Shown: positions 1-64,000 of the stretch, in pieces | Layout: every line of letters starts with the position of its first letter | Position numbering within the stretch: position 1 is the stretch's first letter | Assembly (NCBI RefSeq): GCF_001425235.1 | Contig: NZ_LMEA01000010.1 | Location: 378,275-442,274, forward strand | Direction of reading: 5' to 3' | Length of the DNA: 64,000 bases | From: Devosia sp. Root413D1 | GTDB lineage: Bacteria > Pseudomonadota > Alphaproteobacteria > Rhizobiales > Devosiaceae | The notes under the pieces: model-generated | What the model saw: only the letters and a program-made list of their open reading frames with translations | What the model was told of the DNA's origin: nothing | Databases searched by the model: none | Program-made: the position numbers and the translations under genes

Positions 1-1201
1 GGAACCCCAGCATGGCGGCAGTGGCGCGAGAACCGGGGCGCCAGTTGGTATTGGTCAGGCGGTCTTCGAGGCCCGGCACATAGATCTTGGCCACCCGGAT
101 GCCGAACTGTTCGCCGCCGAGCGGGATGACGACGATGCGATTGAGACCCGCCTTGGCGAGCCCGGCCTGAAGCGCAGCGATCAGCGCGGCCTCGCCGCTG
201 TCGGCTGGCAGGCCCGGGGGCGCCGGCCGCGTGGCTGGCGTTGCTTCGGTCAGCACCGCGATGGAACGGCCGAGCTGCTCGTCGTACTCGCCTTCGACGA
301 TGTCATCGCGCGCCCCGGCAATGTTGGTGATGCGCGTCTGTGCCGCCTCGACGATGGCGCGCCGCGCGGCGACCGCCGCGATGGGGTGGCAGCTGGCGCC
401 GGTCGCGACATCGAAGTGCTTGTCGGCGCCATCGGCAGGAAACAGCGCCGCATAGATGACCGGCACGCCGATATTGTTGGTCTGGTCGAACAGTCGCAGC
501 CGGTAGCCGGCGCGGGCGACCTTGTCGGCCAGCGCGTCCACTGCCGGGTCGCCGAATGCCGCGGGGGAGACGGCGGTGGCCTCGGCCGCGGCATCGGGCT
601 TATAGCTCCACAGGCACACCGCATCGCGCTCAATCACTTCGCAGAGGCCATGCAGCAGTGCGCCGGAGAGGCGCGTCCCGGCAGCAATGCCATTGGTCGA
701 TTGTGACAAGCCGACGAGGTCGCGGGGCGGCGTGCCCAGCACCACTGCGTCATAGGGCACCAGCACCGGCGCACCGGTCGCAAGGTCAAACCCCTCGACC
801 CAGCGAATCGGCTTTGTTTCGTCGATCGCCGCACCGCGCGGCAGCAGGTGCGTTACCTCGAGCAGTTCGAAGCTCCCGGCCCGCGCTTCAGCCATGCTGA
901 GGGTCTTCTGCGGCGTCTCAGGCGCTTCGGCGATGGCGTACTCGGCCGCCTCCATCACCGCCGAGAGCTGGGCCGAAATGTCGTCGACGCCCTTGCCCTG
1001 GTGGGTGGCAAGCGTCGCCGATTGCGGGCGGATGGCGGCGTAGCAGGGGATGCCGATGCGATCTAGCCCGGTCTGGCGGGCCAGCCGGGTGATGCCGAGC
1101 GCGGCAAAATGCAACGACAAATCCCGCAGCAGGGCTGCGGGATTGCGCGTGCCGCCTGGAGCCGTATCGGCCGCCGGGCGGAGCTGGGCTCCGAAATGCA
1201 A
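1..1201 (-). CDS. YcaO-domain peptide-modifying enzyme (3' end cut by window edge)
   Basis: Translation from a TTG at 1201 gives 400 uninterrupted residues that run off the window. YcaO signatures are visible: GLDRIGIP near residue 45, QGKG at 69-71, the glutamate-rich helix SAVMEAAEYAIAE at 80-92, NGIAAG at 170-175, EVIERDA at 188-194 and EAAQTRITNIAGARDD near 285-300. YcaO enzymes use ATP to convert peptide backbone amides to azolines, thioamides or amidines. The family is usually about 400 residues, so only a few C-terminal residues should be missing. The start is uncertain: the stop codon of the upstream 72-residue peptide lies one codon before this TTG in the same frame, and no GGAGG precedes it; later TTG codons lie at 1120 and 1114. 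Translational coupling to the peptide gene is likely. A TfuA-type partner is not in view and could lie beyond the edge. Family assignment is firm; the product is inferred. Confidence 0.85.
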   Translation of the reverse strand, partial: MHFGAQLRPAADTAPGGTRNPAALLRDLSLHFAALGITRLARQTGLDRIGIPCYAAIRPQSATLATHQGKGVDDISAQLSAVMEAAEYAIAEAPETPQKTLSMAEARAGSFELLEVTHLLPRGAAIDETKPIRWVEGFDLATGAPVLVPYDAVVLGTPPRDLVGLSQSTNGIAAGTRLSGALLHGLCEVIERDAVCLWSYKPDAAAEATAVSPAAFGDPAVDALADKVARAGYRLRLFDQTNNIGVPVIYAALFPADGADKHFDVATGASCHPIAAVAARRAIVEAAQTRITNIAGARDDIVEGEYDEQLGRSIAVLTEATPATRPAPPGLPADSGEAALIAALQAGLAKAGLNRIVVIPLGGEQFGIRVAKIYVPGLEDRLTNTNWRPGSRATAAMLGF

Positions 1202-1204
1202 GAC

Positions 1205-1423
1205 TTACTTGGAGGTGTAGAACCAGGCGCCGCTGCCATCGGCGCGATTGCCGGCGGCCACGGCGACGTTGATGCCGTCGACAATGGTGTTGCCCGACTG
1301 CAGCGCGGAGCGAACGTTGGCCGGGACTACGGTGTCCTGGTCAACCGGGGTCACAGTCATCAGCTGGGTATCGACGACCAGCAGCTGCTCAGAGTCTTTC
1401 TGTCCAATAATGACGTAACGCAT
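1205..1423 (-). CDS. 72-residue peptide, candidate RiPP precursor
   Basis: A small ORF lies between the SARP-type regulator (stop 20 bases upstream) and the YcaO gene, with a clear AAGGAG ribosome site (1432-1437) eight bases before its ATG. The protein starts MRYVIIGQ and ends DGSGAWFYTSK. It has no membrane segment and no cysteine. The acidic, hydrophobic N-terminal half could serve as a leader, and the glycine-, serine- and aromatic-rich tail as a core. I do not recognise the family. Its place directly before a YcaO gene, in the same operon and the same reading frame, makes it a candidate substrate. It could instead be a small accessory protein that binds the enzyme. That it is a gene is well supported; the precursor role is inference from context only. 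Confidence 0.6.
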   Translation of the reverse strand: MRYVIIGQKDSEQLLVVDTQLMTVTPVDQDTVVPANVRSALQSGNTIVDGINVAVAAGNRADGSGAWFYTSK

Positions 1424-1443
1424 TGGTATTTCTCCTTGTCGGC

Positions 1444-3402
1444 CTACTTGAAACCGGCCTTATGCAATGCGTCTATATACAGATCGACATCAGAGGGATC
1501 GCGCTGCGGCACTCGGGATAGCCAACGAGCAGTTGTGAAATCCGGTTGCAATCTAAGCGCTTGCAACCGATAGCGGCGGGCGAGGTCCATTTGCCCCGCC
1601 ATCGCGGCAGCGGCGGCCATCAGGCGGTAGGCCGGCTCCGGGTTGCGCATCTGGCTCAGGTTGGCCAGCGCCTCATCGAAACGCCCGCGGAAGAAATTGA
1701 TGCCGCCCAGCGTCCACAGGTACTCATCGGGAGGGATCGGGTTGAGCCGCATGGCGGCTTCGATCTTTTCCTGGGCTTCGCGGTGGTTGGAGTTGTGCGC
1801 CAGGGTATCGGCGAAGTCGGCGAGAATATCGGCGTGGTTCGGCGCGAGCTCGGCTGCCGTCGACATGTGGACCAGGGCCTGATCCAGGTCGCGATCGAAC
1901 AGCGCGACGCGGCCAAGCTCCCGATATGCCGTGCCGTCATTGGGGTCGATCGACACCGCACGCTCGGCATGCAGCTTGGCCTTGTCGAGCAGCGCCTTGT
2001 CCGACCCGGACCTGAGCACCCATTCCACCACATAGGAGCGGGCAAGCGCGCTCTCGATCGTCGCCTGTTCCGGCTCGATGTCGCGGGCAATGCGCAGCGA
2101 CTTGCGACCGCGCCGGACCTTGGGCAGATCGAACGTCCTGAGGTTCTGCCGCCCGGCGAGGTAATGCGAGTAGGCATTGGCGTCGCGCAGCGTACGCTCG
2201 CGCTGCAGCTCGGCCGTTTCGATCGATTCCGCCAGGGCCCGGGCGACCCCGTTGGTAAAGTCCCAGTAGCGCTCGGGCGCGGTCAGCGCCGAGAAGGCGA
2301 ATTTGTCGGCCCAGACGATCTCGCGGCCGGCGGCGCGCACCAGGCGGATGGCGAGCGACAGCCCGTCGCCGGCAAAATGCGGGGCGATGCGGCTTTCCAC
2401 CGCGTAGTCGATCTGGTGCGCTCGTACCTCGTCCAGCGCGGTGAAGGGGTCGAGCTGCCAGGCGGTGTGCGGCGCGATCACCGACAGCGATTTGAGGCGC
2501 GACAGGCCGATGGTCACATCTTCGACCAGCGCCGGCGCCAGGTGCTTGGGCACGCTCGCCTGCTTGAAGTCCTGCAACGGCGGCAGCAGCACCACCCGGG
2601 GCACAAAGCTCACCCGCGCCCGGTCCTCGTCGGCCTGCGGCCGGCGTCGCTCGACGGTGCGCGGTTGAGCGGGAATCGTTTCGTCATCGTGGCCGAACAG
2701 CTCGGCGGTTTCCGCCGCCGGTTCCATGCCCAGGCCATGCCGGAGCCGGTTGCGGAACGCAGCGAAGGCGGCGCGCGCGCCGCTCTCGTTATTCTCCGAG
2801 CGGAACAGTTCGATCGTGGCGCGGCACACCACGTCGGAATAGGGCAGGCGCTCGGCCAGCCGGAACAGCGCCGAATGGGCGCCCCGGCCACCGATTCGCA
2901 ACGCCGCTTCGGTCGCCTGGGTGGAGAACTGGTTCTCGATGCGGGTGCGTTCGAGCGCCAGCCACTGGTCGAATTCGTTGCCGACGCCAATGACGCCGGC
3001 CAGCAGCTCGCCGCGGTAGAGGCCGATCAGCCGCTCGAGCTCGGGCGCATCTTCGGCGCTGCGGACGCGGCCGATCTCGCGCAGGTCGAGCACCACGTCG
3101 CGGTTGAGCTCGATTTCCGTGGCGTCGGCATCGAATAGGTCGAACCCGTATCTACCTTCGAGTTCACGCGTATGCAGCAGGGTCTGCCGCAGATTGGTCA
3201 TCGCCTGTTCTGCAGTGCTGCTTTCCCAGGTCCGTTCCGCCAAAGCCGACCGTCGCGCCCGGTTGGAAAAGTCCAGATACAGCACAGCTGCAAGGGCATA
3301 GGCCTTTTGGCGCAGCTTTACTGCCGAACCGTCCGCCAAGCGGAGGACCGGGGTCCCCAAAAGCTGCAGGGTGACCGTTTCACGCATAGAAGTGATCGGC
3401 AT
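1444..3402 (-). CDS. SARP-like transcriptional regulator with BTAD, TolB-like and TPR regions
   Basis: This is a 652-residue soluble regulator. An N-terminal winged-helix DNA-binding region (about 8-95) is followed by a bacterial transcriptional activator domain rich in helices (about 100-245, with segments such as LYRGELLAG and GLGMEPAAET). A TolB-like region typical of adenylate-cyclase-related regulators follows (about 265-400, starting near RVVLLPPLQDF). The C-terminal third is TPR-like (about 410-650, for example AVSIDPNDGTAYRELGRVAL). SARP regulators often control specialised-metabolite clusters. Here the gene is first in an apparent operon with the 72-residue peptide and YcaO, so it probably controls that locus. 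The start is the first ATG; a second ATG lies five codons on. No cyclase catalytic domain is visible. Confidence 0.85.
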   Translation of the reverse strand: MPITSMRETVTLQLLGTPVLRLADGSAVKLRQKAYALAAVLYLDFSNRARRSALAERTWESSTAEQAMTNLRQTLLHTRELEGRYGFDLFDADATEIELNRDVVLDLREIGRVRSAEDAPELERLIGLYRGELLAGVIGVGNEFDQWLALERTRIENQFSTQATEAALRIGGRGAHSALFRLAERLPYSDVVCRATIELFRSENNESGARAAFAAFRNRLRHGLGMEPAAETAELFGHDDETIPAQPRTVERRRPQADEDRARVSFVPRVVLLPPLQDFKQASVPKHLAPALVEDVTIGLSRLKSLSVIAPHTAWQLDPFTALDEVRAHQIDYAVESRIAPHFAGDGLSLAIRLVRAAGREIVWADKFAFSALTAPERYWDFTNGVARALAESIETAELQRERTLRDANAYSHYLAGRQNLRTFDLPKVRRGRKSLRIARDIEPEQATIESALARSYVVEWVLRSGSDKALLDKAKLHAERAVSIDPNDGTAYRELGRVALFDRDLDQALVHMSTAAELAPNHADILADFADTLAHNSNHREAQEKIEAAMRLNPIPPDEYLWTLGGINFFRGRFDEALANLSQMRNPEPAYRLMAAAAAMAGQMDLARRYRLQALRLQPDFTTARWLSRVPQRDPSDVDLYIDALHKAGFK

Positions 3403-3433
3403 TGCTCAGTTGATCCGTCGAAATTGGTGGAAG

Positions 3434-3451
3434 TTTACTTGACGAAGTAAA
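3434..3451. promoter_or_regulatory. 7-bp perfect inverted repeat in the SARP-mucR intergenic region
   Basis: TTTACTT and AAGTAAA, separated by four bases, form a perfect inverted repeat 32 bases upstream of the SARP-type regulator start. The AT-rich symmetry stands out from the surroundings and fits a dimeric regulator binding site. It may serve the SARP promoter or the divergent mucR promoter. No experimental basis is available. Confidence 0.35.
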
Positions 3452-3605
3452 GGGCAAAGCGTAGCCACGTAACGGCTAGATAACGCATTGAAGTAAGCTA
3501 CCCAAGCGTGATGCGCTAGCACAATAACTGCGAGGAGGCGCGGAGGGTGGGCCGCAGTGTCCCGCATATAGGACCCGAAACCTAGGCAACAATATCGAGG
3601 GACGA

Positions 3606-4082
3606 ATGGAATCAGGAACATCGAACTTGGCTGCAGCAGCAAACGCGGACGCTAGAGGTTCCCAACTGATCGAACTGAGCGCCGACATCGTCAGCGCCTA
3701 CGTGAGTCATAACGCACTGAGCGCCAGCGACATTCCCAAGTTGATCGCAACGGTGCATGCAACGTTGAGTGGTCTGGGCGGTGCGCCCGAACCGGAAGCA
3801 GTCGTGGAGCTGAGGCCCGCAGTTCCAGTGAAGAAATCGATTACGCCGGAGTACTTGATCTGTCTCGAGGACGGGAAGAAGTTCAAGTCGCTGAAGCGTC
3901 ATCTCAGGACCGAATACGACATGTCGCCGGAAGAATACCGCGCGAAATGGGGCCTGCCGGTGGATTATCCGATGGTGGCGCCGACTTACTCGGAAGCGCG
4001 CTCGCGCCTGGCCAAGACCATTGGCCTTGGCCGCAAGCCCAAATCGCCGGCCGCCCGCGGGCGGGCCAAGATCGTTTCCTGA
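3606..4082 (+). CDS. mucR: MucR/Ros family transcriptional regulator
   Basis: This 158-residue protein has the MucR/Ros fold: a helical N-terminal oligomerisation half (about 15-60, LIELSADIVSAYVSHN) and a C-terminal prokaryotic zinc-finger-like domain (about 80-140) ending in the conserved WGLPVDYPMVAPTYSEAR segment. MucR proteins are nucleoid-associated regulators of surface polysaccharide, motility, virulence or symbiosis genes in Hyphomicrobiales. Two canonical zinc ligands are missing: the second cysteine is Asp89 (CLEDG) and the second histidine region reads RTEYD. C86 and H99 remain. Some family members are known to fold without zinc, so it is probably functional. A GAGGGA ribosome site precedes the ATG and a strong terminator follows. 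Autoregulation is common in the family. Confidence 0.93.
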   Translation: MESGTSNLAAAANADARGSQLIELSADIVSAYVSHNALSASDIPKLIATVHATLSGLGGAPEPEAVVELRPAVPVKKSITPEYLICLEDGKKFKSLKRHLRTEYDMSPEEYRAKWGLPVDYPMVAPTYSEARSRLAKTIGLGRKPKSPAARGRAKIVS

Positions 4083-4106
4083 CATCACCGGCGACAAGCT
4101 AAACCA

Positions 4107-4133
4107 AACCGGCGCTCACCGCGCCGGTTTTTT
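4107..4133 (+). terminator. Rho-independent terminator of mucR
   Basis: A perfect 9-bp stem (4107-4115 with 4121-4129, AACCGGCGC) closes a five-base loop and is followed by six T residues, 24 bases after the mucR stop. Confidence 0.93.
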
Positions 4134-4192
4134 GTCCTAATGATGCAGCTTGCCGCAAACCCGGCCGCAATCGGCAGGGTGGGCTGGCGTCT

Positions 4193-4224
4193 AAAAACTG
4201 CCCCCTCCGCTTGGTGGGGGAGGG
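4193..4224 (-). terminator. Possible terminator of the thiolase operon
   Basis: Read on the minus strand, a short GC stem (CCCTCC of 4203-4208 against 4219-4224) is followed by five T residues (complement of 4193-4197). It lies about 105 bases past the thiolase stop. The stem is only six base pairs and could be a fragment of the GC-rich intergenic repeats found elsewhere in the window. Confidence 0.4.
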
Positions 4225-4330
4225 AGCAGTAGGACACAGGACCCGAATTTCCTATGCAGCTGACATGCTAGGCCGACGCTCGTGACGTTGGCGTTATGCA
4301 CAATGTCAGCAAAATATCAGCCAGCAGCAC

Positions 4331-5502
4331 TCAGCGTTCGATGCAGATCGCCACGCCCTGGCCGCCGCCGATGCACAGTGTCGCGAGGCCGCGCCGGACG
4401 TTGCGCCGCTGCATCTCGTGCAACAGCGTCACCACCACCCGGCAGCCTGAAGCGCCGATCGGATGGCCGAGCGCGACGGCACCGCCATTGACGTTGACCT
4501 GTTCGAGCTCCCAGTCCATCGCCTTGACCACGGCCAGCGCCTGGGCGGCGAAGGCTTCGTTGAGCTCGATCAGGTCGAGATCGGCCGACCGCCAGCCGGC
4601 CCTATCGAGGGCCCGCTGCGCCGCGGTCGCAGCACCCAATCCCATCTCCATCGGCTCCAGCGCCGCCGAGGCGCAGGCGACGATCCGGCCAAGCGAGGTC
4701 AGCCCGAGCTGAGCTGCCTTGGCCTCAGAGGCCAGCAGTACCGCCGCCGCGCCATCATTGAGGCTGGCAGCATTGCCGGCGGTCACTGTGCCTCCGGCGT
4801 CGAAGGCCGGCTTCAACCTGGCCAGCGCCGCCAGTGTCGTGTCGGCGCGCGGCTGTTCGTCGGCGGCGACGAGCCGCGTCTCGCGTCGCTCGGTGACACT
4901 GACCGGCACGATCTCGCTGTCAAAGCGGCCCGCCGCGGCGGCGGCGACGGCTTTGTGGTGCGAGGCCAGGGCGAAGCTGTCCTGCGCCTCGCGTGAGATG
5001 TCGAATTTCTGCGCCAGCCCTTCGGCGGTGACGCCCATGGCGACGTGATTGAAGGCGTCGACCAGCCCGTCGACCATGATGCTGTCGGTGGCGGCGATGT
5101 CGCCGAGCTTGGTGGCGCGGCGCCCTGCCACGAGATGCGGCGCCTGCGTCATGCTCTCCTGCCCACCGGCAATGACCAGTTCGGCATCGCCCGCGCCGAT
5201 CGCCTGTGCGCCGAGGTGGATTGCCTTCAGCCCTGAGCCGCAGACCTTGTTGACGCTGAAGGCCGGCACGCCGATCGGCAACCCGCCACCGATCGCCGCC
5301 TGGCGTGCCGGGTTCATGCCGGCGCCTGCCGTCAGCACCTGACCGATGATCGTTTCGTCGACAGTGGCCGGGTCGACGCCGCTGTCGGCGAGCACCTGCC
5401 GGATGGCGGCGGCGCCGAGCGCGCTGGAGCTCAGCTCGGCGAAAGCGCCGACGAAGCGGCCGATCGGGGTGCGGCGGGCCGCGACAATGTGAACCGGGTT
5501 GG

Positions 5503-5506
<4 letters not shown>
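4331..5506 (-). CDS. Acetyl-CoA acetyltransferase (thiolase)
   Basis: This 391-residue thiolase II enzyme interconverts acetoacetyl-CoA and two acetyl-CoA. The complete catalytic set is visible: Cys89 in [10 protein letters not shown], His348 in GHPIGASGC and Cys378 in CIGGGQG. Length is standard for the family. The start codon overlaps the stop of the upstream acetoacetyl-CoA synthetase by four bases (ATGA), so the two are co-translated. With that neighbour the likely direction is thiolysis of acetoacetyl-CoA made from acetoacetate, feeding the TCA cycle. Its substrate range could include longer 3-ketoacyl-CoA. A phbA/atoB-type name is reasonable, but the biosynthetic and degradative types cannot be separated from sequence alone. 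Confidence 0.95.
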
Positions 5507-7431
<1,925 letters not shown>

Positions 7432-7510
7432 CTGCCAGAGAATTTCAGCCTCCCGTTTTGAGGGACGCTAGTGCCTGTACTGGCTCGACAAGGAGTCGTA
7501 TTTCTACTGC

Positions 7511-8101
7511 ATGCATCCCCTCCCTCCCAGTCTTGGCAAGCTCGACCCCGGTGCGGCAGGCTTCGGCTACTCGCTCGCCGACATTCCGGTGCCCATCGTG
7601 TTCGCCGCCCATCGCATCATCAAGGACTGCAACGCGCCGTTCGCGACGCTGTTCGGCTATGAGCGCGGCGAGATGATCGGCGCCAGTTTCCGCCAGCTCT
7701 ACCAGGATGTCGGCGATTTCGTGCGGGTGGGGGAGTTGTGGCGCAGCCATCTCGCCGCAGGCGCCATCTATTTCGACGAGCGGGTGATGCGGCGCAAGGA
7801 TGGCAGCACGCTGTGGTGCCGCGTGCATGGCCGCTCCAACACCCCGGACGATCCGTTCGCCGAAGCCATCTACTGCTTCGAGCCGATGCAGCGCGGCATC
7901 CTGCCGACCGAGCATGTGCTCACCGGTCGGCAGCGCCAGATTCTGATGCTGGTGGCGCAGGGCCGCACCAGCGGCGAGATCGCCGCCGAGCTCAAGCTGT
8001 CACGCCGGACGGTCGAGGCGCATCGCGCCCGGCTGATGAAGACCATCGGAGTGCGCAACGGCGCCGAACTGATGGCGTGGTTCAACGAAAGGGAAGGGTG
8101 A
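7511..8101 (+). CDS. PAS domain LuxR-type transcriptional regulator
   Basis: The 196-residue protein has one PAS domain (about 20-125, including CNAPFATLFGYERGEMIG and the MRRKDGSTLWCR strand) followed by a LuxR/GerE helix-turn-helix (about 135-190; LTGRQRQILMLVAQGRTSGE and the recognition helix around SRRTVEAHRARLMKTIG). No kinase or receiver domain is present, so a small ligand or cofactor in the PAS domain probably sets activity. Its stop shares one base with the start of the 3-hydroxybutyrate dehydrogenase gene. It is divergent from the acetoacetyl-CoA synthetase operon and likely controls both transcripts. The first ATG of the reading frame was taken as the start. Confidence 0.9.
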   Translation: MHPLPPSLGKLDPGAAGFGYSLADIPVPIVFAAHRIIKDCNAPFATLFGYERGEMIGASFRQLYQDVGDFVRVGELWRSHLAAGAIYFDERVMRRKDGSTLWCRVHGRSNTPDDPFAEAIYCFEPMQRGILPTEHVLTGRQRQILMLVAQGRTSGEIAAELKLSRRTVEAHRARLMKTIGVRNGAELMAWFNEREG

Positions 8102-8838
8102 TGGGGGAACAGAAGACGGCGCTGGTGACCGGCGCATTGGGAGGCATCGGCTCGGCCATCGCGGCCCGGCTCGCGGCCGACGGGTTCCGCGTCGCCGAGC
8201 ACGACATCGTCGAGCGCCGCGCCAACGACTATTTCCGTGCCGACCTCACGCAATCGGGGGCGGGTGAACACCTGGTCGCCGAGGTCATTGCCCGCTACGG
8301 CCGGCTCGATGTGCTGGTCAACAATGCCGGTGCGCAGAAGGTCGCCCCGGTCGTCGAGTTCGCCCGCGCCGACTGGGATCTGGTGCGCAGCCTCAGCCTC
8401 GATGCTTCGTTCGAATGCATCAAGGCGGCAGTGCCCGGCATGGTGTCGCGCGGCTGGGGCCGCATCATCAACATCGCCTCGGCGCATGGGCTGGTCGCCT
8501 CGCCGTTCAAATCGGCCTATGTCGCCGCCAAGCACGGGCTGGTCGGCCTCACCAAGAGCGTGGCGCTGGAAGTGGCGGAAGCCGGCGTCACCGCCAATGC
8601 CATCTGCCCCGGCTATGTCCGTACGCCGCTGGTCGAAAAGCAGATCGAAGATCAGATGCAGGTGCATGGCCTCAGCCGCGACGCAGTGGTCCGCGACATC
8701 ATGCTGGCCTCGCAACCGACGCGGCGCTTCGTCGAGGCCGAAGAGATCGCGGGTTTGGCGTCGTATCTCGCCAGCGAGGCGGCGCGCTCGATTACCGGGA
8801 CGACGATCGCGATCGATGGCGGGTGGACGGCGCGGTGA
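8101..8838 (+). CDS. 3-hydroxybutyrate dehydrogenase (short-chain dehydrogenase)
   Basis: This 245-residue SDR enzyme oxidises (R)-3-hydroxybutyrate to acetoacetate with NAD. It shows the Rossmann motif TGALGGIG at 10-17, NNAG at 74-77 and the catalytic Ser127, Tyr140 and Lys144 in the sequence IASAHGLVASPFKSAYVAAK, which is highly characteristic of 3-hydroxybutyrate dehydrogenases. The C-terminus IDGGWTAR is typical. The ATG overlaps the stop of the PAS-LuxR gene by one base. Its product acetoacetate is the substrate of the divergent CoA ligase. The name bdhA fits; some SDRs with similar motifs use other hydroxyacids. Confidence 0.9.
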   Translation: MGEQKTALVTGALGGIGSAIAARLAADGFRVAEHDIVERRANDYFRADLTQSGAGEHLVAEVIARYGRLDVLVNNAGAQKVAPVVEFARADWDLVRSLSLDASFECIKAAVPGMVSRGWGRIINIASAHGLVASPFKSAYVAAKHGLVGLTKSVALEVAEAGVTANAICPGYVRTPLVEKQIEDQMQVHGLSRDAVVRDIMLASQPTRRFVEAEEIAGLASYLASEAARSITGTTIAIDGGWTAR

Positions 8839-8890
8839 GGGAGGGTGTGCGACTGCCGTCAGTCGTTTTGCGCCGCGGTGCCACCCCCGC

Positions 8891-9058
8891 CCCCTCGCCC
8901 CTTTGGGGAGAGGGCGGCGGAGAGGCCGAAGGCCTCACCGCGGGGTGAGGGGCGCCAAGCACACCGGATGAAGTGCTGGTCGGCGCAGCGCTGGCAACTC
9001 CGTCCATAAGCGCGCTTGGCGCCCCTCACCCTGGCCCTCTCCCCAGAGGGGCGAGGGG
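8891..9058. repeat. GC-rich intergenic palindrome, family C copy 1
   Basis: About 168 bases form a nested inverted repeat. Outer arms around 8891-8914 and 9035-9058 match, and inner arms 8944-8960 and 9014-9030 are exact complements (GGTGAGGGGCGCCAAGC and its reverse). It fills the gap between the convergent dehydrogenase and DUF1284 genes. A relative lies near 39000-39180. Confidence 0.85.
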
Positions 9059-9088
9059 ACGCGAGATCACCGTCGATGCGACACACAC

Positions 9089-9514
9089 TCAGCCGGTGGG
9101 GATCACCACCCCGGCAAACCCGCCTGCCGAGATGCCGGTGCACAGCCCATGCCACTCGCAGCCGACACACGCGGCGCGGGTGCGGCCGGTGGCAAAGGCT
9201 TCGCGCATCTGGCGCAGCAACACCGGATCCAGCACCACCGCCTCGCCGAGCTGCGGCGGCGTCGCCAGCAACTCACCGAGATCGCGCAAAGCCAGTCGAT
9301 CGCGCTCGATGACGCTGTCGCGGTGGCAATGCGGTTCGGCATCAGCAAGCAGCGGGGCGCAGATGTCGTCCGGCTCCGCGACGATCAGCAGGTCTTCGCC
9401 ATCGCCGATGCGGGCGGCGATGGCGTCGTAGTTGGCGGTGAACGCCGCGCTGTAGCCCTTGCCCACATAGGTCAGCAGGCAGAGCAGGTGATGCGGGCGC
9501 AACCGGATGGTCAT
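9089..9514 (-). CDS. DUF1284 family protein with a cysteine cluster
   Basis: This is a 141-residue soluble protein starting MTIRLRPHHLLC. It carries a C-x2-C-x5-C cluster near the end (CVGCEWHGLC) and further cysteines at DDIC and EPHC, which suggests an iron-sulfur or other metal site. This is the DUF1284 pattern; the biochemical role of the family is not established. Its start codon touches the last base of bioY (shared position 9514), so it is translated with bioY and should be under BioR control. That places it in biotin uptake or use, possibly linked to Fe-S chemistry of biotin enzymes; this is inference. Confidence 0.85.
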   Translation of the reverse strand: MTIRLRPHHLLCLLTYVGKGYSAAFTANYDAIAARIGDGEDLLIVAEPDDICAPLLADAEPHCHRDSVIERDRLALRDLGELLATPPQLGEAVVLDPVLLRQMREAFATGRTRAACVGCEWHGLCTGISAGGFAGVVIPTG

Positions 9515-10095
9515 CAGGCGGTGCGGGTCTTGCCGCGGGCGAGCAGCGCCAGCAGAGCGGCGCCAAGCACCGATTTCAGCACGCCGCCGACGATGAACGG
9601 GGCAACGCCACTGGTCCAGGCGACGTCAGCGCCGAACAGCACGGCAAGCCAGGCGCCACCGATGGCGAGGCACAGCGCGTTGCCGAGCAACATGCTGACG
9701 AAGGCCAGCAGCGGACGGCGGCCGTTCCAGCCGCGCTCGGCGAGCCAGCCAACGACGGCGCCGGCCACCGGGAAGGCGAACAGGTAGCCGGCAGTCGGGC
9801 CGACGAAGTGATGCGCTCCGGCGGCGCCGCCCGACAGGACCGGCAGGCCGACGGCCGCCTCGGCGAGCCAGGCGACGATGGTGATGGCGCCGAGCCGCCA
9901 GCCATAGAGCGCGCCGACCAGCATCACGGCGAAAGTCTGCATGGTCACCGGCACCGGCACCATCGGGACTTCGACATAGGAGGAGAGGGTCAGGAACAGC
10001 GTGCCCAGCACAACTGCCCCAATACGCCAGGCGAGCGGGCGGCTTTCGAGGTCGAGCGGGCTGAAAGCTGATGTCAGGGATACGGTATCGGACAC
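9514..10095 (-). CDS. bioY: Biotin transporter substrate-binding subunit BioY
   Basis: This 193-residue integral membrane protein of the BioY family is the biotin-binding S component of an ECF transporter. It has about six hydrophobic helices, the family motif EVPMVPVPVTMQTFAVMLVG near 41-60 and the G-rich GPTAGYLFAFPVAGAVVGW segment. The EcfA/EcfT partners (bioM, bioN) are not in the window; BioY can work alone or use distant partners. An exact BioR operator lies 23 bases before the ATG, and the downstream gene is DUF1284. Expression is therefore expected to rise when biotin is scarce. Confidence 0.95.
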   Translation of the reverse strand: MSDTVSLTSAFSPLDLESRPLAWRIGAVVLGTLFLTLSSYVEVPMVPVPVTMQTFAVMLVGALYGWRLGAITIVAWLAEAAVGLPVLSGGAAGAHHFVGPTAGYLFAFPVAGAVVGWLAERGWNGRRPLLAFVSMLLGNALCLAIGGAWLAVLFGADVAWTSGVAPFIVGGVLKSVLGAALLALLARGKTRTA

Positions 10096-10117
10096 GAGGG
10101 ACGGCTCCTTGCAAGAA

Positions 10118-10127
10118 TTATAGATAA
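10118..10127. promoter_or_regulatory. BioR operator of bioY
   Basis: TTATAGATAA matches the BioR box consensus TTATMKATAA exactly. It lies 23 bases upstream of the bioY start, and a related half motif (TATCTATCG) follows within 20 bases. The same ten bases occur before bioR. Confidence 0.9.
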
Positions 10128-10252
10128 TCTGCGCTATCTATCGCTAAAGGAGTCCACAGCCGCGTGGGAATTGCAAGAGGGGGCGCGTTTTTATGGACTG
10201 GCTGGGAGAGTGGCAGCACGTAATGACCCACGAACTCGCCTCCTCAACCGGC

Positions 10253-10332
10253 TGTCATCCCAGCGAAAGCTGGGACCCAACTCTCCTCAGGTACGGGCTG
10301 TGAAATGGGTCCCAGCTTTCGCTGGGATGACA
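10253..10332. repeat. Intergenic hairpin repeat, family D copy 1 (27-bp perfect arms)
   Basis: Bases 10253-10279 and 10306-10332 are perfect reverse complements over 27 positions, built around CAGCGAAAGCTGGGACCC, with a 26-base loop. A degenerate copy is at 63849-63925. It lies between the bioY promoter and the 3' end of bioR. Confidence 0.92.
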
Positions 10333-10377
10333 CCGAGTGTGGGGATGGAAATAGCGCGAACTGACCGCCCAAACGCT

Positions 10378-11040
10378 CTAGCTCCGAGCGAACGCAGCCG
10401 CCTTGCGTGGCGCTGGTTTGCGGGGCTCCTGGCCACTCGAGCGGATGTGGCGCGCCAGCACCGTGGCCGCGGTTTCGATCTGTCCATCACGCAGCGCGGC
10501 GAGGATCGCCATGTGGTCGCGGTCGGTCGGCGCCTCCCATTCGGCCCGCCAGCCCGAGAACAGGAAGCGGGCGCTGGCGCTGTGCAGATCGTCGATGGTC
10601 TTGAGCAGCCGCGGCATGCCGCACGGTGCAATGATCAAGCGGTGAAAGGCCCGGTTCGCCTCCTCCCAGGCCTGCACGTCGCTGGCCTTGTCGCCGGCCT
10701 TGCTGATGGCTTCGGCCTCTGCGAGCATCGCCTTGGTCAGATGCGGGCCGGCCTGGCGCAAGGCCAGCACTTCGAGCGCCGCGCGCATCTCGGCGACCTC
10801 GCGGACTTCGTCGAGGCTGAAGCCGGCGACGCGCACGCCGCGGCGCGGCTCGCTCACCACCAGCCCCTGCGCCTCGAGCAGCCGGAACGCTTCGCGCACC
10901 GGCACGTGGCTGGCGCCGAACTCCTCGGCGATGTGGTCCTGCCGCAGGCGGGCGCCCGGCTGGATGTCGCCGGCAATGATCCGCTCGGCCAGCGCGCGGC
11001 TGATCCGGACGGAAACGGGATCGTCTTTGGCTGTGGTCAT
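10378..11040 (-). CDS. bioR: GntR-family biotin regulator BioR
   Basis: This 220-residue GntR/FadR-type repressor has a winged helix-turn-helix at about 10-75 (LAERIIAGDIQPGARL, EEFGASHVPVREAFRLLE) and a helical FCD ligand domain at about 85-210. The assignment as BioR, rather than a generic GntR protein, rests on two exact BioR boxes: one four bases upstream of its own ATG and one before bioY. BioR represses biotin uptake and synthesis genes in many alphaproteobacteria and commonly regulates itself. How it senses biotin status is not settled for the family. The basic tail EPRKPAPRKAAAFARS is an extension of unknown role. Confidence 0.9.
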   Translation of the reverse strand: MTTAKDDPVSVRISRALAERIIAGDIQPGARLRQDHIAEEFGASHVPVREAFRLLEAQGLVVSEPRRGVRVAGFSLDEVREVAEMRAALEVLALRQAGPHLTKAMLAEAEAISKAGDKASDVQAWEEANRAFHRLIIAPCGMPRLLKTIDDLHSASARFLFSGWRAEWEAPTDRDHMAILAALRDGQIETAATVLARHIRSSGQEPRKPAPRKAAAFARS

Positions 11041-11044
11041 GATT

Positions 11045-11054
11045 TTATAGATAA
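11045..11054. promoter_or_regulatory. BioR operator of bioR
   Basis: An exact TTATAGATAA lies four bases upstream of the bioR start codon, which would let bound repressor block its own transcription or translation start. It is identical to the box before bioY. Confidence 0.88.
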
Positions 11055-11194
11055 TTGATTGGCCGAGGGATGGCTACCGGCTGGTCAGCCGGAATTTCGT
11101 TGGGGCACGGCGGCTCGATAGCCGGCCATATTGACACCATGGGAAGCGGCACTCGCCCGGGGGCCGGTTCGCAGCGCCTCACCCCGGCATCGGT

Positions 11195-12004
<810 letters not shown>

Positions 12005-12014
12005 GTTTGCCTCC

Positions 12015-13418
12015 TCACTTCACGCGTCGGCGATAGATCTGGTCGACGAATACGGCGAACACCAGCACAACCCCGACCACGATATTGGTATAGGCGGAAT
12101 CGACGTTGAGCAGCGCCATGCCCGATTGCAGCGACTGCATCAGCAGGGCGCCGAGGATGGCGCCGAAGATGGTGCCGATGCCACCAGCCAGCGAGGTGCC
12201 GCCGATCACCGCTGCGGCGATCACATAGAGCTCGTTGAGGGTGCCGAGCGCCGTGGTTGCGGCGTCGAGGCGGGCCGAGGCGATGATCGCCGAGATGCCG
12301 ACCAGCGCCCCCATCAGGGTGAACACCATGACGGTGAGCCGCTTGGTGTTGACACCGGCGAGCTCGGCCGCCTCGGGATTGCCGCCGGTGGCGAAGATGT
12401 AGCGGCCGAAGCGGGTGCGGCGGGCGACGAAGGTCATTACCAGCCCGACCGCCAGCATGATCAGCACCGGGATCGGGTAGCCGGTCTGGAAGGTCAGCCC
12501 GTCAAGGCAGGAGACGACCTTGTCAGCGGCCTGGCAGATGGCTTGCCCGGCCTTGTTCTCGACGCCCGGTGGAATGGGAATCTTGTTGTCGAGGGCGAAG
12601 CGCTCCGCGACACGGGGTGGGTAGAGGTAGGAGTTGACCACGGCGGTAGTGCCGAGCACCGCGGCGCAGCCGACCACGACGCTGAGGATCTCGGCCCAGA
12701 CCGGCTTGGGCTTGAAGTTGAAGGTCAGCCGGCGCCGCCGGCCGGCGACAACCGCGAGGCCGATGCCGATGCAGGCAACGGCCGCCAGCGCCCAGCTCCA
12801 GACCGGGCCGATCGAGGCCGCCGGACCGTTGCCGCCGATCAGCTTGAAGGTCTTGTCCATCGGCGCGACGGTGACGCCGCTGGCAATGAGGAAGGCCGCG
12901 CCGCTGAAGGCGATCAGCCCACCCAGCGTCACGATGAAGCTCGGGATCTGCCCATAGGCGATCAAGACGCCGTTGAAGGCGCCGATGGCGGCGCCAAGCG
13001 CGATGGCGAACACCACCGCGATGATCCAGATCGCGGGGTGACCGACGCCGAGCATCGGCCCCAGTTCGAACACCTGCAGCACCCCGGTCGCCACCGCCAC
13101 GATGCTGAGCATCGAGCCGACCGACAGGTCGATCTGGCGCAAGACGATGACCAGTACCATGCCGGTGGTCATCACCGCGATCACCGAGGTCTGCACCAGG
13201 AGGATCCAGAGGTTGCGCGAGGTGAGGAAGGAACCGCCGAACAGGCCGCCGCCACCGGGGCGCAGGATCGAACTGATGATGTCGAAGCCGACCCAGATCA
13301 CCAGCATGGCGGCGAGCATGCCGAGCATGCGGGTATCGATCTCGGCGGCACGCATCAGCCGCGTCAGCAGACCCTCGTTGCTGGCTGCGGGACCACTGGT
13401 GTTTGATTGCTCCGTCAT
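12015..13418 (-). CDS. Sugar ABC transporter permease (XylH/FrcB-like)
   Basis: This 467-residue inner-membrane permease of the CUT2 (BPD_transp_2) family has about 10-12 hydrophobic helices. Typical motifs are DLSVGSML early and [21 protein letters not shown] near the end. It is longer than most family members. The extra length is a loop at about 225-300 containing two cysteines ([13 protein letters not shown]), probably on the periplasmic side and able to form a disulfide. A similar insert is seen in XylH-type permeases. It pairs with the ATPase ten bases downstream and with the upstream binding protein. Confidence 0.92.
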
Positions 13419-13513
13419 GCCCCATCCTCCAGCCGATCGTTGCGGCCGCCGTCAGCGAGGCCGGGCCTCGCCATGTCAATGCCGAGCGCCCTTCGCCCGG
13501 CGCCGAACGAGAA

Positions 13514-13543
13514 GGCCGCGCCACCCGATCAGGCGACGCGGCC
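13514..13543 (-). other. Hairpin between binding-protein and permease genes
   Basis: GGCCGCG (13514-13520) and CGCGGCC (13537-13543) form a 7-bp stem 27 bases past the binding-protein stop. No T run follows. Such hairpins often protect the 3' end of the abundant binding-protein message and lower expression of the membrane genes. Confidence 0.45.
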
Positions 13544-13570
13544 GGTAGACATCAGATCAGGTCCGGCCGA

Positions 13571-14614
13571 TCAGTTGCAGGCCGGGACCGAGCCGGCGGT
13601 CACGCCGGCGCAGGCCTGTTCCTTGGTGATGTGGCCGGCGTCGATGGCCACCTGGATGTTGTCCTTGGTGATCGGGGTCGGCGCGAGCAGAATGGCATTC
13701 ATCTCGACGCCGTTCTTGCCGCCGCTGAACTTGGCGACGCCAGGAATTGCCGTCGGGTCGGTGCCGTCGGCCAGTGCGATCGCCGCATTGGCTGCGGTGG
13801 TGCCGAGATCGATCGAGTTCTTCCAGATCGAGACCAGCTGGGTGCCGAGCGCCACGCGGTTGATGGCGGCGAGGTCGCCGTCCTGACCGGTGACCGGAAC
13901 CGAGCCCGCCATGCCCTGCGCATCGAGGGCTGCGACGACGCCCGAGGCCATGCCGTCGTTCTCGGAGAGCACGGCATCGACGCCATTATTGGTGGAGGTC
14001 AGGCACTGCTCCATGTTCTTCTGGGCATTGTCCGGCTTCCAGCCATCGGTGAAGGTCTCGCAGACATTGGTCACCTTGCCGCTGGCAAGGGCATCCTTGA
14101 GCACTTCCTGCATGCCCTGGAACAGGAAGGTGGCGTTCGGGTCACCCTTGTCGCCCTTGATGAAGGCGTAACGGCCCTCCGGTTTCACCTTCAGCGTTTC
14201 CTCGGCCATGATGCGGCCGACGCCGACATTGTCGAAGGTGATGTAAAGCGCGTTCGGATCCTCGAACTGCACGTCGTAAGCGATCGACTTGATGCCGGCG
14301 TCGCTGATCTTCTGGATCGAAGGCAGGATCGCGTCGGAGTCGTAGGCGACCACGAGGATCACATCGGGCTTCTGCGAGATCAGGCTCTCGATGTCGGCCG
14401 CCTGCTTCTGCGCCGAGCCCTGCGCATCGGTCGACAGGTAGGTGTCGCCGGCTGCCTCGACCACTTTCTTGATCGCTGCTTCGTCAGTTTTCCAGCGCTC
14501 TTCCTGGAAGGTTTTCCACGAGACGGCAATCGTCTTGCCCGCGGCCATCACCGCGGTCGAACTGGCGCTGATCAGCACAGCACCGGCAAGCAGCGTTAGG
14601 ATCTTGAATTTCAT
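13571..14614 (-). CDS. Periplasmic sugar-binding protein of ABC transporter
   Basis: The 347-residue protein has a clear Sec signal peptide (MKFKILTLLAGAVLISASS, cleavage after VMA near residue 24) and a type I periplasmic-binding fold of the sugar/ribose class. Diagnostic segments are QKPDVILVVAYDSDA, GVDAVLSENDGMASGVVAALD and VPVTGQDGDLAAINR. The ATG at 14614 was chosen because GGGAGGG sits eight bases before it and the signal peptide starts there; an earlier in-frame ATG at 14674 would add 20 residues that break the signal peptide. Two C-terminal cysteines (QACAG, VPACN) may form a disulfide. First gene of the ABC operon. Ligand unknown. Confidence 0.93.
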   Translation of the reverse strand: MKFKILTLLAGAVLISASSTAVMAAGKTIAVSWKTFQEERWKTDEAAIKKVVEAAGDTYLSTDAQGSAQKQAADIESLISQKPDVILVVAYDSDAILPSIQKISDAGIKSIAYDVQFEDPNALYITFDNVGVGRIMAEETLKVKPEGRYAFIKGDKGDPNATFLFQGMQEVLKDALASGKVTNVCETFTDGWKPDNAQKNMEQCLTSTNNGVDAVLSENDGMASGVVAALDAQGMAGSVPVTGQDGDLAAINRVALGTQLVSIWKNSIDLGTTAANAAIALADGTDPTAIPGVAKFSGGKNGVEMNAILLAPTPITKDNIQVAIDAGHITKEQACAGVTAGSVPACN

Positions 14615-14912
14615 TGCAGAGCCCTCCCAGACTCCGTGCGGAACCTCTGGCACGCGCGTCCACTGACCAGACAAACCACGCCGTCGTTCCGCAGCTTATG
14701 TGTCGATTTGCCTGTGAGGTACGCACACCGACGCTGCATCAGCCCCATCGGCAAGTCAATCTGCATCCCGTTGGTCGCAGATATTTATGCGAATCTCCGT
14801 CAATCCCGACTTTTGGCTGAGCCATTGACCGAGCGGCACTTGCCAGTTGAAATAGAGCCCACAGGAGGACGGTACAGCGGAGCAACACGCCGGCCGTGGA
14901 ACTTTGGGGGGA

Positions 14913-16232
14913 ATGATGCGAGCTCGCCGGATTGCCGCCCTTGGCGCGGCAGTGCTGTTGTGGTGTGCGACGAGCCTGGGGGCGCTCGCCGATGCGCGAC
15001 CCGAGCCGGGCGCCATCCTCAGAGACTGGTACACGCTGATGAATGAGCTGGTCCGGCACACGGCGACCTATTCGCCGCCGGTCGCCAGCCGGTCTTTCGC
15101 CTATCTCGGGATCACGGCCTTCGAAGCCGCGGTGGGCGGTTCGGACAAGCTGGTATCGCTGGTCGGCCAGTTGCACGGGCTCGATGAGGTGCCGCAGCGT
15201 GAAGCCGGCGTCCCTTACGATGAGACGGTGGTGATCAGCGCCGCCATGTCGGACGCCATCGTCTTCTACTTCGGCAATACCGGGCCCACCGGCCAGCGCT
15301 CGATCAACCGGGCGCAGAGCAAATGGCGGGCGTTGGCTGTCGATGGCGTGCCCGAGGATGTGGTGACGCGCAGCGAAGCCTTCGGCAAGGCCATGGCGGC
15401 CGCGATCTTCGCCTGGTCCCAGAACGATGGCGGCGCCACGGTGCTCAATATGGGCTTTCCCTACGAGTATGAGCTGCCCAAGGGCGACGGCAAGTGGGCC
15501 CCGACGAACCTGATCCGCCAGCAGCAGCTGCCGCTGCTGCCGGACTGGGGCAATAACCGGACCTTTGCCACGCCCGATGGCGCCGCCTGCCCGACTGAGG
15601 GCAACCCCGCCTACAGCGCCGACCCCGCATCGGACTTCTACAAAGAGGCTGACGAAGTCTACCAGACGGTCAAGAACGCCACCCCGGAACAGGCGGCGAT
15701 CGCCCGTTTCTGGTCCGATGACCCGATGCTGTCGATGACCCCGCCGGGCCATTGGGTCTCAATCGCGTTGCAGGTCGCCGACCGCGCCGACCTGCCGCTC
15801 GACGAAAATGTCGACCTGTTGGCCCGCATGGGCATCGCCATGTCGGACGCGTTTGTCGGCTGCTGGCAGCAGAAATATGCCTACAATCTGGTGCGGCCGA
15901 TCACCTACATCAAAAAGGTGCTCGATCCCAAATGGGAGCCGATCCTCAACACCCCGCCATTTCCCGAGTATCCCAGCGGGCACAGCACCGTGTCGGGAGC
16001 CATGGACGCGGTGATGACGGCGTTTTTCGGCGAGAACTACGCCTTCGAGGATCAAACCGGCTCGCCGGACGGCAGGAACCCGCGCAAATACGCCAGTTTC
16101 CATGAGGCGGCCGAGGAGGCCGGCATTTCGCGGCTCTATGGCGGCATCCATTTCCGCTCGGCCATCGAGGATGGGCTGGTGCAGGGCCACTGCATTGCCG
16201 CCTACACCATCGCGCTCAAGACGAGGAAGTAG
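14913..16232 (+). CDS. Vanadium-dependent haloperoxidase / PAP2-type acid phosphatase, exported
   Basis: The product has a signal peptide (RRIAALGAAVLLWCATSLGALA) and then a helical VHPO/PAP2 domain. The whole oxyanion-binding signature is present: K-x6-RP in KYAYNLVRP, PSGHS, and SR-x5-H in SRLYGGIH. Enzymes with this site either bind vanadate and oxidise halides with peroxide or bind phosphate and act as phosphatases; sequence alone does not decide. The length (about 439 residues) and the PPFPEYPSGHSTVSGA context favour the bacterial haloperoxidase-like branch. ATG 14913 or 14916 follows a GGGGGGA stretch; a TTG at 14904 is less likely. It is the first of three exported-protein genes on the plus strand, with gaps of 4 and 11 bases. 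Confidence 0.9.
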   Translation: MMRARRIAALGAAVLLWCATSLGALADARPEPGAILRDWYTLMNELVRHTATYSPPVASRSFAYLGITAFEAAVGGSDKLVSLVGQLHGLDEVPQREAGVPYDETVVISAAMSDAIVFYFGNTGPTGQRSINRAQSKWRALAVDGVPEDVVTRSEAFGKAMAAAIFAWSQNDGGATVLNMGFPYEYELPKGDGKWAPTNLIRQQQLPLLPDWGNNRTFATPDGAACPTEGNPAYSADPASDFYKEADEVYQTVKNATPEQAAIARFWSDDPMLSMTPPGHWVSIALQVADRADLPLDENVDLLARMGIAMSDAFVGCWQQKYAYNLVRPITYIKKVLDPKWEPILNTPPFPEYPSGHSTVSGAMDAVMTAFFGENYAFEDQTGSPDGRNPRKYASFHEAAEEAGISRLYGGIHFRSAIEDGLVQGHCIAAYTIALKTRK

Positions 16233-16236
16233 CACC

Positions 16237-17832
16237 ATGCGCACCCCGCACAGTTCCGCTGCCGCCCTGGTGCTTGCCGGCTTCGGCCTTGTTCAACCCG
16301 CGGCGGCGCAGACGCCCGCGGTGCCCAAATTTGTCGACGAGACGGCAGCCTCCGGCATCACCACCAGCTATGACGGCGACTGGTTCTACATCGTCGGCGG
16401 CGGGGTCGCGGCCTTCGACTGCAACGGCGACAGCTATGCCGACATCGTGTTGCCGGGTGGCGCGTCGAAGGCGCAGCTCTACGTCAACACCAGCAAGCAG
16501 GGCGGCAGCCTGACATTTGCGCCCGAGGAGAGCGGGCTCGAGCTCGACAGCCTCGGCGGCTTCTATCCGGCTGATATCGACAGCGACGGGGTCACTGACC
16601 TCCTTGTGCTGCGGGTGGGCGAGAACCTGGTGATGCGCGGGCTGGGCGCCTGCAGGTTCGAGCGGGCCAACGAGGCGTGGGGCTTTGACGGCGGCGACGC
16701 GTGGACCGCATCGGCGGCGCTGACCTTCGAGCGCGGCTCGAGCTGGCCGACCATCGCGGTGGGCAATTACATCGACCGCAACGAGGATCTCTCGCCCTGG
16801 GGATCGTGCACCGACAATTGGCTGCACCGGCCAGGCGAAGCCGGCAAGTTCGCCGCACCATTGCCGCTGAAGCCAAGCTTCTGCGCGCTGTCGATGCTGT
16901 TCACCGACTGGGATAAATCCGGGACGCCGAGCCTGCGCGTCTCCAATGACCGCGAGTATTACGAGGGCGGCCAGGAACAGATGTGGCGCATCCTGCCCAG
17001 TGAGGCGCCCAAGCTCCTGACCCCCGCCGATGGCTGGAAGGTGCTGCGCATCTGGGGCATGGGCATTGCCAGCTACGACCTCGACGGCGATGGCTACCCC
17101 GAATACTTCCTCACCAGCATGGCCGACAACAAGCTGCAGACGCTGACCGCGCCAGGGCCGAAGCCTGATTACAAGGATGTCGCCTATGCCAGGGGCGTGA
17201 CGGCGCACCGCCCCTATACCGGTGACGACCTCAGGCCCAGCACGGCCTGGCACGCACAGTTCGACGACGTCAACAATGACGGTCTGGTCGATCTGTTCGT
17301 CGCCAAGGGCAATGTCGACCAGATGCCGGATTTCGCCATGCACGACCCGGACAACCTGCTGCTGCAGGGCGCCGACGGCAAGTTCGTCGAGGTGGGCGAC
17401 CAGGCGGGCATTTCCAACAACGGCAATTCCCGCGGCGCGGCCCTCGTCGATTTCAATATGGACGGGCTGCTCGACCTGGTGGTGGTCAACCGCCGTACCG
17501 GGGCGCAGGTCTGGCGCAATACCGGCGCGGAGGCTGGTGGCAACTGGATCGAGGTGGCGCTGCGGCAGCCCGCTCCGAACGTCGATGCGATCGGCAGCTG
17601 GATCGAAGTGAAGCGCGGCGACACGACGATGCGGCGGGAGCTGACGGTGGGTGGCGGCCATGCCGGCGGCCAGCTCGGCTGGGTGCATTTTGGCCTCGGC
17701 GACGCGACCGCATCGAGCGTTGCGGTGGTCTGGCCGGATGGAACGCGCAGCGAATGGCTCGACCTCGCGGCCGGCGGCTTCTACGTGCTGGAGCGCGACA
17801 AGCCGGCTGCCCCGCTCAGCCCGCACGACTGA
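16237..17832 (+). CDS. Exported CRTAC1-like FG-GAP/VCBS repeat protein with ASPIC/UnbV domain
   Basis: This 531-residue protein has a signal peptide (AAALVLAGFGLVQPAAAQ). Repeated calcium-type D-x-D/N-x-D-G loops mark a beta-propeller of FG-GAP repeats: DCNGDSYAD, DIDSDGVTD, DLDGDGYPE, DVNNDGLVD and DFNMDGLLD. The C-terminal region (about 440-525, GNWIEVALRQP, GGGHAGGQLGWVHFGLG, VVWPDGTRSEW) is an ASPIC/UnbV domain. Such proteins are extracellular or periplasmic and their activity is unknown. The ATG lies four bases after the haloperoxidase-like gene, so the two are co-transcribed, a pairing that suggests they act on the same target or together. Confidence 0.92.
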   Translation: MRTPHSSAAALVLAGFGLVQPAAAQTPAVPKFVDETAASGITTSYDGDWFYIVGGGVAAFDCNGDSYADIVLPGGASKAQLYVNTSKQGGSLTFAPEESGLELDSLGGFYPADIDSDGVTDLLVLRVGENLVMRGLGACRFERANEAWGFDGGDAWTASAALTFERGSSWPTIAVGNYIDRNEDLSPWGSCTDNWLHRPGEAGKFAAPLPLKPSFCALSMLFTDWDKSGTPSLRVSNDREYYEGGQEQMWRILPSEAPKLLTPADGWKVLRIWGMGIASYDLDGDGYPEYFLTSMADNKLQTLTAPGPKPDYKDVAYARGVTAHRPYTGDDLRPSTAWHAQFDDVNNDGLVDLFVAKGNVDQMPDFAMHDPDNLLLQGADGKFVEVGDQAGISNNGNSRGAALVDFNMDGLLDLVVVNRRTGAQVWRNTGAEAGGNWIEVALRQPAPNVDAIGSWIEVKRGDTTMRRELTVGGGHAGGQLGWVHFGLGDATASSVAVVWPDGTRSEWLDLAAGGFYVLERDKPAAPLSPHD

Positions 17833-17843
17833 GCCGGGCGACG

Positions 17844-18983
17844 ATGTCGCTCGCCAGACGTCTCGCGCTGCCGGTCCTGCTGCTCGGTCTCCTCGCCGGC
17901 GGGGCAACCGCAGGCGAGGCGGAGGGGATGCTCGCCTATCAACGGGGCGAATTTGAAGCCGCGATGCGCGAACTGAAGCCGGCCGCTGCCGCAGGCAGTG
18001 TACGGGCGCAGACGACGGTCGGCTTCATGTACGCGACGGGCAAGGGGGTCGCCCAGGATGCGGTCGAAGCCATGCGCTGGCTTGGCCTCGCCGCAGCCAA
18101 GGGCGATGCCGAAGCGCAGTACAACCTCGGCTATGTCTACGACGCCGGCCTCGGTATCGCGAGAAACCCGGCCGAAGCGGTCAAGTGGTACCGGCTGGCG
18201 GCGGAGCAGGGCCGCGCCGACGCGCGCTACAACCTTGGCGCGCTCCTCAAGGACGGTGGCGAGGGCGTGCCGCAGGACGCTGTCGAAGCGGCCAGATGGT
18301 TCCGCCTTGCCGCCGCTGAGGGCGATGCCTATGCCCAGCTGGCACTGGGGCTGCTCTACCTCCGCGGCAGCGGCGTCGCGCAGGATTTTGCCGAAGCGCT
18401 CAACTGGGTGCGCCAGGCCTCCGACCAGGGCTACGCGGCGGCGCAGTTCAACCTGGGTAGCATGTATTTCGAGGGGCACGGGGTCGACCGCGACGAGGTG
18501 GAGGCGGTGCGGCTGTTCGAGCTGGCGGCCGGGCAGGGCTATGCCCCGGCGCAGTTCAATGTCGGCATTTCGTACCACACCGGACGCGGTGTCGCTCCCG
18601 ACGACGTCGAGGCGGCCAGGTGGTTCAAGCTCGCCGCCGACCAGGGCCATGCCCCGGCACAGGCCAACCTGGCGATGCTCTACGACCACGGCCAGGGCGT
18701 ACCGCAGGACGACCAGCAGGCGGTCTTCTGGTACTCGCTGGCCGCCAACCAGGGCGACGTCTACGGGCAATATGGGCTGGGTGCCATGTACCGGAACGGC
18801 TATGGCGTAGGCCAGGACGATGTCATGGCCTATATGTGGACCAGTCTCGCCGCCCAGTACGGCCTGCCGATCGCAGTGAAGGATCTCGATACCCTGACCG
18901 CGAGAATGAGCCCGGCCGAAATCGACCAGGCCCGTTCGCTCGCCATTGCCTGGGTACAGCGCTGGCGCAGCACGTCGCCCTGA
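17844..18983 (+). CDS. Exported Sel1-repeat protein
   Basis: The 379-residue protein has a signal peptide (ARRLALPVLLLGLLAGGATA) and about nine Sel1-like helical repeats of 36 residues. Each carries the A-x-Y/F-N-L-G-x-x-Y and G-x-G-V-x-x-D pattern (for example AQYNLGYVYDAGLGI, AQFNVGISYHTGRGV). Sel1 repeats form protein-interaction solenoids. The C-terminus (about 325-379, MTSLAAQYG-like then PAEIDQARSLA) is the usual cap of this class. The start was placed at 17844, where the signal peptide begins, 11 bases after the CRTAC1-like gene. It is third in the exported-protein operon and may act as a scaffold for the other two. Confidence 0.9.
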   Translation: MSLARRLALPVLLLGLLAGGATAGEAEGMLAYQRGEFEAAMRELKPAAAAGSVRAQTTVGFMYATGKGVAQDAVEAMRWLGLAAAKGDAEAQYNLGYVYDAGLGIARNPAEAVKWYRLAAEQGRADARYNLGALLKDGGEGVPQDAVEAARWFRLAAAEGDAYAQLALGLLYLRGSGVAQDFAEALNWVRQASDQGYAAAQFNLGSMYFEGHGVDRDEVEAVRLFELAAGQGYAPAQFNVGISYHTGRGVAPDDVEAARWFKLAADQGHAPAQANLAMLYDHGQGVPQDDQQAVFWYSLAANQGDVYGQYGLGAMYRNGYGVGQDDVMAYMWTSLAAQYGLPIAVKDLDTLTARMSPAEIDQARSLAIAWVQRWRSTSP

Positions 18984-18995
18984 CGATCGGCAGGC

Positions 18996-19703
18996 TCAGG
19001 AGCCGGACGACGATCCGCCGGCCGCCAGCCGCATCAGGTCGGTGTCGAAGTTCACGTCAGCGGCCGAGCGCTCGGCCTGCGCGGCGTTGCCGGCGAACTG
19101 ATGCTGATAGCCATCCCAGGCGGCATTGACGATGGCGCGTCCGACGCCCGACGCGACGAACTGGGCGAGTTCGGTGGCGGCGCGATCGATGCGCTTGCCG
19201 AGATCGGGTGCGCCCCAATCCTCCGGCGCCGCAAAGATCGAGGTGGGGACGGGGACGGCGCGGAGGAACGCGAACAGCGGCCGCATCTGCTCGTCGGCGA
19301 CCATGGCGTGGCGGGCGGTGCCGGCCGTTGCGGCGAGGATCACCGGCTTGGCGATCAACAGGTCGTTGTCGACGAGGTCGATGAAGGATTTGAACAGCCC
19401 GCTCATCCCGGCCTTGTAGACCGGGGTGGCGGCGACGATGGCGTCGGCGCCGGCCAGGCTATCGATGGCGGCCTGCAGCTTGTCGCCGGGGAAGCCGGCG
19501 ACGATGGCCTTGGCGATGTCGATCGCCAGCGGCGCGAGGTCGATGATGGTGAGCGAGGTGGCGAGGCCGGCTCCCGCCAGCCGGTCGAGGCTCTGCTGCG
19601 CGATGCGATCAGCCAGCATGCGGGTCGATGACGGATCGCTGACCCCGGCATTGATGACGACGAGGCGGGCGGGGTGCTCGGGACTCTGGAACGGCTTGGT
19701 CAT
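18996..19703 (-). CDS. NADPH-dependent FMN reductase (CE1759-type)
   Basis: This 235-residue flavodoxin-like reductase begins with a VVINAGVSDPSSTRMLADRI phosphate-binding segment. The central ATPVYKAGMSGLFKSFIDLV is typical of NAD(P)H-dependent FMN reductases. It is last in a three-gene operon with a MarR regulator (no gap) and an LLM flavin-dependent monooxygenase. The pairing indicates that it supplies reduced FMN to that monooxygenase. This gene pair is recognised in Actinobacteria and Proteobacteria as the CE1758/CE1759 type; the substrate oxidised is not known. Confidence 0.9.
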   Translation of the reverse strand: MTKPFQSPEHPARLVVINAGVSDPSSTRMLADRIAQQSLDRLAGAGLATSLTIIDLAPLAIDIAKAIVAGFPGDKLQAAIDSLAGADAIVAATPVYKAGMSGLFKSFIDLVDNDLLIAKPVILAATAGTARHAMVADEQMRPLFAFLRAVPVPTSIFAAPEDWGAPDLGKRIDRAATELAQFVASGVGRAIVNAAWDGYQHQFAGNAAQAERSAADVNFDTDLMRLAAGGSSSGS

Positions 19704-20156
19704 CTAGACCTCCGGCGTTGCCGGCGACCCCGCGAGCAAATGCTCGCAGAGATCGCGCAATTGGACGAGTTGCTGATCGCTGAGGCGACAGGTCATCGCC
19801 TCGGCGACATGGCGGCCATGCCTGGCGCCGACGCGCTTCTGCAGGTGCGCGCCGGCCTTGGACAGGCTGAGGATGCTGGCGCGGGCATCCTCAGGGTCGG
19901 CCTGACGGTCGATCAGGCCGCGGGCTTCGAGCCGCGACACCGACCTCGAGAGCCCCGCCTGGCTGATGAGGATGTCCTTGCCGAGTTCAGACATCCTAAG
20001 GCCGGTCTTTGCCGTCGAGAGGGCGTAGAGCACGCCGTAATCGGTGGGCACGAGGTCGCCCCAGGCGTCGCCGGCGTGCAGCTCGGCGGCAATGGTCATC
20101 TGCGCGCGGAACAGCGCCTCCCAGGCCTCGTTCGCCAATCTGGTGTCGCTGGCCAT
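19704..20156 (-). CDS. MarR family transcriptional regulator
   Basis: The 150-residue protein has a MarR winged helix-turn-helix: helices around LSTAKTGLRMSELGKDILI and QAGLSRSVSRLEARGLI, then the wing with a DPEDARASILSLSKAG strand pair. It sits three bases after the LLM monooxygenase stop and directly abuts the FMN reductase start. MarR repressors commonly control their own operon and release DNA on binding a phenolic or oxidising ligand. A candidate operator lies upstream of the first gene at 21387-21400. Confidence 0.92.
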   Translation of the reverse strand: MASDTRLANEAWEALFRAQMTIAAELHAGDAWGDLVPTDYGVLYALSTAKTGLRMSELGKDILISQAGLSRSVSRLEARGLIDRQADPEDARASILSLSKAGAHLQKRVGARHGRHVAEAMTCRLSDQQLVQLRDLCEHLLAGSPATPEV

Positions 20157-20159
20157 GGC

Positions 20160-21350
20160 TCAGCCCACCAGCGGCAGCTTGGCGGCGAGGGCCGGGTCGG
20201 TGTCCTGGTAGGGCCGGGCGCCGGTCAGATTGTCGCCGCGGTTGGGGTTGGGCGTCGGCTGTCGCGCCGGGGCGTCGCCGTACTTGGCGGCGACCAGGCT
20301 CGCGTGCGTCGGCGCCTCGGCGGCGCCAGACGAACGCCGCGAAGCCATCTCCTTGCGCAGCACCGGCACCACTTCGATGCCCAGCAGCTCGACCTGCTCC
20401 AGCGCCGCCTCGAGCGGCAGGCCCATGGCGTCGACCACCCAGAGCTGGCGCTGGTAATCGCCGAAGGCCTCGCGGAAGCTCAGCGTCTTGTCGATGATCT
20501 CCTGCGGGCTACCGACGCTGAGCGGCGTGTTCTTCGCATATTCCTCGAGGCTGTAGCTCGAGCCATAGATCGGGTTGCCCTCGAAGAACGGCCGGAAGCG
20601 CTCATGGGCATCCTGCGAGTTTTTCGCGATGAAGGCGTGTCCGCCCAGCCCGACAATGGCCTGCTCCTTGCTGCCGTGGCCATAGTGCTCGAAGCGCTCC
20701 CGGTAGAAGTTGACCAGCGGCAGGAAATGGAAGTTGGGCGCGAGGACATTGTTGGCGAAATAGCCATTGCCGTAATAGGCCGCCTGCTCGGCGATCTCTG
20801 GGGTGCGGATCGAGCCGTGCCAGACGAAGGGCGGCACGTCGTCGAGCGGCCGGGGGATGGCGGTGAAGCCCTGCAGCGGCGTGCGGGACTTGCCCTGCCA
20901 ATCGACCACATCCTCACGCCACAGCCGATGCAGCAGGTTGTAGTTCTCGAGCGCCAGCGCCACGCCGTTGCGGATGTCCTGGCCGAACCAGGGATAGACC
21001 GGCACGGTGTTGCCGCGGCCCAGCATCAGGTCGACCCGGCCCTTGGCCAGGTGCTGCAGCATGGCGTAATCCTCGGCGATCTTCACCGGGTCGTTGGTGG
21101 TGACCAGCGTCACCGAGGTCGACAGGATGATGCGCTGCGTCAGCGCCGCGATATGGGCGAGCAGCGTCGTCGGCGAGGACGAGAAGAAGGGCGGGTTGTG
21201 ATGCTCGCCAATGGCGAACACGTCGAGACCGACCTCGTCGGCGCGCTGCGCGATGCGGCCGATGGCATCGATCCGCTGGGCTTCGCTGGGGGTGTTGCCG
21301 GTGAGCGGGTTGCGGGTGACGTCGCTGACCGAGAAGATTCCGAACTGCAT
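20160..21350 (-). CDS. LLM class flavin-dependent oxidoreductase (CE1758-type)
   Basis: This 396-residue TIM-barrel luciferase-like monooxygenase uses reduced FMN and oxygen. Family segments include IGEHHNPPFFSSSP, LTQRIILSTSVTLVTTNDPV, EDYAMLQHLAKGRVDLMLGRG and PPFVWHGSIRTPEIAEQAA. The ATG at 21350 follows GGAGG by seven bases; an in-frame ATG at 21401 would add 17 residues with no ribosome site and would overlap the putative operator. First gene of an operon with MarR and FMN reductase. The substrate is unknown, but MarR control suggests an inducible detoxification or degradation role. Confidence 0.92.
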   Translation of the reverse strand: MQFGIFSVSDVTRNPLTGNTPSEAQRIDAIGRIAQRADEVGLDVFAIGEHHNPPFFSSSPTTLLAHIAALTQRIILSTSVTLVTTNDPVKIAEDYAMLQHLAKGRVDLMLGRGNTVPVYPWFGQDIRNGVALALENYNLLHRLWREDVVDWQGKSRTPLQGFTAIPRPLDDVPPFVWHGSIRTPEIAEQAAYYGNGYFANNVLAPNFHFLPLVNFYRERFEHYGHGSKEQAIVGLGGHAFIAKNSQDAHERFRPFFEGNPIYGSSYSLEEYAKNTPLSVGSPQEIIDKTLSFREAFGDYQRQLWVVDAMGLPLEAALEQVELLGIEVVPVLRKEMASRRSSGAAEAPTHASLVAAKYGDAPARQPTPNPNRGDNLTGARPYQDTDPALAAKLPLVG

Positions 21351-21386
21351 GACATGCCTCCTAAGGCTGCGGTTGCGGAATATATA

Positions 21387-21400
21387 TGTATGCGCATGCA
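21387..21400. promoter_or_regulatory. Candidate MarR operator of the LLM operon
   Basis: TGTATGCGCATGCA is a near-perfect palindrome centred on CG, inside an AT-rich run 37 bases before the LLM start. Position and symmetry suit the MarR dimer encoded in the same operon. Confidence 0.5.
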
Positions 21401-21720
21401 TCTATCAAGGTCGGCAATTGACCTGGAGCGGCGTGGTCAACCAAGGCGCCCCAGCCGCAACATGCCTAACCGTCATCCTGGCACGCTCAAACAAACTTCT
21501 GACGAGCGGCCCTGCTGTGGCGCCTAGATGCAGCCAAGCCAGTAGATCGAGGATATCGCGAGGCCAACACGTCGTTCGGACCAGTGACAAGTAGTGTGCG
21601 CTGCCGCCTGATCTATGTGCTGCAAGATACGCTCCCGAAAGGCGTGGAGACTCTAGTTAATTCTGGCAATCTCTGATCGGAGCTGAGATATTGTCGGCAG
21701 AATTGGGGATGAGAGAAATC
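21401..21720. other. 320-base intergenic region between divergent LLM operon and beta-propeller gene
   Basis: Promoters for both flanking genes must lie here. Apart from the MarR-like palindrome at its left edge I see no convincing ORF, RNA gene or repeat. Confidence 0.5.
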
Positions 21721-22821
21721 ATGTCAGGCAATAAGATCGGCAAGAGAATTGTCGGCGTTCTCTCAATCCTGATCGCGGCTGCCAGTGCGGCCCTGGCTGA
21801 CGACCTTCCCGCGCAGACAATCAAGCCTGCCGGCACCACTGTACTCTTCGCCCAGACCATGGACTGGTTCGACCCCACACACTTCGTTGTCGGACGGTGG
21901 GATGGAACGCTGTCGTTATTCCGGACGCCCAAGGCAGGAGAGTGGGGACCCATGGTTACCCAGGCGATGGCCCTGCCTTCGGGGCAGGGTGTCGAAATGG
22001 TGGCAGCAGTTGATGGCTCGACGATCGTATCGTCCGATGGTCGAGAAAGCCTCGCCGTGTGGCGCCGAGACGGGGCAGCCGATGCAGAGCAAGACTTCGA
22101 GCTTGTCGCCAACCTGCCTTACGATCCGACTTACGGACCCGCCAATAGCGGGCTCATCACCGAAGTCGACGGCGCCAAGCTGCTGGTTACTGGTCATGAA
22201 AGTGGTGCCGTCATCTACTGGCAGCAGGGTCCTGACGGCGGTTTCTCGATCCTGAGGCACATCAACGTCGCCTCGCCCAATGCACCGTCCAATCCGTGGC
22301 AGCTGCATAATGTGAGGGGCCTCGCGCTCTGGAACGACACCACGGTCGTCACCGGGTCAGAAGATGGCGATCTGGTGGGGCTCAGCGTTCGGGATGGCAG
22401 CGAGCTGTTCCGAGTTCGCTATAACGAGAAGGCGCAGCGCGGGATCAACAACATCTCGGTTCTGGGCAACTGGCTTCTGGTGGTGAACTGCGCCGTGGGC
22501 AGCGCCGACAAGAACCTCTGGCTGTTCGACCTGTCCTCCGGAACGCCCGTCCTTAGCGACGCGGAGAATCTCGCCCTCGACCTATCGCGATCCCAGGTGT
22601 TCAACTTCGACGCCGATCTGGTTGCGGGAGCCGACGGTCCGATGTTCTTCAGCAGCACAGAAGAAGGACTCCTATGGGTGGGCGGAATCGAAGGCGGTCA
22701 ATTGATCGTCACGGGGATCACCAAATCCTCACCCGAGGGCGGGTCCGTCGTCGACGTCGCTCCAGGCGGGGATCTGGTTGCCGTGGCGACCTACGCGCTG
22801 CGCCTGTTTGAAGTGCGATAG
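21721..22821 (+). CDS. Exported WD40-like beta-propeller protein of unknown function
   Basis: The 366-residue protein has a signal peptide (GKRIVGVLSILIAAASAALA-DD). The body is beta-rich, with repeated G-x-D-G-x-L/V strands and W/F-x-x-D turns: VVGRWDGTLSLF, LLVTGHESGAVIYW, VVTGSEDGDLVGLS, LWLFDLSSG and LRLFEVR at the end. This resembles a six- or seven-bladed WD40/quinoprotein-like propeller. No catalytic motif is evident. ATG 21721 has GAGAGA a few bases upstream; ATG 21709 is an alternative start. It stands alone, 180 bases before serC in the same direction, with no obvious operon partner. Confidence 0.8.
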   Translation: MSGNKIGKRIVGVLSILIAAASAALADDLPAQTIKPAGTTVLFAQTMDWFDPTHFVVGRWDGTLSLFRTPKAGEWGPMVTQAMALPSGQGVEMVAAVDGSTIVSSDGRESLAVWRRDGAADAEQDFELVANLPYDPTYGPANSGLITEVDGAKLLVTGHESGAVIYWQQGPDGGFSILRHINVASPNAPSNPWQLHNVRGLALWNDTTVVTGSEDGDLVGLSVRDGSELFRVRYNEKAQRGINNISVLGNWLLVVNCAVGSADKNLWLFDLSSGTPVLSDAENLALDLSRSQVFNFDADLVAGADGPMFFSSTEEGLLWVGGIEGGQLIVTGITKSSPEGGSVVDVAPGGDLVAVATYALRLFEVR

Positions 22822-22933
22822 GCGCTCCCAGTCACGTCGACGTGGCGTTGTGCGAGGCAGGTGACCGGCACAGGTATTGTCGTCGCGGAATTCGCTCCGT
22901 CTCCGACTTTTGGACGCTTGACGCGCTTACGTC

Positions 22934-22972
22934 ATGAGGAGTATCTGCCCGTCTCAGGACACCTTGCCCTAA
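22934..22972 (+). other. Possible 12-residue leader ORF before serC
   Basis: ATG AGG AGT ATC followed by eight further codons and TAA encodes [12 protein letters not shown]. Its 3' half overlaps both arms of the leader hairpin, so ribosomes on it could affect folding. It has two serine codons and one cysteine codon, a weak basis for attenuation, and only a faint ribosome site. Confidence 0.25.
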
Positions 22973-22996
22973 CGCAAGGCTTTCGACCTGGGAGGG
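22948..22996 (+). promoter_or_regulatory. serC leader: nested hairpin covering the ribosome-binding site
   Basis: The inner stem is a perfect CCTTGC/GCAAGG pair (22962-22967 with 22974-22979). The outer stem pairs CTCAGG (22953-22958) with CCTGGG (22987-22992), and CCC (22948-22950) can pair with GGG (22994-22996). The outer 3' arm contains the GGGAGGG ribosome site of serC, six bases before the ATG. A structured RNA upstream of serC (the serC motif) is described in alphaproteobacteria, and this fits in position. Folding and family membership need an RNA covariance search. Confidence 0.6.
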
Positions 22997-23001
22997 TCGC
23001 C

Positions 23002-24186
23002 ATGGCTGATTTGCCCCTGACTGCGCCGGCAGTGAAACCGGCTAACCCCAATTTTTCGTCGGGCCCCTGTGCCAAACGTCCTGGCTGGACGGTGGACGTG
23101 CTCGCCAACGCGCTGGTTGGCCGCTCGCATCGCGCCAAGCCGGCCAAGCAGCGCATCGAGAAGGCCATCGCGCTGACGCGTGAGCTGCTCGAAGTCCCGG
23201 CGGACTACCTGATCGGCATCGTCCCAGCTTCCGATACCGGCGCCGTGGAGATGGTGCTGTGGTCGATGCTCGGCGCCCGCGGCGTCGACATGCTGGCCTG
23301 GGAATCGTTCGGCGAGGGCTGGGTCACCGACGTGCAGAAGCAGCTGAAGCTGCAGAACGTCCGCACCCTGACCGCCCCCTATGGCGAGCTGCCGGACCTC
23401 TCGACCGTCAATTTCGACAATGACGTGGTGTTCACCTGGAACGGCACCACCTCAGGCGTCCGGGTGCCGAACGCCGACTGGATCCCGGCCGATCGCAAAG
23501 GCCTCACCATCTGCGACGCGACCTCTGCCGCATTTGCGCAGAACCTCGATTTCCAGAAGCTCGATGTGATCACCTTCTCCTGGCAGAAGGCGCTGGGTGG
23601 TGAAGCGGCGCATGGCGTGCTGATCCTCAGCCCGCGCGCCGTCGAGCGGCTCGAGACCTACAAGCCGGCCTGGCCGTTGCCCAAGATTTTCCGCATGACC
23701 AAGGGCGGCAAGCTCATGGCCGATATCTTCGAGGGCGCCACCATCAACACCGTGTCAATGCTGTGCATCGAAGACGCGGTGGACGCGATGGAATGGGGCA
23801 AGACCGTCGGCGGGCTGAAGGGCATGCAGGCGCGCGCCGATGCCAATGCCAAGGTGCTGGCCGATTGGGTGGCCAAGTCCGACTGGGCGGCCTTCCTCGC
23901 CAAGAACGAGGCCGAGCGTTCGAACACCTCGATCTGCCTCGTGATCAAGGACCCGGCGATCACCGCGCTCTCCGACGACGCGCAGGCGGCTTTCGCCAAG
24001 GCGATCGTCTCGCGGCTCGACAAGGCCGGCGTCGCCTATGATATCGGCGGCTACCGCGATGCTCCGACGGGGCTGCGCATCTGGGCCGGCTCCACGGTCG
24101 AGACCGCCAACCTTGCGGCGCTGACCCCGTGGCTCGACTACGCCTTCGCCGCCGAGAAGGCCGCGCTGGCACAGGCTGCCGCCTAA
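23002..24186 (+). CDS. serC: Phosphoserine aminotransferase
   Basis: This 394-residue PLP enzyme converts 3-phosphohydroxypyruvate and glutamate to phosphoserine, step two of serine synthesis; it may also serve pyridoxine synthesis. Alphaproteobacterial SerC features include [15 protein letters not shown] at the N-terminus, [28 protein letters not shown] and the PLP lysine in [16 protein letters not shown]. The start at 23002 is set by GGGAGGG six bases upstream; the open frame extends 47 codons further upstream, through the leader hairpin, without that site. serA follows after 98 bases, giving the usual serC-serA order. Confidence 0.96.
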
Positions 24187-24201
24187 GCACCATTGCTTCC
24201 A

Positions 24202-24220
24202 GCCGCCCCACCGGGGCGGC
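24202..24220 (+). other. Hairpin between serC and serA
   Basis: GCCGCCCC and GGGGCGGC form a perfect 8-bp stem with a three-base loop, 16 bases after the serC stop. No T run follows, so it may be an mRNA stabiliser or a processing point rather than a terminator. Confidence 0.5.
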
Positions 24221-24284
24221 TCACTTCCCCAAGTTTCACGCGGTCTGAGGTCAAGCCCGGAGCCGCAACAGCATGGAGGGCGAC

Positions 24285-25871
24285 ATGCCCAAGGTTCTCG
24301 TTTCGGACAAGCTGTCGAAGACCGCGGTCCAGATCTTCAAGGACAACAATATCGACGTCGACTACCTGCCCGATCTCGGCAAGGACAAGGACAAGCTGTT
24401 CGAGGTGATCGGCCAGTATGACGGCCTCGCCATCCGCTCGGCGACCAAGGTGACCGACAAGATCCTCAGCGCCGCCAAGAACCTGAAGGTGATCGGCCGC
24501 GCCGGCATCGGCGTCGACAACGTCGATATCCCGGCCGCCACCAAGGCCGGCATCATCGTGATGAACACCCCGTTCGGCAACTCGATCACTACCGCCGAGC
24601 ACGCCATCTCGCTGATGCTGTCGCTGGCCCGGCAGATCCCCGAAGCCGACGCTTCGACCAAGGCATCGAAGTGGGAAAAGAACCGCTTCATGGGCGTCGA
24701 GGTCACCAACAAGACGCTTGGCCTGATCGGCGCCGGTAATATCGGCTCGATCGTTGCCGACCGGGCGCAGGGCCTCAAGATGAAGGTCGTGGCGTTCGAC
24801 CCGTTCCTGACGCCCGAGCGCGCACAGGCCATCGGGGTCGAGAAGGTCGAGCTCGACGAGCTGCTGAAGCGTGCCGATTTCATCACGCTGCACACGCCGC
24901 TGATCGACGCGACCCGCAACATCATCAATGCCGAGGCCATCGCCAAGATGAAGGACGGCGTGCGCATCATCAACTGCGCCCGTGGCGGCCTCGTCGATGA
25001 AGCGGCGCTCTATGAGGCGCTGAAATCGGGGAAGGTGGCGGGCGCGGCGTTCGACGTGTTCGTCGAGGAGCCGGCGCAGAACAACCCGCTGTTCGAGCTC
25101 GCCAACTTCATCGCCACCCCGCACCTCGGCGCTTCGACCACCGAAGCGCAGGAGAACGTGGCGCTGCAGGTGGCCGAGCAGATCTCGGCCTATCTCAATA
25201 CCGGCGAGATCACCAATGCGCTGAACTTCCCCTCGATCACCGCCGAGGAAGCGCCGCGGCTGACCCCGTGGGTGAAGCTCGCCGAGGCGCTCGGCTCGTT
25301 CGCCGGCCAGCTGACCGAGACCTCGATCAAGGGCATCCGCCTCGAGTACGAGGGCAATGTCGCGGCGCTCAACACCAAGCCGATGACCGCCGCGGCGATC
25401 AACGGCGTGTTGAAGCCGCAGGTGGCCGAGGTGAACATGGTTTCGGCGCCGCAGATCGCCAAGGATCGTGGCATCAATGTCGAGATCATCACCCGCGACC
25501 AGCAGGGTGCCTATGAAGGCTATATCCGCCTCACGGTGATCACCGAGCGGCAGGAACGCGGCATTGCCGGCACCATCTTTGCCAACGGAAAATCGCGCAT
25601 CATCCAGGTCAAGGGCATCAACATGGATGCCGAACTGACCCCGTCGATGCTCTACGTCACCAACGAGGACAAGCCGGGCCACATCGGCCGGCTCGGGACG
25701 CTCCTCGGCAACCTCGGCATCAACATCGCCAACTTCAACCTCGGCCGCGCCGAGGTGGGCGGCGACGCGATTGCGCTGTTGTCGATCGATGGCGAGGTCA
25801 CGGCGGAGCAGCTCAAGGAAATTGCCGGGCTCCCCGGCGTGCGCCAGGCCAAGGCCGTGGCGTTCAACTAA
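24285..25871 (+). CDS. serA: D-3-phosphoglycerate dehydrogenase
   Basis: The 528-residue enzyme starts serine synthesis by oxidising 3-phosphoglycerate with NAD. Order of domains: substrate/NAD-binding core with GLIGAGNIGSIVADRAQG near residue 147-164, arginine and histidine catalytic regions (INCARGGLVDEAAL, ATPHLGASTTEAQEN), an allosteric substrate-binding domain (about 320-450) and a C-terminal ACT domain (about 453-528, SMLYVTNEDKPGHIGRLGTLL) that usually senses serine. ATG 24285 follows GGAGGG by four bases; an ATG four codons earlier lies before that site. It is followed by a strong terminator. Paired with serC upstream. Confidence 0.96.
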   Translation: MPKVLVSDKLSKTAVQIFKDNNIDVDYLPDLGKDKDKLFEVIGQYDGLAIRSATKVTDKILSAAKNLKVIGRAGIGVDNVDIPAATKAGIIVMNTPFGNSITTAEHAISLMLSLARQIPEADASTKASKWEKNRFMGVEVTNKTLGLIGAGNIGSIVADRAQGLKMKVVAFDPFLTPERAQAIGVEKVELDELLKRADFITLHTPLIDATRNIINAEAIAKMKDGVRIINCARGGLVDEAALYEALKSGKVAGAAFDVFVEEPAQNNPLFELANFIATPHLGASTTEAQENVALQVAEQISAYLNTGEITNALNFPSITAEEAPRLTPWVKLAEALGSFAGQLTETSIKGIRLEYEGNVAALNTKPMTAAAINGVLKPQVAEVNMVSAPQIAKDRGINVEIITRDQQGAYEGYIRLTVITERQERGIAGTIFANGKSRIIQVKGINMDAELTPSMLYVTNEDKPGHIGRLGTLLGNLGINIANFNLGRAEVGGDAIALLSIDGEVTAEQLKEIAGLPGVRQAKAVAFN

Positions 25872-25896
25872 GCCGCAGGGTTGGGTTCATACGGAA

Positions 25897-25924
25897 AGGC
25901 CGGGCATTGCCCGGCCTCTTTTTG
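25897..25924 (+). terminator. Rho-independent terminator of serA
   Basis: A perfect 9-bp stem AGGCCGGGC/GCCCGGCCT (25897-25905 with 25909-25917), three-base loop, then CTTTTTG. It lies 25 bases past the serA stop. Confidence 0.93.
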
Positions 25925-25948
25925 TTTGCCCAGGAGCCGGTGCGGGCT

Positions 25949-26077
25949 GACCCCCACCCCTGTCCCCTCCCCGCAAGGGGACGACGAGAGGTCGCCCCGG
26001 GGGGAGGGAGACCCTCACACCAGCACTTCAGTCTGCGTCTCCCTCCCCCTTGCGGGGAGGGATTAAGGGTGGGGGTC
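25949..26077. repeat. GC-rich intergenic palindrome, family A copy 1
   Basis: The ends GACCCCCACCC (25949-25959) and GGGTGGGGGTC (26067-26077) are exact reverse complements, with further complementary CCCTCCCC/GGGGAGGG tracts inside. Related copies lie near 39831-39944 and 58805-58940. Confidence 0.85.
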
Positions 26078-26104
26078 GGCAACCACCGGCTGTTTGGGAT
26101 AATC

Positions 26105-27355
26105 CTAGCCGCGCAGCGGACGGAAGAACGTCTTGAGATCCCCGGCCAACAGTGCCGGTTCTTCCATCGCCGGGAAGTGTCCGCCCTCGGTGAACTCGCT
26201 CCAGTGGCCGATCTGCTGTTGTGGGTCGAACAGCGGGCGGACCAGGTCGCTGGCGTTGAACACCGCGACGCCGCGCGGGGTGGCGCTGGGCGGGGCCCAG
26301 CCCATGGCCTTGAAGGCTTCCCACAGTGCATTGGCCGAAGCGGAGCCGCCGCCTCCGTACCAATAGAGGCTCACATTGGTGAGGAACTGGTCGATATCGA
26401 CCGCCGCTTCGATCGTCGCCTTGTTCGGGTTGGTCCAGGCCTCGAACTTCTCGGCGATCCAGGCGAGCTGGCCGATCGGCGAGTCGTTCAGCGCATAGCC
26501 CAGCGTCTTGGGCCGGGTCGACTGGATGGCGATGTAGCCGTTGCGATCGGCGACCTTGGCCAACAGGGCGCCGGCGCGCTCTTTCTGCTCGGCGGTGAGC
26601 GCCGGGTTCTGCTGGAGGTCGCCGCCCATGAACGAGGCGACGGCGATGACGCTGTCGAGGTCGGTGCCGAGATGCAGCCCAATGGCGCGGCCATTGGTCA
26701 GCACGTCGAGCTGCGCCGCGACGTCGGAGCCCATATCGGTGCCGTGCACGGCGAAGCGGTCATAGCCGAACTGGTTGAGCAGCTCGACGATGGCGGCGGC
26801 GGTCTTGCCGGCGGTCCAGCCGGGCTGCCGCGGGGCAGGGGAGAGGCCGAAACCGGGAGCGGTGGGGATGATGAGGTGGAAGGCGTCTTTGCCGTCCGCC
26901 GGGTTGGTCAGCGGCTCGACCAGCTTCAGGTATTCGATGCCCGAACTCGGCCAGCCATGGCAGAGCACCAGCGGCATGGCGTCGGCGTGCCTGGAACGGA
27001 TGTGGAAGGCGTGCACATGCTCGCCCTCGAACTCGAGCATCACCTGGTCGTAGCGGTTGAGTTCAGCCTCCTGGGCGCGCCAGTCGAAGGCGGCCCAGCG
27101 CTCGGCCAGCTGCCGGAGGTAACCGCCGGGGATGCCGCGCTCCCAGGTGTCCGGGGCAACCTCGACCGGCCAGCGGGCGCTGCGCAGGCGATATTGCAGG
27201 TCGGCGATATCGGCGTCGGCGATGGCGAGCTTGAACGGCTTGGCGGTGGTCATGGTGGTCTCTCCTCGGGCTGCGGAATGGGCGATGGCCGTGAACGCCG
27301 GCACCAGGGCTGCGGCGATGGCGGACTTGATGAGGGATCGACGGGTCAGGGGCAT
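26105..27355 (-). CDS. Epoxide hydrolase family alpha/beta hydrolase, TAT-exported
   Basis: The 416-residue protein begins with a twin-arginine signal (LTRRSLIKSAIAAALVPAF). An EHN-type N-terminal lid domain (about 38-140, FKLAIADADIADLQYRLRS) and an alpha/beta hydrolase core follow. The oxyanion motif HGWP is at about 143-146; the nucleophile aspartate sits in VHGTDMGSDVAAQ; the catalytic histidine is in EGGHFPAMEEP. The domain architecture is that of juvenile-hormone/microsomal-type epoxide hydrolases. A second Met (MTTAKPF) at residue 35 would give a cytoplasmic form, but the signal is strong. Separated from the upstream cupin gene by two hairpins, so probably not a simple operon. Confidence 0.9.
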   Translation of the reverse strand: MPLTRRSLIKSAIAAALVPAFTAIAHSAARGETTMTTAKPFKLAIADADIADLQYRLRSARWPVEVAPDTWERGIPGGYLRQLAERWAAFDWRAQEAELNRYDQVMLEFEGEHVHAFHIRSRHADAMPLVLCHGWPSSGIEYLKLVEPLTNPADGKDAFHLIIPTAPGFGLSPAPRQPGWTAGKTAAAIVELLNQFGYDRFAVHGTDMGSDVAAQLDVLTNGRAIGLHLGTDLDSVIAVASFMGGDLQQNPALTAEQKERAGALLAKVADRNGYIAIQSTRPKTLGYALNDSPIGQLAWIAEKFEAWTNPNKATIEAAVDIDQFLTNVSLYWYGGGGSASANALWEAFKAMGWAPPSATPRGVAVFNASDLVRPLFDPQQQIGHWSEFTEGGHFPAMEEPALLAGDLKTFFRPLRG

Positions 27356-27413
27356 TTCCGGGTCATCCTCGCTGTTTCGGCGCCGGTCTCTGCCGGCCCC
27401 AGAACCATGCGCC

Positions 27414-27444
27414 GGTGCTGCTGACAGAGCCTGTCAGCAGCACC
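27414..27444. other. Perfect 14-bp hairpin upstream of the epoxide hydrolase gene
   Basis: GGTGCTGCTGACAG (27414-27427) and its exact reverse complement (27431-27444) surround a three-base loop, 59 bases before the epoxide hydrolase start. No T run is adjacent. It may be a regulatory structure in the leader or an operator-like palindrome. Confidence 0.65.
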
Positions 27445-27475
27445 GGGACGAACCAATTCTGCCGCTCGAAATGCG

Positions 27476-27503
27476 ACGTCCCCGCGGCTTCCCACGGGGA
27501 CGT
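27476..27503 (-). terminator. Hairpin after the cupin gene, possible weak terminator
   Basis: ACGTCCCCG and CGGGGACGT pair perfectly over nine bases around a ten-base loop, 21 bases past the cupin stop. On the minus strand it is followed by CGCATTTCG, a poor T tract, so termination would be weak or factor-dependent. Confidence 0.5.
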
Positions 27504-27524
27504 TTGCATGCGCAGCTAAGTCGA

Positions 27525-28022
27525 TCAGTCGCGGCTGAGGGGTGGTCCGAGCAGGGTCATGCCGTGACGGGTGAACACGGCCGCGATCGCTGCACGGTCG
27601 GGATTTGCCGCCCGCGCCACCGGCCCCAGTTCCTCGTAGAACTTGTGGCCGCCGCCCGGCACATAGACCACCAGCACCTCGGCCGGCTCGTCGGTGAGGT
27701 TGAGGAAGGCGTGCGGTATGCCGGCGGGCAGATAGACGAAACCGCCTTCTTCGAGGATTTCGGTCTGCTCGCCGCAGCGCACCTTGAACCGCCCCTTCAG
27801 CACCTGCAGCGTTTCCTCCTGCAGGTGATGGACGTGCAGCGGCGGGCCGCCATGCGGCGCCACCTCGACGACGAAATAGTCGAACTTGCCGGCAGTGTCT
27901 TCGCCGGTCACCTTGAAGATGAGATCACGCCCGGGACCCGACTGCAGCCGCAGCCCCGCCTCCGGCGTCAGGAATTTCGGCTTGAGCATCACGTCGTTCG
28001 ATTGTTCGCGCACTACCTGCAT
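27525..28022 (-). CDS. Cupin domain protein
   Basis: This 165-residue single-cupin protein has motif 1 at about 62-82 (PLHVHHLQEETLQVLKGRF, with two histidines and a glutamate as metal ligands) and motif 2 at about 98-108 (PAGIPHAFLN, with the third histidine). A metal-dependent enzyme such as a dioxygenase or isomerase, or a small-molecule-binding protein, would fit. It is divergent from a LysR regulator with a 107-base gap, which suggests regulation by that protein. No substrate can be assigned. Confidence 0.88.
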   Translation of the reverse strand: MQVVREQSNDVMLKPKFLTPEAGLRLQSGPGRDLIFKVTGEDTAGKFDYFVVEVAPHGGPPLHVHHLQEETLQVLKGRFKVRCGEQTEILEEGGFVYLPAGIPHAFLNLTDEPAEVLVVYVPGGGHKFYEELGPVARAANPDRAAIAAVFTRHGMTLLGPPLSRD

Positions 28023-28129
28023 TCAGACCTCCCTGGCGTTGAATTTGTTGCCGTCGCCACATTCGCGCCGCGGCCCGCTCACGTGCTACAGCAAAGACTG
28101 ATAGGCCGTTTTTCATTTCTGGGGTTGCC

Positions 28130-29035
28130 ATGGAATGGGATGATCTCCGGCACTTCCTGGCCGTGGCGCGCACCGGCAGCCTCACCGATGCGGCGCGTGC
28201 CCTCAAGAGCAGCGCCGCGACGGTCGGCCGGCATGTGGAGGCGCTCGAGGAAAAGCTCGGAGCGCAACTGTTCGAGCGGCGGTCCACCGGGTACCTGTTG
28301 ACCGAGACCGGCACTGCCGTCCTCGCCAAGGCGGAAGAGGCCGAAGCAGCGGTGCTGTCGCTCGAACGCGAGACGATGGGCGCCGACCAGCGGCTCTCCG
28401 GCCGGGTGCGGGTGGCCACCACCGAAGACCTCGCCACCATGGTGATCGTGCCGGCCCTGCCGAGCTTTTGCAGCTGCCATCCGCTGATCTCGCTCGAGGT
28501 GCTGGCGCGGCTTGACCTCTCGAGCCTGACGCGCCGCGATGCCGACCTGGCGCTGAGGACGGTCCGCCCGGACAAGGGCGAGTTGCTGATTCGACGGGTG
28601 GGGGCAGTCGATCTCGCCGTCTACGCTTCGCCTGGCTATGTCGTCTCCCGGCACCTGGAAGAGGGGGCGGTGGATTTCGGCAAGGTCGAGATCGTCTCGT
28701 GGATCGAGGAGATGGCCAACCTTCGGGGTGGCGCCTGGCTGGCGGAGCATGCCGCCGCCGCGCGCATCGCGCTCCGCGTCAACACAACGCGACTGTTGTT
28801 CGATGCCTGCCGAGCCGGTCTCGGCCTCGCCATTCTGCCGTGCTTCGGCGCCGACGGCGATCAGGGCCTCGTTTGCGTGGTGCCGCCCGAGCAGGTGATC
28901 TCAATCGATGCCTGGCTGGTGATGCATCGCGACCTGGCACGAACCGCGCGGGTGCGAGCCGTCGCCGATTTCATCGTCTCGCTCGGGCCGAGGCTGTCGC
29001 GTCGGCCGTCGCCGGGAGACCGGGACTGGCACTAG
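28130..29035 (+). CDS. LysR family transcriptional regulator
   Basis: The 301-residue protein has an N-terminal winged helix-turn-helix (about 3-62: LRHFLAVARTGSLTDAARAL, TVGRHVEALEEKLGAQLFER) and a substrate-binding-type effector domain (about 90-290). It is divergent from the cupin gene and separated from it by a short intergenic region, the classical LysR arrangement, so the cupin gene is its probable target. A GC-rich hairpin follows the stop. Confidence 0.93.
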   Translation: MEWDDLRHFLAVARTGSLTDAARALKSSAATVGRHVEALEEKLGAQLFERRSTGYLLTETGTAVLAKAEEAEAAVLSLERETMGADQRLSGRVRVATTEDLATMVIVPALPSFCSCHPLISLEVLARLDLSSLTRRDADLALRTVRPDKGELLIRRVGAVDLAVYASPGYVVSRHLEEGAVDFGKVEIVSWIEEMANLRGGAWLAEHAAAARIALRVNTTRLLFDACRAGLGLAILPCFGADGDQGLVCVVPPEQVISIDAWLVMHRDLARTARVRAVADFIVSLGPRLSRRPSPGDRDWH

Positions 29036-29040
29036 CAAAG

Positions 29041-29067
29041 CGCCCCCGCGGGAGACCCGCGAGGGCG
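29041..29067. terminator. Hairpin between convergent LysR and membrane-protein genes
   Basis: CGCCCCCGCGGG (29041-29052) pairs with CCCGCGAGGGCG (29056-29067) with one mismatch and a three-base loop. It sits between convergent stops. T tracts on both sides are poor, so its terminator role is plausible but not certain. Confidence 0.5.
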
Positions 29068-29085
29068 GTTGCCGGTCCTGAGATG

Positions 29086-29466
29086 TCAGGCGAGGGCGCG
29101 AGCCCGGCCGAGGCCGACCCATTGCAGGGCGGCAAGTGCTGCAACCGCGACGGCCTGGGCGATGACGAAGGCCACGCCGAGCAGCGTCAACGGAAACGTG
29201 CCGGCCAAGAGCACGATGAGGCTGGCGACCACCCAGGCAGCGTTGACGATGACGATCAGCATCGTGGCGCCGCGCGGTGTCTCACGCTGCATCCCAACCC
29301 AGGCGACGAAGGCGGCGAAAGCGACAAGGAACAGGCCGAGCGGCAGGGTGGCGGTGGCCGGCAGGCCGGTGAGGTCGGCGAGGAGGCTCCCGCCGATGGC
29401 AAGCAGCGCGCCAGTGGCCACGGTCGCGGCGGCATCGGCAACGAGGGCAAAGCGGATGAGGTTCAT
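29086..29466 (-). CDS. Small membrane protein with four predicted helices
   Basis: The 126-residue protein is almost wholly hydrophobic, with four segments (about 5-30, 40-60, 68-90, 95-118) separated by short polar turns such as GMQRETPRGA. I recognise no functional motif; it resembles small DUF-type integral membrane proteins of Hyphomicrobiales. The ATG at 29466 has GGAGAAA upstream; an earlier in-frame ATG at 29505 would add 13 polar residues. It is divergent from the XRE regulator gene (117-base gap), which may control it. Confidence 0.75.
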   Translation of the reverse strand: MNLIRFALVADAAATVATGALLAIGGSLLADLTGLPATATLPLGLFLVAFAAFVAWVGMQRETPRGATMLIVIVNAAWVVASLIVLLAGTFPLTLLGVAFVIAQAVAVAALAALQWVGLGRARALA

Positions 29467-29583
29467 TTCGGTTTCTCCGTCGGGTTTCGTAGGTGACGGC
29501 GACACATTTCTACCTCCCGCTTCCTCGTCTCAACTAACGCAGAGGTAATTGAACCGCCGACGCGGCGGGGTAGGGTCGGCGCC

Positions 29584-30390
29584 ATGACCCACGCACAAGC
29601 CACGGCCTCCGACCGTTCCATCGGCGACTATATCCGCGACTGGCGGCAGCACCGCCGCTTCAGCCAGCTCTCCCTGGCGCTGGAGATCGAGCTCAGCCAG
29701 AAGCACTTGAGCTTCATCGAAAGCGGGCGCTCGGTGCCGAGCCGCGAGGTGGTGCTGCGCATCGCCTCGGGGCTCGGGGTGCCGCTGCGGATCCGCAACC
29801 TGATGCTGCTGGCGGCCGGCTACGCGCCGGTCTATCCGGAGCGGCGGCTCGACCACCCGGATCTGGCGCCAGCCCGCGCTGCGGTCGATCTGGTGCTCAA
29901 GGCCTATGAGCCGTACCTGGCCATCGCCGTCGATCGCGGCTGGAACCTGGTCTCGGCGAATGCCGCGGCGGCGCCGTTCCTGGCGCAGGTCAGGGACCCG
30001 GCGCTGCTGCAGGAGCCGATCAACGTGCTGCGCCTCAGCTTGCATCAGGACGGGCTGGGGCGGCTGATCGTCAACTACGACGAATGGGCCCGCGATATCC
30101 TGCGCCGGGTGGCGGCGCAGCTCGAGGCGAGCGGCGATCCTGCCATCGCCGAGCTGCTGGAGGAGTTGCGCGAGATCTCCGGCATCGCTCCAGGCTATGA
30201 AGGGCGCGACGAGCATGGCGGGGTGTTCGTGCCGATGAAGATGCGCTTCGGCGACGCGGTGGCGAGCTTCATCTCGACCACCACGGTGTTCGGTACGCCA
30301 ACCGAGATCACGCTCAGCGAATTGGTGATCGAGGCGTTCTTGCCGGCAGATGCGGAGACGGCAGCTTTGCTGGCGGTGATGGTGGGGTGA
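29584..30390 (+). CDS. XRE family regulator with MmyB-like ligand domain
   Basis: The 268-residue protein has an N-terminal helix-turn-helix (about 12-70, IGDYIRDWRQHRRFSQLSLA, SQKHLSFIESGRSVPS) followed by an MmyB-like domain of PAS-related fold (about 95-260, with WNLVSANAAAAPFL and a FVPMKMRFGDAVASFISTTT segment). MmyB-type regulators are thought to bind fatty acids or similar ligands. It is divergent from a small membrane protein gene, its probable target. The gene ends just before a palindromic repeat. Confidence 0.9.
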   Translation: MTHAQATASDRSIGDYIRDWRQHRRFSQLSLALEIELSQKHLSFIESGRSVPSREVVLRIASGLGVPLRIRNLMLLAAGYAPVYPERRLDHPDLAPARAAVDLVLKAYEPYLAIAVDRGWNLVSANAAAAPFLAQVRDPALLQEPINVLRLSLHQDGLGRLIVNYDEWARDILRRVAAQLEASGDPAIAELLEELREISGIAPGYEGRDEHGGVFVPMKMRFGDAVASFISTTTVFGTPTEITLSELVIEAFLPADAETAALLAVMVG

Positions 30391-30410
30391 TGCGCCCCCT
30401 GCGTTTGCGG

Positions 30411-30528
30411 CCCCACCCCCTCCCAGCCTCCCCCATCAAGGGGGAGGTGTCGGGCCGGTGAGTTGGCTGGATCCCGCCTTATCCACTGAACGGCACCTCC
30501 CCCTTGTGGGGGAGGTTGGGAGGGGGGA
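30411..30528. repeat. GC-rich intergenic palindrome, family B copy 1
   Basis: CCTCCCCCATCAAGGGGGAGG near 30428-30447 and CACCTCCCCCTTGTGGGGGA near 30494-30514 form two hairpins that are also complementary to each other, with outer CCACCCCCTCCCA / TGGGAGGGGGG arms. A close relative is at 44073-44206. Confidence 0.85.
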
Positions 30529-30552
30529 GCCACACGCACCAGCGTGTGAGGT

Positions 30553-31005
30553 CTACCCCTGCTTCCACCCATACCAGACGATCGGATCGCCGAAGACCGG
30601 GTGCAGCTCGTCGCGCAGGTGAACCAGCCCGTGCTTCTCGTAGAACTTTCGAGCCGGCATGTTGCCGGGGCGGGTGAACAGGGTGAAACCATCAGGCATC
30701 TGCGCCTTGGCGGCATCGAGCAGCAGCCGGCCGAGACCTAGCCCACGCGCTTCGGGATGCATGAACAGCTGGTCGAGGATGGCGGCTTCCGGCTTGATGG
30801 CGAGAAAGCCGACGATCTCCGGGCTGGCCTCAGCCACCGTCACCTGCCAGCCAGCCTCCATCTCGACGTCAACCCGCTCCCGCAGCCGCTCGAGCGGCGG
30901 CAGTTGCGCCGGCCCGACGCCCGGCAGGCCGGCGCTCAGGTGCCAGATGGTGGCGATGATATCGTAGTCGGCAGAAGTCGCCGGTCGGAGTTCGATCCCG
31001 CTCAT
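30553..31005 (-). CDS. GNAT family N-acetyltransferase
   Basis: This 150-residue acetyltransferase begins MSGIELRPATSADYDIIATI. It contains the acetyl-CoA-binding motif A (LDQLFMHPEARGLGLGRLLLDAA, with the R/Q-x-x-G-x-G/A pattern) and a C-terminal NMPARKFYEKHGL segment typical of the fold. The start overlaps the stop of the EamA transporter gene by four bases (ATGA), so both are co-translated. The substrate is unknown; association with an exporter suggests handling of a small amine or amino acid. Confidence 0.9.
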   Translation of the reverse strand: MSGIELRPATSADYDIIATIWHLSAGLPGVGPAQLPPLERLRERVDVEMEAGWQVTVAEASPEIVGFLAIKPEAAILDQLFMHPEARGLGLGRLLLDAAKAQMPDGFTLFTRPGNMPARKFYEKHGLVHLRDELHPVFGDPIVWYGWKQG

Positions 31006-31949
31006 GTGCCGCGCCGCGCCGAATATTCCGCCAGCACCAGGCCGGCGGCGACGAGGATTGCGGCGACGATGTGGAACAGCTGCAGCGCTTCGCCAAGGAC
31101 GATCACCGAGCCGACCGTGCCGAACAGCGGGATCAGGTTGACGAACAGGCTGGCGCGGTTGGAGCCGATCAGTTCGACACCGCGGACATAGAGCATCTGC
31201 GAGATCACCGAGGGGAAGATCACCGTATAGGCGGCGATCAGCCAGCCCTGCAGATCGATGGAGGCGAGGTTGGACGGGAGGTTCGCGGTGCCGTTGCCGA
31301 GCGTCGCCTGGTAGGCGAGCGAGGCGAGGATGGCGCCGCTGCAGGTGGCGGCGAGGAAGCTGGTCCAGTGGGTCGGCGGGCGCCAGCGCAGCGCGATCGA
31401 ATAGATGGCGTAGGCGAAACAGGCGAGGATGACGAGGAGGTCGCCGAGGTTCACTTCCAGCGTCAGGATGCGGGTCAGGTCGCCATGCGTCGCGATGATG
31501 GCGACGCCGAGGATAGTGACCAGTACGCCGAGCAGTTGCAGGCCGCGCACCCGGGTGCGGAACAGCGAGAAGTTGAGGATGATGACGAAGATATTGACCG
31601 CCACCTGCTCGAGCGAGGTGTTGACCCCCGAAGTGTAATAGGCGGCGACATAGACCAGCACGTTGAAGGTGGCGAAGCCCACGGCGCCATAGAACAGGTA
31701 GAGCCACCATTTAGCCCGGATCACCGGCCAATCGCGCTGCAGCGGCTTGATGGCGAAGGGCAGCACCAGCAGCAGCGCGCCGGTCCAGCGCAAGATCATC
31801 AGCGAATGCGCGTCGATATGGCCGACGGCGAGTTTGCCGGCGACGACATTGCCACCCCAGAACAGCGTGGTGAGGATCAGGATCAGATAGGGGCGATCCA
31901 TCAGGGCGTGGAACGCGCGGTTGCCGGTCGCGGCAGAGGAGTTCGTCAT
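31002..31949 (-). CDS. EamA/DMT family transporter
   Basis: The 315-residue inner-membrane protein has ten hydrophobic helices in two EamA repeats. Characteristic parts are LILTTLFWGGNVVAGKLAVG in helix 1, TSGVNTSLEQVAVNIFVIIL in the first repeat and LIPLFGTVGSVIVLGEALQLFH in the second. Members export amino acids or other small metabolites, or act as permeases. ATG 31949 was used; an ATG at 32015 would add 22 polar residues, and one at 31901 would begin at MDRPYLIL. No strong ribosome site marks any of them. It forms an operon with the GNAT gene. Confidence 0.88.
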   Translation of the reverse strand: MTNSSAATGNRAFHALMDRPYLILILTTLFWGGNVVAGKLAVGHIDAHSLMILRWTGALLLVLPFAIKPLQRDWPVIRAKWWLYLFYGAVGFATFNVLVYVAAYYTSGVNTSLEQVAVNIFVIILNFSLFRTRVRGLQLLGVLVTILGVAIIATHGDLTRILTLEVNLGDLLVILACFAYAIYSIALRWRPPTHWTSFLAATCSGAILASLAYQATLGNGTANLPSNLASIDLQGWLIAAYTVIFPSVISQMLYVRGVELIGSNRASLFVNLIPLFGTVGSVIVLGEALQLFHIVAAILVAAGLVLAEYSARRGT

Positions 31950-32020
31950 CGGGGCCGTATGGTTCGTGCATCGGCCGCCACCTCGAAAGATGGCGGCCGA
32001 AGAAGGCGCGAACATAGAGT

Positions 32021-32059
32021 GCTTCCAGGAAAAGTTGCAGACTTTTCCGGTTCGGAAGC
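32021..32059. repeat. Small palindromic repeat, family E copy 1
   Basis: GCTTCC (32021-32026) pairs with GGAAGC (32054-32059), and inside it GGAAAAGT (32028-32035) pairs with ACTTTTCC (32041-32048). The core resembles the perfect palindrome at 35141-35165. The two copies bracket the pair of FAD oxidoreductase genes. Confidence 0.7.
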
Positions 32060-32101
32060 GCGACAGGCAAGCCGTGAGGCTTGGCGCGTCGCGCCAGCCC
32101 G

Positions 32102-33487
32102 TCAGGCCGCCGGTGGGATGTTCTGGTTGAGCCGGAACAGGTTTTCCGGATCGTACTTGGCCTTGACCTGGCGCAGCCGGTCCCAGGTCGAGCCGGGATA
32201 GGCGGCGCGGAGGCCCTCGCCACCCTCGATGCCGAGGAAGTTGACATAGGCGACGGCGTTTTTCTCACTGACGCTGGTGACCGCCTCGGTGGCCCAACGG
32301 TCGAAATGGGCGATGACGTCGGCACCGCCTTCATACATGGCGAGGAACGCCACCATGATCTTGCCCTGGCGATGCGCGAAGGCCGTGGCGTCGGTGGCGA
32401 CGCGCGAATAGGCGCCGCCCAGGACGCGGATCTGCCCCATCTTCATCGGGCTGGGACAGGCTTCGAGTGCCGCCAGCATTTTTGCCGCGGCCTCGACGCT
32501 GAACCGGTCGACGAAGCGCGAACGGCACGAGACGGCCGGGCGCATCTCGGGCGGCGGATCCATGGCATACATGGCGGAGTAGGGCGCCGGGCCGACGAGA
32601 TCGGCGATCGGCGTGGCGATGGCGCGGAACGGGGCGAGCGCCTGGGTCGCGGCGTCGGGCGTGCCGGAGAAGGCCATCATGCCGATCAGTGCGAGCCTGC
32701 CGTGGAATTCTGCCGGGACGAACGGCACCGGCGGGATCGGCATCACCATGGCGATGGTCGACAGTGCGTCCGGCGCTGCATCGGCGAGGGCGGCGAACTT
32801 TGCGATGTTCTCGGCCGTAGCCGGCAGCACCAGCGGGCCGCCGACGAAGGAGGGCAGCGGGTTGAGCTTGAACTTCAGGCGCGTCACCACGCCGAAATTG
32901 CCGCCACCACCGCGCAGCGCCCAGAACAGGTCGGGGTGGTTGTCGGCGTCGGCGACGAGGATGTCGCCGGCCGCCGTCACCAGTTCGGCCGCCAGCAGCG
33001 AGTCGATGGTGAGGCCGTGCTGGCGCACCATGTAGCCGATGCCGCCGCCCAGCGTCAGGCCGCCAATGCCGACCGTGCCGGAATCGCCGAAGCCGACGAT
33101 CAGCCCGTGCTGCTCGACGGCGCGGGTGACTTCGCCGGAGCTGAGGCCGGTGCCGGCCCAAACGGTGCTGGTCTCGCCGTCGATCTCGATGCCGTTGAGA
33201 TCGCGCAGGTCAATGACCAGGCCACCCTCGGTGCCGCTATGGCCGCCGACGCTGTGGCCGCCGCTGCGGACCGCCAGTTCGAGATCGGTGGCGCGGGCGA
33301 AGTTGATCACTGCCGCCACGTCCGAGACATTGGCGACACGGATCACCGCCGCCGGGCGCCGGTCGAAATTGCCGAGGGCGACGGTGCGCACCTCGTCATA
33401 AGCCGCATCACGGCGCGTTACGACGCGGCCGCGCAGGCTCGAGGCCAGCATGTCGATCTGGTCTTCGAGCGGAAAGCGTTTGTCCAT
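32102..33487 (-). CDS. FAD-binding oxidoreductase, BBE type (paralog 1)
   Basis: The 461-residue flavoprotein of the PCMH/VAO superfamily has a berberine-bridge C-terminus. The FAD domain carries RSGGHSVGGHS near residue 74-84, whose histidine is the usual site of 8-alpha covalent FAD attachment, and GTVGIGGLTLGGGIGY. No cysteine is in the second attachment position, so single covalent linkage is expected. The C-terminal motif PGSTWDRLRQVKAKYDPENLFRLNQNIPP is typical of BBE oxidases. Substrates may be sugars, alcohols or aromatic compounds. The next gene upstream, 153 bases away on the same strand, encodes a clear paralog. Confidence 0.9.
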   Translation of the reverse strand: MDKRFPLEDQIDMLASSLRGRVVTRRDAAYDEVRTVALGNFDRRPAAVIRVANVSDVAAVINFARATDLELAVRSGGHSVGGHSGTEGGLVIDLRDLNGIEIDGETSTVWAGTGLSSGEVTRAVEQHGLIVGFGDSGTVGIGGLTLGGGIGYMVRQHGLTIDSLLAAELVTAAGDILVADADNHPDLFWALRGGGGNFGVVTRLKFKLNPLPSFVGGPLVLPATAENIAKFAALADAAPDALSTIAMVMPIPPVPFVPAEFHGRLALIGMMAFSGTPDAATQALAPFRAIATPIADLVGPAPYSAMYAMDPPPEMRPAVSCRSRFVDRFSVEAAAKMLAALEACPSPMKMGQIRVLGGAYSRVATDATAFAHRQGKIMVAFLAMYEGGADVIAHFDRWATEAVTSVSEKNAVAYVNFLGIEGGEGLRAAYPGSTWDRLRQVKAKYDPENLFRLNQNIPPAA

Positions 33488-33640
33488 TCCCTGAATTCTC
33501 GCTGAGGTTGCGTTAGGAGAGCGCGGCCTCTAGGGGCGGCAGATTGAACGGCAAATGAATGTGCCGCTCAGCGCCGGATCAGGAATGGGCTGAGGTGCGG
33601 GGATACCGGGGCGTCGAGCTGACACCCCGGTACTGTGGCC

Positions 33641-35014
33641 TCAGGCCGCCGGCGGGATGTTCTGGTTGAGCCGGAACAGGTTCTCCGGGTCGTAGGCCCG
33701 CTTCACCTGTCTGAGCCGGTCCCAGGTGTCACCGGGATAGGCGGCGCGGACGCGGGCCGGGCCCTCGTCGGCGACGAAGTTGACGTAGACGCCATCGTCG
33801 CCCTGGTTCAACGCCTTGGCGAAGTCGGCGGCCCAGGCCTCCTTCTTCGGCTTGTCGGCCTCGCCATCGTAGAACGCCGCCACGTTGATCATGATCGGGC
33901 TCTTGCGGTGGGCGTAGGCGGTAGCCGAGGGGGCAACGCGGCCGAGCGCGCCGCCGAGGACACGGATCTGGCAGACCCTGAGGCTCGCGTCGGATTCCTC
34001 GAGGTAGCCGAGGATAGTCTCGGCCTCCGGGGTGCCGATACGGTCGACGAGGAGGTTCAGCGCCGCCGCCGTCGGGTGGTAGTCCGGATCCTCGGGCGGA
34101 TACATGCTGGCATAGGGGCCGGGCTTGACGAAATCGGCCAGCGGGGTGCCGAGCGCCCGGAATGGCGCCAGCGCCTTGTCGGCTGCGTCCGGCTCGCCGG
34201 CGAAGGCGAGCATGGCGAGGATCACCATCTTGCCGTGCTGCTCGGCCGGCAGGAACGGCATGGGCGGGGCGGGCATGACGTTGGCAATGCCCGAGAGTTC
34301 TTCGGGCGCCGCCTTGGCGGCGGCAACGAAGCCGACGATCGTCTTGGCGGTGGCCGGCAGTACCAGCATGCCGCCGGTGAAGGCGGGGAGCGGATGCAGC
34401 TGGAACTTCAGCCGGGTGACGACGCCGAAATTGCCGCCGCCACCGCGCAGCGCCCAGAACAGTTCCGGGTGATTGGCGGCATCGGCGAGCAGTTGCTGGC
34501 CATCGGCAGTGACCAGCTCGACCGCCAGCAACGAGTCGATGGAGAGGCCATGCTTCCTCGCCAGATAACCCACGCCACCGCCCAACGTGATGCCGCTGAT
34601 GCCGACCGTGCCGGCGTCGCCGAAGCCGACGATCAGCTGGTGCGGGGCCAGGGCTTCGGTGAGGGCGATAGCCGTAACGCCGGCGCCGACCCAAACCGTG
34701 CGATTGGCGGCGTCGATGTTGATTTCATTGAGGTCGCGGACATCGATGACGAGGCCGCCATGGGTGGTCGAATGACCGGCGCCGCTGTGGCCGCCGCTGC
34801 GGACGGCGAGTTCGAGCTGGTTGTCGCGGGCATAGGCGATGGCGGCGGCAGTGTCGGCGGCATCGGCGACGCGGACGAGCTGCGCAGGGCGCTTATCGTA
34901 GCCGCCGTACATGACGGTGCGGAGCTTGTCGTAGTCGGAATCGGTTGCTGTGATCACCCGGCCGGCAGAGCCGGCGGGCAGGCGGAAGGCATTCGCGGCA
35001 GTCGAGAGGGGCAT
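33641..35014 (-). CDS. FAD-binding oxidoreductase, BBE type (paralog 2)
   Basis: This 457-residue paralog of the downstream gene has the same layout: RSGGHSGAGHS with the FAD-linking histidine, GTVGISGITLGGGVGYLARKHG, and the nearly identical tail DPENLFRLNQNIPPAA. The identical ends and the shared ALRGGGGNFGVVTRLKF segment point to local duplication. ATG 35014 was chosen because GAGGACAAGG lies just upstream; an earlier in-frame start at 35062 would add 16 residues with no gain in conservation. It is the upstream member of the pair and may share a transcript, though the 153-base gap would also allow a separate promoter. Confidence 0.9.
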   Translation of the reverse strand: MPLSTAANAFRLPAGSAGRVITATDSDYDKLRTVMYGGYDKRPAQLVRVADAADTAAAIAYARDNQLELAVRSGGHSGAGHSTTHGGLVIDVRDLNEINIDAANRTVWVGAGVTAIALTEALAPHQLIVGFGDAGTVGISGITLGGGVGYLARKHGLSIDSLLAVELVTADGQQLLADAANHPELFWALRGGGGNFGVVTRLKFQLHPLPAFTGGMLVLPATAKTIVGFVAAAKAAPEELSGIANVMPAPPMPFLPAEQHGKMVILAMLAFAGEPDAADKALAPFRALGTPLADFVKPGPYASMYPPEDPDYHPTAAALNLLVDRIGTPEAETILGYLEESDASLRVCQIRVLGGALGRVAPSATAYAHRKSPIMINVAAFYDGEADKPKKEAWAADFAKALNQGDDGVYVNFVADEGPARVRAAYPGDTWDRLRQVKRAYDPENLFRLNQNIPPAA

Positions 35015-35413
35015 AACCTTGTCCTCAGGTTCTCGGGTTGGCGCGCTGGGTTGCAGTAACATGGGTGTGACTATCCGTGATTGCTAGAGCGAGACATCGC
35101 ATCGTTGAATCCTGTCTGCGCTCCCCGACTGAGAGATCGACCGGAAAAGTCTGCGACTTTTCCGGGCCGCGCCTGCATTGGGTTGGTCGAGAGACCAACC
35201 CTGGGCTGCACCACATTTTCCGATCTCCTCCAGCGGGTGCGACGTGACGGGATTTGTCATCTGAGAAGGACTGCTCTAAAGGACATCCGCAACTACCTCG
35301 GACTTCCCCAGCGGCAGCCGCACGGGTCAGCTTGCAGCGAAACGAAACTGATCTTTGCGGTCCGCCGGCAGCACGCCCGGCCGGGCTGCCGCTTCCTGAG
35401 GGACAATAAGCGC
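35015..35413. other. 399-base intergenic region between FAD oxidoreductase and purA
   Basis: Promoters of the two divergent genes lie here. The only structure seen is the family E palindrome at 35141-35165. The purA reading frame stays open back to 35081, but that part is not supported by a ribosome site or by family length. I see no purine riboswitch. Confidence 0.5.
35141..35165. repeat. Small perfect palindrome, family E copy 2
   Basis: CCGGAAAAGTC (35141-35151) and GACTTTTCCGG (35155-35165) are perfect reverse complements around TGC. Similar to 32028-32048. Confidence 0.85.
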
Positions 35414-36703
35414 ATGGCAAACGTGATCGTCGTCGGCAGCCAATGGGGTGACGAGGGCAAGGGCAAGATCGTCGACTGGCTGTCGGAGCGCGCCGATGTG
35501 GTGGTGCGCTACCAGGGCGGTCACAATGCCGGTCATACGCTGGTCATCGACGGCACCAGCTACAAGCTGGCGCTGCTGCCCTCGGGCGTGGTGCGCGGCA
35601 AGCTGAGCGTCATCGGCAACGGCGTGGTGGTCGATCCGCACCACTTCGTCGCCGAGGTGGAAAAGATCGGCGCCCAGGGTATCGAAGTCACGCCTGAAGT
35701 GCTGAAGATCGCCGACAATGCGCCGCTGATCCTCAGCCTCCATCGTGAGCTCGACGCGGTGCGCGAGAGCGGCAATTCCGGTTTGAAGATCGGCACCACC
35801 CGCCGCGGCATCGGCCCGGCCTATGAAGACAAGGTCGGCCGTCGCGCCATCCGGGTCTGCGACCTCAGCGAGCCCGAGACGCTGATGCCCAAGATCGAGC
35901 GGCTGCTGGCGCATCACAATGCGCTGCGCCGCGGCATGGGCATGGCAGAGCTCTCGGCACAGTCGCTCTACGACGAGCTGATGGAAGTGGCCGGCAAGAT
36001 CCTGCCCTATGTCGACCAGGTCTGGCGGCTGCTCGACGAGAAGCGCCGCGCCGGGGCGCGCATCCTGTTCGAGGGGGCGCAGGGGGCGCTGCTCGATAAC
36101 GACCATGGCACCTATCCGTTCGTCACTTCGTCGAACACGGTAGCGGGCCAGGCCGCAGCCGGTTCGGGCCTCGGGCCGACGGCGATCGGCTATGTTCTGG
36201 GGATCACCAAGGCCTATACCACCCGCGTCGGCGAGGGGCCGTTCCCGTGCGAGCTCGACGACGAGATCGGCCGGCACCTCTCGAGCGTCGGCCGCGAAGT
36301 CGGCGTCAACACCGGGCGGCCGCGCCGTTGTGGGTGGTTTGACGCGGTGCTGGTGCGTCAGACGGTGAGAACTTCGGGGATAAACGGCATCGCGCTGACG
36401 AAACTGGATGTTCTTGACGGCCTCAAAGAGCTCAAAGTGTGCGTGGGCTATGAGCTCAATGGTCAAAAAATTGACTACTTGCCTGCCTCAATGGGAGCAC
36501 AAGCTGCTGTTAAGCCGATTTACGAGACCCTCGAGGGGTGGTCGGAAACAACGGCAGGGGCGAGAAGCTGGTCTGAACTCCCGGCCCAGGCGGTGAAGTA
36601 CGTCAGGTACATCGAAGAGCTGATCGGGGCGCCGGTCGCCATGCTCTCCACCAGCCCGGAAAGGCTGGATACCATACTGGTTCAGGACCCGTTCCAAGAT
36701 TGA
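35414..36703 (+). CDS. purA: Adenylosuccinate synthetase
   Basis: This 429-residue enzyme joins IMP and aspartate using GTP, the first committed step to AMP. The N-terminus [23 protein letters not shown] contains the GTP P-loop GDEGKGK with catalytic Asp14, and the catalytic His is in GGHNAGHT. Further family parts are [25 protein letters not shown][12 protein letters not shown] and [10 protein letters not shown]. The start is fixed by alignment to the family N-terminus; the open frame upstream is not part of the protein. The downstream gene follows after 49 bases on the same strand. Confidence 0.97.
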
Positions 36704-36752
36704 GTTTTTTTCGGTAGAACTGGCCCCCTAAATTACGGATGTCGCTTAGCCA

Positions 36753-38903
36753 ATGGCGGACTACAAAGAGCTGTTACGTAGGGCGGTAGAAGCTCTGCCG
36801 GAGAATAACGGCGCCGCGCGACGCGCGGTCTACGAGAAGGCGCGTGCCGCGCTGGTCGGGCAGCTGCGCGCCATCAATCCGCCGCTGGCTGCTCGCGACA
36901 TCACCGCACACCGCCTGCAGCTCGAGGATTGCATCCGCCAGGTCGAACAGGAAGCCAGCGAGGCGGTGATCGCCGGCCTCGGTTCGGGCAAGGAAGACAA
37001 TCCGCCGCCGCCGCCGGTTTATTTCGAGCCGCCGGCCAAGAAGGCCCCGGCGGCTGTCGCTAAACCTGTCGCCAAGCCCGTGCCGCAGAACGGCAAGGAG
37101 CCGCCACGGCCGCTGCCGCCGGGCGGTTCGATCGAAGAGATCATCGCAGCCGCCAATGCCGAGCAGACCGAGGGATCGGACCGGTCGCGCTCGATCGTGC
37201 GCCCCGACGCCAAGCCGATGGGCAAGCCCGTACCCAAGCTGGTGCCCTCGACGCAGCGCCAGCAGCCGCAGCTCGCCGCTCCCGTGCCGTCCGACGAAGA
37301 TGAGGACGACGGCGAGGAGCTGCAGCAGCGCTCGTCGCCGGTCCGCTCGCCGATTCCGGCCAGGTCGCCGACCGGCCGCTCGCCGCTGCCCTCGATCGTG
37401 GCGCGGGCCGAAGCCGCCAAGAGCCGTACCGGCAATGCCGCGTTCGGCGCCCCGATCGGTGGCGCCGCCCGTGGCCCGGTGCTGGAGCCGCGCCGCGAAC
37501 TGCCGGCGCCCCGTATGGAGCCCGCGGGTCGCAACGGCCAGGCCGCTGCCCGCCAGATGTCCGAGCCGGTGGCGCTGTTCAACGATCCGCCGATTGCCGC
37601 CGCCATGTCGGCGGTGCGCGAGGTCGAGGTGGAGGCCCCGCCTGCCGATCCGCAGGGCGCGATCGATCGCGCCATCGCGACGCTCGACCGCGAAGCGCGC
37701 GGCGATACCGAGTTCGAAGAGCCGGTCATCAACGGTGGCTACAGCGCCTTCGACGACGAGGCCGACGAACCGCCGGCCCGGCAGAACGGCTTTGCGCCGT
37801 CGATCCTCAAGGCCGATGCGCGCCCGCAGCGCGAAGGCAAGGCCGCCAAGGCCAGCGCCTTTGCCCGCGATGCCCGTGAGCCGCGCGGTAAGAAGCAGCG
37901 CGATACCGAGCCGAATTTCCCGCGCGCCCGGGCCGAGGACGAACGTCGCGGCCTCGGAGCCGTCACCATCTTCCTGATCGTGTTCGCCGTGCTGCTGATC
38001 GGCGCCGGTGGCGCCGGCTTCTGGGCCTGGCGTGAAGGTTTCATCGACCTCGACCAGATGTTCGGGCGCGGCGCTCCGGCGACGCAGCAGGCAGCGGTCA
38101 CCGCTCCGACGCCGGCCGAAACCACGACCGACACCCCGGCTACCGGCCCGGGCAATACGGCGACACCAGCCGAGAGCGATACGCCGACCGCCGAGCTGGG
38201 CGCGACGGATGATCGCCTCGGCACCGAGACTGCCGCAGCGCCGGCGGAACTGAGCCGGTTGGTTCCAGCGGCACCCGAGGAGCGCCTCGGTACCGACCAG
38301 CAGACGGCGGCAACCGATGCCACGCAGGCAGCCGCCTCGGTCGATCCGGCCAGCCTCGCCGGCAGCCAGTCGCTGCTCCTAGAAGCCTCCGACAGCGGCA
38401 CCACCGGCGCCGTGCCGTTCTCAGGCACGGTGGAGTGGAGCAAGGGCACCGACGAGATGGGCTTGCCGACGCTGATCGGCAAGGCGAACATCCCGGCGCG
38501 CAACCTCGCCGTCGACGTGCTGATCCGCAAGAACTCCGACGCGAGTCTCCCGGCCAGCCACCTGATGGAAGTGAACTTCCGGGTGACCGACAGCTTTATC
38601 GGCGGCTCGATCGCGGGCCTCCCGGGCGTGCTGCTGAAAAACGAAGAGCTGGTGCAGGGAACGCCTCTGGTCGGCGCTTCGGCCCGCGTCGTCGGCAACT
38701 CGTTCCTGTTCGCGCTCAGCGCCTCGCCCGCCGACATCACCGCCAACAGCAGCTTGCTCACCTCGCGCAAGTGGATGGATCTGGCGCTGATCTATGCCAC
38801 CGGCAAGCGGGCGATCATCACGCTCGAAAAGGACGCCGCGGCCGAGACGATGTTCACCGAAGTGGTGGGCGAGTGGACCAAGTCGGTCGCTGCCGCGAAC
38901 TGA
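36753..38903 (+). CDS. Large single-pass membrane protein with disordered cytoplasmic region
   Basis: The 716-residue protein starts MADYKELLRRAVEALPENNGA, followed by a short helical region to about residue 75. A long Pro/Ala-rich, charged and probably disordered region follows (about 80-400). One transmembrane segment (about 407-430, AVTIFLIVFAVLLIGAGGAG) comes next, then a second Ala/Thr/Pro-rich linker (about 440-545) and a compact C-terminal domain (about 555-716, GTVEWSKGTDEMGLPTLIGKANIP and later). Conserved proteins of this layout sit beside purA in Hyphomicrobiales, but I know of no assigned function. The C-terminal domain should be periplasmic. A terminator follows. Confidence 0.85.
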   Translation: MADYKELLRRAVEALPENNGAARRAVYEKARAALVGQLRAINPPLAARDITAHRLQLEDCIRQVEQEASEAVIAGLGSGKEDNPPPPPVYFEPPAKKAPAAVAKPVAKPVPQNGKEPPRPLPPGGSIEEIIAAANAEQTEGSDRSRSIVRPDAKPMGKPVPKLVPSTQRQQPQLAAPVPSDEDEDDGEELQQRSSPVRSPIPARSPTGRSPLPSIVARAEAAKSRTGNAAFGAPIGGAARGPVLEPRRELPAPRMEPAGRNGQAAARQMSEPVALFNDPPIAAAMSAVREVEVEAPPADPQGAIDRAIATLDREARGDTEFEEPVINGGYSAFDDEADEPPARQNGFAPSILKADARPQREGKAAKASAFARDAREPRGKKQRDTEPNFPRARAEDERRGLGAVTIFLIVFAVLLIGAGGAGFWAWREGFIDLDQMFGRGAPATQQAAVTAPTPAETTTDTPATGPGNTATPAESDTPTAELGATDDRLGTETAAAPAELSRLVPAAPEERLGTDQQTAATDATQAAASVDPASLAGSQSLLLEASDSGTTGAVPFSGTVEWSKGTDEMGLPTLIGKANIPARNLAVDVLIRKNSDASLPASHLMEVNFRVTDSFIGGSIAGLPGVLLKNEELVQGTPLVGASARVVGNSFLFALSASPADITANSSLLTSRKWMDLALIYATGKRAIITLEKDAAAETMFTEVVGEWTKSVAAAN

Positions 38904-38926
38904 TCGGCTGAGAGAGAATCATCGAG

Positions 38927-38956
38927 ACGCCCGGGCCCGAGGTCCGGGCGTTTTTG
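38927..38956 (+). terminator. Rho-independent terminator
   Basis: ACGCCCGG (38927-38934) pairs with CCGGGCGT (38944-38951), followed by TTTTTG. It lies 24 bases after the stop of the large membrane protein. Confidence 0.92.
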
Positions 38957-38999
38957 TTTTGAGGATCGGACTTCACCTAGGATGACAGCCAGCGGGCTT

Positions 39000-39180
39000 C
39001 CCCCTCTCCCCTGAGGGGAGAGGGTAGTGCAGCTAGGACCTTCAGGTCCGTAGCGGAACTCGGGTGAGGGGTTCAGCTTCTCAGCGAGTGCGCATTTCGC
39101 CGCTTCACCCCTCAACCGGCCTTCGGCCACCTCCGGGCGAGGGCTACGCCCTCGTCCCGCGACCCCTGAGGGGAGAAGGG
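39000..39180. repeat. GC-rich intergenic palindrome, family C copy 2
   Basis: CCCCCTCTCCCCTGAGGGGAGAGGG at the left and GACCCCTGAGGGGAGAAGGG at the right flank a segment with CGGGTGAGGGGTT against AACC- and CACCCCTC-type complements. It has the same composition and spacing as 8891-9058 and fills the gap between convergent genes. Confidence 0.75.
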
Positions 39181-39203
39181 ACGTTCGCTCCGCCCCACCA
39201 GCA

Positions 39204-39740
39204 CTACAGCCGCTTCAACACCCGCGCCGGAACGCCCGCGGCAATGGTGTTCGCCGGTACATCGCGGCTCACCACCGCTCCGGCTGCAATCACTGCGTTG
39301 TCGCCGATGCTCACCCCCGGCAGGATCGTCGCGGCGGCGCCGATCCAGACATTGTTGCCGATGGTGATGGGCTTTTTGACGATGCCGTTGCGGCGCTGCG
39401 CCGGATCGGTCGGATGGCCGGCGGAAACGAGGTTCACCTTCGGTCCGATCATCACGTCATTGCCGATGCTGATGCCGCCCAGGTCCATGAAGTGGCAGCC
39501 CTGGTTGATGAAGACGTTGTTGCCGACGGTGATGTTGAGGCCGCAATCGGTGGAGAAGGGCGGGATGATCATGAAGCGCTCGCCCACCGGCTTGCCGATC
39601 AGCTCGCTGAAGGCGGTGCAGAGCCTCTCGAGGTCATCAAAGCCGATGTCGCTCAGCCGGGCGCTCAGCCGCACGGCGCGTTTGAGGTTCTCGAACATCT
39701 GCCGCCCCTCGGGGGAACGGGCAGGATTGGCTTCGGACAT
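39204..39740 (-). CDS. Hexapeptide-repeat O-acetyltransferase (LacA/Maa type)
   Basis: This 178-residue left-handed beta-helix acetyltransferase shows hexapeptide repeats (ISIGNDVMIGPKVNLV, ITIGNNVWIGAAATILPGVSIGDNAVI). The catalytic histidine region VSAGHPTDPAQRR and the C-terminal VPANTIAAGVPARVLKRL are characteristic of maltose/galactoside O-acetyltransferases. It would transfer acetyl from acetyl-CoA to a sugar hydroxyl. It stands alone between repeats, so the natural substrate is open. Confidence 0.9.
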   Translation of the reverse strand: MSEANPARSPEGRQMFENLKRAVRLSARLSDIGFDDLERLCTAFSELIGKPVGERFMIIPPFSTDCGLNITVGNNVFINQGCHFMDLGGISIGNDVMIGPKVNLVSAGHPTDPAQRRNGIVKKPITIGNNVWIGAAATILPGVSIGDNAVIAAGAVVSRDVPANTIAAGVPARVLKRL

Positions 39741-39830
39741 GGCGGGGCATCCGGGGAGAATCGGAGGGTTAGTGTAGCGCGCGTTCAGCGCGGGCTGGAC
39801 AGCGACTCGCTGCTACTACCGGCGCAACCT

Positions 39831-39944
39831 GACCCCCACCCTTGATCCCTCCCCGCAAGGGGGAGGGAGACGCAGACTGAGATGCTGGTGTGAGGGTCGC
39901 CCCCCCCCCTTGCGGGGAGGGGACAGGGGTGGGGGGCAGCCCGC
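39831..39944. repeat. GC-rich intergenic palindrome, family A copy 2
   Basis: It starts GACCCCCACCCTTGATCC, and its right arm holds GGGGAGGGGACAGGGGTGGG before GCAGCCCGC. The middle contains GACGCAGACTGAGATGCTGGTG, whose reverse complement (CACCAGCACTTCAGTCTGCGTC-like) appears in copy 1, so the copies are inverted relative to each other. Confidence 0.85.
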
Positions 39945-39979
39945 GCCGGCCAATGGGGTGCCACGCGACCCTCAGCCCT

Positions 39980-40612
39980 CTACCCCTCGAACAGCATGCC
40001 ATCGCGCAGCTGGTAGCGCCGCGTTGCCAGCGCCTCGACGTCGTCGACATGGTGGCTGACCAGGAGCGTGATCCACTGCTGCCGTTCGGTCAGCGACTTC
40101 ACCAGCGTGCGGATAGTGCCGCGGGTGTCGTCGTCGAGGGCGGAGAACGGCTCGTCGAGCAGCAGCACCGGTCGGTCGCGCAGCAAAGTGCGGGCCAGAG
40201 CCACGCGCTGCTTCTCGCCGCCCGACAGGGTGTCGGCGCGCTGCTTCAATACGCCCGGCAGCCCGACCTCGTTGAGCGCTGCCTCGATCTTCTGCCGCCC
40301 GCCGGTCACGCCGCGGGGCAGGCCGAGTTCGAGGTTCTGGTAGGCGCTGAGGTGCTCGAACAGGGTTTCGGACTGGAACAGGATGGAGATCGGCCGTTGC
40401 TCGGGCGGCAATGGCAGCAGATCCTGTCCAGCGAGCGTCAGCCGGCCGGCCGAGGGTACGAGGAAGCCGGCGATCAGGTCGAGCAAGGTCGACTTGCCGG
40501 CGCCGGACTGGCCACTGACGGCGGTGACCTCACCGGGCTTTGCCACAAAGCTCAGGTCGAAGTGGCGTGTCGCGCCGCGGTGGGTGAAGCGCAGGTGGTC
40601 AGCTTCGAGCAT
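39980..40612 (-). CDS. thiQ: Thiamine ABC transporter ATP-binding protein
   Basis: This 210-residue ABC ATPase has Walker A GQSGAGKST, signature LSGGEKQRVALART, Walker B PVLLLDEPFSALD and a switch histidine in LLVSHHVDD. Size and sequence fit ThiQ, and it is third in the thiBPQ operon. The ATG at 40612 starts at MLEADHLRF; a TTG at 40627 is possible. The start lies inside the end of thiP (14-base overlap), a sign of tight translational coupling. It imports thiamine, or thiamine phosphates, with ThiB and ThiP. Confidence 0.94.
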   Translation of the reverse strand: MLEADHLRFTHRGATRHFDLSFVAKPGEVTAVSGQSGAGKSTLLDLIAGFLVPSAGRLTLAGQDLLPLPPEQRPISILFQSETLFEHLSAYQNLELGLPRGVTGGRQKIEAALNEVGLPGVLKQRADTLSGGEKQRVALARTLLRDRPVLLLDEPFSALDDDTRGTIRTLVKSLTERQQWITLLVSHHVDDVEALATRRYQLRDGMLFEG

Positions 40613-42215
40613 CGGTGAGCTTTCCAAACAGTTTTGGCAGCAGCACGAAGGCGGCGATGGTAATCACGAGCATCAGCGCTGCGATGGCGGCGGCGTCGTT
40701 GCTGCGATAGGCGCCCAGTGCCCGGTACATGAGCAGCGGCAGGGTGGCGAAATCCTCGGTGCCGAACAGCGCGATGACGCCGAGATCGCCGAGCGAGAAG
40801 CAGAATGCCAGCGCCAGGACGACGCCGGCTTCGCGGCCGAGCAGCGGCCACTCGACGGCGGTGAACTGCCGCCAGTCGCTGAGACCGAGCGAGCGGATCA
40901 GCCGGCCGCGCCGTTCGGCAATGGCATCGAGCGGCGGCGCCAGCGTCGCCAGCGCGAAGGGCAGGGAGAGCAGCGCGTTGGCGAGCAGCACCACCAGCGG
41001 GGCTGCAACCTCGGGCAGCATCCCGGCATTGCGCACGAGGAGGAACGCGCCGAGCGACAGCACCACGGCCGGCACCGCCAGATAGGCATAGGCCGGGGCG
41101 CCGATGCCGACGCGGAGCAGCGGGATGCCGGAGGCGGCGCGGCCCATGCCGATGCCGAGCGCCAAGAGCAGGGTGAGCAGCGCCGAGCCGGAACCGAGCA
41201 GGAGGCTGGTGCCGAGCGCCTTCCAGAAGCTGGGGCGGCTCGCCACCTCGATGATGCCGGGCCCGACGCCGTCGATGAGGATGGCGAGCAACGGCAGCGC
41301 GAAGCCGACGATGCCGAAGACGAGGACGGTCCATTGCGCGATGCGCGCGGCAGTCCCGTCACGCCAGCGCGGCGGGGTCGAGCCGCCGGTGCTGGCCGAT
41401 ATGGGCGCAAAGGCAGACGCGGCGATGATGATGGCCGAGCAGATGCCGATCTGCACCAGCGCCAAAGTGACGGCGCCGCGGAGGTCGAAATCGAGCCGGA
41501 CGGCGGCATAGATCGCGACTTCCAGCGTCTGGTTGGCCGGGCCACCGCCGAGCAGCAAGACGATGGGGAAACTGGTGAAGGCGAGGAGGAAGATGATAGC
41601 GGCGAGGCCGGGCAGCGTGGTGCGCAGCATCGGCCAATCGATCACCTCAAAGCGCCGCCAGGCGCCGAGCCCGAGGCTCTGGCCGGTCTTCAGGCGCTTT
41701 TCCGGGATGGCGTCGAGCCGCGCCAGGAGGATGCGGGCGGCAAACGAAGCATCGAGGATGACATGGGCAGCGAGAATGCCGCCGAGGCCGAACAGCGGCA
41801 CTTCGAGCGGCTGGCCGGTGAGCGCCAGCGAGGCCTGGTTGACCCAGCCGGCGCGGCCCCAGACCGACAGCAGCCCGAAGGCGACGATCAGGCCGGGGGT
41901 GACGATGGCGGAGGCGAATAGCCCGACGATCAGGTCGCGGCCGGGGAAACGCAGCCGGTTCAGCGCCCAGGCCAGCGCCGTGCCGACGAGCAGCGACAGC
42001 ACGGTGGTAAGCCCGGCCTGGATGGCGGTCATCGACACCAGGTGCCAGACGTCGACGCTCGATTGGCGTGACGGTTCGCCTGCCGCGGCGGCGAGGATGG
42101 CCAGCAGCACCAGCGCCACCAGCGCGGCGATGGCCGCCGCGACGCCCGCCCCGGCGATGAGCCGGAGCGGACGGTGCGGCAGCACTAGGTTACTGGAGCG
42201 CGGCGAGAGCAGCAT
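40599..42215 (-). CDS. thiP: Thiamine ABC transporter permease
   Basis: The 538-residue double-domain permease has about 12 transmembrane helices in two BPD_transp_1 halves. Each has an EAA-type loop: ILLARLDAIPEKRLKTGQSLGLGAWRRF in the first (about 175-205) and ATLAPPLDAIAERRGRLIRSLG in the second. A fused permease is normal for ThiP. The start is uncertain: ATG 42215 overlaps thiB by 26 bases, while a GTG at 42185, five bases after the thiB stop, would remove ten residues. No clear ribosome site decides between them. Confidence 0.92.
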   Translation of the reverse strand: MLLSPRSSNLVLPHRPLRLIAGAGVAAAIAALVALVLLAILAAAAGEPSRQSSVDVWHLVSMTAIQAGLTTVLSLLVGTALAWALNRLRFPGRDLIVGLFASAIVTPGLIVAFGLLSVWGRAGWVNQASLALTGQPLEVPLFGLGGILAAHVILDASFAARILLARLDAIPEKRLKTGQSLGLGAWRRFEVIDWPMLRTTLPGLAAIIFLLAFTSFPIVLLLGGGPANQTLEVAIYAAVRLDFDLRGAVTLALVQIGICSAIIIAASAFAPISASTGGSTPPRWRDGTAARIAQWTVLVFGIVGFALPLLAILIDGVGPGIIEVASRPSFWKALGTSLLLGSGSALLTLLLALGIGMGRAASGIPLLRVGIGAPAYAYLAVPAVVLSLGAFLLVRNAGMLPEVAAPLVVLLANALLSLPFALATLAPPLDAIAERRGRLIRSLGLSDWRQFTAVEWPLLGREAGVVLALAFCFSLGDLGVIALFGTEDFATLPLLMYRALGAYRSNDAAAIAALMLVITIAAFVLLPKLFGKLTDARS

Positions 42216-43182
42216 CGACCCAGGCCCGGCCATTGGCGGCAAGCGCGGCTTCGTCGATCGTCAGCACCTTTGCGGGCGGCTTGCCGAACTCGGCCGGGAG
42301 GTCTGCGCCGAGGTCGATCACCGGATACATCCAGTTGGTGGTGGGGATGATCTTCTGCGCCTCCGGCGTCGTGAGGTAAGCGAGGAAGGCCTTGGCCAGG
42401 TCCGGCTGATCGGAGCTCTTCAGCACGCCCGCCACCTCGACCTGCGCGACATAGCCCTCGGAGAACGGCGCATAGGCGTAGTTGTGCTTGTCTTCGGCGA
42501 TGGCGTGGTAGGCGGGTGAAGTGGTGTAGCTCAGCACCATGTCGGCCTGGCCGTCGAGGAACAGGCCATAGGCTTCCGACCAGCCGCGGGTCATGGTGAG
42601 GACGTGCGGCTTCAGCCCCTTCCAGATCTCCGGCGCGCGGTCGCCATAGGCGGCCTCGACCCACAGCACATTGCCGAGGCCGGGTGTCGACGAGCGCGGG
42701 TCCTCGATGACGATCTTGAAGCTCGCGGGCAGCGCAATGAGCTCCTCGAATGAGGTCGGCGGGTTGGGTGTCTTCTGCTTGTCATAGACAAAGGCGAAAT
42801 AGCCGTAGTCGAAGGGCACGAACTCAGCGTCGTTCCACGGCAGCACCAGGCCCTCAGGAGTGAGGCCGTGCGGGGCAAACAGGCCGGTGGCGCGAGCTTC
42901 GCCCGAGGTCGCGGTATCGAGGCCGAGCACGACATCGGCCTTGGTTGCGGTGCCCTCGAGCTGCACCTTACGGAGGTTCGAGATAGCGTCCTCGGAGGTC
43001 GTCCACTCGATGGTGCAGTTGCAGGTCTGCTCGAAGCCGGCCTTCAGGCCGGGGCCGGGCCCCCATTCGGCGGCGAAGCCATCATAGGTGTAGATGTTGA
43101 GGATCGGCTTGTCCTCGGCGAGGACAGGCAGGGCGGTGGCGCAGATGACTGCCGCCAACGCGAGGTGTGCGAACGAGCGCAT
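42190..43182 (-). CDS. thiB: Thiamine-binding periplasmic protein
   Basis: The 330-residue protein has a signal peptide (MRSFAHLALAAVICATALPVLA-ED) and a type II periplasmic-binding fold of the iron/thiamine class. ThiB-like segments include LNIYTYDGFAAEWGPGPGLK, VVLGLDTATSGEARATGLF, TRGWSEAYGLFLDGQADMVLSYTTSPAYH and TTNWMYPVIDLGADLP. It is first in the thiBPQ operon. Its leader holds a TPP riboswitch, and its GAAGGGA ribosome site can pair with a complementary stretch 20 bases upstream. Confidence 0.95.
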   Translation of the reverse strand: MRSFAHLALAAVICATALPVLAEDKPILNIYTYDGFAAEWGPGPGLKAGFEQTCNCTIEWTTSEDAISNLRKVQLEGTATKADVVLGLDTATSGEARATGLFAPHGLTPEGLVLPWNDAEFVPFDYGYFAFVYDKQKTPNPPTSFEELIALPASFKIVIEDPRSSTPGLGNVLWVEAAYGDRAPEIWKGLKPHVLTMTRGWSEAYGLFLDGQADMVLSYTTSPAYHAIAEDKHNYAYAPFSEGYVAQVEVAGVLKSSDQPDLAKAFLAYLTTPEAQKIIPTTNWMYPVIDLGADLPAEFGKPPAKVLTIDEAALAANGRAWVDAALAALQ

Positions 43183-43261
43183 AAATCGTTCCCTTCGGTT
43201 GCGGCCATGTGAATGAAGGGGACGTCAATGGATCGGACGCTGTCGCGCCCTTGCCATCTCG

Positions 43262-43338
43262 AACTTCCTCCGCCAGCATGACCTGGTTCAGGTTCAATGG
43301 GTAACTCTCAGCTCCGGAAGGCCCGGAACACCCCAGCG
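43262..43338 (-). promoter_or_regulatory. TPP riboswitch (THI box) controlling thiBPQ
   Basis: On the minus strand the conserved blocks follow in order: GGGGTG, GCTGAGAGTTACCC, GAACCTGAACCAGG, ATGCTGGCGGAGGAAG. CTGAGA lies at 43311-43306. These match the THI element that binds thiamine pyrophosphate. The expression platform is probably translational: CCCCTTC (complement of 43215-43221) can pair with GAAGGGA (complement of 43190-43196), the thiB ribosome site. High TPP should therefore shut off thiamine uptake. Confidence 0.93.
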
Positions 43339-43371
43339 AGACAGCTGACAGATAGACAGAGTTTTCCCTCC

Positions 43372-44070
43372 GTGCAAGCGCGTGCCCCCCAGACTTCCGT
43401 TGCGGTCTTTGACGACCTGATGGTCATCGTTGGCGGCGGGACGGTCGATTTCGACCTCCTGCGCGAGCTCTACGCTTCGGGCGGCCATCTGGTCGGAGCC
43501 GATGGCGGAGCCGACCAGATCGTCGAGGCCGGCCTCAAGCCCGAGCTGATCATCGGCGATTTCGATTCGCTGAAGAACCCGCACTCCTGGCTGGGCAAGA
43601 CCCGGCTGATGCAGATCAGCGAACAGGAAACCACCGATTTCGAGAAGTCGCTCTATTCGACCCGCGCCCCGGTAACGGTGGCGCTGGGGATGACCGGGCG
43701 GCGCTTCGACCACACGCTGGCCGCGCTCGATGCGGTGGCCAAATATGCGGCAAAGCGGAAGATCGTGCTGGTCGACGAAGAGGACGTGGCGCTGCCGCTG
43801 ACCAAGGCGTTCTCGTTCACCGTCGATCCGCGCGAGCGCGTCTCGATCCACCCGCTGGCGGCGATAACCTTCTGGACTTCGGAAGGGCTGAAATACCCGC
43901 TCGACGCGGTGAAGCTCGCGCCAGGGGTGCGGACGGGCACCTCGAACGAGGCGCTGACCGGGCCGTTCCGGATCGTGCCGGAGGAAGGCGTGCATGCGCC
44001 GTATTTGCTGATCCTGCCGCGGAAGTACTTGGCGCAGCTGATTGCGAAGCTGCTGCTGGAGAAACGCTGA
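43372..44070 (+). CDS. thiN: Thiamine diphosphokinase
   Basis: This 232-residue thiamine pyrophosphokinase turns thiamine into TPP with ATP. Motifs include IVGGGTVDFDLL, VGADGGADQIVEAGLKPELIIGDFDSL (the conserved GDxDS site), QETTDFEKSL and GMTGRRFDHTLA. The start is unsure: the frame is open from 43297, which lies inside the divergent riboswitch, so the GTG at 43372 is more likely; an ATG at 43420 starts directly before the conserved core. It completes the salvage path with thiBPQ: uptake, then pyrophosphorylation to the ligand that represses uptake. thiN is also called TPK or tnr3-like. Confidence 0.92.
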   Translation: MQARAPQTSVAVFDDLMVIVGGGTVDFDLLRELYASGGHLVGADGGADQIVEAGLKPELIIGDFDSLKNPHSWLGKTRLMQISEQETTDFEKSLYSTRAPVTVALGMTGRRFDHTLAALDAVAKYAAKRKIVLVDEEDVALPLTKAFSFTVDPRERVSIHPLAAITFWTSEGLKYPLDAVKLAPGVRTGTSNEALTGPFRIVPEEGVHAPYLLILPRKYLAQLIAKLLLEKR

Positions 44071-44072
44071 CT

Positions 44073-44206
44073 GATAGAGACGGCCTCCTCCCATCCTCCC
44101 CCATAAAGGGGGAGGTGCCGCATCGAGTTTCAGGCACTATCGGGCCACAAGCCCGACTCTTCACCTCCCCCTTTATGGGGGAGGCCGGAAGGGGGCCGTC
44201 TCTATC
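44073..44206. repeat. GC-rich intergenic palindrome, family B copy 2, with perfect 13-bp ends
   Basis: GATAGAGACGGCC (44073-44085) and GGCCGTCTCTATC (44194-44206) are exact inverted ends. Inside, CCTCCCCCATAAAGGGGGAGG and CACCTCCCCCTTTATGGGGG form further complementary arms. It begins two bases after the thiN stop and may act as its terminator. Confidence 0.9.
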
Positions 44207-44285
44207 GGTCGAAAACCCCCGTTCCGGCGAAATTCCGCCCAAATCCCCGCTACATGTCGCGGTCTTTAAGAGCTTGGGGCCATTC

Positions 44286-45146
44286 GTGAAAGTTCTGATT
44301 GCAGCATTATTGCTGAGCCTTGCCGCCGTGTCCGCGAGCCGGGCGGAAGTGGTATGCACGTTGATCGTCGACGCCGAAAGCGGCGCGGTGCGGCTGCAGG
44401 AGGGCGGCGGTTGCGCCACGCCGACCTCGCCAGCGTCGACGTTCAAGGTGCCGCTGGCGGTGATGGGGTTCGATGCAGGGATCCTCACGGGGGCGGAGGA
44501 GCCGGCCTGGCCGTACAAGGCCGAGTATGACGCCAACCGGGCGGACTGGAAGGTGACCACCACGCCCGCCACCTGGCTGCGCGATTCGGTGCTGTGGTAC
44601 TCGCGCGTGCTGGTCGCCGAGATGGGCGCCGAGCGCTTCGGCAAGTACGTCAGCGATTTCGACTATGGCAATGCCGATATCTCGGGCGACCCGGGCAAGA
44701 ACAACAGCCTGCTGCGTTCGTGGATCAACTCGTCGCTGCTGATCACCCCGGAAGAGCAGGTGCGGTTCGTGCGGCGGATGCTGGCGGGCGAGCTGCCGGC
44801 AACGGCGGCGGCGCAGGCCGCGGTGGTCGCCATCATGCCGAGCTTTACGGCCGGCAAGTGGACCGTCTCGGGCAAGACCGGCACCTATTACGAGCGCAAC
44901 GCCGATGGCACCTTCAACTCGCGCCGGCAGACCGGCTGGTTCGTCGGCTGGGCCGAACGCGATGGCGAGCGGCTGGCCTTCGCCTACCTGATCCGCGAGA
45001 ACAAGAAGACATCTGGCACTGCGGGCATGCGGGCGCGCGACGCGCTCTTGGCGCGCTTCGCCAAATGGGGCAAGGGCGAGTTCGCCTGGGCACAACAACC
45101 GCGCCCGGCGGTGGTGCCGGTGATCGGGCCACCGCAGAACGGGTAG
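44286..45146 (+). CDS. Class D beta-lactamase (OXA-type), exported
   Basis: The 286-residue protein has a signal peptide (VKVLIAALLLSLAAVSASRA). The class D active-site motifs occur in order: S51-T-F-K54 (nucleophile serine and carbamylated-lysine position), SVL at 101-103, Y127-G-N129 and K197-T-G199. Trp near 154-equivalent and the SRRQTGWFVGWAER segment are also typical. It should hydrolyse penicillins in the periplasm; the spectrum cannot be read from sequence. The GTG start lies where the signal peptide begins. No mobile element is nearby and base composition matches the surroundings, so this looks like an intrinsic chromosomal gene. Confidence 0.9.
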   Translation: MKVLIAALLLSLAAVSASRAEVVCTLIVDAESGAVRLQEGGGCATPTSPASTFKVPLAVMGFDAGILTGAEEPAWPYKAEYDANRADWKVTTTPATWLRDSVLWYSRVLVAEMGAERFGKYVSDFDYGNADISGDPGKNNSLLRSWINSSLLITPEEQVRFVRRMLAGELPATAAAQAAVVAIMPSFTAGKWTVSGKTGTYYERNADGTFNSRRQTGWFVGWAERDGERLAFAYLIRENKKTSGTAGMRARDALLARFAKWGKGEFAWAQQPRPAVVPVIGPPQNG

Positions 45147-45175
45147 GGCGCTTAGGCAGGTACGCAGCCCAAACA

Positions 45176-45204
45176 GAAAGGGCCGCCCACTGGGCGGCCC
45201 TTTC
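45176..45204. terminator. Bidirectional terminator between beta-lactamase and rpoH
   Basis: GAAAGGGCCGCCC and GGGCGGCCCTTTC form a perfect 13-bp stem with a three-base loop between convergent genes. A T-rich stretch follows on the plus strand and TTTC on the other. Confidence 0.93.
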
Positions 45205-45227
45205 TCATTCATTGATCGCAACTGATC

Positions 45228-46115
45228 TCAGAGGCTGGCTTCGCGCGATTTGGCGTGTGCCGCCTTCTGCACGGCTTCCTGCACCTTTTCGAAGGCGCGG
45301 ACTTCGATCTGCCGGATGCGCTCGCGGCTGACATTGTATTCCTGCGCCAGCTCTTCGAGCGTCGCCGGCTCGTCGCGCAGGCGGCGGGCCTGGAAGATCG
45401 CCTTCTCGCGCTCGTTGAGGTCGCTCATCGCATTGGTGAGCAAGCCCATGCGCTCGGAGAATTCCTCGGTCTCACCGAGGGTGGTCTCCTGGCTCGGCGT
45501 ATCGTCGACCAACCAGTCCTGCCACTCCGAGGCGCCTTCGTCGGCGCGCATCGGTGCGTTGAGCGAAGCATCGCCCGAGAGGCGCTGGTTCATCGACACC
45601 ACGTCGCTTTCGGTGACGTGCAGCGTCGTCGCGATCTGCTTGATCTGGTCGGGGTGGAGGTTGCCGTCATCGAGGGCGGCGATCTGCCCCTTGATCTTGC
45701 GCAGGTTGAAGAACAGCCGCTTCTGCGCCGCGGTGGTGCCGATCTTCACCAGCGACCACGAGCGCAGCACGTATTCCTGAATGGCAGCGCGAATCCACCA
45801 CATCGCATAGGTCGCGAGGCGGAAGCCCTTTTCGGGCTCGAAGCGCTTCACCGCATGCATCAGGCCGACATTGCCTTCCGAGATGACCTCGGAGATAGGC
45901 AGGCCATAGCCGCGATATCCCATGGCGATCTTCGCCACGAGGCGCAGATGCGAGGTGATCAGCTTCTGGGCGGAACCGGGATCCTGATGCTCCTTGTAGC
46001 GCTTGGCGAGCATGTACTCCTCGTCAGGCTCAAGCATCGGAAACTTACGAATTTCCTGGAGGTAGCGGCTGAGTCCACCCTCAGCCGAAAGAATTGGCAG
46101 ATTGGTCTGGGCCAT
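45228..46115 (-). CDS. rpoH: RNA polymerase heat-shock sigma factor (sigma-32)
   Basis: This 295-residue sigma-70 family factor directs heat-shock transcription. Region 2 reads EGNVGLMHAVKRFEPEKGFRLATYAMWWIRAAIQEYV. It is followed by the RpoH box with AAQKRLFFNLRKIK. Region 4 has SDLNEREKAIFQARRL and the helix-turn-helix TLEELAQEYNVSRERIRQIE. The ATG at 46115 begins MAQTNLPILS, the usual RpoH N-terminus; the upstream in-frame extension is discarded. Alphaproteobacteria often hold two rpoH genes, and only one is seen here. Confidence 0.96.
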   Translation of the reverse strand: MAQTNLPILSAEGGLSRYLQEIRKFPMLEPDEEYMLAKRYKEHQDPGSAQKLITSHLRLVAKIAMGYRGYGLPISEVISEGNVGLMHAVKRFEPEKGFRLATYAMWWIRAAIQEYVLRSWSLVKIGTTAAQKRLFFNLRKIKGQIAALDDGNLHPDQIKQIATTLHVTESDVVSMNQRLSGDASLNAPMRADEGASEWQDWLVDDTPSQETTLGETEEFSERMGLLTNAMSDLNEREKAIFQARRLRDEPATLEELAQEYNVSRERIRQIEVRAFEKVQEAVQKAAHAKSREASL

Positions 46116-46301
46116 AATGCACCCTCGTCTTTCCCCCGTAGTCACGGGCAGATACGCAGCCGTGTCCAGTCCGGCACACGGCTGACTGTCAGAGATATAT
46201 AGGTCGAAAATCGGTCTTGATAAGACCCACCGACCCTGCATGAAAACGTTGGTAGACCCCGAAGGTTGCGTGAACCTTGCAGGTGGGCATTTGGCCTGCC
46301 A

Positions 46302-46362
46302 CTCCCCTCCGGCGCTCACCCTGGGGGGCACCGCTTGCCCCACCGAGTGGGGAGGTGAGGCA
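46302..46362. repeat. Partial GC-rich intergenic palindrome
   Basis: CTCACCCTGGGGGGCACCGC and TTGCCCCACCGAGTGGGGAGG fold on each other (GGGGCAAGCGG/GGTGCCCC and CCACTCC/GGGGAGG tracts) in the gap between rpoH and rluD. It resembles the other GC-rich repeats but is shorter. Confidence 0.5.
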
Positions 46363-46405
46363 GCGGGTCAACTCGTGCATACCGCCGCCGTCAGCCGCAA
46401 GCGCC

Positions 46406-47425
46406 TTACCGCGCAAACGCCCGGTCGAACGGCTGGATCGCTGCCTCGAGCGCCTCGAGATCAGGCGGCAGCGGCGCCTCGAACTGCATTTCCTCGCCGC
46501 TTGTCGGGTGTTCGAAGCCGAGTTCGGCGGCGTGTAATGCCTGCCGGCCCAGCGCCGCTACGGCCGCCTTGGCCTGGTCGGGCAGGCGGTTGACCTTGGT
46601 GGCAAAGCCCGGCCCGTAGACCATGTCGGCAACCAGCGGGTGGCCGATATGAGCCATGTGGACGCGGATCTGGTGGGTGCGGCCGGTCTCGAGCTCGCAG
46701 CGGATGCGGGTAATGTCCCAGCCCTCGTCGCCGAAGCGGGCCTCGACCCAGTAATGGGTGATGGCCTCGCGGCCATCCTGGCGCACCGCCTGCTTCAGCC
46801 GGTTGGCCGGGTCGCGGCCGAGCGGCGCCTCGACGGTGCCAGAGGCCTGCTGGGTGCGGCCCCAGCAATAAGCCATGTAGGCTCGGTGGAGGGGCCCCGT
46901 GCGGCCGTGATCGGCGAACTGCGCGGCGAGGTGGTTATGCGCCTGCTCGGTCTTGGCGGCGACCATGACGCCGGACGTATCCTTGTCGAGGCGGTGGACG
47001 ATCCCCGGGCGCTTTACCCCGCCAATGCCCTTGAGGCTGTCGCCGCAATGGTAGAGCAGCGCATTGACCAGGGTGCCGGTGTAGTTGCCGGGGGCAGGGT
47101 GGACCACCATGCCGACCGGCTTGTTGATGACGATCAGCTGGTCGTCTTCGTAGAGGATATCGAGCGGGATGTTCTCGGGGGTCGGCTCGGCCTCGATCGG
47201 CTCGGGGGCGACGAGCGTGACTTCTTCGCCATCGCGCAGCTTGTATTTGGGCTCTGTGACAGCTCGCCCATTGATCGCGACGCTTCCGGCCAGTATCAGG
47301 TCCTTGATCCGGTTGCGCGAGAAGACCGGTACGGCACGGGCGAGTGCGGCATCCAGCCGGCTGCCGGCGTCGGCGGCATCGACCAGCAACTGCCACTCCT
47401 GTTCCTCGCCGGAAATTTCCTGCAT
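46406..47425 (-). CDS. rluD: RluA family 23S rRNA pseudouridine synthase (RluD-like)
   Basis: The 339-residue enzyme has an N-terminal S4 RNA-binding domain (about 17-80, GSRLDAALARAVPVFSRNRIKDLI). The pseudouridine synthase domain has the catalytic aspartate motif HRLDKDTSGVMV and later RTHQIRVHMAHIGHPLVAD. RluD modifies helix 69 of 23S rRNA; RluC and other RluA members share these motifs, so exact target sites are inferred. Its ATG shares two bases with the ATG of the divergent DUF6476 gene. Confidence 0.92.
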   Translation of the reverse strand: MQEISGEEQEWQLLVDAADAGSRLDAALARAVPVFSRNRIKDLILAGSVAINGRAVTEPKYKLRDGEEVTLVAPEPIEAEPTPENIPLDILYEDDQLIVINKPVGMVVHPAPGNYTGTLVNALLYHCGDSLKGIGGVKRPGIVHRLDKDTSGVMVAAKTEQAHNHLAAQFADHGRTGPLHRAYMAYCWGRTQQASGTVEAPLGRDPANRLKQAVRQDGREAITHYWVEARFGDEGWDITRIRCELETGRTHQIRVHMAHIGHPLVADMVYGPGFATKVNRLPDQAKAAVAALGRQALHAAELGFEHPTSGEEMQFEAPLPPDLEALEAAIQPFDRAFAR

Positions 47426-47774
47426 GAGCGATCCTCAAGACAAACCCGAAACCACCCCGGAACTGACGCCGGAAGCCAAGGCCGTACTGGCCCGGGCGCG
47501 CAAGTCCTTCATGGTGTCGATGGGGCTACTGGTCGTGGGCCTTATCGCCATCGGCGGCGCACTTGTCTACCGCGCATCGCAGAGCGACAGCAAAGCCGGC
47601 AGCGACTACGTCATCGCCGCGCTGAAGATTCCGGCCGGTGGCGAAGTGGTTTCGGCGGTCGCGGCGGATGGCCGGGTGACCGTTACCTACAAGCTCGGGC
47701 CATTGACCAGCGTGCGCATTTTCGATGGTAAGTCGGGCGAGATGATCCGCGAAGTGCCTGTGGTCAGCGAGTAG
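47424..47774 (+). CDS. DUF6476-like small membrane-anchored protein
   Basis: The 116-residue protein has a charged N-terminus (MSDPQDKPETTPELTPEAK), one transmembrane helix at about 32-52 (VSMGLLVVGLIAIGGALVY) and a small beta-rich periplasmic domain (about 60-116, GRVTVTYKLGPLTSVRIFDG). Conserved proteins of this kind lie head to head with rluD in Hyphomicrobiales (DUF6476); no function is known. The ATG overlaps the divergent rluD ATG within the sequence CATG, so the two genes share no intergenic space and each promoter must lie in the other gene. Confidence 0.82.
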   Translation: MSDPQDKPETTPELTPEAKAVLARARKSFMVSMGLLVVGLIAIGGALVYRASQSDSKAGSDYVIAALKIPAGGEVVSAVAADGRVTVTYKLGPLTSVRIFDGKSGEMIREVPVVSE

Positions 47775-47881
47775 GTCGCTGCCCGAGGTCAGCGAGTAGG
47801 TCGGCGTACAGCGGAACGTGCAGTCGGCGTCCCTCCCCCGCAGGCGGGAGAGGGTGGCCGACTGATGGTGCGGCGTATTGG

Positions 47882-49066
47882 TCAGTTACCGTCCTGCAAC
47901 TCGCGCAGCGCCTTCAACCGGTCTGACACCGCCTGGCCTTCCGGCGCGCCGCCTTTCCTCGCCTTGGGGCCCTTGACCGGTGCGGCTTCGGCTTCCTCGG
48001 CGTCGACGAATTTCTGCATGCGGGAGGCGAGGCTCTCTTCCTCGTCGATCGGGCCGTTGCCTTCGAGCGCGTAGACCAGGCGACTGACGTCCGAGGCGAT
48101 GTCGTTGAGCCGTTCGCGCAGGTGCGACTGCTCGATGCGGTCGCTGTCCCAGTCGGCCATCACGGTGTCTTCGACGCTGGCCACCTTGGCGCGCAGCTTT
48201 TCCATTTCTTCTTCGAGGCCAAGCTTTTCGGCCAGCAGCATGTCGCGCTTTTCCTCGCCGTCGCCGACCAGTTTGGTAGTCTCGGCGAGGAGGGTGGAGA
48301 CGCGGCTTTCGGCGTCGGCGATGCGGGCTTCGGCCTCGGCGAGGTCGGACTGGGCGTCGCTCACCACGTCATCGCGTTTAGCGAGTTTTTCGCGGAGCTC
48401 CGTCGCCGCGGCCCGCGCTTCAGCGCCGCTCTTGTCGGAATTCTCGAGGCTTTCGATCAGCGTGCGGTTCTGCGTCTCGAGGAATTCCGAGCGCTTCTTT
48501 TCGATCTCGACGTATTGCAGCAACTCGTCGATATCGGTGTTGTAGTTGCCGCTCAGCGCCTTGCCATCAACGGCGAAAGCACGCGGGGCGCTGCCGCGCA
48601 GGGTTTCGCGGGCGGCGTCGAGTTGGCTGGATTTTTCGCCCAGCTCGCGGTCGCGCATGCGCAGTTTCTGGGCGAGATCGGCGCCGTCCTTTTCCAGTTC
48701 GAGGATGCGGCGGCGGGCTTCGGCTTCGCGCTCCTCGAGCTCGCGCACCACCTGCAGGTGGCTGTCGCGCTCGCCCTTGATGCCGCCGAGCTCGTTCTTC
48801 TTGCGATTGATGTCGCGGAGCTGGTCGGAGAGGCGACGGCGCAGTGCCTCGACGTTCATCTCGAGGCGCCTGGTGGACAAGGCGAATTCGGCACGCAGCT
48901 GGTCCTTGTCGGCGCGGAACTCGGCCATGGTCATCGGCGTCGCGGCTTCAATGCGCTTCTTGGTGAGGCGGACGGCGCGGCGCCAGACGGCGGGCATGAT
49001 GATCAACGCCAACAGCCCGGCCACGAGCAGGCCGAGCACGAAATACATGATGTTTTCTATGACCAT
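47882..49066 (-). CDS. Membrane-anchored coiled-coil protein of unknown function
   Basis: The 394-residue protein has an N-terminal transmembrane helix (about 5-26, NIMYFVLGLLVAGLLALIIM) and then long coiled-coil helices (about 45-170 and 190-350) rich in E, K, R and A with heptad spacing, for example RRLEMNVEALRRRLSDQLRD and ELEEREAEARRRILELEKDG. The end is charged and probably disordered. Similar proteins are common in Hyphomicrobiales without known roles; the layout suggests an envelope or division scaffold, which is speculation. Confidence 0.85.
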   Translation of the reverse strand: MVIENIMYFVLGLLVAGLLALIIMPAVWRRAVRLTKKRIEAATPMTMAEFRADKDQLRAEFALSTRRLEMNVEALRRRLSDQLRDINRKKNELGGIKGERDSHLQVVRELEEREAEARRRILELEKDGADLAQKLRMRDRELGEKSSQLDAARETLRGSAPRAFAVDGKALSGNYNTDIDELLQYVEIEKKRSEFLETQNRTLIESLENSDKSGAEARAAATELREKLAKRDDVVSDAQSDLAEAEARIADAESRVSTLLAETTKLVGDGEEKRDMLLAEKLGLEEEMEKLRAKVASVEDTVMADWDSDRIEQSHLRERLNDIASDVSRLVYALEGNGPIDEEESLASRMQKFVDAEEAEAAPVKGPKARKGGAPEGQAVSDRLKALRELQDGN

Positions 49067-49263
49067 AACTCAACTCCGCCACCGGCAACTGCCCGGTCCC
49101 GGGTGTTCGCGCCCGTTACGTTGGCAGCAATGGCCGCCCCCGGCTATCGCTGTCAGGCCGTAACCTTACCGGAAGACGGGCACGCGGTCACGATGCGCCG
49201 CTGCGATGAACAGCGGTTGAACGGATTCCGGACGGTTTTCGCGATCGCTGCGTGCCGGGCCGC

Positions 49264-49857
49264 TCAGAAGGGGTTCCAGGTCGGCTCCTGGGTGAACTTC
49301 AGGTAGCCGACATTGACACCGAGGCGCGCCCCGACACCGGAGCGGATCGGCACCATCACCACGTCGCCATACTTGATCACCGTCATGCCGAGCCCGCCGA
49401 TGACGTAGGCGGAGCCATCGACACCGGGGTAGCGGCCGTAGACGTCGGAGACGGAGTTCAGGTTGTAGACCAGCATCATCACCTTGGAACCGTCGCCGCC
49501 GAAGTCGAGGCCGACGGTCGGGCCCTGCCAGAACAGCGAATGCTCGCCCTGGTTGCGGGTGTACATGGTGCCTTCGCCGTAGCGGGCGCCGGCGAAGATG
49601 GCGCCGCCGGCTTCCTCGCCGAGGATATAGGCATTGGGCAGCCCGAACTGGCTGACGGCGCGCTCGACCAGCGAGGCGAGGCCCTGGGCGACGGAGCCGA
49701 AGAACTGGTGGCCGGTATCGACCAGTTCGTCGCCGGAGAAGGTGTCGGAGAGCGAACCTTGCTCCTGCGCCTGGCTGAAGGTCGGGGTCAGCACCAGCGT
49801 GGCCGCGGTCAGCGCGACGAAGGCGGCAAGAATGAGGTAGACCATGCGGTCGAGCAT
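49264..49857 (-). CDS. eipA: EipA/DUF1134 envelope protein
   Basis: The 197-residue protein has a signal peptide (YLILAAFVALTAATLVLTPTFSQA) and a DUF1134 domain (about 40-195). Diagnostic segments are TGHQFFGSVAQGLASLVE, GQHSLFWQGPTVGLDFGGDGSK-like strands with YNLNSVSDVYGRYPGVDGSAY, and the tail LNVGYLKFTQEPTWNPF. In Brucella the DUF1134 protein EipA supports cell-envelope integrity and its gene is controlled by CtrA, which matches the proximity of ctrA and chpT here. Start chosen at the first ATG, where the signal peptide begins. Confidence 0.9.
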   Translation of the reverse strand: MLDRMVYLILAAFVALTAATLVLTPTFSQAQEQGSLSDTFSGDELVDTGHQFFGSVAQGLASLVERAVSQFGLPNAYILGEEAGGAIFAGARYGEGTMYTRNQGEHSLFWQGPTVGLDFGGDGSKVMMLVYNLNSVSDVYGRYPGVDGSAYVIGGLGMTVIKYGDVVMVPIRSGVGARLGVNVGYLKFTQEPTWNPF

Positions 49858-49973
49858 GAGGGCACTCCGGAGGGGCTTAGTTCGAGCGGCAGGCCATTTA
49901 CGCGGTACTTACCATGACGACGCTAGGTTCGGCGCATCCGGCTTGCCTGAGGGTGTGCTCAAGCTAGGCGTTC

Positions 49974-50570
49974 ATGGCGGCAATGATGCGGCAAAAGCGT
50001 AAACAAAACTTAACCATAACCCGGCTTCTTGTAGCTCTGTGGCTGACCCTTGGGCTTCTACTTAGTGCCCCGGTAAGCGCTGCTGCACTGGTCACCGCCA
50101 TCGTCACCGACCCTCTGACCGGGGTGGCGCTCGAGGGCTATGATCCGGTGAGCTATTTCACCGAACCCGAGCCGATCCAGGGCGTCGCCGACTTCGAGTA
50201 CCAGTGGGGCGGGGTGCCGTGGTACTTCGCCTCGGCGGCGAACCGCGACGTGTTCATGCGCAACCCGGAGATCTACGCCCCGCAGTTCGGCGGGCACTGC
50301 GTCACCAGTCTCGCCCGGGGCTATCTCTCCGATGGCAAGCCGCGGCTCTACGTGATCTCGGGGATGAAGCTCTACCTGTTCTACTCGGTGGCCAACCGCG
50401 AGGCATTCTTCAAGAGCGAGGAGACCTCGCTGCTTGAAGCCAATAGCGGCTGGGGCAAGCTTTCGGGCACGCTGACCGGCGAAGAGGGCAGCGTCGCGGA
50501 TGCGGTGGGCAAGGCGGCGGACGTGGCGCCGGCTGAGACGGCGCTGACCGAGCCGGAAGCGTCGCATTGA
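49974..50570 (+). CDS. Exported YHS-domain protein
   Basis: The 198-residue protein has a basic start and hydrophobic signal (KRKQNLTITRLLVALWLTLGL, cleavage near SAA). A YHS domain follows (about 45-110): LEGYDPVSYFTEPEPIQGVADFEYQW and NRDVFMRNPEIYAPQFGGHCV. The YHS fold is often linked to metal binding. The C-terminal half (about 110-195) carries an LYVISGMKLYLFYSVANREAFF segment and a disordered Ala-rich tail. Function unknown; a copper or other metal role is possible. ATG codons at 49983 and 49986 are alternative starts. Confidence 0.85.
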   Translation: MAAMMRQKRKQNLTITRLLVALWLTLGLLLSAPVSAAALVTAIVTDPLTGVALEGYDPVSYFTEPEPIQGVADFEYQWGGVPWYFASAANRDVFMRNPEIYAPQFGGHCVTSLARGYLSDGKPRLYVISGMKLYLFYSVANREAFFKSEETSLLEANSGWGKLSGTLTGEEGSVADAVGKAADVAPAETALTEPEASH

Positions 50571-51046
50571 ACACGCCTCGCGGAGTGGTTTTTGAGGAAA
50601 CCAACCGGACAGCAATACTGGGTTGGGTCGTGGCTCCGGTAATTCCGATCTTTGCGTTCGCCGTATCGCTCCAGGGCGGTCCAGACGCCGCCGATCCCTC
50701 ATTCGGATGGGGGGTAGTGGTGCTCTGGGGCCTGGTGCTGTTCATCGAGACTGTCCTGCTTCGTCTGCCGATCACCACGGTCAGAGCATCGAGAGGCAAG
50801 CTCAGAGTTATCGACCGCCACCTCTGGGGCGAGCGAACGAAGGAGTGGGCCCTGAGCGATGTCGCGGCACCGAAACTGTCCAGCGTCGTGAACACAGAAG
50901 GCTCCCCTGCCTACCAGTGTACGCTGAAGCTGCCAGATGGTCGGCAGGTGCTACTTGCCTTCGGTGACGGCCCGAGGGTCAAGGATGCCTACGAGCAGCT
51001 GATTGCGGTGATGGCTGCCAACCAGGCAGAGCGCCGCACCCCCTAG
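50567..51046 (+). CDS. Membrane protein with PH-like C-terminal region, unknown function
   Basis: The 159-residue product has two hydrophobic segments (about 18-36 and 48-68) and a soluble beta-rich C-terminus (about 72-155, TTVRASRGKLRVIDRHLWGER, YQCTLKLPDGRQVLLAFGDGP) that resembles a small PH-like domain. The TTG start overlaps the stop of the YHS gene by three bases; ribosome-site support is weak (GGAAGC). It may be co-translated with the YHS gene. Not recognised as a named family. Confidence 0.65.
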   Translation: MNTPRGVVFEETNRTAILGWVVAPVIPIFAFAVSLQGGPDAADPSFGWGVVVLWGLVLFIETVLLRLPITTVRASRGKLRVIDRHLWGERTKEWALSDVAAPKLSSVVNTEGSPAYQCTLKLPDGRQVLLAFGDGPRVKDAYEQLIAVMAANQAERRTP

Positions 51047-51106
51047 GGTCTGCGGGCCCTTGCGGTTAGGCTACGCCAAAATGATTCGACGGCAAGGACC
51101 CATAGA

Positions 51107-51781
51107 ATGGCGGATTTCATCGAGCTCAAGGCGACCGACCTCGCGGCGATGCTGTGTTCTCGGGTCTGCCATGACCTGATCAACCCCGTAGGGGCGATCG
51201 GCAATGGGCTCGAAGTGCTGGCCGACCCGACGCAGACCGCGATGGCCGACGGGGCGCAGGAACTGATCGCCAACGCGGCCAAGCAGGCGCGGGCGAAGCT
51301 CGAATTCGCGCGACTGGCCTATGGCGCCTCGTCGACGGCGGGCACCGATTTCGACACACGCGAGTGCGAGCGGGTGGCGCGGGTATATTTCGAGATCGAA
51401 AAGGCCGACCTCGACTGGCAGGTGCCGCTGATCCTGCTCCCCAAGCACAAGGCCAAGCTGTTCATGAACATGCTGCTGATCGCCGCCATGGCGGTGCCGC
51501 GCGGCGGCGTGGTGACGGCGAGGATCGAAGGCGCCGCGGGCGCCGAGGTGTTCACCCTGACCTCGAAATCGGATCCCGAGAAGCGGCAGAAGACGCTGAT
51601 GCCGTCGGGTGCCGAAGGGCTGCTGTCCGGTTCGCCCGAGGGCGGGGTCGATGCCCGCGGCATCCAGCCATTCTACACCGGCATCCTGGCGCGGATGACC
51701 GACATGGAGCTGAAGATCGGCATCGAGAACGATGTGTTCGAGTTCTCGGCCACGCCCAAGGCAGTCGCGGCCGCCGCCTGA
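51107..51781 (+). CDS. chpT: Histidine phosphotransferase ChpT
   Basis: This 224-residue dimeric phosphotransferase relays phosphate from the hybrid kinase CckA to CtrA and CpdR. The phospho-accepting helix reads SRVCHDLINPVGAIGNGLE, with His22 as the predicted site, followed by a degenerate histidine-kinase ATPase-like domain (about 85-215, FMNMLLIAAMAVPRGGVV). Family length matches. ctrA is 7 kb away on the same side of the window. A GATTC (GANTC, CcrM target) lies 23 bases before the start, which fits cell-cycle control. Confidence 0.93.
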   Translation: MADFIELKATDLAAMLCSRVCHDLINPVGAIGNGLEVLADPTQTAMADGAQELIANAAKQARAKLEFARLAYGASSTAGTDFDTRECERVARVYFEIEKADLDWQVPLILLPKHKAKLFMNMLLIAAMAVPRGGVVTARIEGAAGAEVFTLTSKSDPEKRQKTLMPSGAEGLLSGSPEGGVDARGIQPFYTGILARMTDMELKIGIENDVFEFSATPKAVAAAA

Positions 51782-51784
51782 CGA

Positions 51785-52882
51785 TCATTTCGGGTCCGGC
51801 AGTGGTCGGGCTCCTGTCAGCATCAACCCCAGTTCGGCCTGCCGGCGCGTGCCGGTCTTGGCCAACACGGCCTTGAGCTGGCTGCGCACCGTCTCGCGTG
51901 ACAGGGCAAGCGCAGCGGCGAGGTGCTGGACATCCAGGCCCGAGGCAATGCCGCGGGCCACCTTGGCTTCGGCCGGAGTCAGGTCGAACAGCCCCATCAG
52001 CACCTGGGTCAGCGGTGCGGCGGGTGCCGCGACCGGTGTCACCACGATCACCCCTTCGGCCGCAACGAAGATATCGCCGCCGGCGCGCCGCACCGGTAAC
52101 AGGTGGACGACCAGCGCCGGAGCGTCGGGGGCGGCGCGCACGGGGATCGAGCGGATGGCAGGTTCGGCCTCCGAGGCGATGGAGGCCATCGCCGCCTGGG
52201 CCAGCCGATCGACTTCCGGATCGGCGAAGGCGAGACGACCGAAGGCCGCGAACTGCACGCGCGGCGCCAGCGCCTCGAACAGATCGTTGGTGGCGAGCAG
52301 CCGACCCGAGCGGCCCCATACGGCACAGGGTAGCCCCACCATCTGCATGGCCGCGGCCTGATTGGCCGCAGCGCGCCGGCCGAGCCGGTGCGACAGCAGC
52401 GCGGCGCGGGCGAGGTGCGGGCGGACGCGATCGAGCAGCGCCATGGCCTCGCGACTGAACCGGCCGGCGCCGGCCCGGGTGGCGAGGTCGAAGACCAGCA
52501 GGTCGCCGCTCGGCACCGGGATGACCGTGCCGGCAGTCCATTCCAGCCCATGCGGGCGGAGGAAGCGGAGATAGAGCGGATCGGTGGCCAGTTCCGCCTC
52601 GGAACAGAGCTCAAGATCGGATGAGAACGCCATCGGATAATCGCGCAGCGAGCGTTCCAGCCGGACGTTCTCTACGGCGTTGCCGTGCTCCCAGTAATCC
52701 TGATAGGCGGCCTCGTAGGTATCGGTCGCGATGTAGCCGGCGAGGCCGGACGCATCCATGCAGGTCAATGCCCCGGCATGAGCCCCGGCCATACCGCACA
52801 GCTGCAACAGCACGGTGGACCAAAGCTCGGGCACGGCTGCCGCCTCATAGATCAGATCGATCAATTCGGCGGGGGCATTCAT
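51785..52882 (-). CDS. LuxR family transcriptional regulator
   Basis: The 365-residue protein has a large N-terminal sensing region (about 1-290), with no obvious named domain apart from PAS-like stretches, and a C-terminal LuxR/GerE helix-turn-helix (about 300-360: LTPAEAKVARGIASGLDVQH, LSRETVRSQLKAVLAKTGTRRQAEL). ATG 52882 (MNAPAELIDL) was selected; upstream in-frame starts at 52942 and 53020 would add residues translated from the operator-like repeats. Its stop lies three bases from the convergent chpT stop. The ligand is unknown. Confidence 0.88.
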   Translation of the reverse strand: MNAPAELIDLIYEAAAVPELWSTVLLQLCGMAGAHAGALTCMDASGLAGYIATDTYEAAYQDYWEHGNAVENVRLERSLRDYPMAFSSDLELCSEAELATDPLYLRFLRPHGLEWTAGTVIPVPSGDLLVFDLATRAGAGRFSREAMALLDRVRPHLARAALLSHRLGRRAAANQAAAMQMVGLPCAVWGRSGRLLATNDLFEALAPRVQFAAFGRLAFADPEVDRLAQAAMASIASEAEPAIRSIPVRAAPDAPALVVHLLPVRRAGGDIFVAAEGVIVVTPVAAPAAPLTQVLMGLFDLTPAEAKVARGIASGLDVQHLAAALALSRETVRSQLKAVLAKTGTRRQAELGLMLTGARPLPDPK

Positions 52883-52962
52883 GGCGCGTCCGGCGCGCGG
52901 CGTCGCCACACCATCGGTTGGGATGCGGGTGCGGCGTCGCATAGAAATACTTGGCGACGGCT

Positions 52963-52998
52963 CTGTAATCGATTTCACTGTCCCTGTAATCGATTTCA
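52963..52998. promoter_or_regulatory. Tandem 15-bp direct repeat upstream of the LuxR gene
   Basis: CTGTAATCGATTTCA occurs at 52963-52977 and again at 52984-52998, identical over 15 bases with a 21-base period (two helical turns). Each copy contains the palindrome AATCGATT. The pair sits 81-116 bases upstream of the LuxR start. This is the pattern of a two-site operator on one DNA face, likely for the LuxR product itself or a partner. Confidence 0.7.
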
Positions 52999-53266
52999 AG
53001 GTGGAGCCGCTATCATGCACTCTGAGTCCTTGTCAGCCAAAACGCGTAGTCATTCGTCAGGTCGCTTCAGTATGACCTGCAGAAATTATCGACGTAAATT
53101 GGATTTGAATATGAGTCGCTGGAGAGAAATACGGCCACAAGCGCGGCGATAGCGAATGATGTCTTTATAGCACGGCTGTTTTCGGCCGGTAATACCCCAA
53201 TCGGGTGATGCGCTGTTGCCGTTTATCGGTGATCGTCTGATGGCGGCACTCGCAGGGAATGGACTG
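52999..53266. other. Intergenic region between LuxR gene and ClpP-like gene
   Basis: About 270 bases, more AT-rich than its surroundings, hold the divergent promoters. Beyond the tandem repeat at the left edge I see no ORF with a ribosome site and no strong terminator. Confidence 0.5.
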
Positions 53267-53890
53267 ATGCGCAACAGGTGGGATCGTTGCCGTGCGCTGC
53301 TGCTTGCCGGTCTTGCGGCGCTTGGCGCGGGCAGTGTCGCTGGAGCAGGTGCGGCCGAATACAGCTATCGGACGAACGAGCGCGACGAGGTGGTGATGCG
53401 GCTTGCGGGGCGGATCACCGCCATGGATGGTGCGATCTTCCTCGCCGAAGTGCGTGAGCACGAGCCGCGGATCATCGAACTGGAGGGGCCCGGCGGCGAC
53501 ATGCTGAGCGCCGTGCGGATCGGCGTGATCATCCATGAGCGTTACCTCAGGACCCACGCCGTGGGCACCTGTCTTTCGGCCTGCGCCTATATCTGGATCT
53601 CAGGCCTGAAGATGATCGCCGACGAAGGCGTCGAGATTTCCAACCACCTGCCGGTGGCGATCCAGGGCGCCAGCGTCGGCCGGCCGGATGACAAGACCAT
53701 CGCGATTTTCGGCTGGTACCTGGGCAAGCTCAATATCAGCGTCGAGATGATGTCGGCCTTCCTCGATGAGGCGATGGGCCCCGGGGTCGACGGGAACGGC
53801 TATTTCGACATGCTGGCCTTTGCCAGATACTGGAATGCGCCGATCGAGATGCGCGTGCCGGCTCCGACCTACGCCGCGATCGAGCCCTGA
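53267..53890 (+). CDS. Exported ClpP/crotonase-fold protein (COG3904-like)
   Basis: The 207-residue protein has a signal peptide (RCRALLLAGLAALGAGSVAG). Its fold resembles periplasmic ClpP-class proteins: EGPGGDMLSAVRIGVIIHER follows a beta strand, and GTCLSACAYIWISG carries the serine at the position of the ClpP nucleophile, between two cysteines. ATG 53267 was chosen for AGGGA upstream and for the signal peptide; an ATG at 53240 lacks a ribosome site. Whether it is an active protease is unknown. It sits alone between two regulator genes. Confidence 0.8.
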   Translation: MRNRWDRCRALLLAGLAALGAGSVAGAGAAEYSYRTNERDEVVMRLAGRITAMDGAIFLAEVREHEPRIIELEGPGGDMLSAVRIGVIIHERYLRTHAVGTCLSACAYIWISGLKMIADEGVEISNHLPVAIQGASVGRPDDKTIAIFGWYLGKLNISVEMMSAFLDEAMGPGVDGNGYFDMLAFARYWNAPIEMRVPAPTYAAIEP

Positions 53891-54230
53891 GCGAAACAGC
53901 GAAATGCTTCGTGATTGAGTGATCGGGCTTTCGAGCCGGAAAGGTCCGTGCGCGTTGTATGCGCAAGTTCTGTGCAGGCGCGCTATTGGCTCATTTCAGG
54001 CCGCTCAAGCAGGCAAACCTGTCGTTGTTCTCAAAAAATCTCGCCGATGCGGAGAAGGGTTCAAGTTTCGCTAACCATTCATACGCAGATTTGCGGGATA
54101 GTGTGGGCGAACGACAAGCGTTGGTCGGTCTGCGCCCGGAGCCATCCGGGCAAGATCGAGCGCGCGTCGTGCGGTGGATGGGCAGGGCCTCGGACGGGCC
54201 TCGCACTTCTGCCGACTTGGGAGAAGCGTC
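53891..54230. other. 340-base intergenic region before the CheY-like gene
   Basis: No convincing gene is visible. Around 54070 there is CTAACCAT, which resembles a CtrA half-site (TTAACCAT), and GGGAGAAGC serves as the ribosome site of the next gene. The frames that cross the region lack codon bias or start signals. Confidence 0.4.
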
Positions 54231-54611
54231 ATGAAATCCTGCCTCGTGGTCGATGATTCCAGCGTGGTGCGCAAGGTTGCGCGCCGCATCCTGGAGGATC
54301 TCGACTACATTGTGGATGAGGCGGAGGACGGGCAGGAAGCTTTCGACAAGTGCCGCCAGGAAATGCCGGACGCGATCCTGCTCGACTGGCAGATGCCGGT
54401 GATGAACGGGCTCGAGTTCCTGAAGCTGCTGCGCGGCTATGTCGGCGGACACACGCCGCGCGTGGTCTACATGGTCACCGAGAACGATATCGGGCAAATC
54501 GCGCTGGCGCTGAAAGCCGGGGTCGACGACTACATGATGAAGCCGTTCGAACGCGACCATCTCGAGGGCAAGTTCACCGTGAGCGCCGCCGAGCGCGCCA
54601 GCGTCGCCTAG
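54231..54611 (+). CDS. CheY-like single-domain response regulator
   Basis: The 126-residue receiver domain has acidic residues D8 and D9, phosphorylation site D52 in LLDWQMPVMNG, a threonine in MVTEND and the conserved lysine in MMKPFERD. There is no output domain, so it must act by protein contact, as in chemotaxis (CheY), DivK/CpdR-like cell-cycle control or phosphate sinks. No chemotaxis kinase gene is nearby, but chpT and ctrA are. The ATG follows GGGAGAAGCGTC. Confidence 0.9.
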   Translation: MKSCLVVDDSSVVRKVARRILEDLDYIVDEAEDGQEAFDKCRQEMPDAILLDWQMPVMNGLEFLKLLRGYVGGHTPRVVYMVTENDIGQIALALKAGVDDYMMKPFERDHLEGKFTVSAAERASVA

Positions 54612-54624
54612 CGCCGGCCAAGCC

Positions 54625-55257
54625 TCAGGCCTCTTCCGCCCATTCCTCGCTGAGGAACTGCTTGGACGAGTTGAGCCGCGGGAACGAGATTGCCGGCACC
54701 GGCAGACCCAGGAAAGCGCACAGCGGCTCCCAACCTTCGCTCACGTCGAAAGTCAGCAGCTGCGAGCCGGGAATACTGGCCTGCACTTCGGCTATATGGG
54801 CATTGAACAGCGTCGTGGCGTAGGCCCGCTCGAACATCCGCCCATCGAAGACGCCATCAACGATCAGCTTGTGGGCCATGTTGGCGACGCCGTTGGCATG
54901 CGGATCGTCGTAGCTGCCGCGGCCGGCCATGAATTTGGCGATGGTCGCTTCGACACTGTCGAACCACTCATCGGCGTCGCGCACCGTTAGGATTACCTTG
55001 GCCTCGGGGTAGTGGGCGGCGAGCTCGCGCCAGTAACGGGCCCCGGGCCAATCAACCTGGGCGCGATAGCCGTGGAACAGGGCGTCCCAGTCGGGGCGTG
55101 CCCCGTCGGCCAGCGCCTGCCAGCCGGGCAGTTGCTCCGGATGGTCGCGGACCTCGAACATGTGGTGCGCTGGTCCAAAGCCCAGGTGCTCCAGCGCGAC
55201 CTTCAGCGAGTTGGTGCCGGTGCGTCCGAAGCCCGGACCGATGATATCAAGTGCCAT
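54625..55257 (-). CDS. Sulfotransferase family protein
   Basis: The 210-residue protein begins MALDIIGPGFGRTGTNSLKV, a P-loop-like PAPS-binding motif of the sulfotransferase fold (R-T-G-T-x-S-L). Further family parts are AKVILTVRDADEWFDS (3'-phosphate-binding strand) and the FNAHIAEVQASIPGSQLLTFDVSEGWEPLCAFLG segment. It would move sulfate from PAPS to an unknown acceptor. No sulfate-activation gene is in view. A small ORF with a good ribosome site lies just upstream and may be part of the same transcript. Confidence 0.88.
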   Translation of the reverse strand: MALDIIGPGFGRTGTNSLKVALEHLGFGPAHHMFEVRDHPEQLPGWQALADGARPDWDALFHGYRAQVDWPGARYWRELAAHYPEAKVILTVRDADEWFDSVEATIAKFMAGRGSYDDPHANGVANMAHKLIVDGVFDGRMFERAYATTLFNAHIAEVQASIPGSQLLTFDVSEGWEPLCAFLGLPVPAISFPRLNSSKQFLSEEWAEEA

Positions 55258-55282
55258 TTTCGTCCCCTCGTGATGCGTTCTG

Positions 55283-55495
55283 TCAAGCGTGGCGCGTAGC
55301 GCCGATGCGCTCGGGCGCGGTGCGGTGGTTGCGGCGGAGCAGGGTAATGAGGGCCGGCAGCCAAGCCGGCACGATGATGTTCAGGGTATGTCTGGCGTAG
55401 TAGTCATTCTCGTCGGTCGGTGTCAGCAGGCGGCGTCCGGTGGCGATGGCCGGTCGGGCCAGCGCATCCATGGCGGCGGCAAGAAGCATGTCCAT
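55283..55495 (-). CDS. Small ORF upstream of the sulfotransferase (70 residues)
   Basis: A 70-residue ORF starts at an ATG preceded by AAGAGGG and lies 25 bases before the sulfotransferase gene. It has an amphipathic N-terminus, a DENDYYARHTLNIIVPAWLP middle with a short hydrophobic stretch (about 38-53) and a basic end. No family is recognised. The ribosome site and operon position support it; it is short enough to be spurious. Confidence 0.5.
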   Translation of the reverse strand: MDMLLAAAMDALARPAIATGRRLLTPTDENDYYARHTLNIIVPAWLPALITLLRRNHRTAPERIGATRHA

Positions 55496-55602
55496 TTTCG
55501 ACCCTCTTCAGTTGGCGCCAGGCGGCGCTGTGAGGACAAATCTGGCCGATCGGCGTGCTTTGGGTCCTTAGGCAGTTCCAAATGAGTTGCTAAATCGGCC
55601 CG

Positions 55603-57135
55603 TCAGGTGAGACCGGCTTTCCTCAGGCCCTCAATGATGAGCGCGAAGCGGCCGTCGGAGCGCTGCGCCACGGTCTCGACGCCGGCGATTGACGTGTAGG
55701 GGGCAAAGCTCTTGAGGCGGGCCAGCGTCGCTTGGGCCTCGTCCAGCCGACCAAGATGCGCATAGGCGGCGGTCTGGATCCAGTACGTCGGGGGCCAATC
55801 CATCAGGGTGGCGCGGGAGCGGTCGAGCCAGACGAGCGCGCCTTCGAAATCGTGCATAAAGAAGCGGGCGAAGCCGATGCCGGCGAGGCTTTCGGAGGCC
55901 TCGGGAGCGCCCGGGCTCAGGGTGTAGGCGCGCCTGTAGCAGGCTTCGGCCTTGGCCGGGTCGCCGGCCAGCATGTTGCAGATACCACCCAGCACCTGAA
56001 CGATGACATTGTGCGGGTTGGCGGCGAGCGCCCGGTCGGCCATAGCGAGGCCCTCAGCGCGCATGTTGCCGATGGCAAGCAGCGAGTGGCTGCAGATGGC
56101 CAGCACCAACGGGTCGTCGTCGCCATACTGCAATGCCAACCGAGCCAGCTCGAGGCAACGAGCGACGCCGGCTGTGTCGAGCGCGGTGAGTGCTACCGTG
56201 CCGTGGCGAGCGAGGCTCCATGAGGCATAGGCAAGGGCGGCGGCGTAGTCCGGCTGCAGCGATACGGCGTGCTCGAGGTGGCCTAGCGCCGTCAGGTAGT
56301 CGGCTGGATTGCGGGAGCTGAAGAAGGGCAGGGCGCGGAGGAAGTGGTCATAGGCCTGCGGGTTGTCGGGCCAGCGGCGGCGGGTACGCTCGATCTCGGC
56401 CCGGCGGAGCTGCGGTTCGACGAGGCCGACGACGGACTCGGTGATCTTGTCCTGAAACTCGAAGATCTGGCCCATCTCACCATCAAAGCTCGAGGCCCAG
56501 AGATGGGTGCCGCTGGCGGCATCGACCAATTGCACGGTGACCCGGACCCGCTCGCCGGAGAGCCGGACACTGCCTTCAAGCAGGTAGCGGACGCCGAGCT
56601 CGCGAGCGACCTGGCGAATGTCGGCGGTGCGGTTGCGGTAGGCGAAGGAGGAGTAGCGCGAGACGACGGCGAAGGACTTGAAGCGGCTGAGGGCGGTGAT
56701 CAGGTCTTCGACCAGGCCGTCGGCGAAGTAGTCGCGCGTCGCGTCGCCGCTGAGGTTGACGAAGGGGAGGACGGCGACACTGGGCTTGCCGCTGGCGTCG
56801 GCGGGCGGCGCTTCGGCGGGCGTGGGGGCAGCGCCACGCACCAGCCGGTAGCCGACGCGCGGCACGGTGACGATCCACTCCTCGCCGCCTGGGCGGGAGC
56901 CGAGCTCCTTGCGCAGCGCGGCGATCTGCACGGTGATGTTGCCTTCCTCGACCGTCACACCGGGCCAGACCCGCTCCAGTATCTCGGCCTTGGTGACGAT
57001 CTCGCCCTCAGCCTCGAGCATGGTCTCGAGCATCATCAGGGCCCGCGGCCCAAGCGCCACGGGGTGGCCGTCGCGCCGCAACTCACGGCCCGGGGTCAGA
57101 ACAAATGGGCCGAACCGATGTTGTGCCTCGTCCAT
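55603..57135 (-). CDS. Winged-helix regulator with TolB-like and TPR regions (CadC/adenylate-cyclase-like)
   Basis: The 510-residue protein has an OmpR/CadC-type DNA-binding domain (about 1-95; FGPFVLTPGRELRRDG, VTVEEGNITVQIAALRKELG, VPRVGYRLVRG). A TolB-like domain (about 115-245; SVAVLPFVNLSGDATRDYFADG, GVRYLLEGSVRLSGERVRVT) and TPR repeats (about 260-510) follow. No membrane segment is visible, so it is a cytoplasmic regulator. The middle and end resemble those of the SARP-type regulator at 1444-3402, although the DNA-binding domains differ. ATG 57135 was chosen for the winged-helix start. Targets unknown. Confidence 0.88.
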   Translation of the reverse strand: MDEAQHRFGPFVLTPGRELRRDGHPVALGPRALMMLETMLEAEGEIVTKAEILERVWPGVTVEEGNITVQIAALRKELGSRPGGEEWIVTVPRVGYRLVRGAAPTPAEAPPADASGKPSVAVLPFVNLSGDATRDYFADGLVEDLITALSRFKSFAVVSRYSSFAYRNRTADIRQVARELGVRYLLEGSVRLSGERVRVTVQLVDAASGTHLWASSFDGEMGQIFEFQDKITESVVGLVEPQLRRAEIERTRRRWPDNPQAYDHFLRALPFFSSRNPADYLTALGHLEHAVSLQPDYAAALAYASWSLARHGTVALTALDTAGVARCLELARLALQYGDDDPLVLAICSHSLLAIGNMRAEGLAMADRALAANPHNVIVQVLGGICNMLAGDPAKAEACYRRAYTLSPGAPEASESLAGIGFARFFMHDFEGALVWLDRSRATLMDWPPTYWIQTAAYAHLGRLDEAQATLARLKSFAPYTSIAGVETVAQRSDGRFALIIEGLRKAGLT

Positions 57136-57261
57136 GGCGGAGGTTGTACATCGAACGGGCGGTGTTTCGTAGGGCCGCGGCGCGAGAAACAAGCAACTCG
57201 GCAACCCATCGATGGAATTACTTCCGATGATGGTGCCGGACGAGGGCAGGATACATATCGA

Positions 57262-57756
57262 TCAGGCCGCGACGTTGGCGAGCATGCGGCGAATGATCAG
57301 CTTGTGGAACGGCAGCACGCCGGCGAGATAAAGCCGGCCACCCAGGTTGTGCGGATGCACCCAGGTGGAGATCGCGGCCAGGGGGTGTGGGCCCGCGGTC
57401 TTCAGCACCGAAACGCGGAAATCGAGATGCCGATCGTCTTCTCCGAGGATCGCCTCGTTGGGCGACAACTCCTCGAGCCGGAAGAAGCTGACGTAATCGC
57501 CGATGCCGGGATCTCCGTTGGCCGGCGTCGCGTCGGCGCCGGTCTTCAGCCCAAGCGGCGAGACCAGCCCGTTACGCAGCCACAGCAGGCCGTTGACCCA
57601 GCCCGGCATGACGGTCAGCCGCGCTGCCAGTTGCATCGGGGTCAGGTCGGGGTCGGCGAGCGGGACGGCATAAGAATCGACGAAATCACCGGGCCCGATG
57701 CGCTTGCGCAGGAGGCTGGTGAGCGGCAACTGAAACGGACGGGCGCGCATAAGCAT
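57262..57756 (-). CDS. DUF2867 domain protein
   Basis: The 164-residue protein matches DUF2867: FVDSYAVPLADPDLTPMQLA, the WVNGLLWLRNGLV motif, DDRHLDFRVSVL and a C-terminal GRLYLAGVLPFHKLIIRRML. No membrane anchor or catalytic motif is obvious. Function is unknown; such domains also occur fused to NAD-binding SDR proteins. It reads in the same direction as the APH-like gene 48 bases upstream, so they may be co-transcribed. Confidence 0.82.
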   Translation of the reverse strand: MLMRARPFQLPLTSLLRKRIGPGDFVDSYAVPLADPDLTPMQLAARLTVMPGWVNGLLWLRNGLVSPLGLKTGADATPANGDPGIGDYVSFFRLEELSPNEAILGEDDRHLDFRVSVLKTAGPHPLAAISTWVHPHNLGGRLYLAGVLPFHKLIIRRMLANVAA

Positions 57757-57804
57757 AATGTGCGCACGCCGGTCGCGGCGCGCGATGCGACATCGGCGCG
57801 CGGC

Positions 57805-58722
57805 CTAGCCGGCGCGCTCCAGCGCCATGCGAACCCAGCGCAGGTCTTCGGCGAGCGTACGGCCGGCCGGCTTTTCCTCCGGCCCGGCTCCGCCGCGCAA
57901 GGCAAGGAAGGCGACGGCAGAGGCGGCGTTGAAGAGGCGGACCCGGCTGACGTCGATCGGCTGGCCGCCGGCGGCCTCGTAGGCTGTCACCGCGGCGGTG
58001 AACAGCGCCTCGTCTTCGGTATCGAGCAGCAGGTAGCGGAAGTCGTAATGCCAGTCGGCGAGCGAGGCTTCGTCATAATCGAACACGCCCACCACGGCGC
58101 CGTCCGCTGTCACCACCATGTTGTGAAAGCCGAAATCGGTGTGGGCGAGGACTCGATCGGTGATGGCCGCCTCCGTCGCTTCGTAACGGGCCAGCAGCGC
58201 CAGGGCGCGAGCGACGAGGTCGCGGTCGTCGGTGACGCGTGGCAGGTGTGCTGCCACCTGCGGCAGCGGTGGCGGCCAGCCGGGGCGGGGCAGCAGCCAG
58301 TCGCCGAGCTCCACTAAAGGGATGCTGTGGTGCTGGTCGGCCAGCAGGCGACCCAGATTGGCGCCAAGTGCCGCAGCGAAGTGTCGATCGTCGCGAACGC
58401 GGTGATAGACCGCGAACGGATCGGCCGTGCCCGGCACTTCGGAGCGCAACTGCCAGCCCGTCGCCGACCGGTGGATGAGGCGCGGGGCGCGGAAGCTGCA
58501 GCGGCGTTCGATGAGGGCGAGAGCACGAGCCTCGCGGGCGAGGCGCTGCTGGCCGTGCGGATCGGTCGGGAACCAGGCGATACGGTGGCCGGGGAGGCGG
58601 ACCGCAAAGCGACTGTCGCGCAGCAGCAGCGCGATCTCGGCCGGATCGATGGCGACGCCGATACTCGCCAATGCCGCCGCGACGGCAGCCCGGTCCGGCG
58701 CAATCCACGCGATATCGCTCAT
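57805..58722 (-). CDS. Aminoglycoside phosphotransferase (APH) family kinase
   Basis: The 305-residue APH/choline-kinase-fold protein has the catalytic loop LAHTDFGFHNMVV (H-x-D-x4-N) and the metal-binding GVFDYDEASLADWHYDF. The N-terminal lobe is present but its ATP-lysine region is not clearly recognisable. Members phosphorylate aminoglycosides, choline, homoserine, sugars and others, so a resistance role should not be assumed. ATG 58722 (MSDIAWIAPDR) was selected; the frame upstream runs into a palindromic repeat. Confidence 0.85.
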   Translation of the reverse strand: MSDIAWIAPDRAAVAAALASIGVAIDPAEIALLLRDSRFAVRLPGHRIAWFPTDPHGQQRLAREARALALIERRCSFRAPRLIHRSATGWQLRSEVPGTADPFAVYHRVRDDRHFAAALGANLGRLLADQHHSIPLVELGDWLLPRPGWPPPLPQVAAHLPRVTDDRDLVARALALLARYEATEAAITDRVLAHTDFGFHNMVVTADGAVVGVFDYDEASLADWHYDFRYLLLDTEDEALFTAAVTAYEAAGGQPIDVSRVRLFNAASAVAFLALRGGAGPEEKPAGRTLAEDLRWVRMALERAG

Positions 58723-58804
58723 GGCCGGAGGGTGCCATTGGCCGGCCGGCTCCTCAAGGGCCTGCCGGTTGGGGGCGCTCTGATCCCGCCGCCGGTGGTT
58801 GACC

Positions 58805-58940
58805 GACCCCCACCCTTGATCCCTCCCCCCTAGGGGACGCAATGGCGTCCCCGGAATGGGGAGGGAGACGGTAGCCCCGATATCGGCGTGAGGTTCTCCC
58901 TCCCCATGTTTAGGGGGAGGGGACAGCGGGGGGCAGCCCG
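58805..58940. repeat. GC-rich intergenic palindrome, family A copy 3
   Basis: It begins GACCCCCACCCTTGATCC like copy 2 and ends with GGGGAGGGGACAGCGGGGGG before GCAGCCCGC. An internal GGGACGCAATGGCGTCCCC hairpin is an insertion not seen in the other copies. Confidence 0.85.
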
Positions 58941-59046
58941 CACCGGCTGGAGTATCTCACCGTTTGAAGGCGCCAAGAATAGCGAAAACCCCGCACCTTC
59001 TGGTACGGGGTTCCCCAGGTCTGCCGCAACGCAGGACTGAATGAGT
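58941..59046. other. Remainder of the APH-ctrA spacer
   Basis: Apart from the ctrA terminator at 58983-59012 nothing is recognised here. The full spacer 58723-59089 is otherwise made up of the family A repeat and the 22-bp tandem repeats. Confidence 0.4.
58983..59012 (-). terminator. Terminator of ctrA
   Basis: On the minus strand an 11-bp stem (59012-59002 with 58997-58987, one mismatch) and a four-base loop are followed by TTCGCT, part of a TTTT run. It lies about 78 bases past the ctrA stop, after the tandem repeats. Confidence 0.8.
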
Positions 59047-59112
59047 TAGGCGACGCCAAACGGCGCGCTAGGCGACGCTAAGCAGCGCGCTAGGCGACGC
59101 TCGATTCGGCGA
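59047..59112. repeat. 22-bp tandem repeats across the ctrA stop codon
   Basis: TAGGCGACGC starts at 59047, 59069 and 59091, an exact 22-base period. The first two units also share GCGCGC at the right end. The third unit contains the ctrA stop (TAG, 59090-59092), so the two outer units look like duplications of the end of the gene. Confidence 0.85.
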
Positions 59113-59800
59113 AGCTTTCGTTCTCGTCGGGCTCGCGCAGCACGTAGCCGCGGCCCCAGACGGTCTCGATGTAGTTCTTGCCACCGGTGGCGACCGAGAG
59201 CTTCTTCCTGAGCTTGCAGATGAAGACGTCGATGATCTTCAGCTCGGGCTCGTCCATGCCGCCATAGAGGTGGTTGAGGAACATTTCCTTGGTGAGGGTA
59301 GTGCCCTTGCGGAGCGAGAGCAGCTCCAGCATCTGGTATTCCTTGCCCGTGAGATGGACGCGGGCGGATTGCACTTCGACGGTCTTGGTGTCGAGGTTCA
59401 CGGTCAGGTCGCCGGTGGAGATGACCGACTGCGCATGACCCTTGGAACGGCGGACGATGGCGTGGATGCGGGCGACCAGCTCATCCTTGTGGAACGGCTT
59501 GGTCATATAGTCGTCAGCGCCGAAGCCGAGGCCGCGCACCTTGTCTTCGATGCCGGCGAGACCAGAAAGGATCAGGATCGGGGTCTGCACCTTGGCCACG
59601 CGCAGGGTGCGCAGCACTTCGTAGCCCGACATGTCGGGAAGGTTCAGATCGAGCAGGATGATGTCGTAATCGTAGAGTTTGCCTAGGTCGACGCCCTCTT
59701 CACCGAGGTCCGTCGTGTATACGTTGAAACTCTCTGATTTGAGCATCAGCTCGATGCTCTGCGCTGTCGCGCTGTCGTCCTCGATCAAGAGTACACGCAT
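59090..59800 (-). CDS. ctrA: Cell-cycle master response regulator CtrA
   Basis: This 236-residue OmpR-type regulator has a receiver domain with phosphorylation site Asp51 ([20 protein letters not shown]) and the conserved lysine in [12 protein letters not shown]. The C-terminal winged helix (about 125-228) contains [18 protein letters not shown] and [13 protein letters not shown], virtually diagnostic of CtrA. It binds TTAA-type boxes to control division, DNA replication, motility and envelope genes. The variable tail [11 protein letters not shown] differs from the Caulobacter degradation tail. AAGGGG precedes the ATG. It is divergent from fliI. Confidence 0.97.
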
Positions 59801-60195
59801 GCCGTCAATCCCCTTAAACCGTTCCCTGCTGGAACTATGGATGAGGCGCCCTGCGCGTTCACCCTTAACCGAACCCTACTGGATATGACCCAAACCTAAG
59901 CGCAATTAGTTAACAAAGTTTAATTCTGATCCGCAAGATGCAATGGGTCTCCCGTTAGTGATATGTTAAATCGTTGAAAATGCTACAGAAATCGCACCTA
60001 ACCGACTTAAGAAACTAGGTTAAGAAAGCCCTTCAATCGACTCTGCCGACTCAAGGATTTGGGGCCCTTGAGGGCTCGAAAAGCGGCTCGCGGCGCGCCA
60101 GGCGGATGTCGGGGTAGGGGCCCATGGTTAACGCTTTTTGCTTAACGTTCGGTTACCGTGGTCCTCAAGCGATTCGGGCACCGTGAAAGAGGCCG
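59801..60195. promoter_or_regulatory. ctrA/fliI divergent promoter region
   Basis: This 395-base AT-rich spacer holds several TTAA motifs: TTAA-N6-TTAA at 59910-59923 (one base shorter than the classical N7 CtrA box), ATGGTTAAC near 60124 (TTAACCAT on the other strand) and TTAAGAAA near 60020. Two GANTC methylation sites (GACTC at 60039-60043 and 60048-60052) suit CcrM-linked cell-cycle timing. Autoregulation of ctrA and control of fliI are expected but not proven. Confidence 0.55.
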
Positions 60196-61536
60196 ATGCA
60201 GTCCCTGAGAGCCGCAATTGACGCCATCGAGGACGTTGAAGTCTTCGGGCGCGTCAAAACCGTGCAGGGCCTGCTCATCGAAGTGGTCGGGCCGGTGCGC
60301 GAGCTGCGCGTCGGCGGGCGCGTCGAAATCGAAACCACCAATGGCGGCGTGCTGGGCGCCGAGATCATCGGCTTCCGCGATGGCCATGCGCTGTGCCTGC
60401 CGTTCGGGGCGCTGAACGGGGTGCGGCTCGGGTGCCGGGCGCTGTTCAAGAGCCATGATGGGGCGGTGCAGCCCTCCGAGTACTGGCTGGGGCGGGTGAT
60501 CAACGCCGATGGCGAGCCGATCGACGCCAAGGGTCCACTGATGCCGGGCGCCACGCCCTATCCGCTGCGCCAGGTGCCGTTGCCGGCGCATGAGCGCATG
60601 CGGGTGGGCGATCCGCTCGATATGGGGGTGCGCACCCTCAACACCTTCACCACCATGTGCGAAGGCCAGCGCATGGGGATCTTTGCCGGCTCGGGTGTCG
60701 GCAAGTCGGTGCTGATGAGTATGCTGGCGCGCAACGCCCAGGTGGACGTGGCGGTGATCGGGCTGATCGGCGAGCGCGGTCGCGAGGTGCAGGAATTCGT
60801 CACCGACTATCTGGGCGAGGTCGGCATCCAGCAGGCCGTGGTGGTGGTCGCGACCTCCGACGAGGCGGCGCTGATGCGGCGGCAGGCGGCCTACCTGACG
60901 CTGACGCTCAGCGAGTATTTCCGCGACCAGGGCAAGCGGGTGCTGTGCATGATGGACAGCCTCACCCGCTTCGCCCAGGCGCAGCGCGAGATCGGCCTTG
61001 CCATCGGCGAGCCGCCGACCGCCAAGGGCTACCCGCCGACGGTTTTCACCGAACTTCCCAGGCTGCTCGAAAGAGCCGGTCCAGGCCTTGCTGAATCGGG
61101 CTCCATTACCGGTCTATTTACCGTTTTGGTGGAAGGTGACGATCACAATGAGCCCATTGCGGACGCCGTTCGCGGCATTCTCGATGGGCACATCGTGATG
61201 GAGCGCTCGATCGCCGAGCGGGGACGCTATCCGGCGGTCAATGTGCTCCGGTCTATCTCGCGAACCATGCCTGGGTGCGTGCCGGCCAATGTGCGGCCCA
61301 CCCTGCAGAAGGCGCGAGAGCTCATGTCGACATTTGCCGACATGGAGGAACTGATCCGGCTGGGGGCATACCGGAAGGGATCGGATCCAGGCGTGGACCG
61401 TGCCATCGCGATCAACCCGGCGCTGGAGGCGTTTTTGAGCCAGCAGCGGGAAGAACGCACCTCTATTGCCGACGGCTATGTCATGCTGGAAGCAATTCTG
61501 GACAAGGTGGGCGAGCAAACCGCGTCAGTGAAGTGA
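60196..61536 (+). CDS. fliI: Flagellum-specific ATPase FliI
   Basis: The 446-residue AAA-type ATPase of the flagellar export apparatus is related to F1 beta subunits. Walker A is GSGVGKS at 165-171 and Walker B lies in [18 protein letters not shown]. The [24 protein letters not shown] segment is typical. It drives unfolding and export of flagellar proteins with FliH and FliJ. It starts at the first ATG, 13 bases after a GTGAAAGAGG stretch. The upstream spacer is shared with ctrA, and the fliJ gene follows after 28 bases. Confidence 0.96.
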
Positions 61537-61564
61537 ATGACTTGAGGTGTAAGGAGTACAAGTC

Positions 61565-61978
61565 ATGAAGTCGCGCAGCGAGAGCCTGATCCGGCTTAAG
61601 AAGTTTCAGGTCGACGAGAAGCGCCGGCAGGTCACGCAGATCGAGATGATGATCGCCGATTTCGAGCGGATGGCCGCCGAACTCGACCAGCAGATCGAAA
61701 TCGAGCAGCAGAAGACCGGCATCTCGGATATCGCGCATTTCGCCTATTCGACCTTCGCCAAGGCGGCGATCGCCCGCAGGGACAACCTGCTGGCCTCGGC
61801 CAACGACATGAAGGGCAATCTCGAGGCGGCGCAGGATGCGTTGGCCGAAGCAGTGGAGGACCTCAAGAAGGTCGAACTGCTGGACCAGCGCGAGCATGGC
61901 CGCGAGACTGCGGCGGAAGCCAAGTCCGAGCAGGCCGAATACGACGAGATCGGCCGCCTCCGGCACATCCGCCGCTGA
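61565..61978 (+). CDS. fliJ: Flagellar export chaperone FliJ
   Basis: The 137-residue protein is almost entirely alpha-helical coiled coil (MKSRSESLIRLKKFQVDEKR, VTQIEMMIADFERMAAELDQ), the expected form of FliJ, which sits in the FliI hexamer as a gamma-subunit-like stalk. AAGGAG lies about ten bases before the ATG. It directly follows fliI and is followed by a bidirectional terminator, so the flagellar transcript here has only two genes. Confidence 0.93.
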   Translation: MKSRSESLIRLKKFQVDEKRRQVTQIEMMIADFERMAAELDQQIEIEQQKTGISDIAHFAYSTFAKAAIARRDNLLASANDMKGNLEAAQDALAEAVEDLKKVELLDQREHGRETAAEAKSEQAEYDEIGRLRHIRR

Positions 61979-62002
61979 GGCTCTTCGCCGTCAGACAATG
62001 AA

Positions 62003-62026
62003 AAAGGCCCGCCGGAGCGGGCCTTT
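62003..62026. terminator. Bidirectional terminator between fliJ and PRC-barrel gene
   Basis: AAAGGCCCGC and GCGGGCCTTT form a perfect 10-bp stem with a four-base loop between convergent genes, flanked by A5 on the left and TTTCG on the right. Confidence 0.92.
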
Positions 62027-62047
62027 CGTGCTTGCGACAGCGGATAC

Positions 62048-63031
62048 TTACTGCAGAACGTCGGTCTTCAGCAGCTGGGTGTCGCGCTCGGCTTCCCAGG
62101 TGTCCTTGTTGTAGGCCACGGCCTTGTCGAGCTGATCGCGCGTCACGTTGAGGAACAGGAACTTGTCGCCGTTCGCGTTGGTGGCAAAGCGCAGGTTCTC
62201 GACCGAAACGGCCACCGGCTTGGTGCCGATGCCGAGGAAACCACCGAAATCGATGATCACCGCATCAACGGCCTTGCCGTCGGCGCCGAGGATCACGTCG
62301 CCGATGGCGCCGAGGTGCTCGTCACCCGGGCCATAGGCATTGGTGCCGATCAGCTCTTCAGCGGTGAGCGGCGCATCGGTCAACGTGGCGCGGTCGATCG
62401 GCCCGGCCACGGTGGTGGCTGCCGGGGTAGTGCTCTGATCGGCCGGAGCCATGGCGTCGGCGGGCTGATCGGCCGGAGCAGCGTTGTCAGCCGGAGCGGT
62501 TGCCGCAGGGGCATTGGCGTCGGCTGCCGGCGCTGTCGTATCTGCCGGAGCAGCGTCGGCGGCGTCATCAGTGGTCTCGAAGTTCGGGGCGGTCTCCAGC
62601 GCTTCCTTGGTGGTCGCCAGCACGAAGCGCTCGCTGCCGTCTTCGGCGGTGATCCACTCGAGCTCGGCATAGTTCACGGCAACGTTCTTTTCGCCGATGC
62701 CGAGGAAGCCGCCAACGCCGATGACCACAGCGGCGACTTCGCCGCCTTCACCGATCACCAGGTTATTGACGTCGCCGATATGCTCGGCGTCCGCCGCGGA
62801 CGAGGAATAGACCTGCTTGCCGATAATTTCAGTCGCGAGGTTATCCTTGTCGGTGACGGTGTAGCCGGAAGCGAGGATCGAGGTGTCGAGCGGTTCGGCC
62901 GGCGTTGCTTCGGTGGTGGCGGGAGCCTCGGCGGCCGGAGCTTCGGTTGCCGGCGCAGCGGCGTCCTGCGCCATGGCGCCTGCAGTGAGCAGGGCGACGA
63001 CGGCAGTGGTGGTCATAAGGGTACGGAACAT
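62048..63031 (-). CDS. Exported protein with two PRC-barrel domains
   Basis: The 327-residue protein has a signal peptide (MTTTAVVALLTAGAMA-QD), a low-complexity APATE-type stretch and a first PRC-barrel (about 65-145, IIGKQVYSSSAADAEHIGDV, VVIGVGGFLGIGEKNVAV). A second Ala/Pro/Asp linker (about 150-225) and a second PRC-barrel (about 230-310, LIGTNAYGPGDEHLGAIGDV, VIIDFGGFLGIGTKPVAV) follow. The barrels share GGFLGIG and are internal duplicates. Secreted PRC-barrel proteins of this type are frequent in Hyphomicrobiales; no activity is established. ATG 63031 follows a GAGAGAACC sequence. Confidence 0.9.
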   Translation of the reverse strand: MFRTLMTTTAVVALLTAGAMAQDAAAPATEAPAAEAPATTEATPAEPLDTSILASGYTVTDKDNLATEIIGKQVYSSSAADAEHIGDVNNLVIGEGGEVAAVVIGVGGFLGIGEKNVAVNYAELEWITAEDGSERFVLATTKEALETAPNFETTDDAADAAPADTTAPAADANAPAATAPADNAAPADQPADAMAPADQSTTPAATTVAGPIDRATLTDAPLTAEELIGTNAYGPGDEHLGAIGDVILGADGKAVDAVIIDFGGFLGIGTKPVAVSVENLRFATNANGDKFLFLNVTRDQLDKAVAYNKDTWEAERDTQLLKTDVLQ

Positions 63032-63269
63032 TTAAGGTTCTCTCGTTCGTGGGTTCATGAACAAGGCCGTGCGGCACATCGCTTGGCTGTGGCGTGCCGC
63101 ACGGCCCGATGCAGACATAACGTCATCACGAGGCGAGCGTTCCGGTCCCCCGGAAATCAAACCGGGCGACCGTTTTCAGTTTGGTCTGCGCGAACTTCAA
63201 CCAATGTCCGATAGGCCAGGCCGCCGGGTCGGGTAGCTTGGCGCTCTGATTTGATGAGAGGTATTTGCC
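63032..63269. other. 238-base intergenic region
   Basis: It lies between the divergent PRC-barrel and thioredoxin-fold genes. A GTGCCGCACGGCC stretch near 63093-63105 is complementary to GGCCGTGCGGCAC at 63064-63076, giving a 13-bp hairpin in the PRC-barrel gene leader. Nothing else is recognised. Confidence 0.5.
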
Positions 63270-63818
63270 GTGGCTGAGTTCCGGGTCGATCCATTGGTAT
63301 GGGGCCACGGGCCGCGACAGTTCGAGGTGTTCCTCGAGCCGACCTGTCCCTACTCCGCCAAGGCCTTCGGCAAGCTCGAGCCGCTGCTGGCGGCAGTGGG
63401 CGAGGACAAGCTGACGGTGAAGATCCGGCTGCACTCGCAGCCCTGGCACATGTTCTCGCCGGTGATCGTCAGGGCGATCTATGCCGCGGCGAGCCTGCCG
63501 GCGGGCAATGCGGCGGCGAGGCAGGTGATGCAGGCGGTCTACGAGCATCGCGAGGAGTTCGAGTTCGAACGGCATGCCACCGGGCCGAACCGCGACGCGA
63601 CGCCCAACGACCTGATCCGGCGCATCGAAGGCTATACCGGGCTCAGGCTGATGGCGGCGTTCGACGAGCCGCTGCTCGACAAATCGACCCGCTGGGATGC
63701 GCGCTATGCTCGGCAGAACGGCATCCACGTATCACCCAGCTTCATGATCGACGGGATCGTCCAGGCTGACATGAGCAGCGGCGACGAGGTTTCGGTTTGG
63801 GTCAAGAAGCTGGCTTAG
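63270..63818 (+). CDS. Thioredoxin-fold (DsbA-like) protein with CPYS motif
   Basis: The 182-residue protein has a thioredoxin fold of DsbA type: beta strand QFEVFLEPTCPYSAKAFGKLE with the active-site-like CPYS (second cysteine replaced by serine) and a helical insert. The cis-proline loop reads NGIHVSPSFMIDGIV. There is no signal peptide, so it is cytoplasmic. The single active-site cysteine suits a monothiol, glutathione-linked or peroxidase-like role rather than disulfide formation. The GTG start has GAGAGG about nine bases upstream. Confidence 0.85.
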   Translation: MAEFRVDPLVWGHGPRQFEVFLEPTCPYSAKAFGKLEPLLAAVGEDKLTVKIRLHSQPWHMFSPVIVRAIYAAASLPAGNAAARQVMQAVYEHREEFEFERHATGPNRDATPNDLIRRIEGYTGLRLMAAFDEPLLDKSTRWDARYARQNGIHVSPSFMIDGIVQADMSSGDEVSVWVKKLA

Positions 63819-63848
63819 GCTGTTGTGATTGGGCGGCATTGGCGAGGA

Positions 63849-63925
63849 TGTCATCCCTGCGAAAGCAGGGACCCAGCTCTCAACCTGCGCCGGAGGATAG
63901 ATGGGTCCCAGCTTTCACTGGGATG
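63849..63925. repeat. Intergenic hairpin repeat, family D copy 2
   Basis: TGTCATCCCTGCGAAAGCAGGGACCCA and the arm TGGGTCCCAGCTTTCACTGGGATG are related to 10253-10332 but carry changes that split it into a small left hairpin and an imperfect long stem. Confidence 0.8.
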
Positions 63926-63947
63926 TGGGTGGGGTGACCGCGGTGGG

Positions 63948-64000
63948 TCAGCTCGACCACGACTGCTTCTCGTCGCTGCAAAAATCAAAGGCCGGCCCCG
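63948..64000 (-). CDS. Possible 3' end of a gene entering from the right
   Basis: On the minus strand the last bases translate to GPAFDFCSDEKQSWSS before a TGA at 63950-63948. The polar, aromatic tail resembles a protein end, and the following family D repeat fits a gene boundary. Only 16 codons are visible, so this is tentative. Confidence 0.3.
   Translation of the reverse strand, partial: GPAFDFCSDEKQSWSS

Follow-up and report, generated by a model that had tools for sequence, protein, structure and literature searches.

The window, a stretch of 64,000 nucleotides from Devosia sp. Root413D1, opens with three closely packed genes on the minus strand, as the preliminary description had it: those for a SARP-type regulator of 652 aa (1444..3402), for a 72-residue peptide (1205..1423, ATG at 1423) and for a YcaO enzyme (1..1201, lacking the last residue and the stop). 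The ribosome site noticed earlier for the peptide gene, AAGGAG, is present on the same strand at 1432..1437. The SARP and peptide genes are separated by 20 bases, and the TTG of ycaO follows the peptide stop after 3 bases; this start is putative, as no clear ribosome site precedes it. The complete YcaO (401 aa, L003:9996-11201) runs beyond the left edge of the window and is well above its Pfam cut-off (PF02624, 208.5 bits, cut-off 25.7). A tfuA gene had been predicted beyond base 1, and it lies there (231 aa, G000:C10:377578-378273, i. e. L003:9304-9999; PF07812, 110.9 bits, cut-off 30), running in the same direction as ycaO and sharing 4 bases with its frame at the ycaO stop. The locus is thus a four-gene cassette of SARP-TolB-TPR regulator, peptide, YcaO and TfuA. 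The nearest solved chains are MJ1094 for YcaO (6pe3, 1.7e-25) and 6xp8 for TfuA (1.3e-23).

In the regulator, an AfsR/EmbR-like DNA-binding part with BTAD (about residues 1-275) is followed by a middle part (about 263-430), which we take to be TolB-like, and by a C-terminal TPR part. BTAD (30.9 bits, cut-off 22.1) and TPR_2 (37.4 bits, cut-off 27) scored over their cut-offs, which bears out two of the three domain assignments made before; for the third, the TolB models gave no match. A profile of 16 relatives matched AfsR (8k60) with an E of 7.4e-11 over positions 35-274 and EmbR (2fez) with 2.7e-7; these matches extend across the DNA-binding part as well as BTAD. BTAD was found in 12 of these relatives and Trans_reg_C in two (best E 0.0063). 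With a predicted winged-helix DNA-binding part and BTAD, the protein can be classed by its sequence as a SARP.

Upstream of its gene lies a conserved minus-strand block (3434..3484) containing a palindrome, TTTACTTCGTCAAGTAAA (3434-3451), invariant in all seven aligned Devosia loci, and an 11-base tandem, GTTATCTAGCC/GTTACGTGGCT (3463-3484). This block is a possible operator. A promoter scan of the region found no sigma-70-like site.

The 72-residue peptide and its family

We propose that the peptide consists of a leader (about residues 1-49), a hinge, GINVAVA (50-56), and a core, RADGSGAWFYTSK, which would begin at about residue 60 and end at 72. In ten full-length copies of one length (L043, which differs in length, and a partial copy were excluded), pN/pS was 0.375 overall and, by segment, 0.146 (residues 1-28), 0.62 (29-49), 0.34 (50-60) and 0.79 (61-72). 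The leader is constrained and the C-terminal core loose; residues 29-49 are loose as well. Since the frame occupies the same position in 12 Devosia genomes and has these low ratios overall and in residues 1-28, it is a real gene and not a chance frame.

The AF2 model of the peptide has strands at residues 3-7, 14-18 and 23-26 and helices at 29-32 and 35-42; for the leader the model is only moderate (mean pLDDT 66), and pLDDT falls below 50 at residues 65-72. Foldseek, run with the leader model, returned no solved fold at E up to 0.001. In the precursor we recognised neither a GG motif nor a protease site of the typical kind. The peptide contains no Cys, and the proposed core contains Ser and Thr. 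A Pfam hit to HCV_NS5a_1b (21.3 bits, cut-off 27) was taken as chance.

Of 19 Devosia genomes, 12 contain the peptide gene, in one case only as a fragment of 19 residues where the contig ends, and every copy lay just upstream of YcaO; none was found in the four Devosia genomes without YcaO. Three further Devosia genomes (G005, G006, G018) carry YcaO-TfuA with different small peptides in the same slot. Beyond the genus, comparison of the Devosia and non-Devosia profiles by hhalign (probability 97.9, E 3.2e-13, 68 columns) indicates homology between the leader and the small peptides that fill this slot in other Hyphomicrobiales.

Among 397 genomes of the order, 32 gave strong matches (33 in total, E up to 1e-4); of the 16 rows of the search profile, 11 came from these genomes. 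TfuA occurs in 62 of the 397, and all 32 strong-match genomes are among them (hypergeometric 3e-30, relatedness ignored). The preliminary description had held that a peptide family occurring mostly without YcaO would refute the proposal. What we observed is the reverse, both in Devosia and in the order, where 29 of the 33 strong matches sit between a SARP-type gene and YcaO-TfuA. Four weaker matches in genomes without TfuA (G184, G198, G225, G303; E 0.001-0.008) were excluded from the strong count; the one in G184 falls within a long frame. In wider searches, the class (385 genomes) gave five genomes at E up to 0.01 including the source genome, the others no better than 1.9e-4, and the phylum (388 genomes) gave six at E up to 0.001, all six from Hyphomicrobiales.

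In a tree of YcaO proteins, those with a SARP upstream fall on one side of a single branch (66 rows, support 100/99). Leader matches were found at 39 of the 66 loci on this side versus none of the remaining 25, where 31 of the 39 are themselves rows of the search profile. The other 27 SARP-side loci have unrelated small ORFs or are broken or cut. For the long-leader peptides at six loci (L116, L124, L128, L129, L135, L148), homology with this leader found no support (hhalign probability 0.8%), in spite of their identical position.

Eight members of the leader family carry four to eight tandem core units. The window peptide has a single core; repeats occur in its relatives only. A matrix of the tandem core motif placed its best site at residue 60 in the window peptide and likewise in 10 of 11 Devosia copies. 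The match is weak and can be taken as a hint only, since 547 of 20000 shuffles of the C-terminal part and 831 of 20000 of the whole peptide scored no worse (p 0.03-0.04). The tandem repeats also attracted matches that leave the leader uncovered and were rejected: L146 hit DUF3993 with 25.7 bits (cut-off 22.4), and L146, L135 and L133 hit adhesin or FG-repeat models. PHROGs gave no match for three leaders and weak ones in the L146 repeats.

Members of the family also lie on plasmids of Rhizobium, Sinorhizobium, Ensifer and Neorhizobium. One locus (L191) has no TfuA and in another (L195) the tfuA frame is broken. No dedicated protease or exporter accompanies the cassette. In a survey of the genes flanking 66 loci, its power lowered by contig ends and a 70-residue limit, the most frequent family was an ABC ATPase (12 loci), followed by an upstream helix-turn-helix regulator (9 loci); at 29 of the 66 a same-strand frame starts within 200 bases past TfuA.

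Proposed product and alternative readings

The locus combines what is expected of a YcaO-TfuA cluster: a YcaO over its cut-off, an adjacent TfuA, a conserved short precursor gene and a leader/core pattern. We consider it quite probable that the cassette directs the synthesis of a thioamidated RiPP in the manner of the thiovarsolins, from a precursor whose leader is folded and whose core covers about residues 60-72. Gene order, protein families, homology, co-occurrence and the leader/core pattern are directly observed; we infer the peptide to be the substrate, and likewise the site and kind of its modification, its cleavage, its regulation and the role of the product. In this scheme the SARP protein would turn the operon on, and the N-terminal half of the precursor would form a small leader domain recognised by YcaO-TfuA, with the hinge (pattern G[VI][DN]xAVA) and the C-terminal core behind it. 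YcaO would use ATP to activate one or more backbone amides of the core; TfuA would supply sulfide, taken from a thiocarboxylated carrier, and sulfur would thereby replace the amide oxygen. The leader would then be cut off, probably by general peptidases, since the cassette brings no protease or exporter of its own. Where the core is tandemly copied, several products per precursor would be expected. A thioamide or an azoline had both been envisaged at the outset; with TfuA as the partner, the thioamide is far likelier and the azoline disfavoured.

An alternative, which we regard as unlikely, is that the thioamidated peptide serves as a ligand, bound by the adjacent SARP through its TPR part. 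The cassette would then be a sensing device and not an antibiotic cluster, and the core repeats would act as a dose amplifier. TPR proteins are classic peptide binders (the RRNPP family), and the SARP gene lies directly upstream of the peptide gene in all eight plasmid loci inspected and also in three pairs without neighbouring YcaO (L173, L174 and, on a plasmid, L194), on account of which the idea retains some weight. Among the proteins of the nearest Devosia loci, SARP shows the highest conservation (95-96% versus 79-89% for YcaO), and five Devosia loci of class B encode a regulator that no longer has its DNA-binding part but retains the TolB/TPR part. However, SARP-TPR relatives that lack such a peptide occur often (10 matches in the source genome), and no exporter is linked. 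The pairs without YcaO may moreover be remnants: in L173 a transposase-like frame follows the peptide, and the genomes of L173 and L174 both have YcaO-TfuA elsewhere. If true, this would be peptide sensing in Gram-negative root-nodule bacteria and their kin, with a logic like that of the RRNPP systems that Firmicutes build on TPR proteins, the difference being that the peptide is modified.

It is less probable still that the substrate thioamidated by YcaO-TfuA is a different cellular protein and that the small peptide is only a helper, i. e. an adaptor or recognition domain. Protein targets have precedents in McrA of archaea, modified by YcaO-TfuA, and uL16 of E. coli, modified by YcaO, as described in PMC5589413 and PMC13063428; according to the latter, YcaO genes of the uL16 type have no TfuA gene nearby. 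The small, conserved leader, partly folded in the AF2 model, would suit such a helper. Yet the C-terminus is the fastest-changing part and is multiplied in the eight repeat-bearing members, as in multi-core precursors. The two enzymes also stay below the cut-offs of the models for McrA thioamidation (TIGR03266, 182.3 versus 365; NF033432, 128 versus 235.2) and for uL16 modification (NF040716, 11.5 versus 700 bits), which leaves the ribosomal target raised in the preliminary description without support.

That the product is an azoline or azole peptide is very improbable: other YcaO proteins do form azolines and the core offers Ser and Thr, but the partner is TfuA, the peptide has no Cys, no cyclodehydratase partner or dehydrogenase was found among the 10 neighbour proteins scanned, the SagD-type model of azole/azoline (TOMM) clusters scored 117.9 bits, below its cut-off of 219.25, and the PxPxP end of azoline-making enzymes is missing from the C-terminus of this YcaO.

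Relation to known systems

The thioamidated RiPP we favour has a close counterpart in the thiovarsolin (var) cluster of Streptomyces varsoviensis as described in PMC6511847, in which precursor, YcaO and TfuA genes are likewise adjacent and no dedicated protease is present. According to that account, varA, varY and varT alone suffice for thiovarsolin B, a thioamide, and precursors of this type have from no to five repeats. The systems differ in the actinobacterial host and in the regulator, as no SARP-TPR protein is named in that account, and the window core neither contains an APR unit nor repeats. The archaeal pair that thioamidates an McrA glycine, to which MJ1094 belongs, shares the enzymes and provides the nearest solved structures, but has no precursor peptide. 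AfsR and EmbR match the N-terminal 275 residues of the window regulator, which differs from them in its added TolB-like and TPR parts and its link to YcaO-TfuA.

Gene cluster families with YcaO beside TfuA were mined in Proteobacteria by Malit et al. 2021 (PMC8120280), with Rhizobium, Agrobacterium, Bradyrhizobium and Sinorhizobium named and precursors predicted by RiPPER. The results text of that study contains no mention of Devosia, of BTAD, SARP or TPR partners or of the present leader family, and its supplementary precursor lists may include some of the peptides. It also states that all TfuA proteins with known products fall in one of two TfuA clades and that experiments are needed for the others. 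This kind of cluster is hence known, and the word undescribed, proposed initially for the locus, can hold only for the precursor family and its SARP-TPR partner, of which we found no description in the literature searched.

The lone hypothetical peptide of the window thus becomes a member of a probable thioamide-precursor family across Hyphomicrobiales. The plasmid hosts Rhizobium, Sinorhizobium, Ensifer and Neorhizobium are cultivable and manipulable, and the tandem cores and the size of only four genes should make direct testing by mass spectrometry easy. Relatives of the peptide, some of them many-cored, occupy similar cassettes in root-nodule bacteria and their kin.

The cassette genes, their predicted chemistry and their possible regulation

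The preliminary description had claimed a tight minus-strand trio of regulator, peptide and YcaO gene at the left edge of the window (G000:C10:378275-442274), and all three are present. TfuA, a name that goes back to the trifolitoxin-producing Rhizobium, had been predicted to lie beyond base 1 and was indeed found in the left flank (L003, the window's own locus with this flank). The full-length YcaO protein comprises 401 residues, and its stop codon overlaps the GTG start of the 231-residue TfuA, which reached 110.9 bits with PF07812 (Pfam cut-off 30). Two genes of 377 and 120 residues without Pfam match lie beyond TfuA (L003:7665-9249, minus strand). This pair occurs otherwise only in three other Devosia genomes and is therefore placed outside the cassette core.

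The nearest solved chains are MJ1094 from Methanocaldococcus for YcaO and 6xp8 for TfuA; the glutamate-rich motifs SAVMEAAE, LCEVIERDA and EAAQTR are kept in the alignment of YcaO with MJ1094. Such thioamide-forming YcaO enzymes use a thiocarboxylated carrier and a TfuA hydrolase, according to PMC13063428, and thioamidation of the peptide would proceed in this way. Comparison of the flanking genes revealed no protease or exporter common to the cassettes, a trait they share with the thiovarsolins.

The SARP part of the regulator matches AfsR and EmbR. The region upstream of its gene contains an 11-base tandem and a palindrome that does not vary among the 7 Devosia loci compared. SARPs bind direct repeats of such a period, so that autoregulation is plausible from these sequence elements. 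Divergent from the SARP gene, a frame of 158 residues (window 3606-4082, plus strand) may encode a MucR/Ros-like regulator. Another relative matching the SARP/TolB-TPR profile (profile positions 223-460) is located at window 56212-56919 on the minus strand (G000:C10:434486-435193).

Association of the peptide with SARP, YcaO and TfuA

TfuA gave 75 matches in 62 of the 397 genomes of the order Hyphomicrobiales. Outside the Root413D1 genome, 72 of 73 matches were fetched with their loci, all but the partial G075:C223. Of these loci, 43 have a TolB/TPR gene on the same strand, no more than 2.5 kb upstream of YcaO; a SARP N-terminus is present in 41 of the 43 genes, and in most of the 43 loci a small ORF occupies the slot between this gene and YcaO. 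In the slot peptides, [YFVI]xxxG(x)n[LW]xxxDxxxxTV is followed by G[VI][DN]xAVA and a variable tail; the Devosia and non-Devosia peptide profiles match each other with an E-value of 3.2e-13. In a midpoint-rooted tree built from 91 YcaO proteins, a branch supported at 100/99 separates the side that holds the proteins with a SARP neighbour from the rest. This clade has 66 rows, 61 with a SARP gene upstream; of the other five, L049, L118 and L162 are at contig ends, L141 and L151 are not. The leader profile matched 39 of the 66 loci, of which 31 had contributed rows to the profile and 8 had not; it matched none of the remaining 25 in the tree. The 27 SARP-clade loci without leader match include class B (see below) and class C Devosia loci, cut or decayed loci, six with a long, apparently unrelated leader and the four with the HAL[KR]FR peptide described below.

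The check whether the peptide occurs without YcaO came out in favour of the association. The leader-family profile A3 gave 33 matches (E up to 1e-4) in 32 of the 397 genomes, and 29 of them sit between SARP and YcaO-TfuA. All 32 genomes fall within the 62 TfuA genomes, with a hypergeometric probability of 3e-30 that ignores relatedness and the 11 non-Devosia profile rows drawn from the 397 genomes. Of the other four matches, that of G118 meets a contig end after the peptide. G082 (L174) and G440 (L173) have SARP and peptide, and neither YcaO nor TfuA was matched across the 13-16 kb retrieved. The fourth is a further, partial match of G440 on the opposite strand. In L173 a transposase-like frame follows the peptide. 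The arrangement fits a split cassette, since both genomes retain a YcaO-TfuA pair of the SARP clade elsewhere, adjoined by a truncated SARP gene (L131) or by none (L141). Alternatively, the SARP-peptide pairs may reflect decay.

Other slot contents were observed as well. L116, L124 and L135 (in one YcaO clade with L128, L129 and L148) have long precursor-like proteins in the slot; three such proteins combine short repeats of collagen-like or Gln-rich type (QAGV 9-10 times) with the conserved end ALxxLxG...AVLSD. In L149, L154, L159 and L160 a 43-47-residue peptide ending HAL[KR]FR lies between SARP and YcaO, with no relation to the window leader by profile search. Separately, a third YcaO frame, a long one, was seen in L047 (G011:C3; 767 codons open, 333.9 bits) and L040 (G003:C80; 761 codons open, 298.3 bits); it has no adjoining TfuA and may be the cyclodehydratase of an azole cluster.

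The family extends to plasmids. With the relative L136 as query 53 plasmid records were found (Rhizobium 25, Sinorhizobium 10, Ensifer 10, Neorhizobium 4, four others); the window's own peptide as query matched none. Eight plasmid loci were inspected: SARP and peptide are present in all, YcaO in seven and a whole TfuA in five, TfuA being broken in one (L195) and not found in two (L191, L194). L195, a Rhizobium rhizogenes plasmid, has two tandem peptide-YcaO pairs and the broken TfuA frame. In annotated records the peptide is entered as a hypothetical protein; for the regulator the labels are adenylate cyclase, peptide antibiotic resistance protein, hypothetical protein or BTAD regulator.

Leader and tail of the peptide

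In ten Devosia copies pN/pS was 0.146 for residues 1-28, 0.62 for 29-49, 0.34 for 50-60 and 0.79 for 61-72. AF2 with 31 relatives predicted, at moderate confidence, three strands and a helix within residues 1-42 (blocks at pLDDT 71-82) and a disordered C-terminal end. The tail is a tandem array in eight leader-family members: RSDAASHIFY (L146, 6 units), R[SN][ED]xAAHILY (L155, 8), RSDAASHHYF (L121, 8), RSxAASHYYY (L126, 5), ESLSAASSHNW (L123, 4), GGLFE (L133, 7) and GGF[FL]E[AV]S (L134 and L137, 4 each). By analogy, these arrays resemble multi-core RiPP precursors; for thiovarsolins PMC6511847 reports a demonstration that the repeats are the cores from which the product forms. At residue 60 the window tail RADGSGAWFY can be aligned with the RSDAASHxxY unit, a match that is only suggestive in view of shuffled controls.

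Relation to known clusters and the pattern in Devosia

Our literature search brought up no publication in which YcaO-TfuA has a SARP/BTAD-TPR partner; the sole paper matching YcaO and BTAD had BTAD in reference identifiers alone, and the matches listed included none on a Devosia RiPP. According to PMC8120280, TfuA clusters were mined there in 161,733 bacterial genomes and 797 precursor families predicted, and some of the slot peptides described here may be in its lists. YcaO-TfuA clusters as such are already known; anything new would lie in this precursor family and its SARP-TPR partner.

Within Devosia, YcaO was found in 15 of 19 genomes and the window-type peptide in 12, in each immediately 5' of YcaO, which is followed by TfuA (the G013 copy meets a contig end after 19 peptide residues). 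None of the four YcaO-less genomes has the peptide. In the remaining three genomes YcaO-TfuA is present and another small ORF fills the slot. Root413D1 itself has a second cassette (L004:9153-12550, G000:C11) of a TolB/TPR protein without the DNA-binding and BTAD parts, a 31-residue peptide with TTG start (MNTSSASPKIAQVAKALPALPRIPSRKFFRQ, ending PRIPSRKFFRQ), YcaO and TfuA. Cassettes of this type, class B, occur in five Devosia genomes with the common peptide ending PRIPSRKFF[RK]. Different slot peptides thus stand beside a kept regulator, YcaO and TfuA, and this combination of constant regulator and enzymes with a changing peptide is the pattern of a RiPP system.
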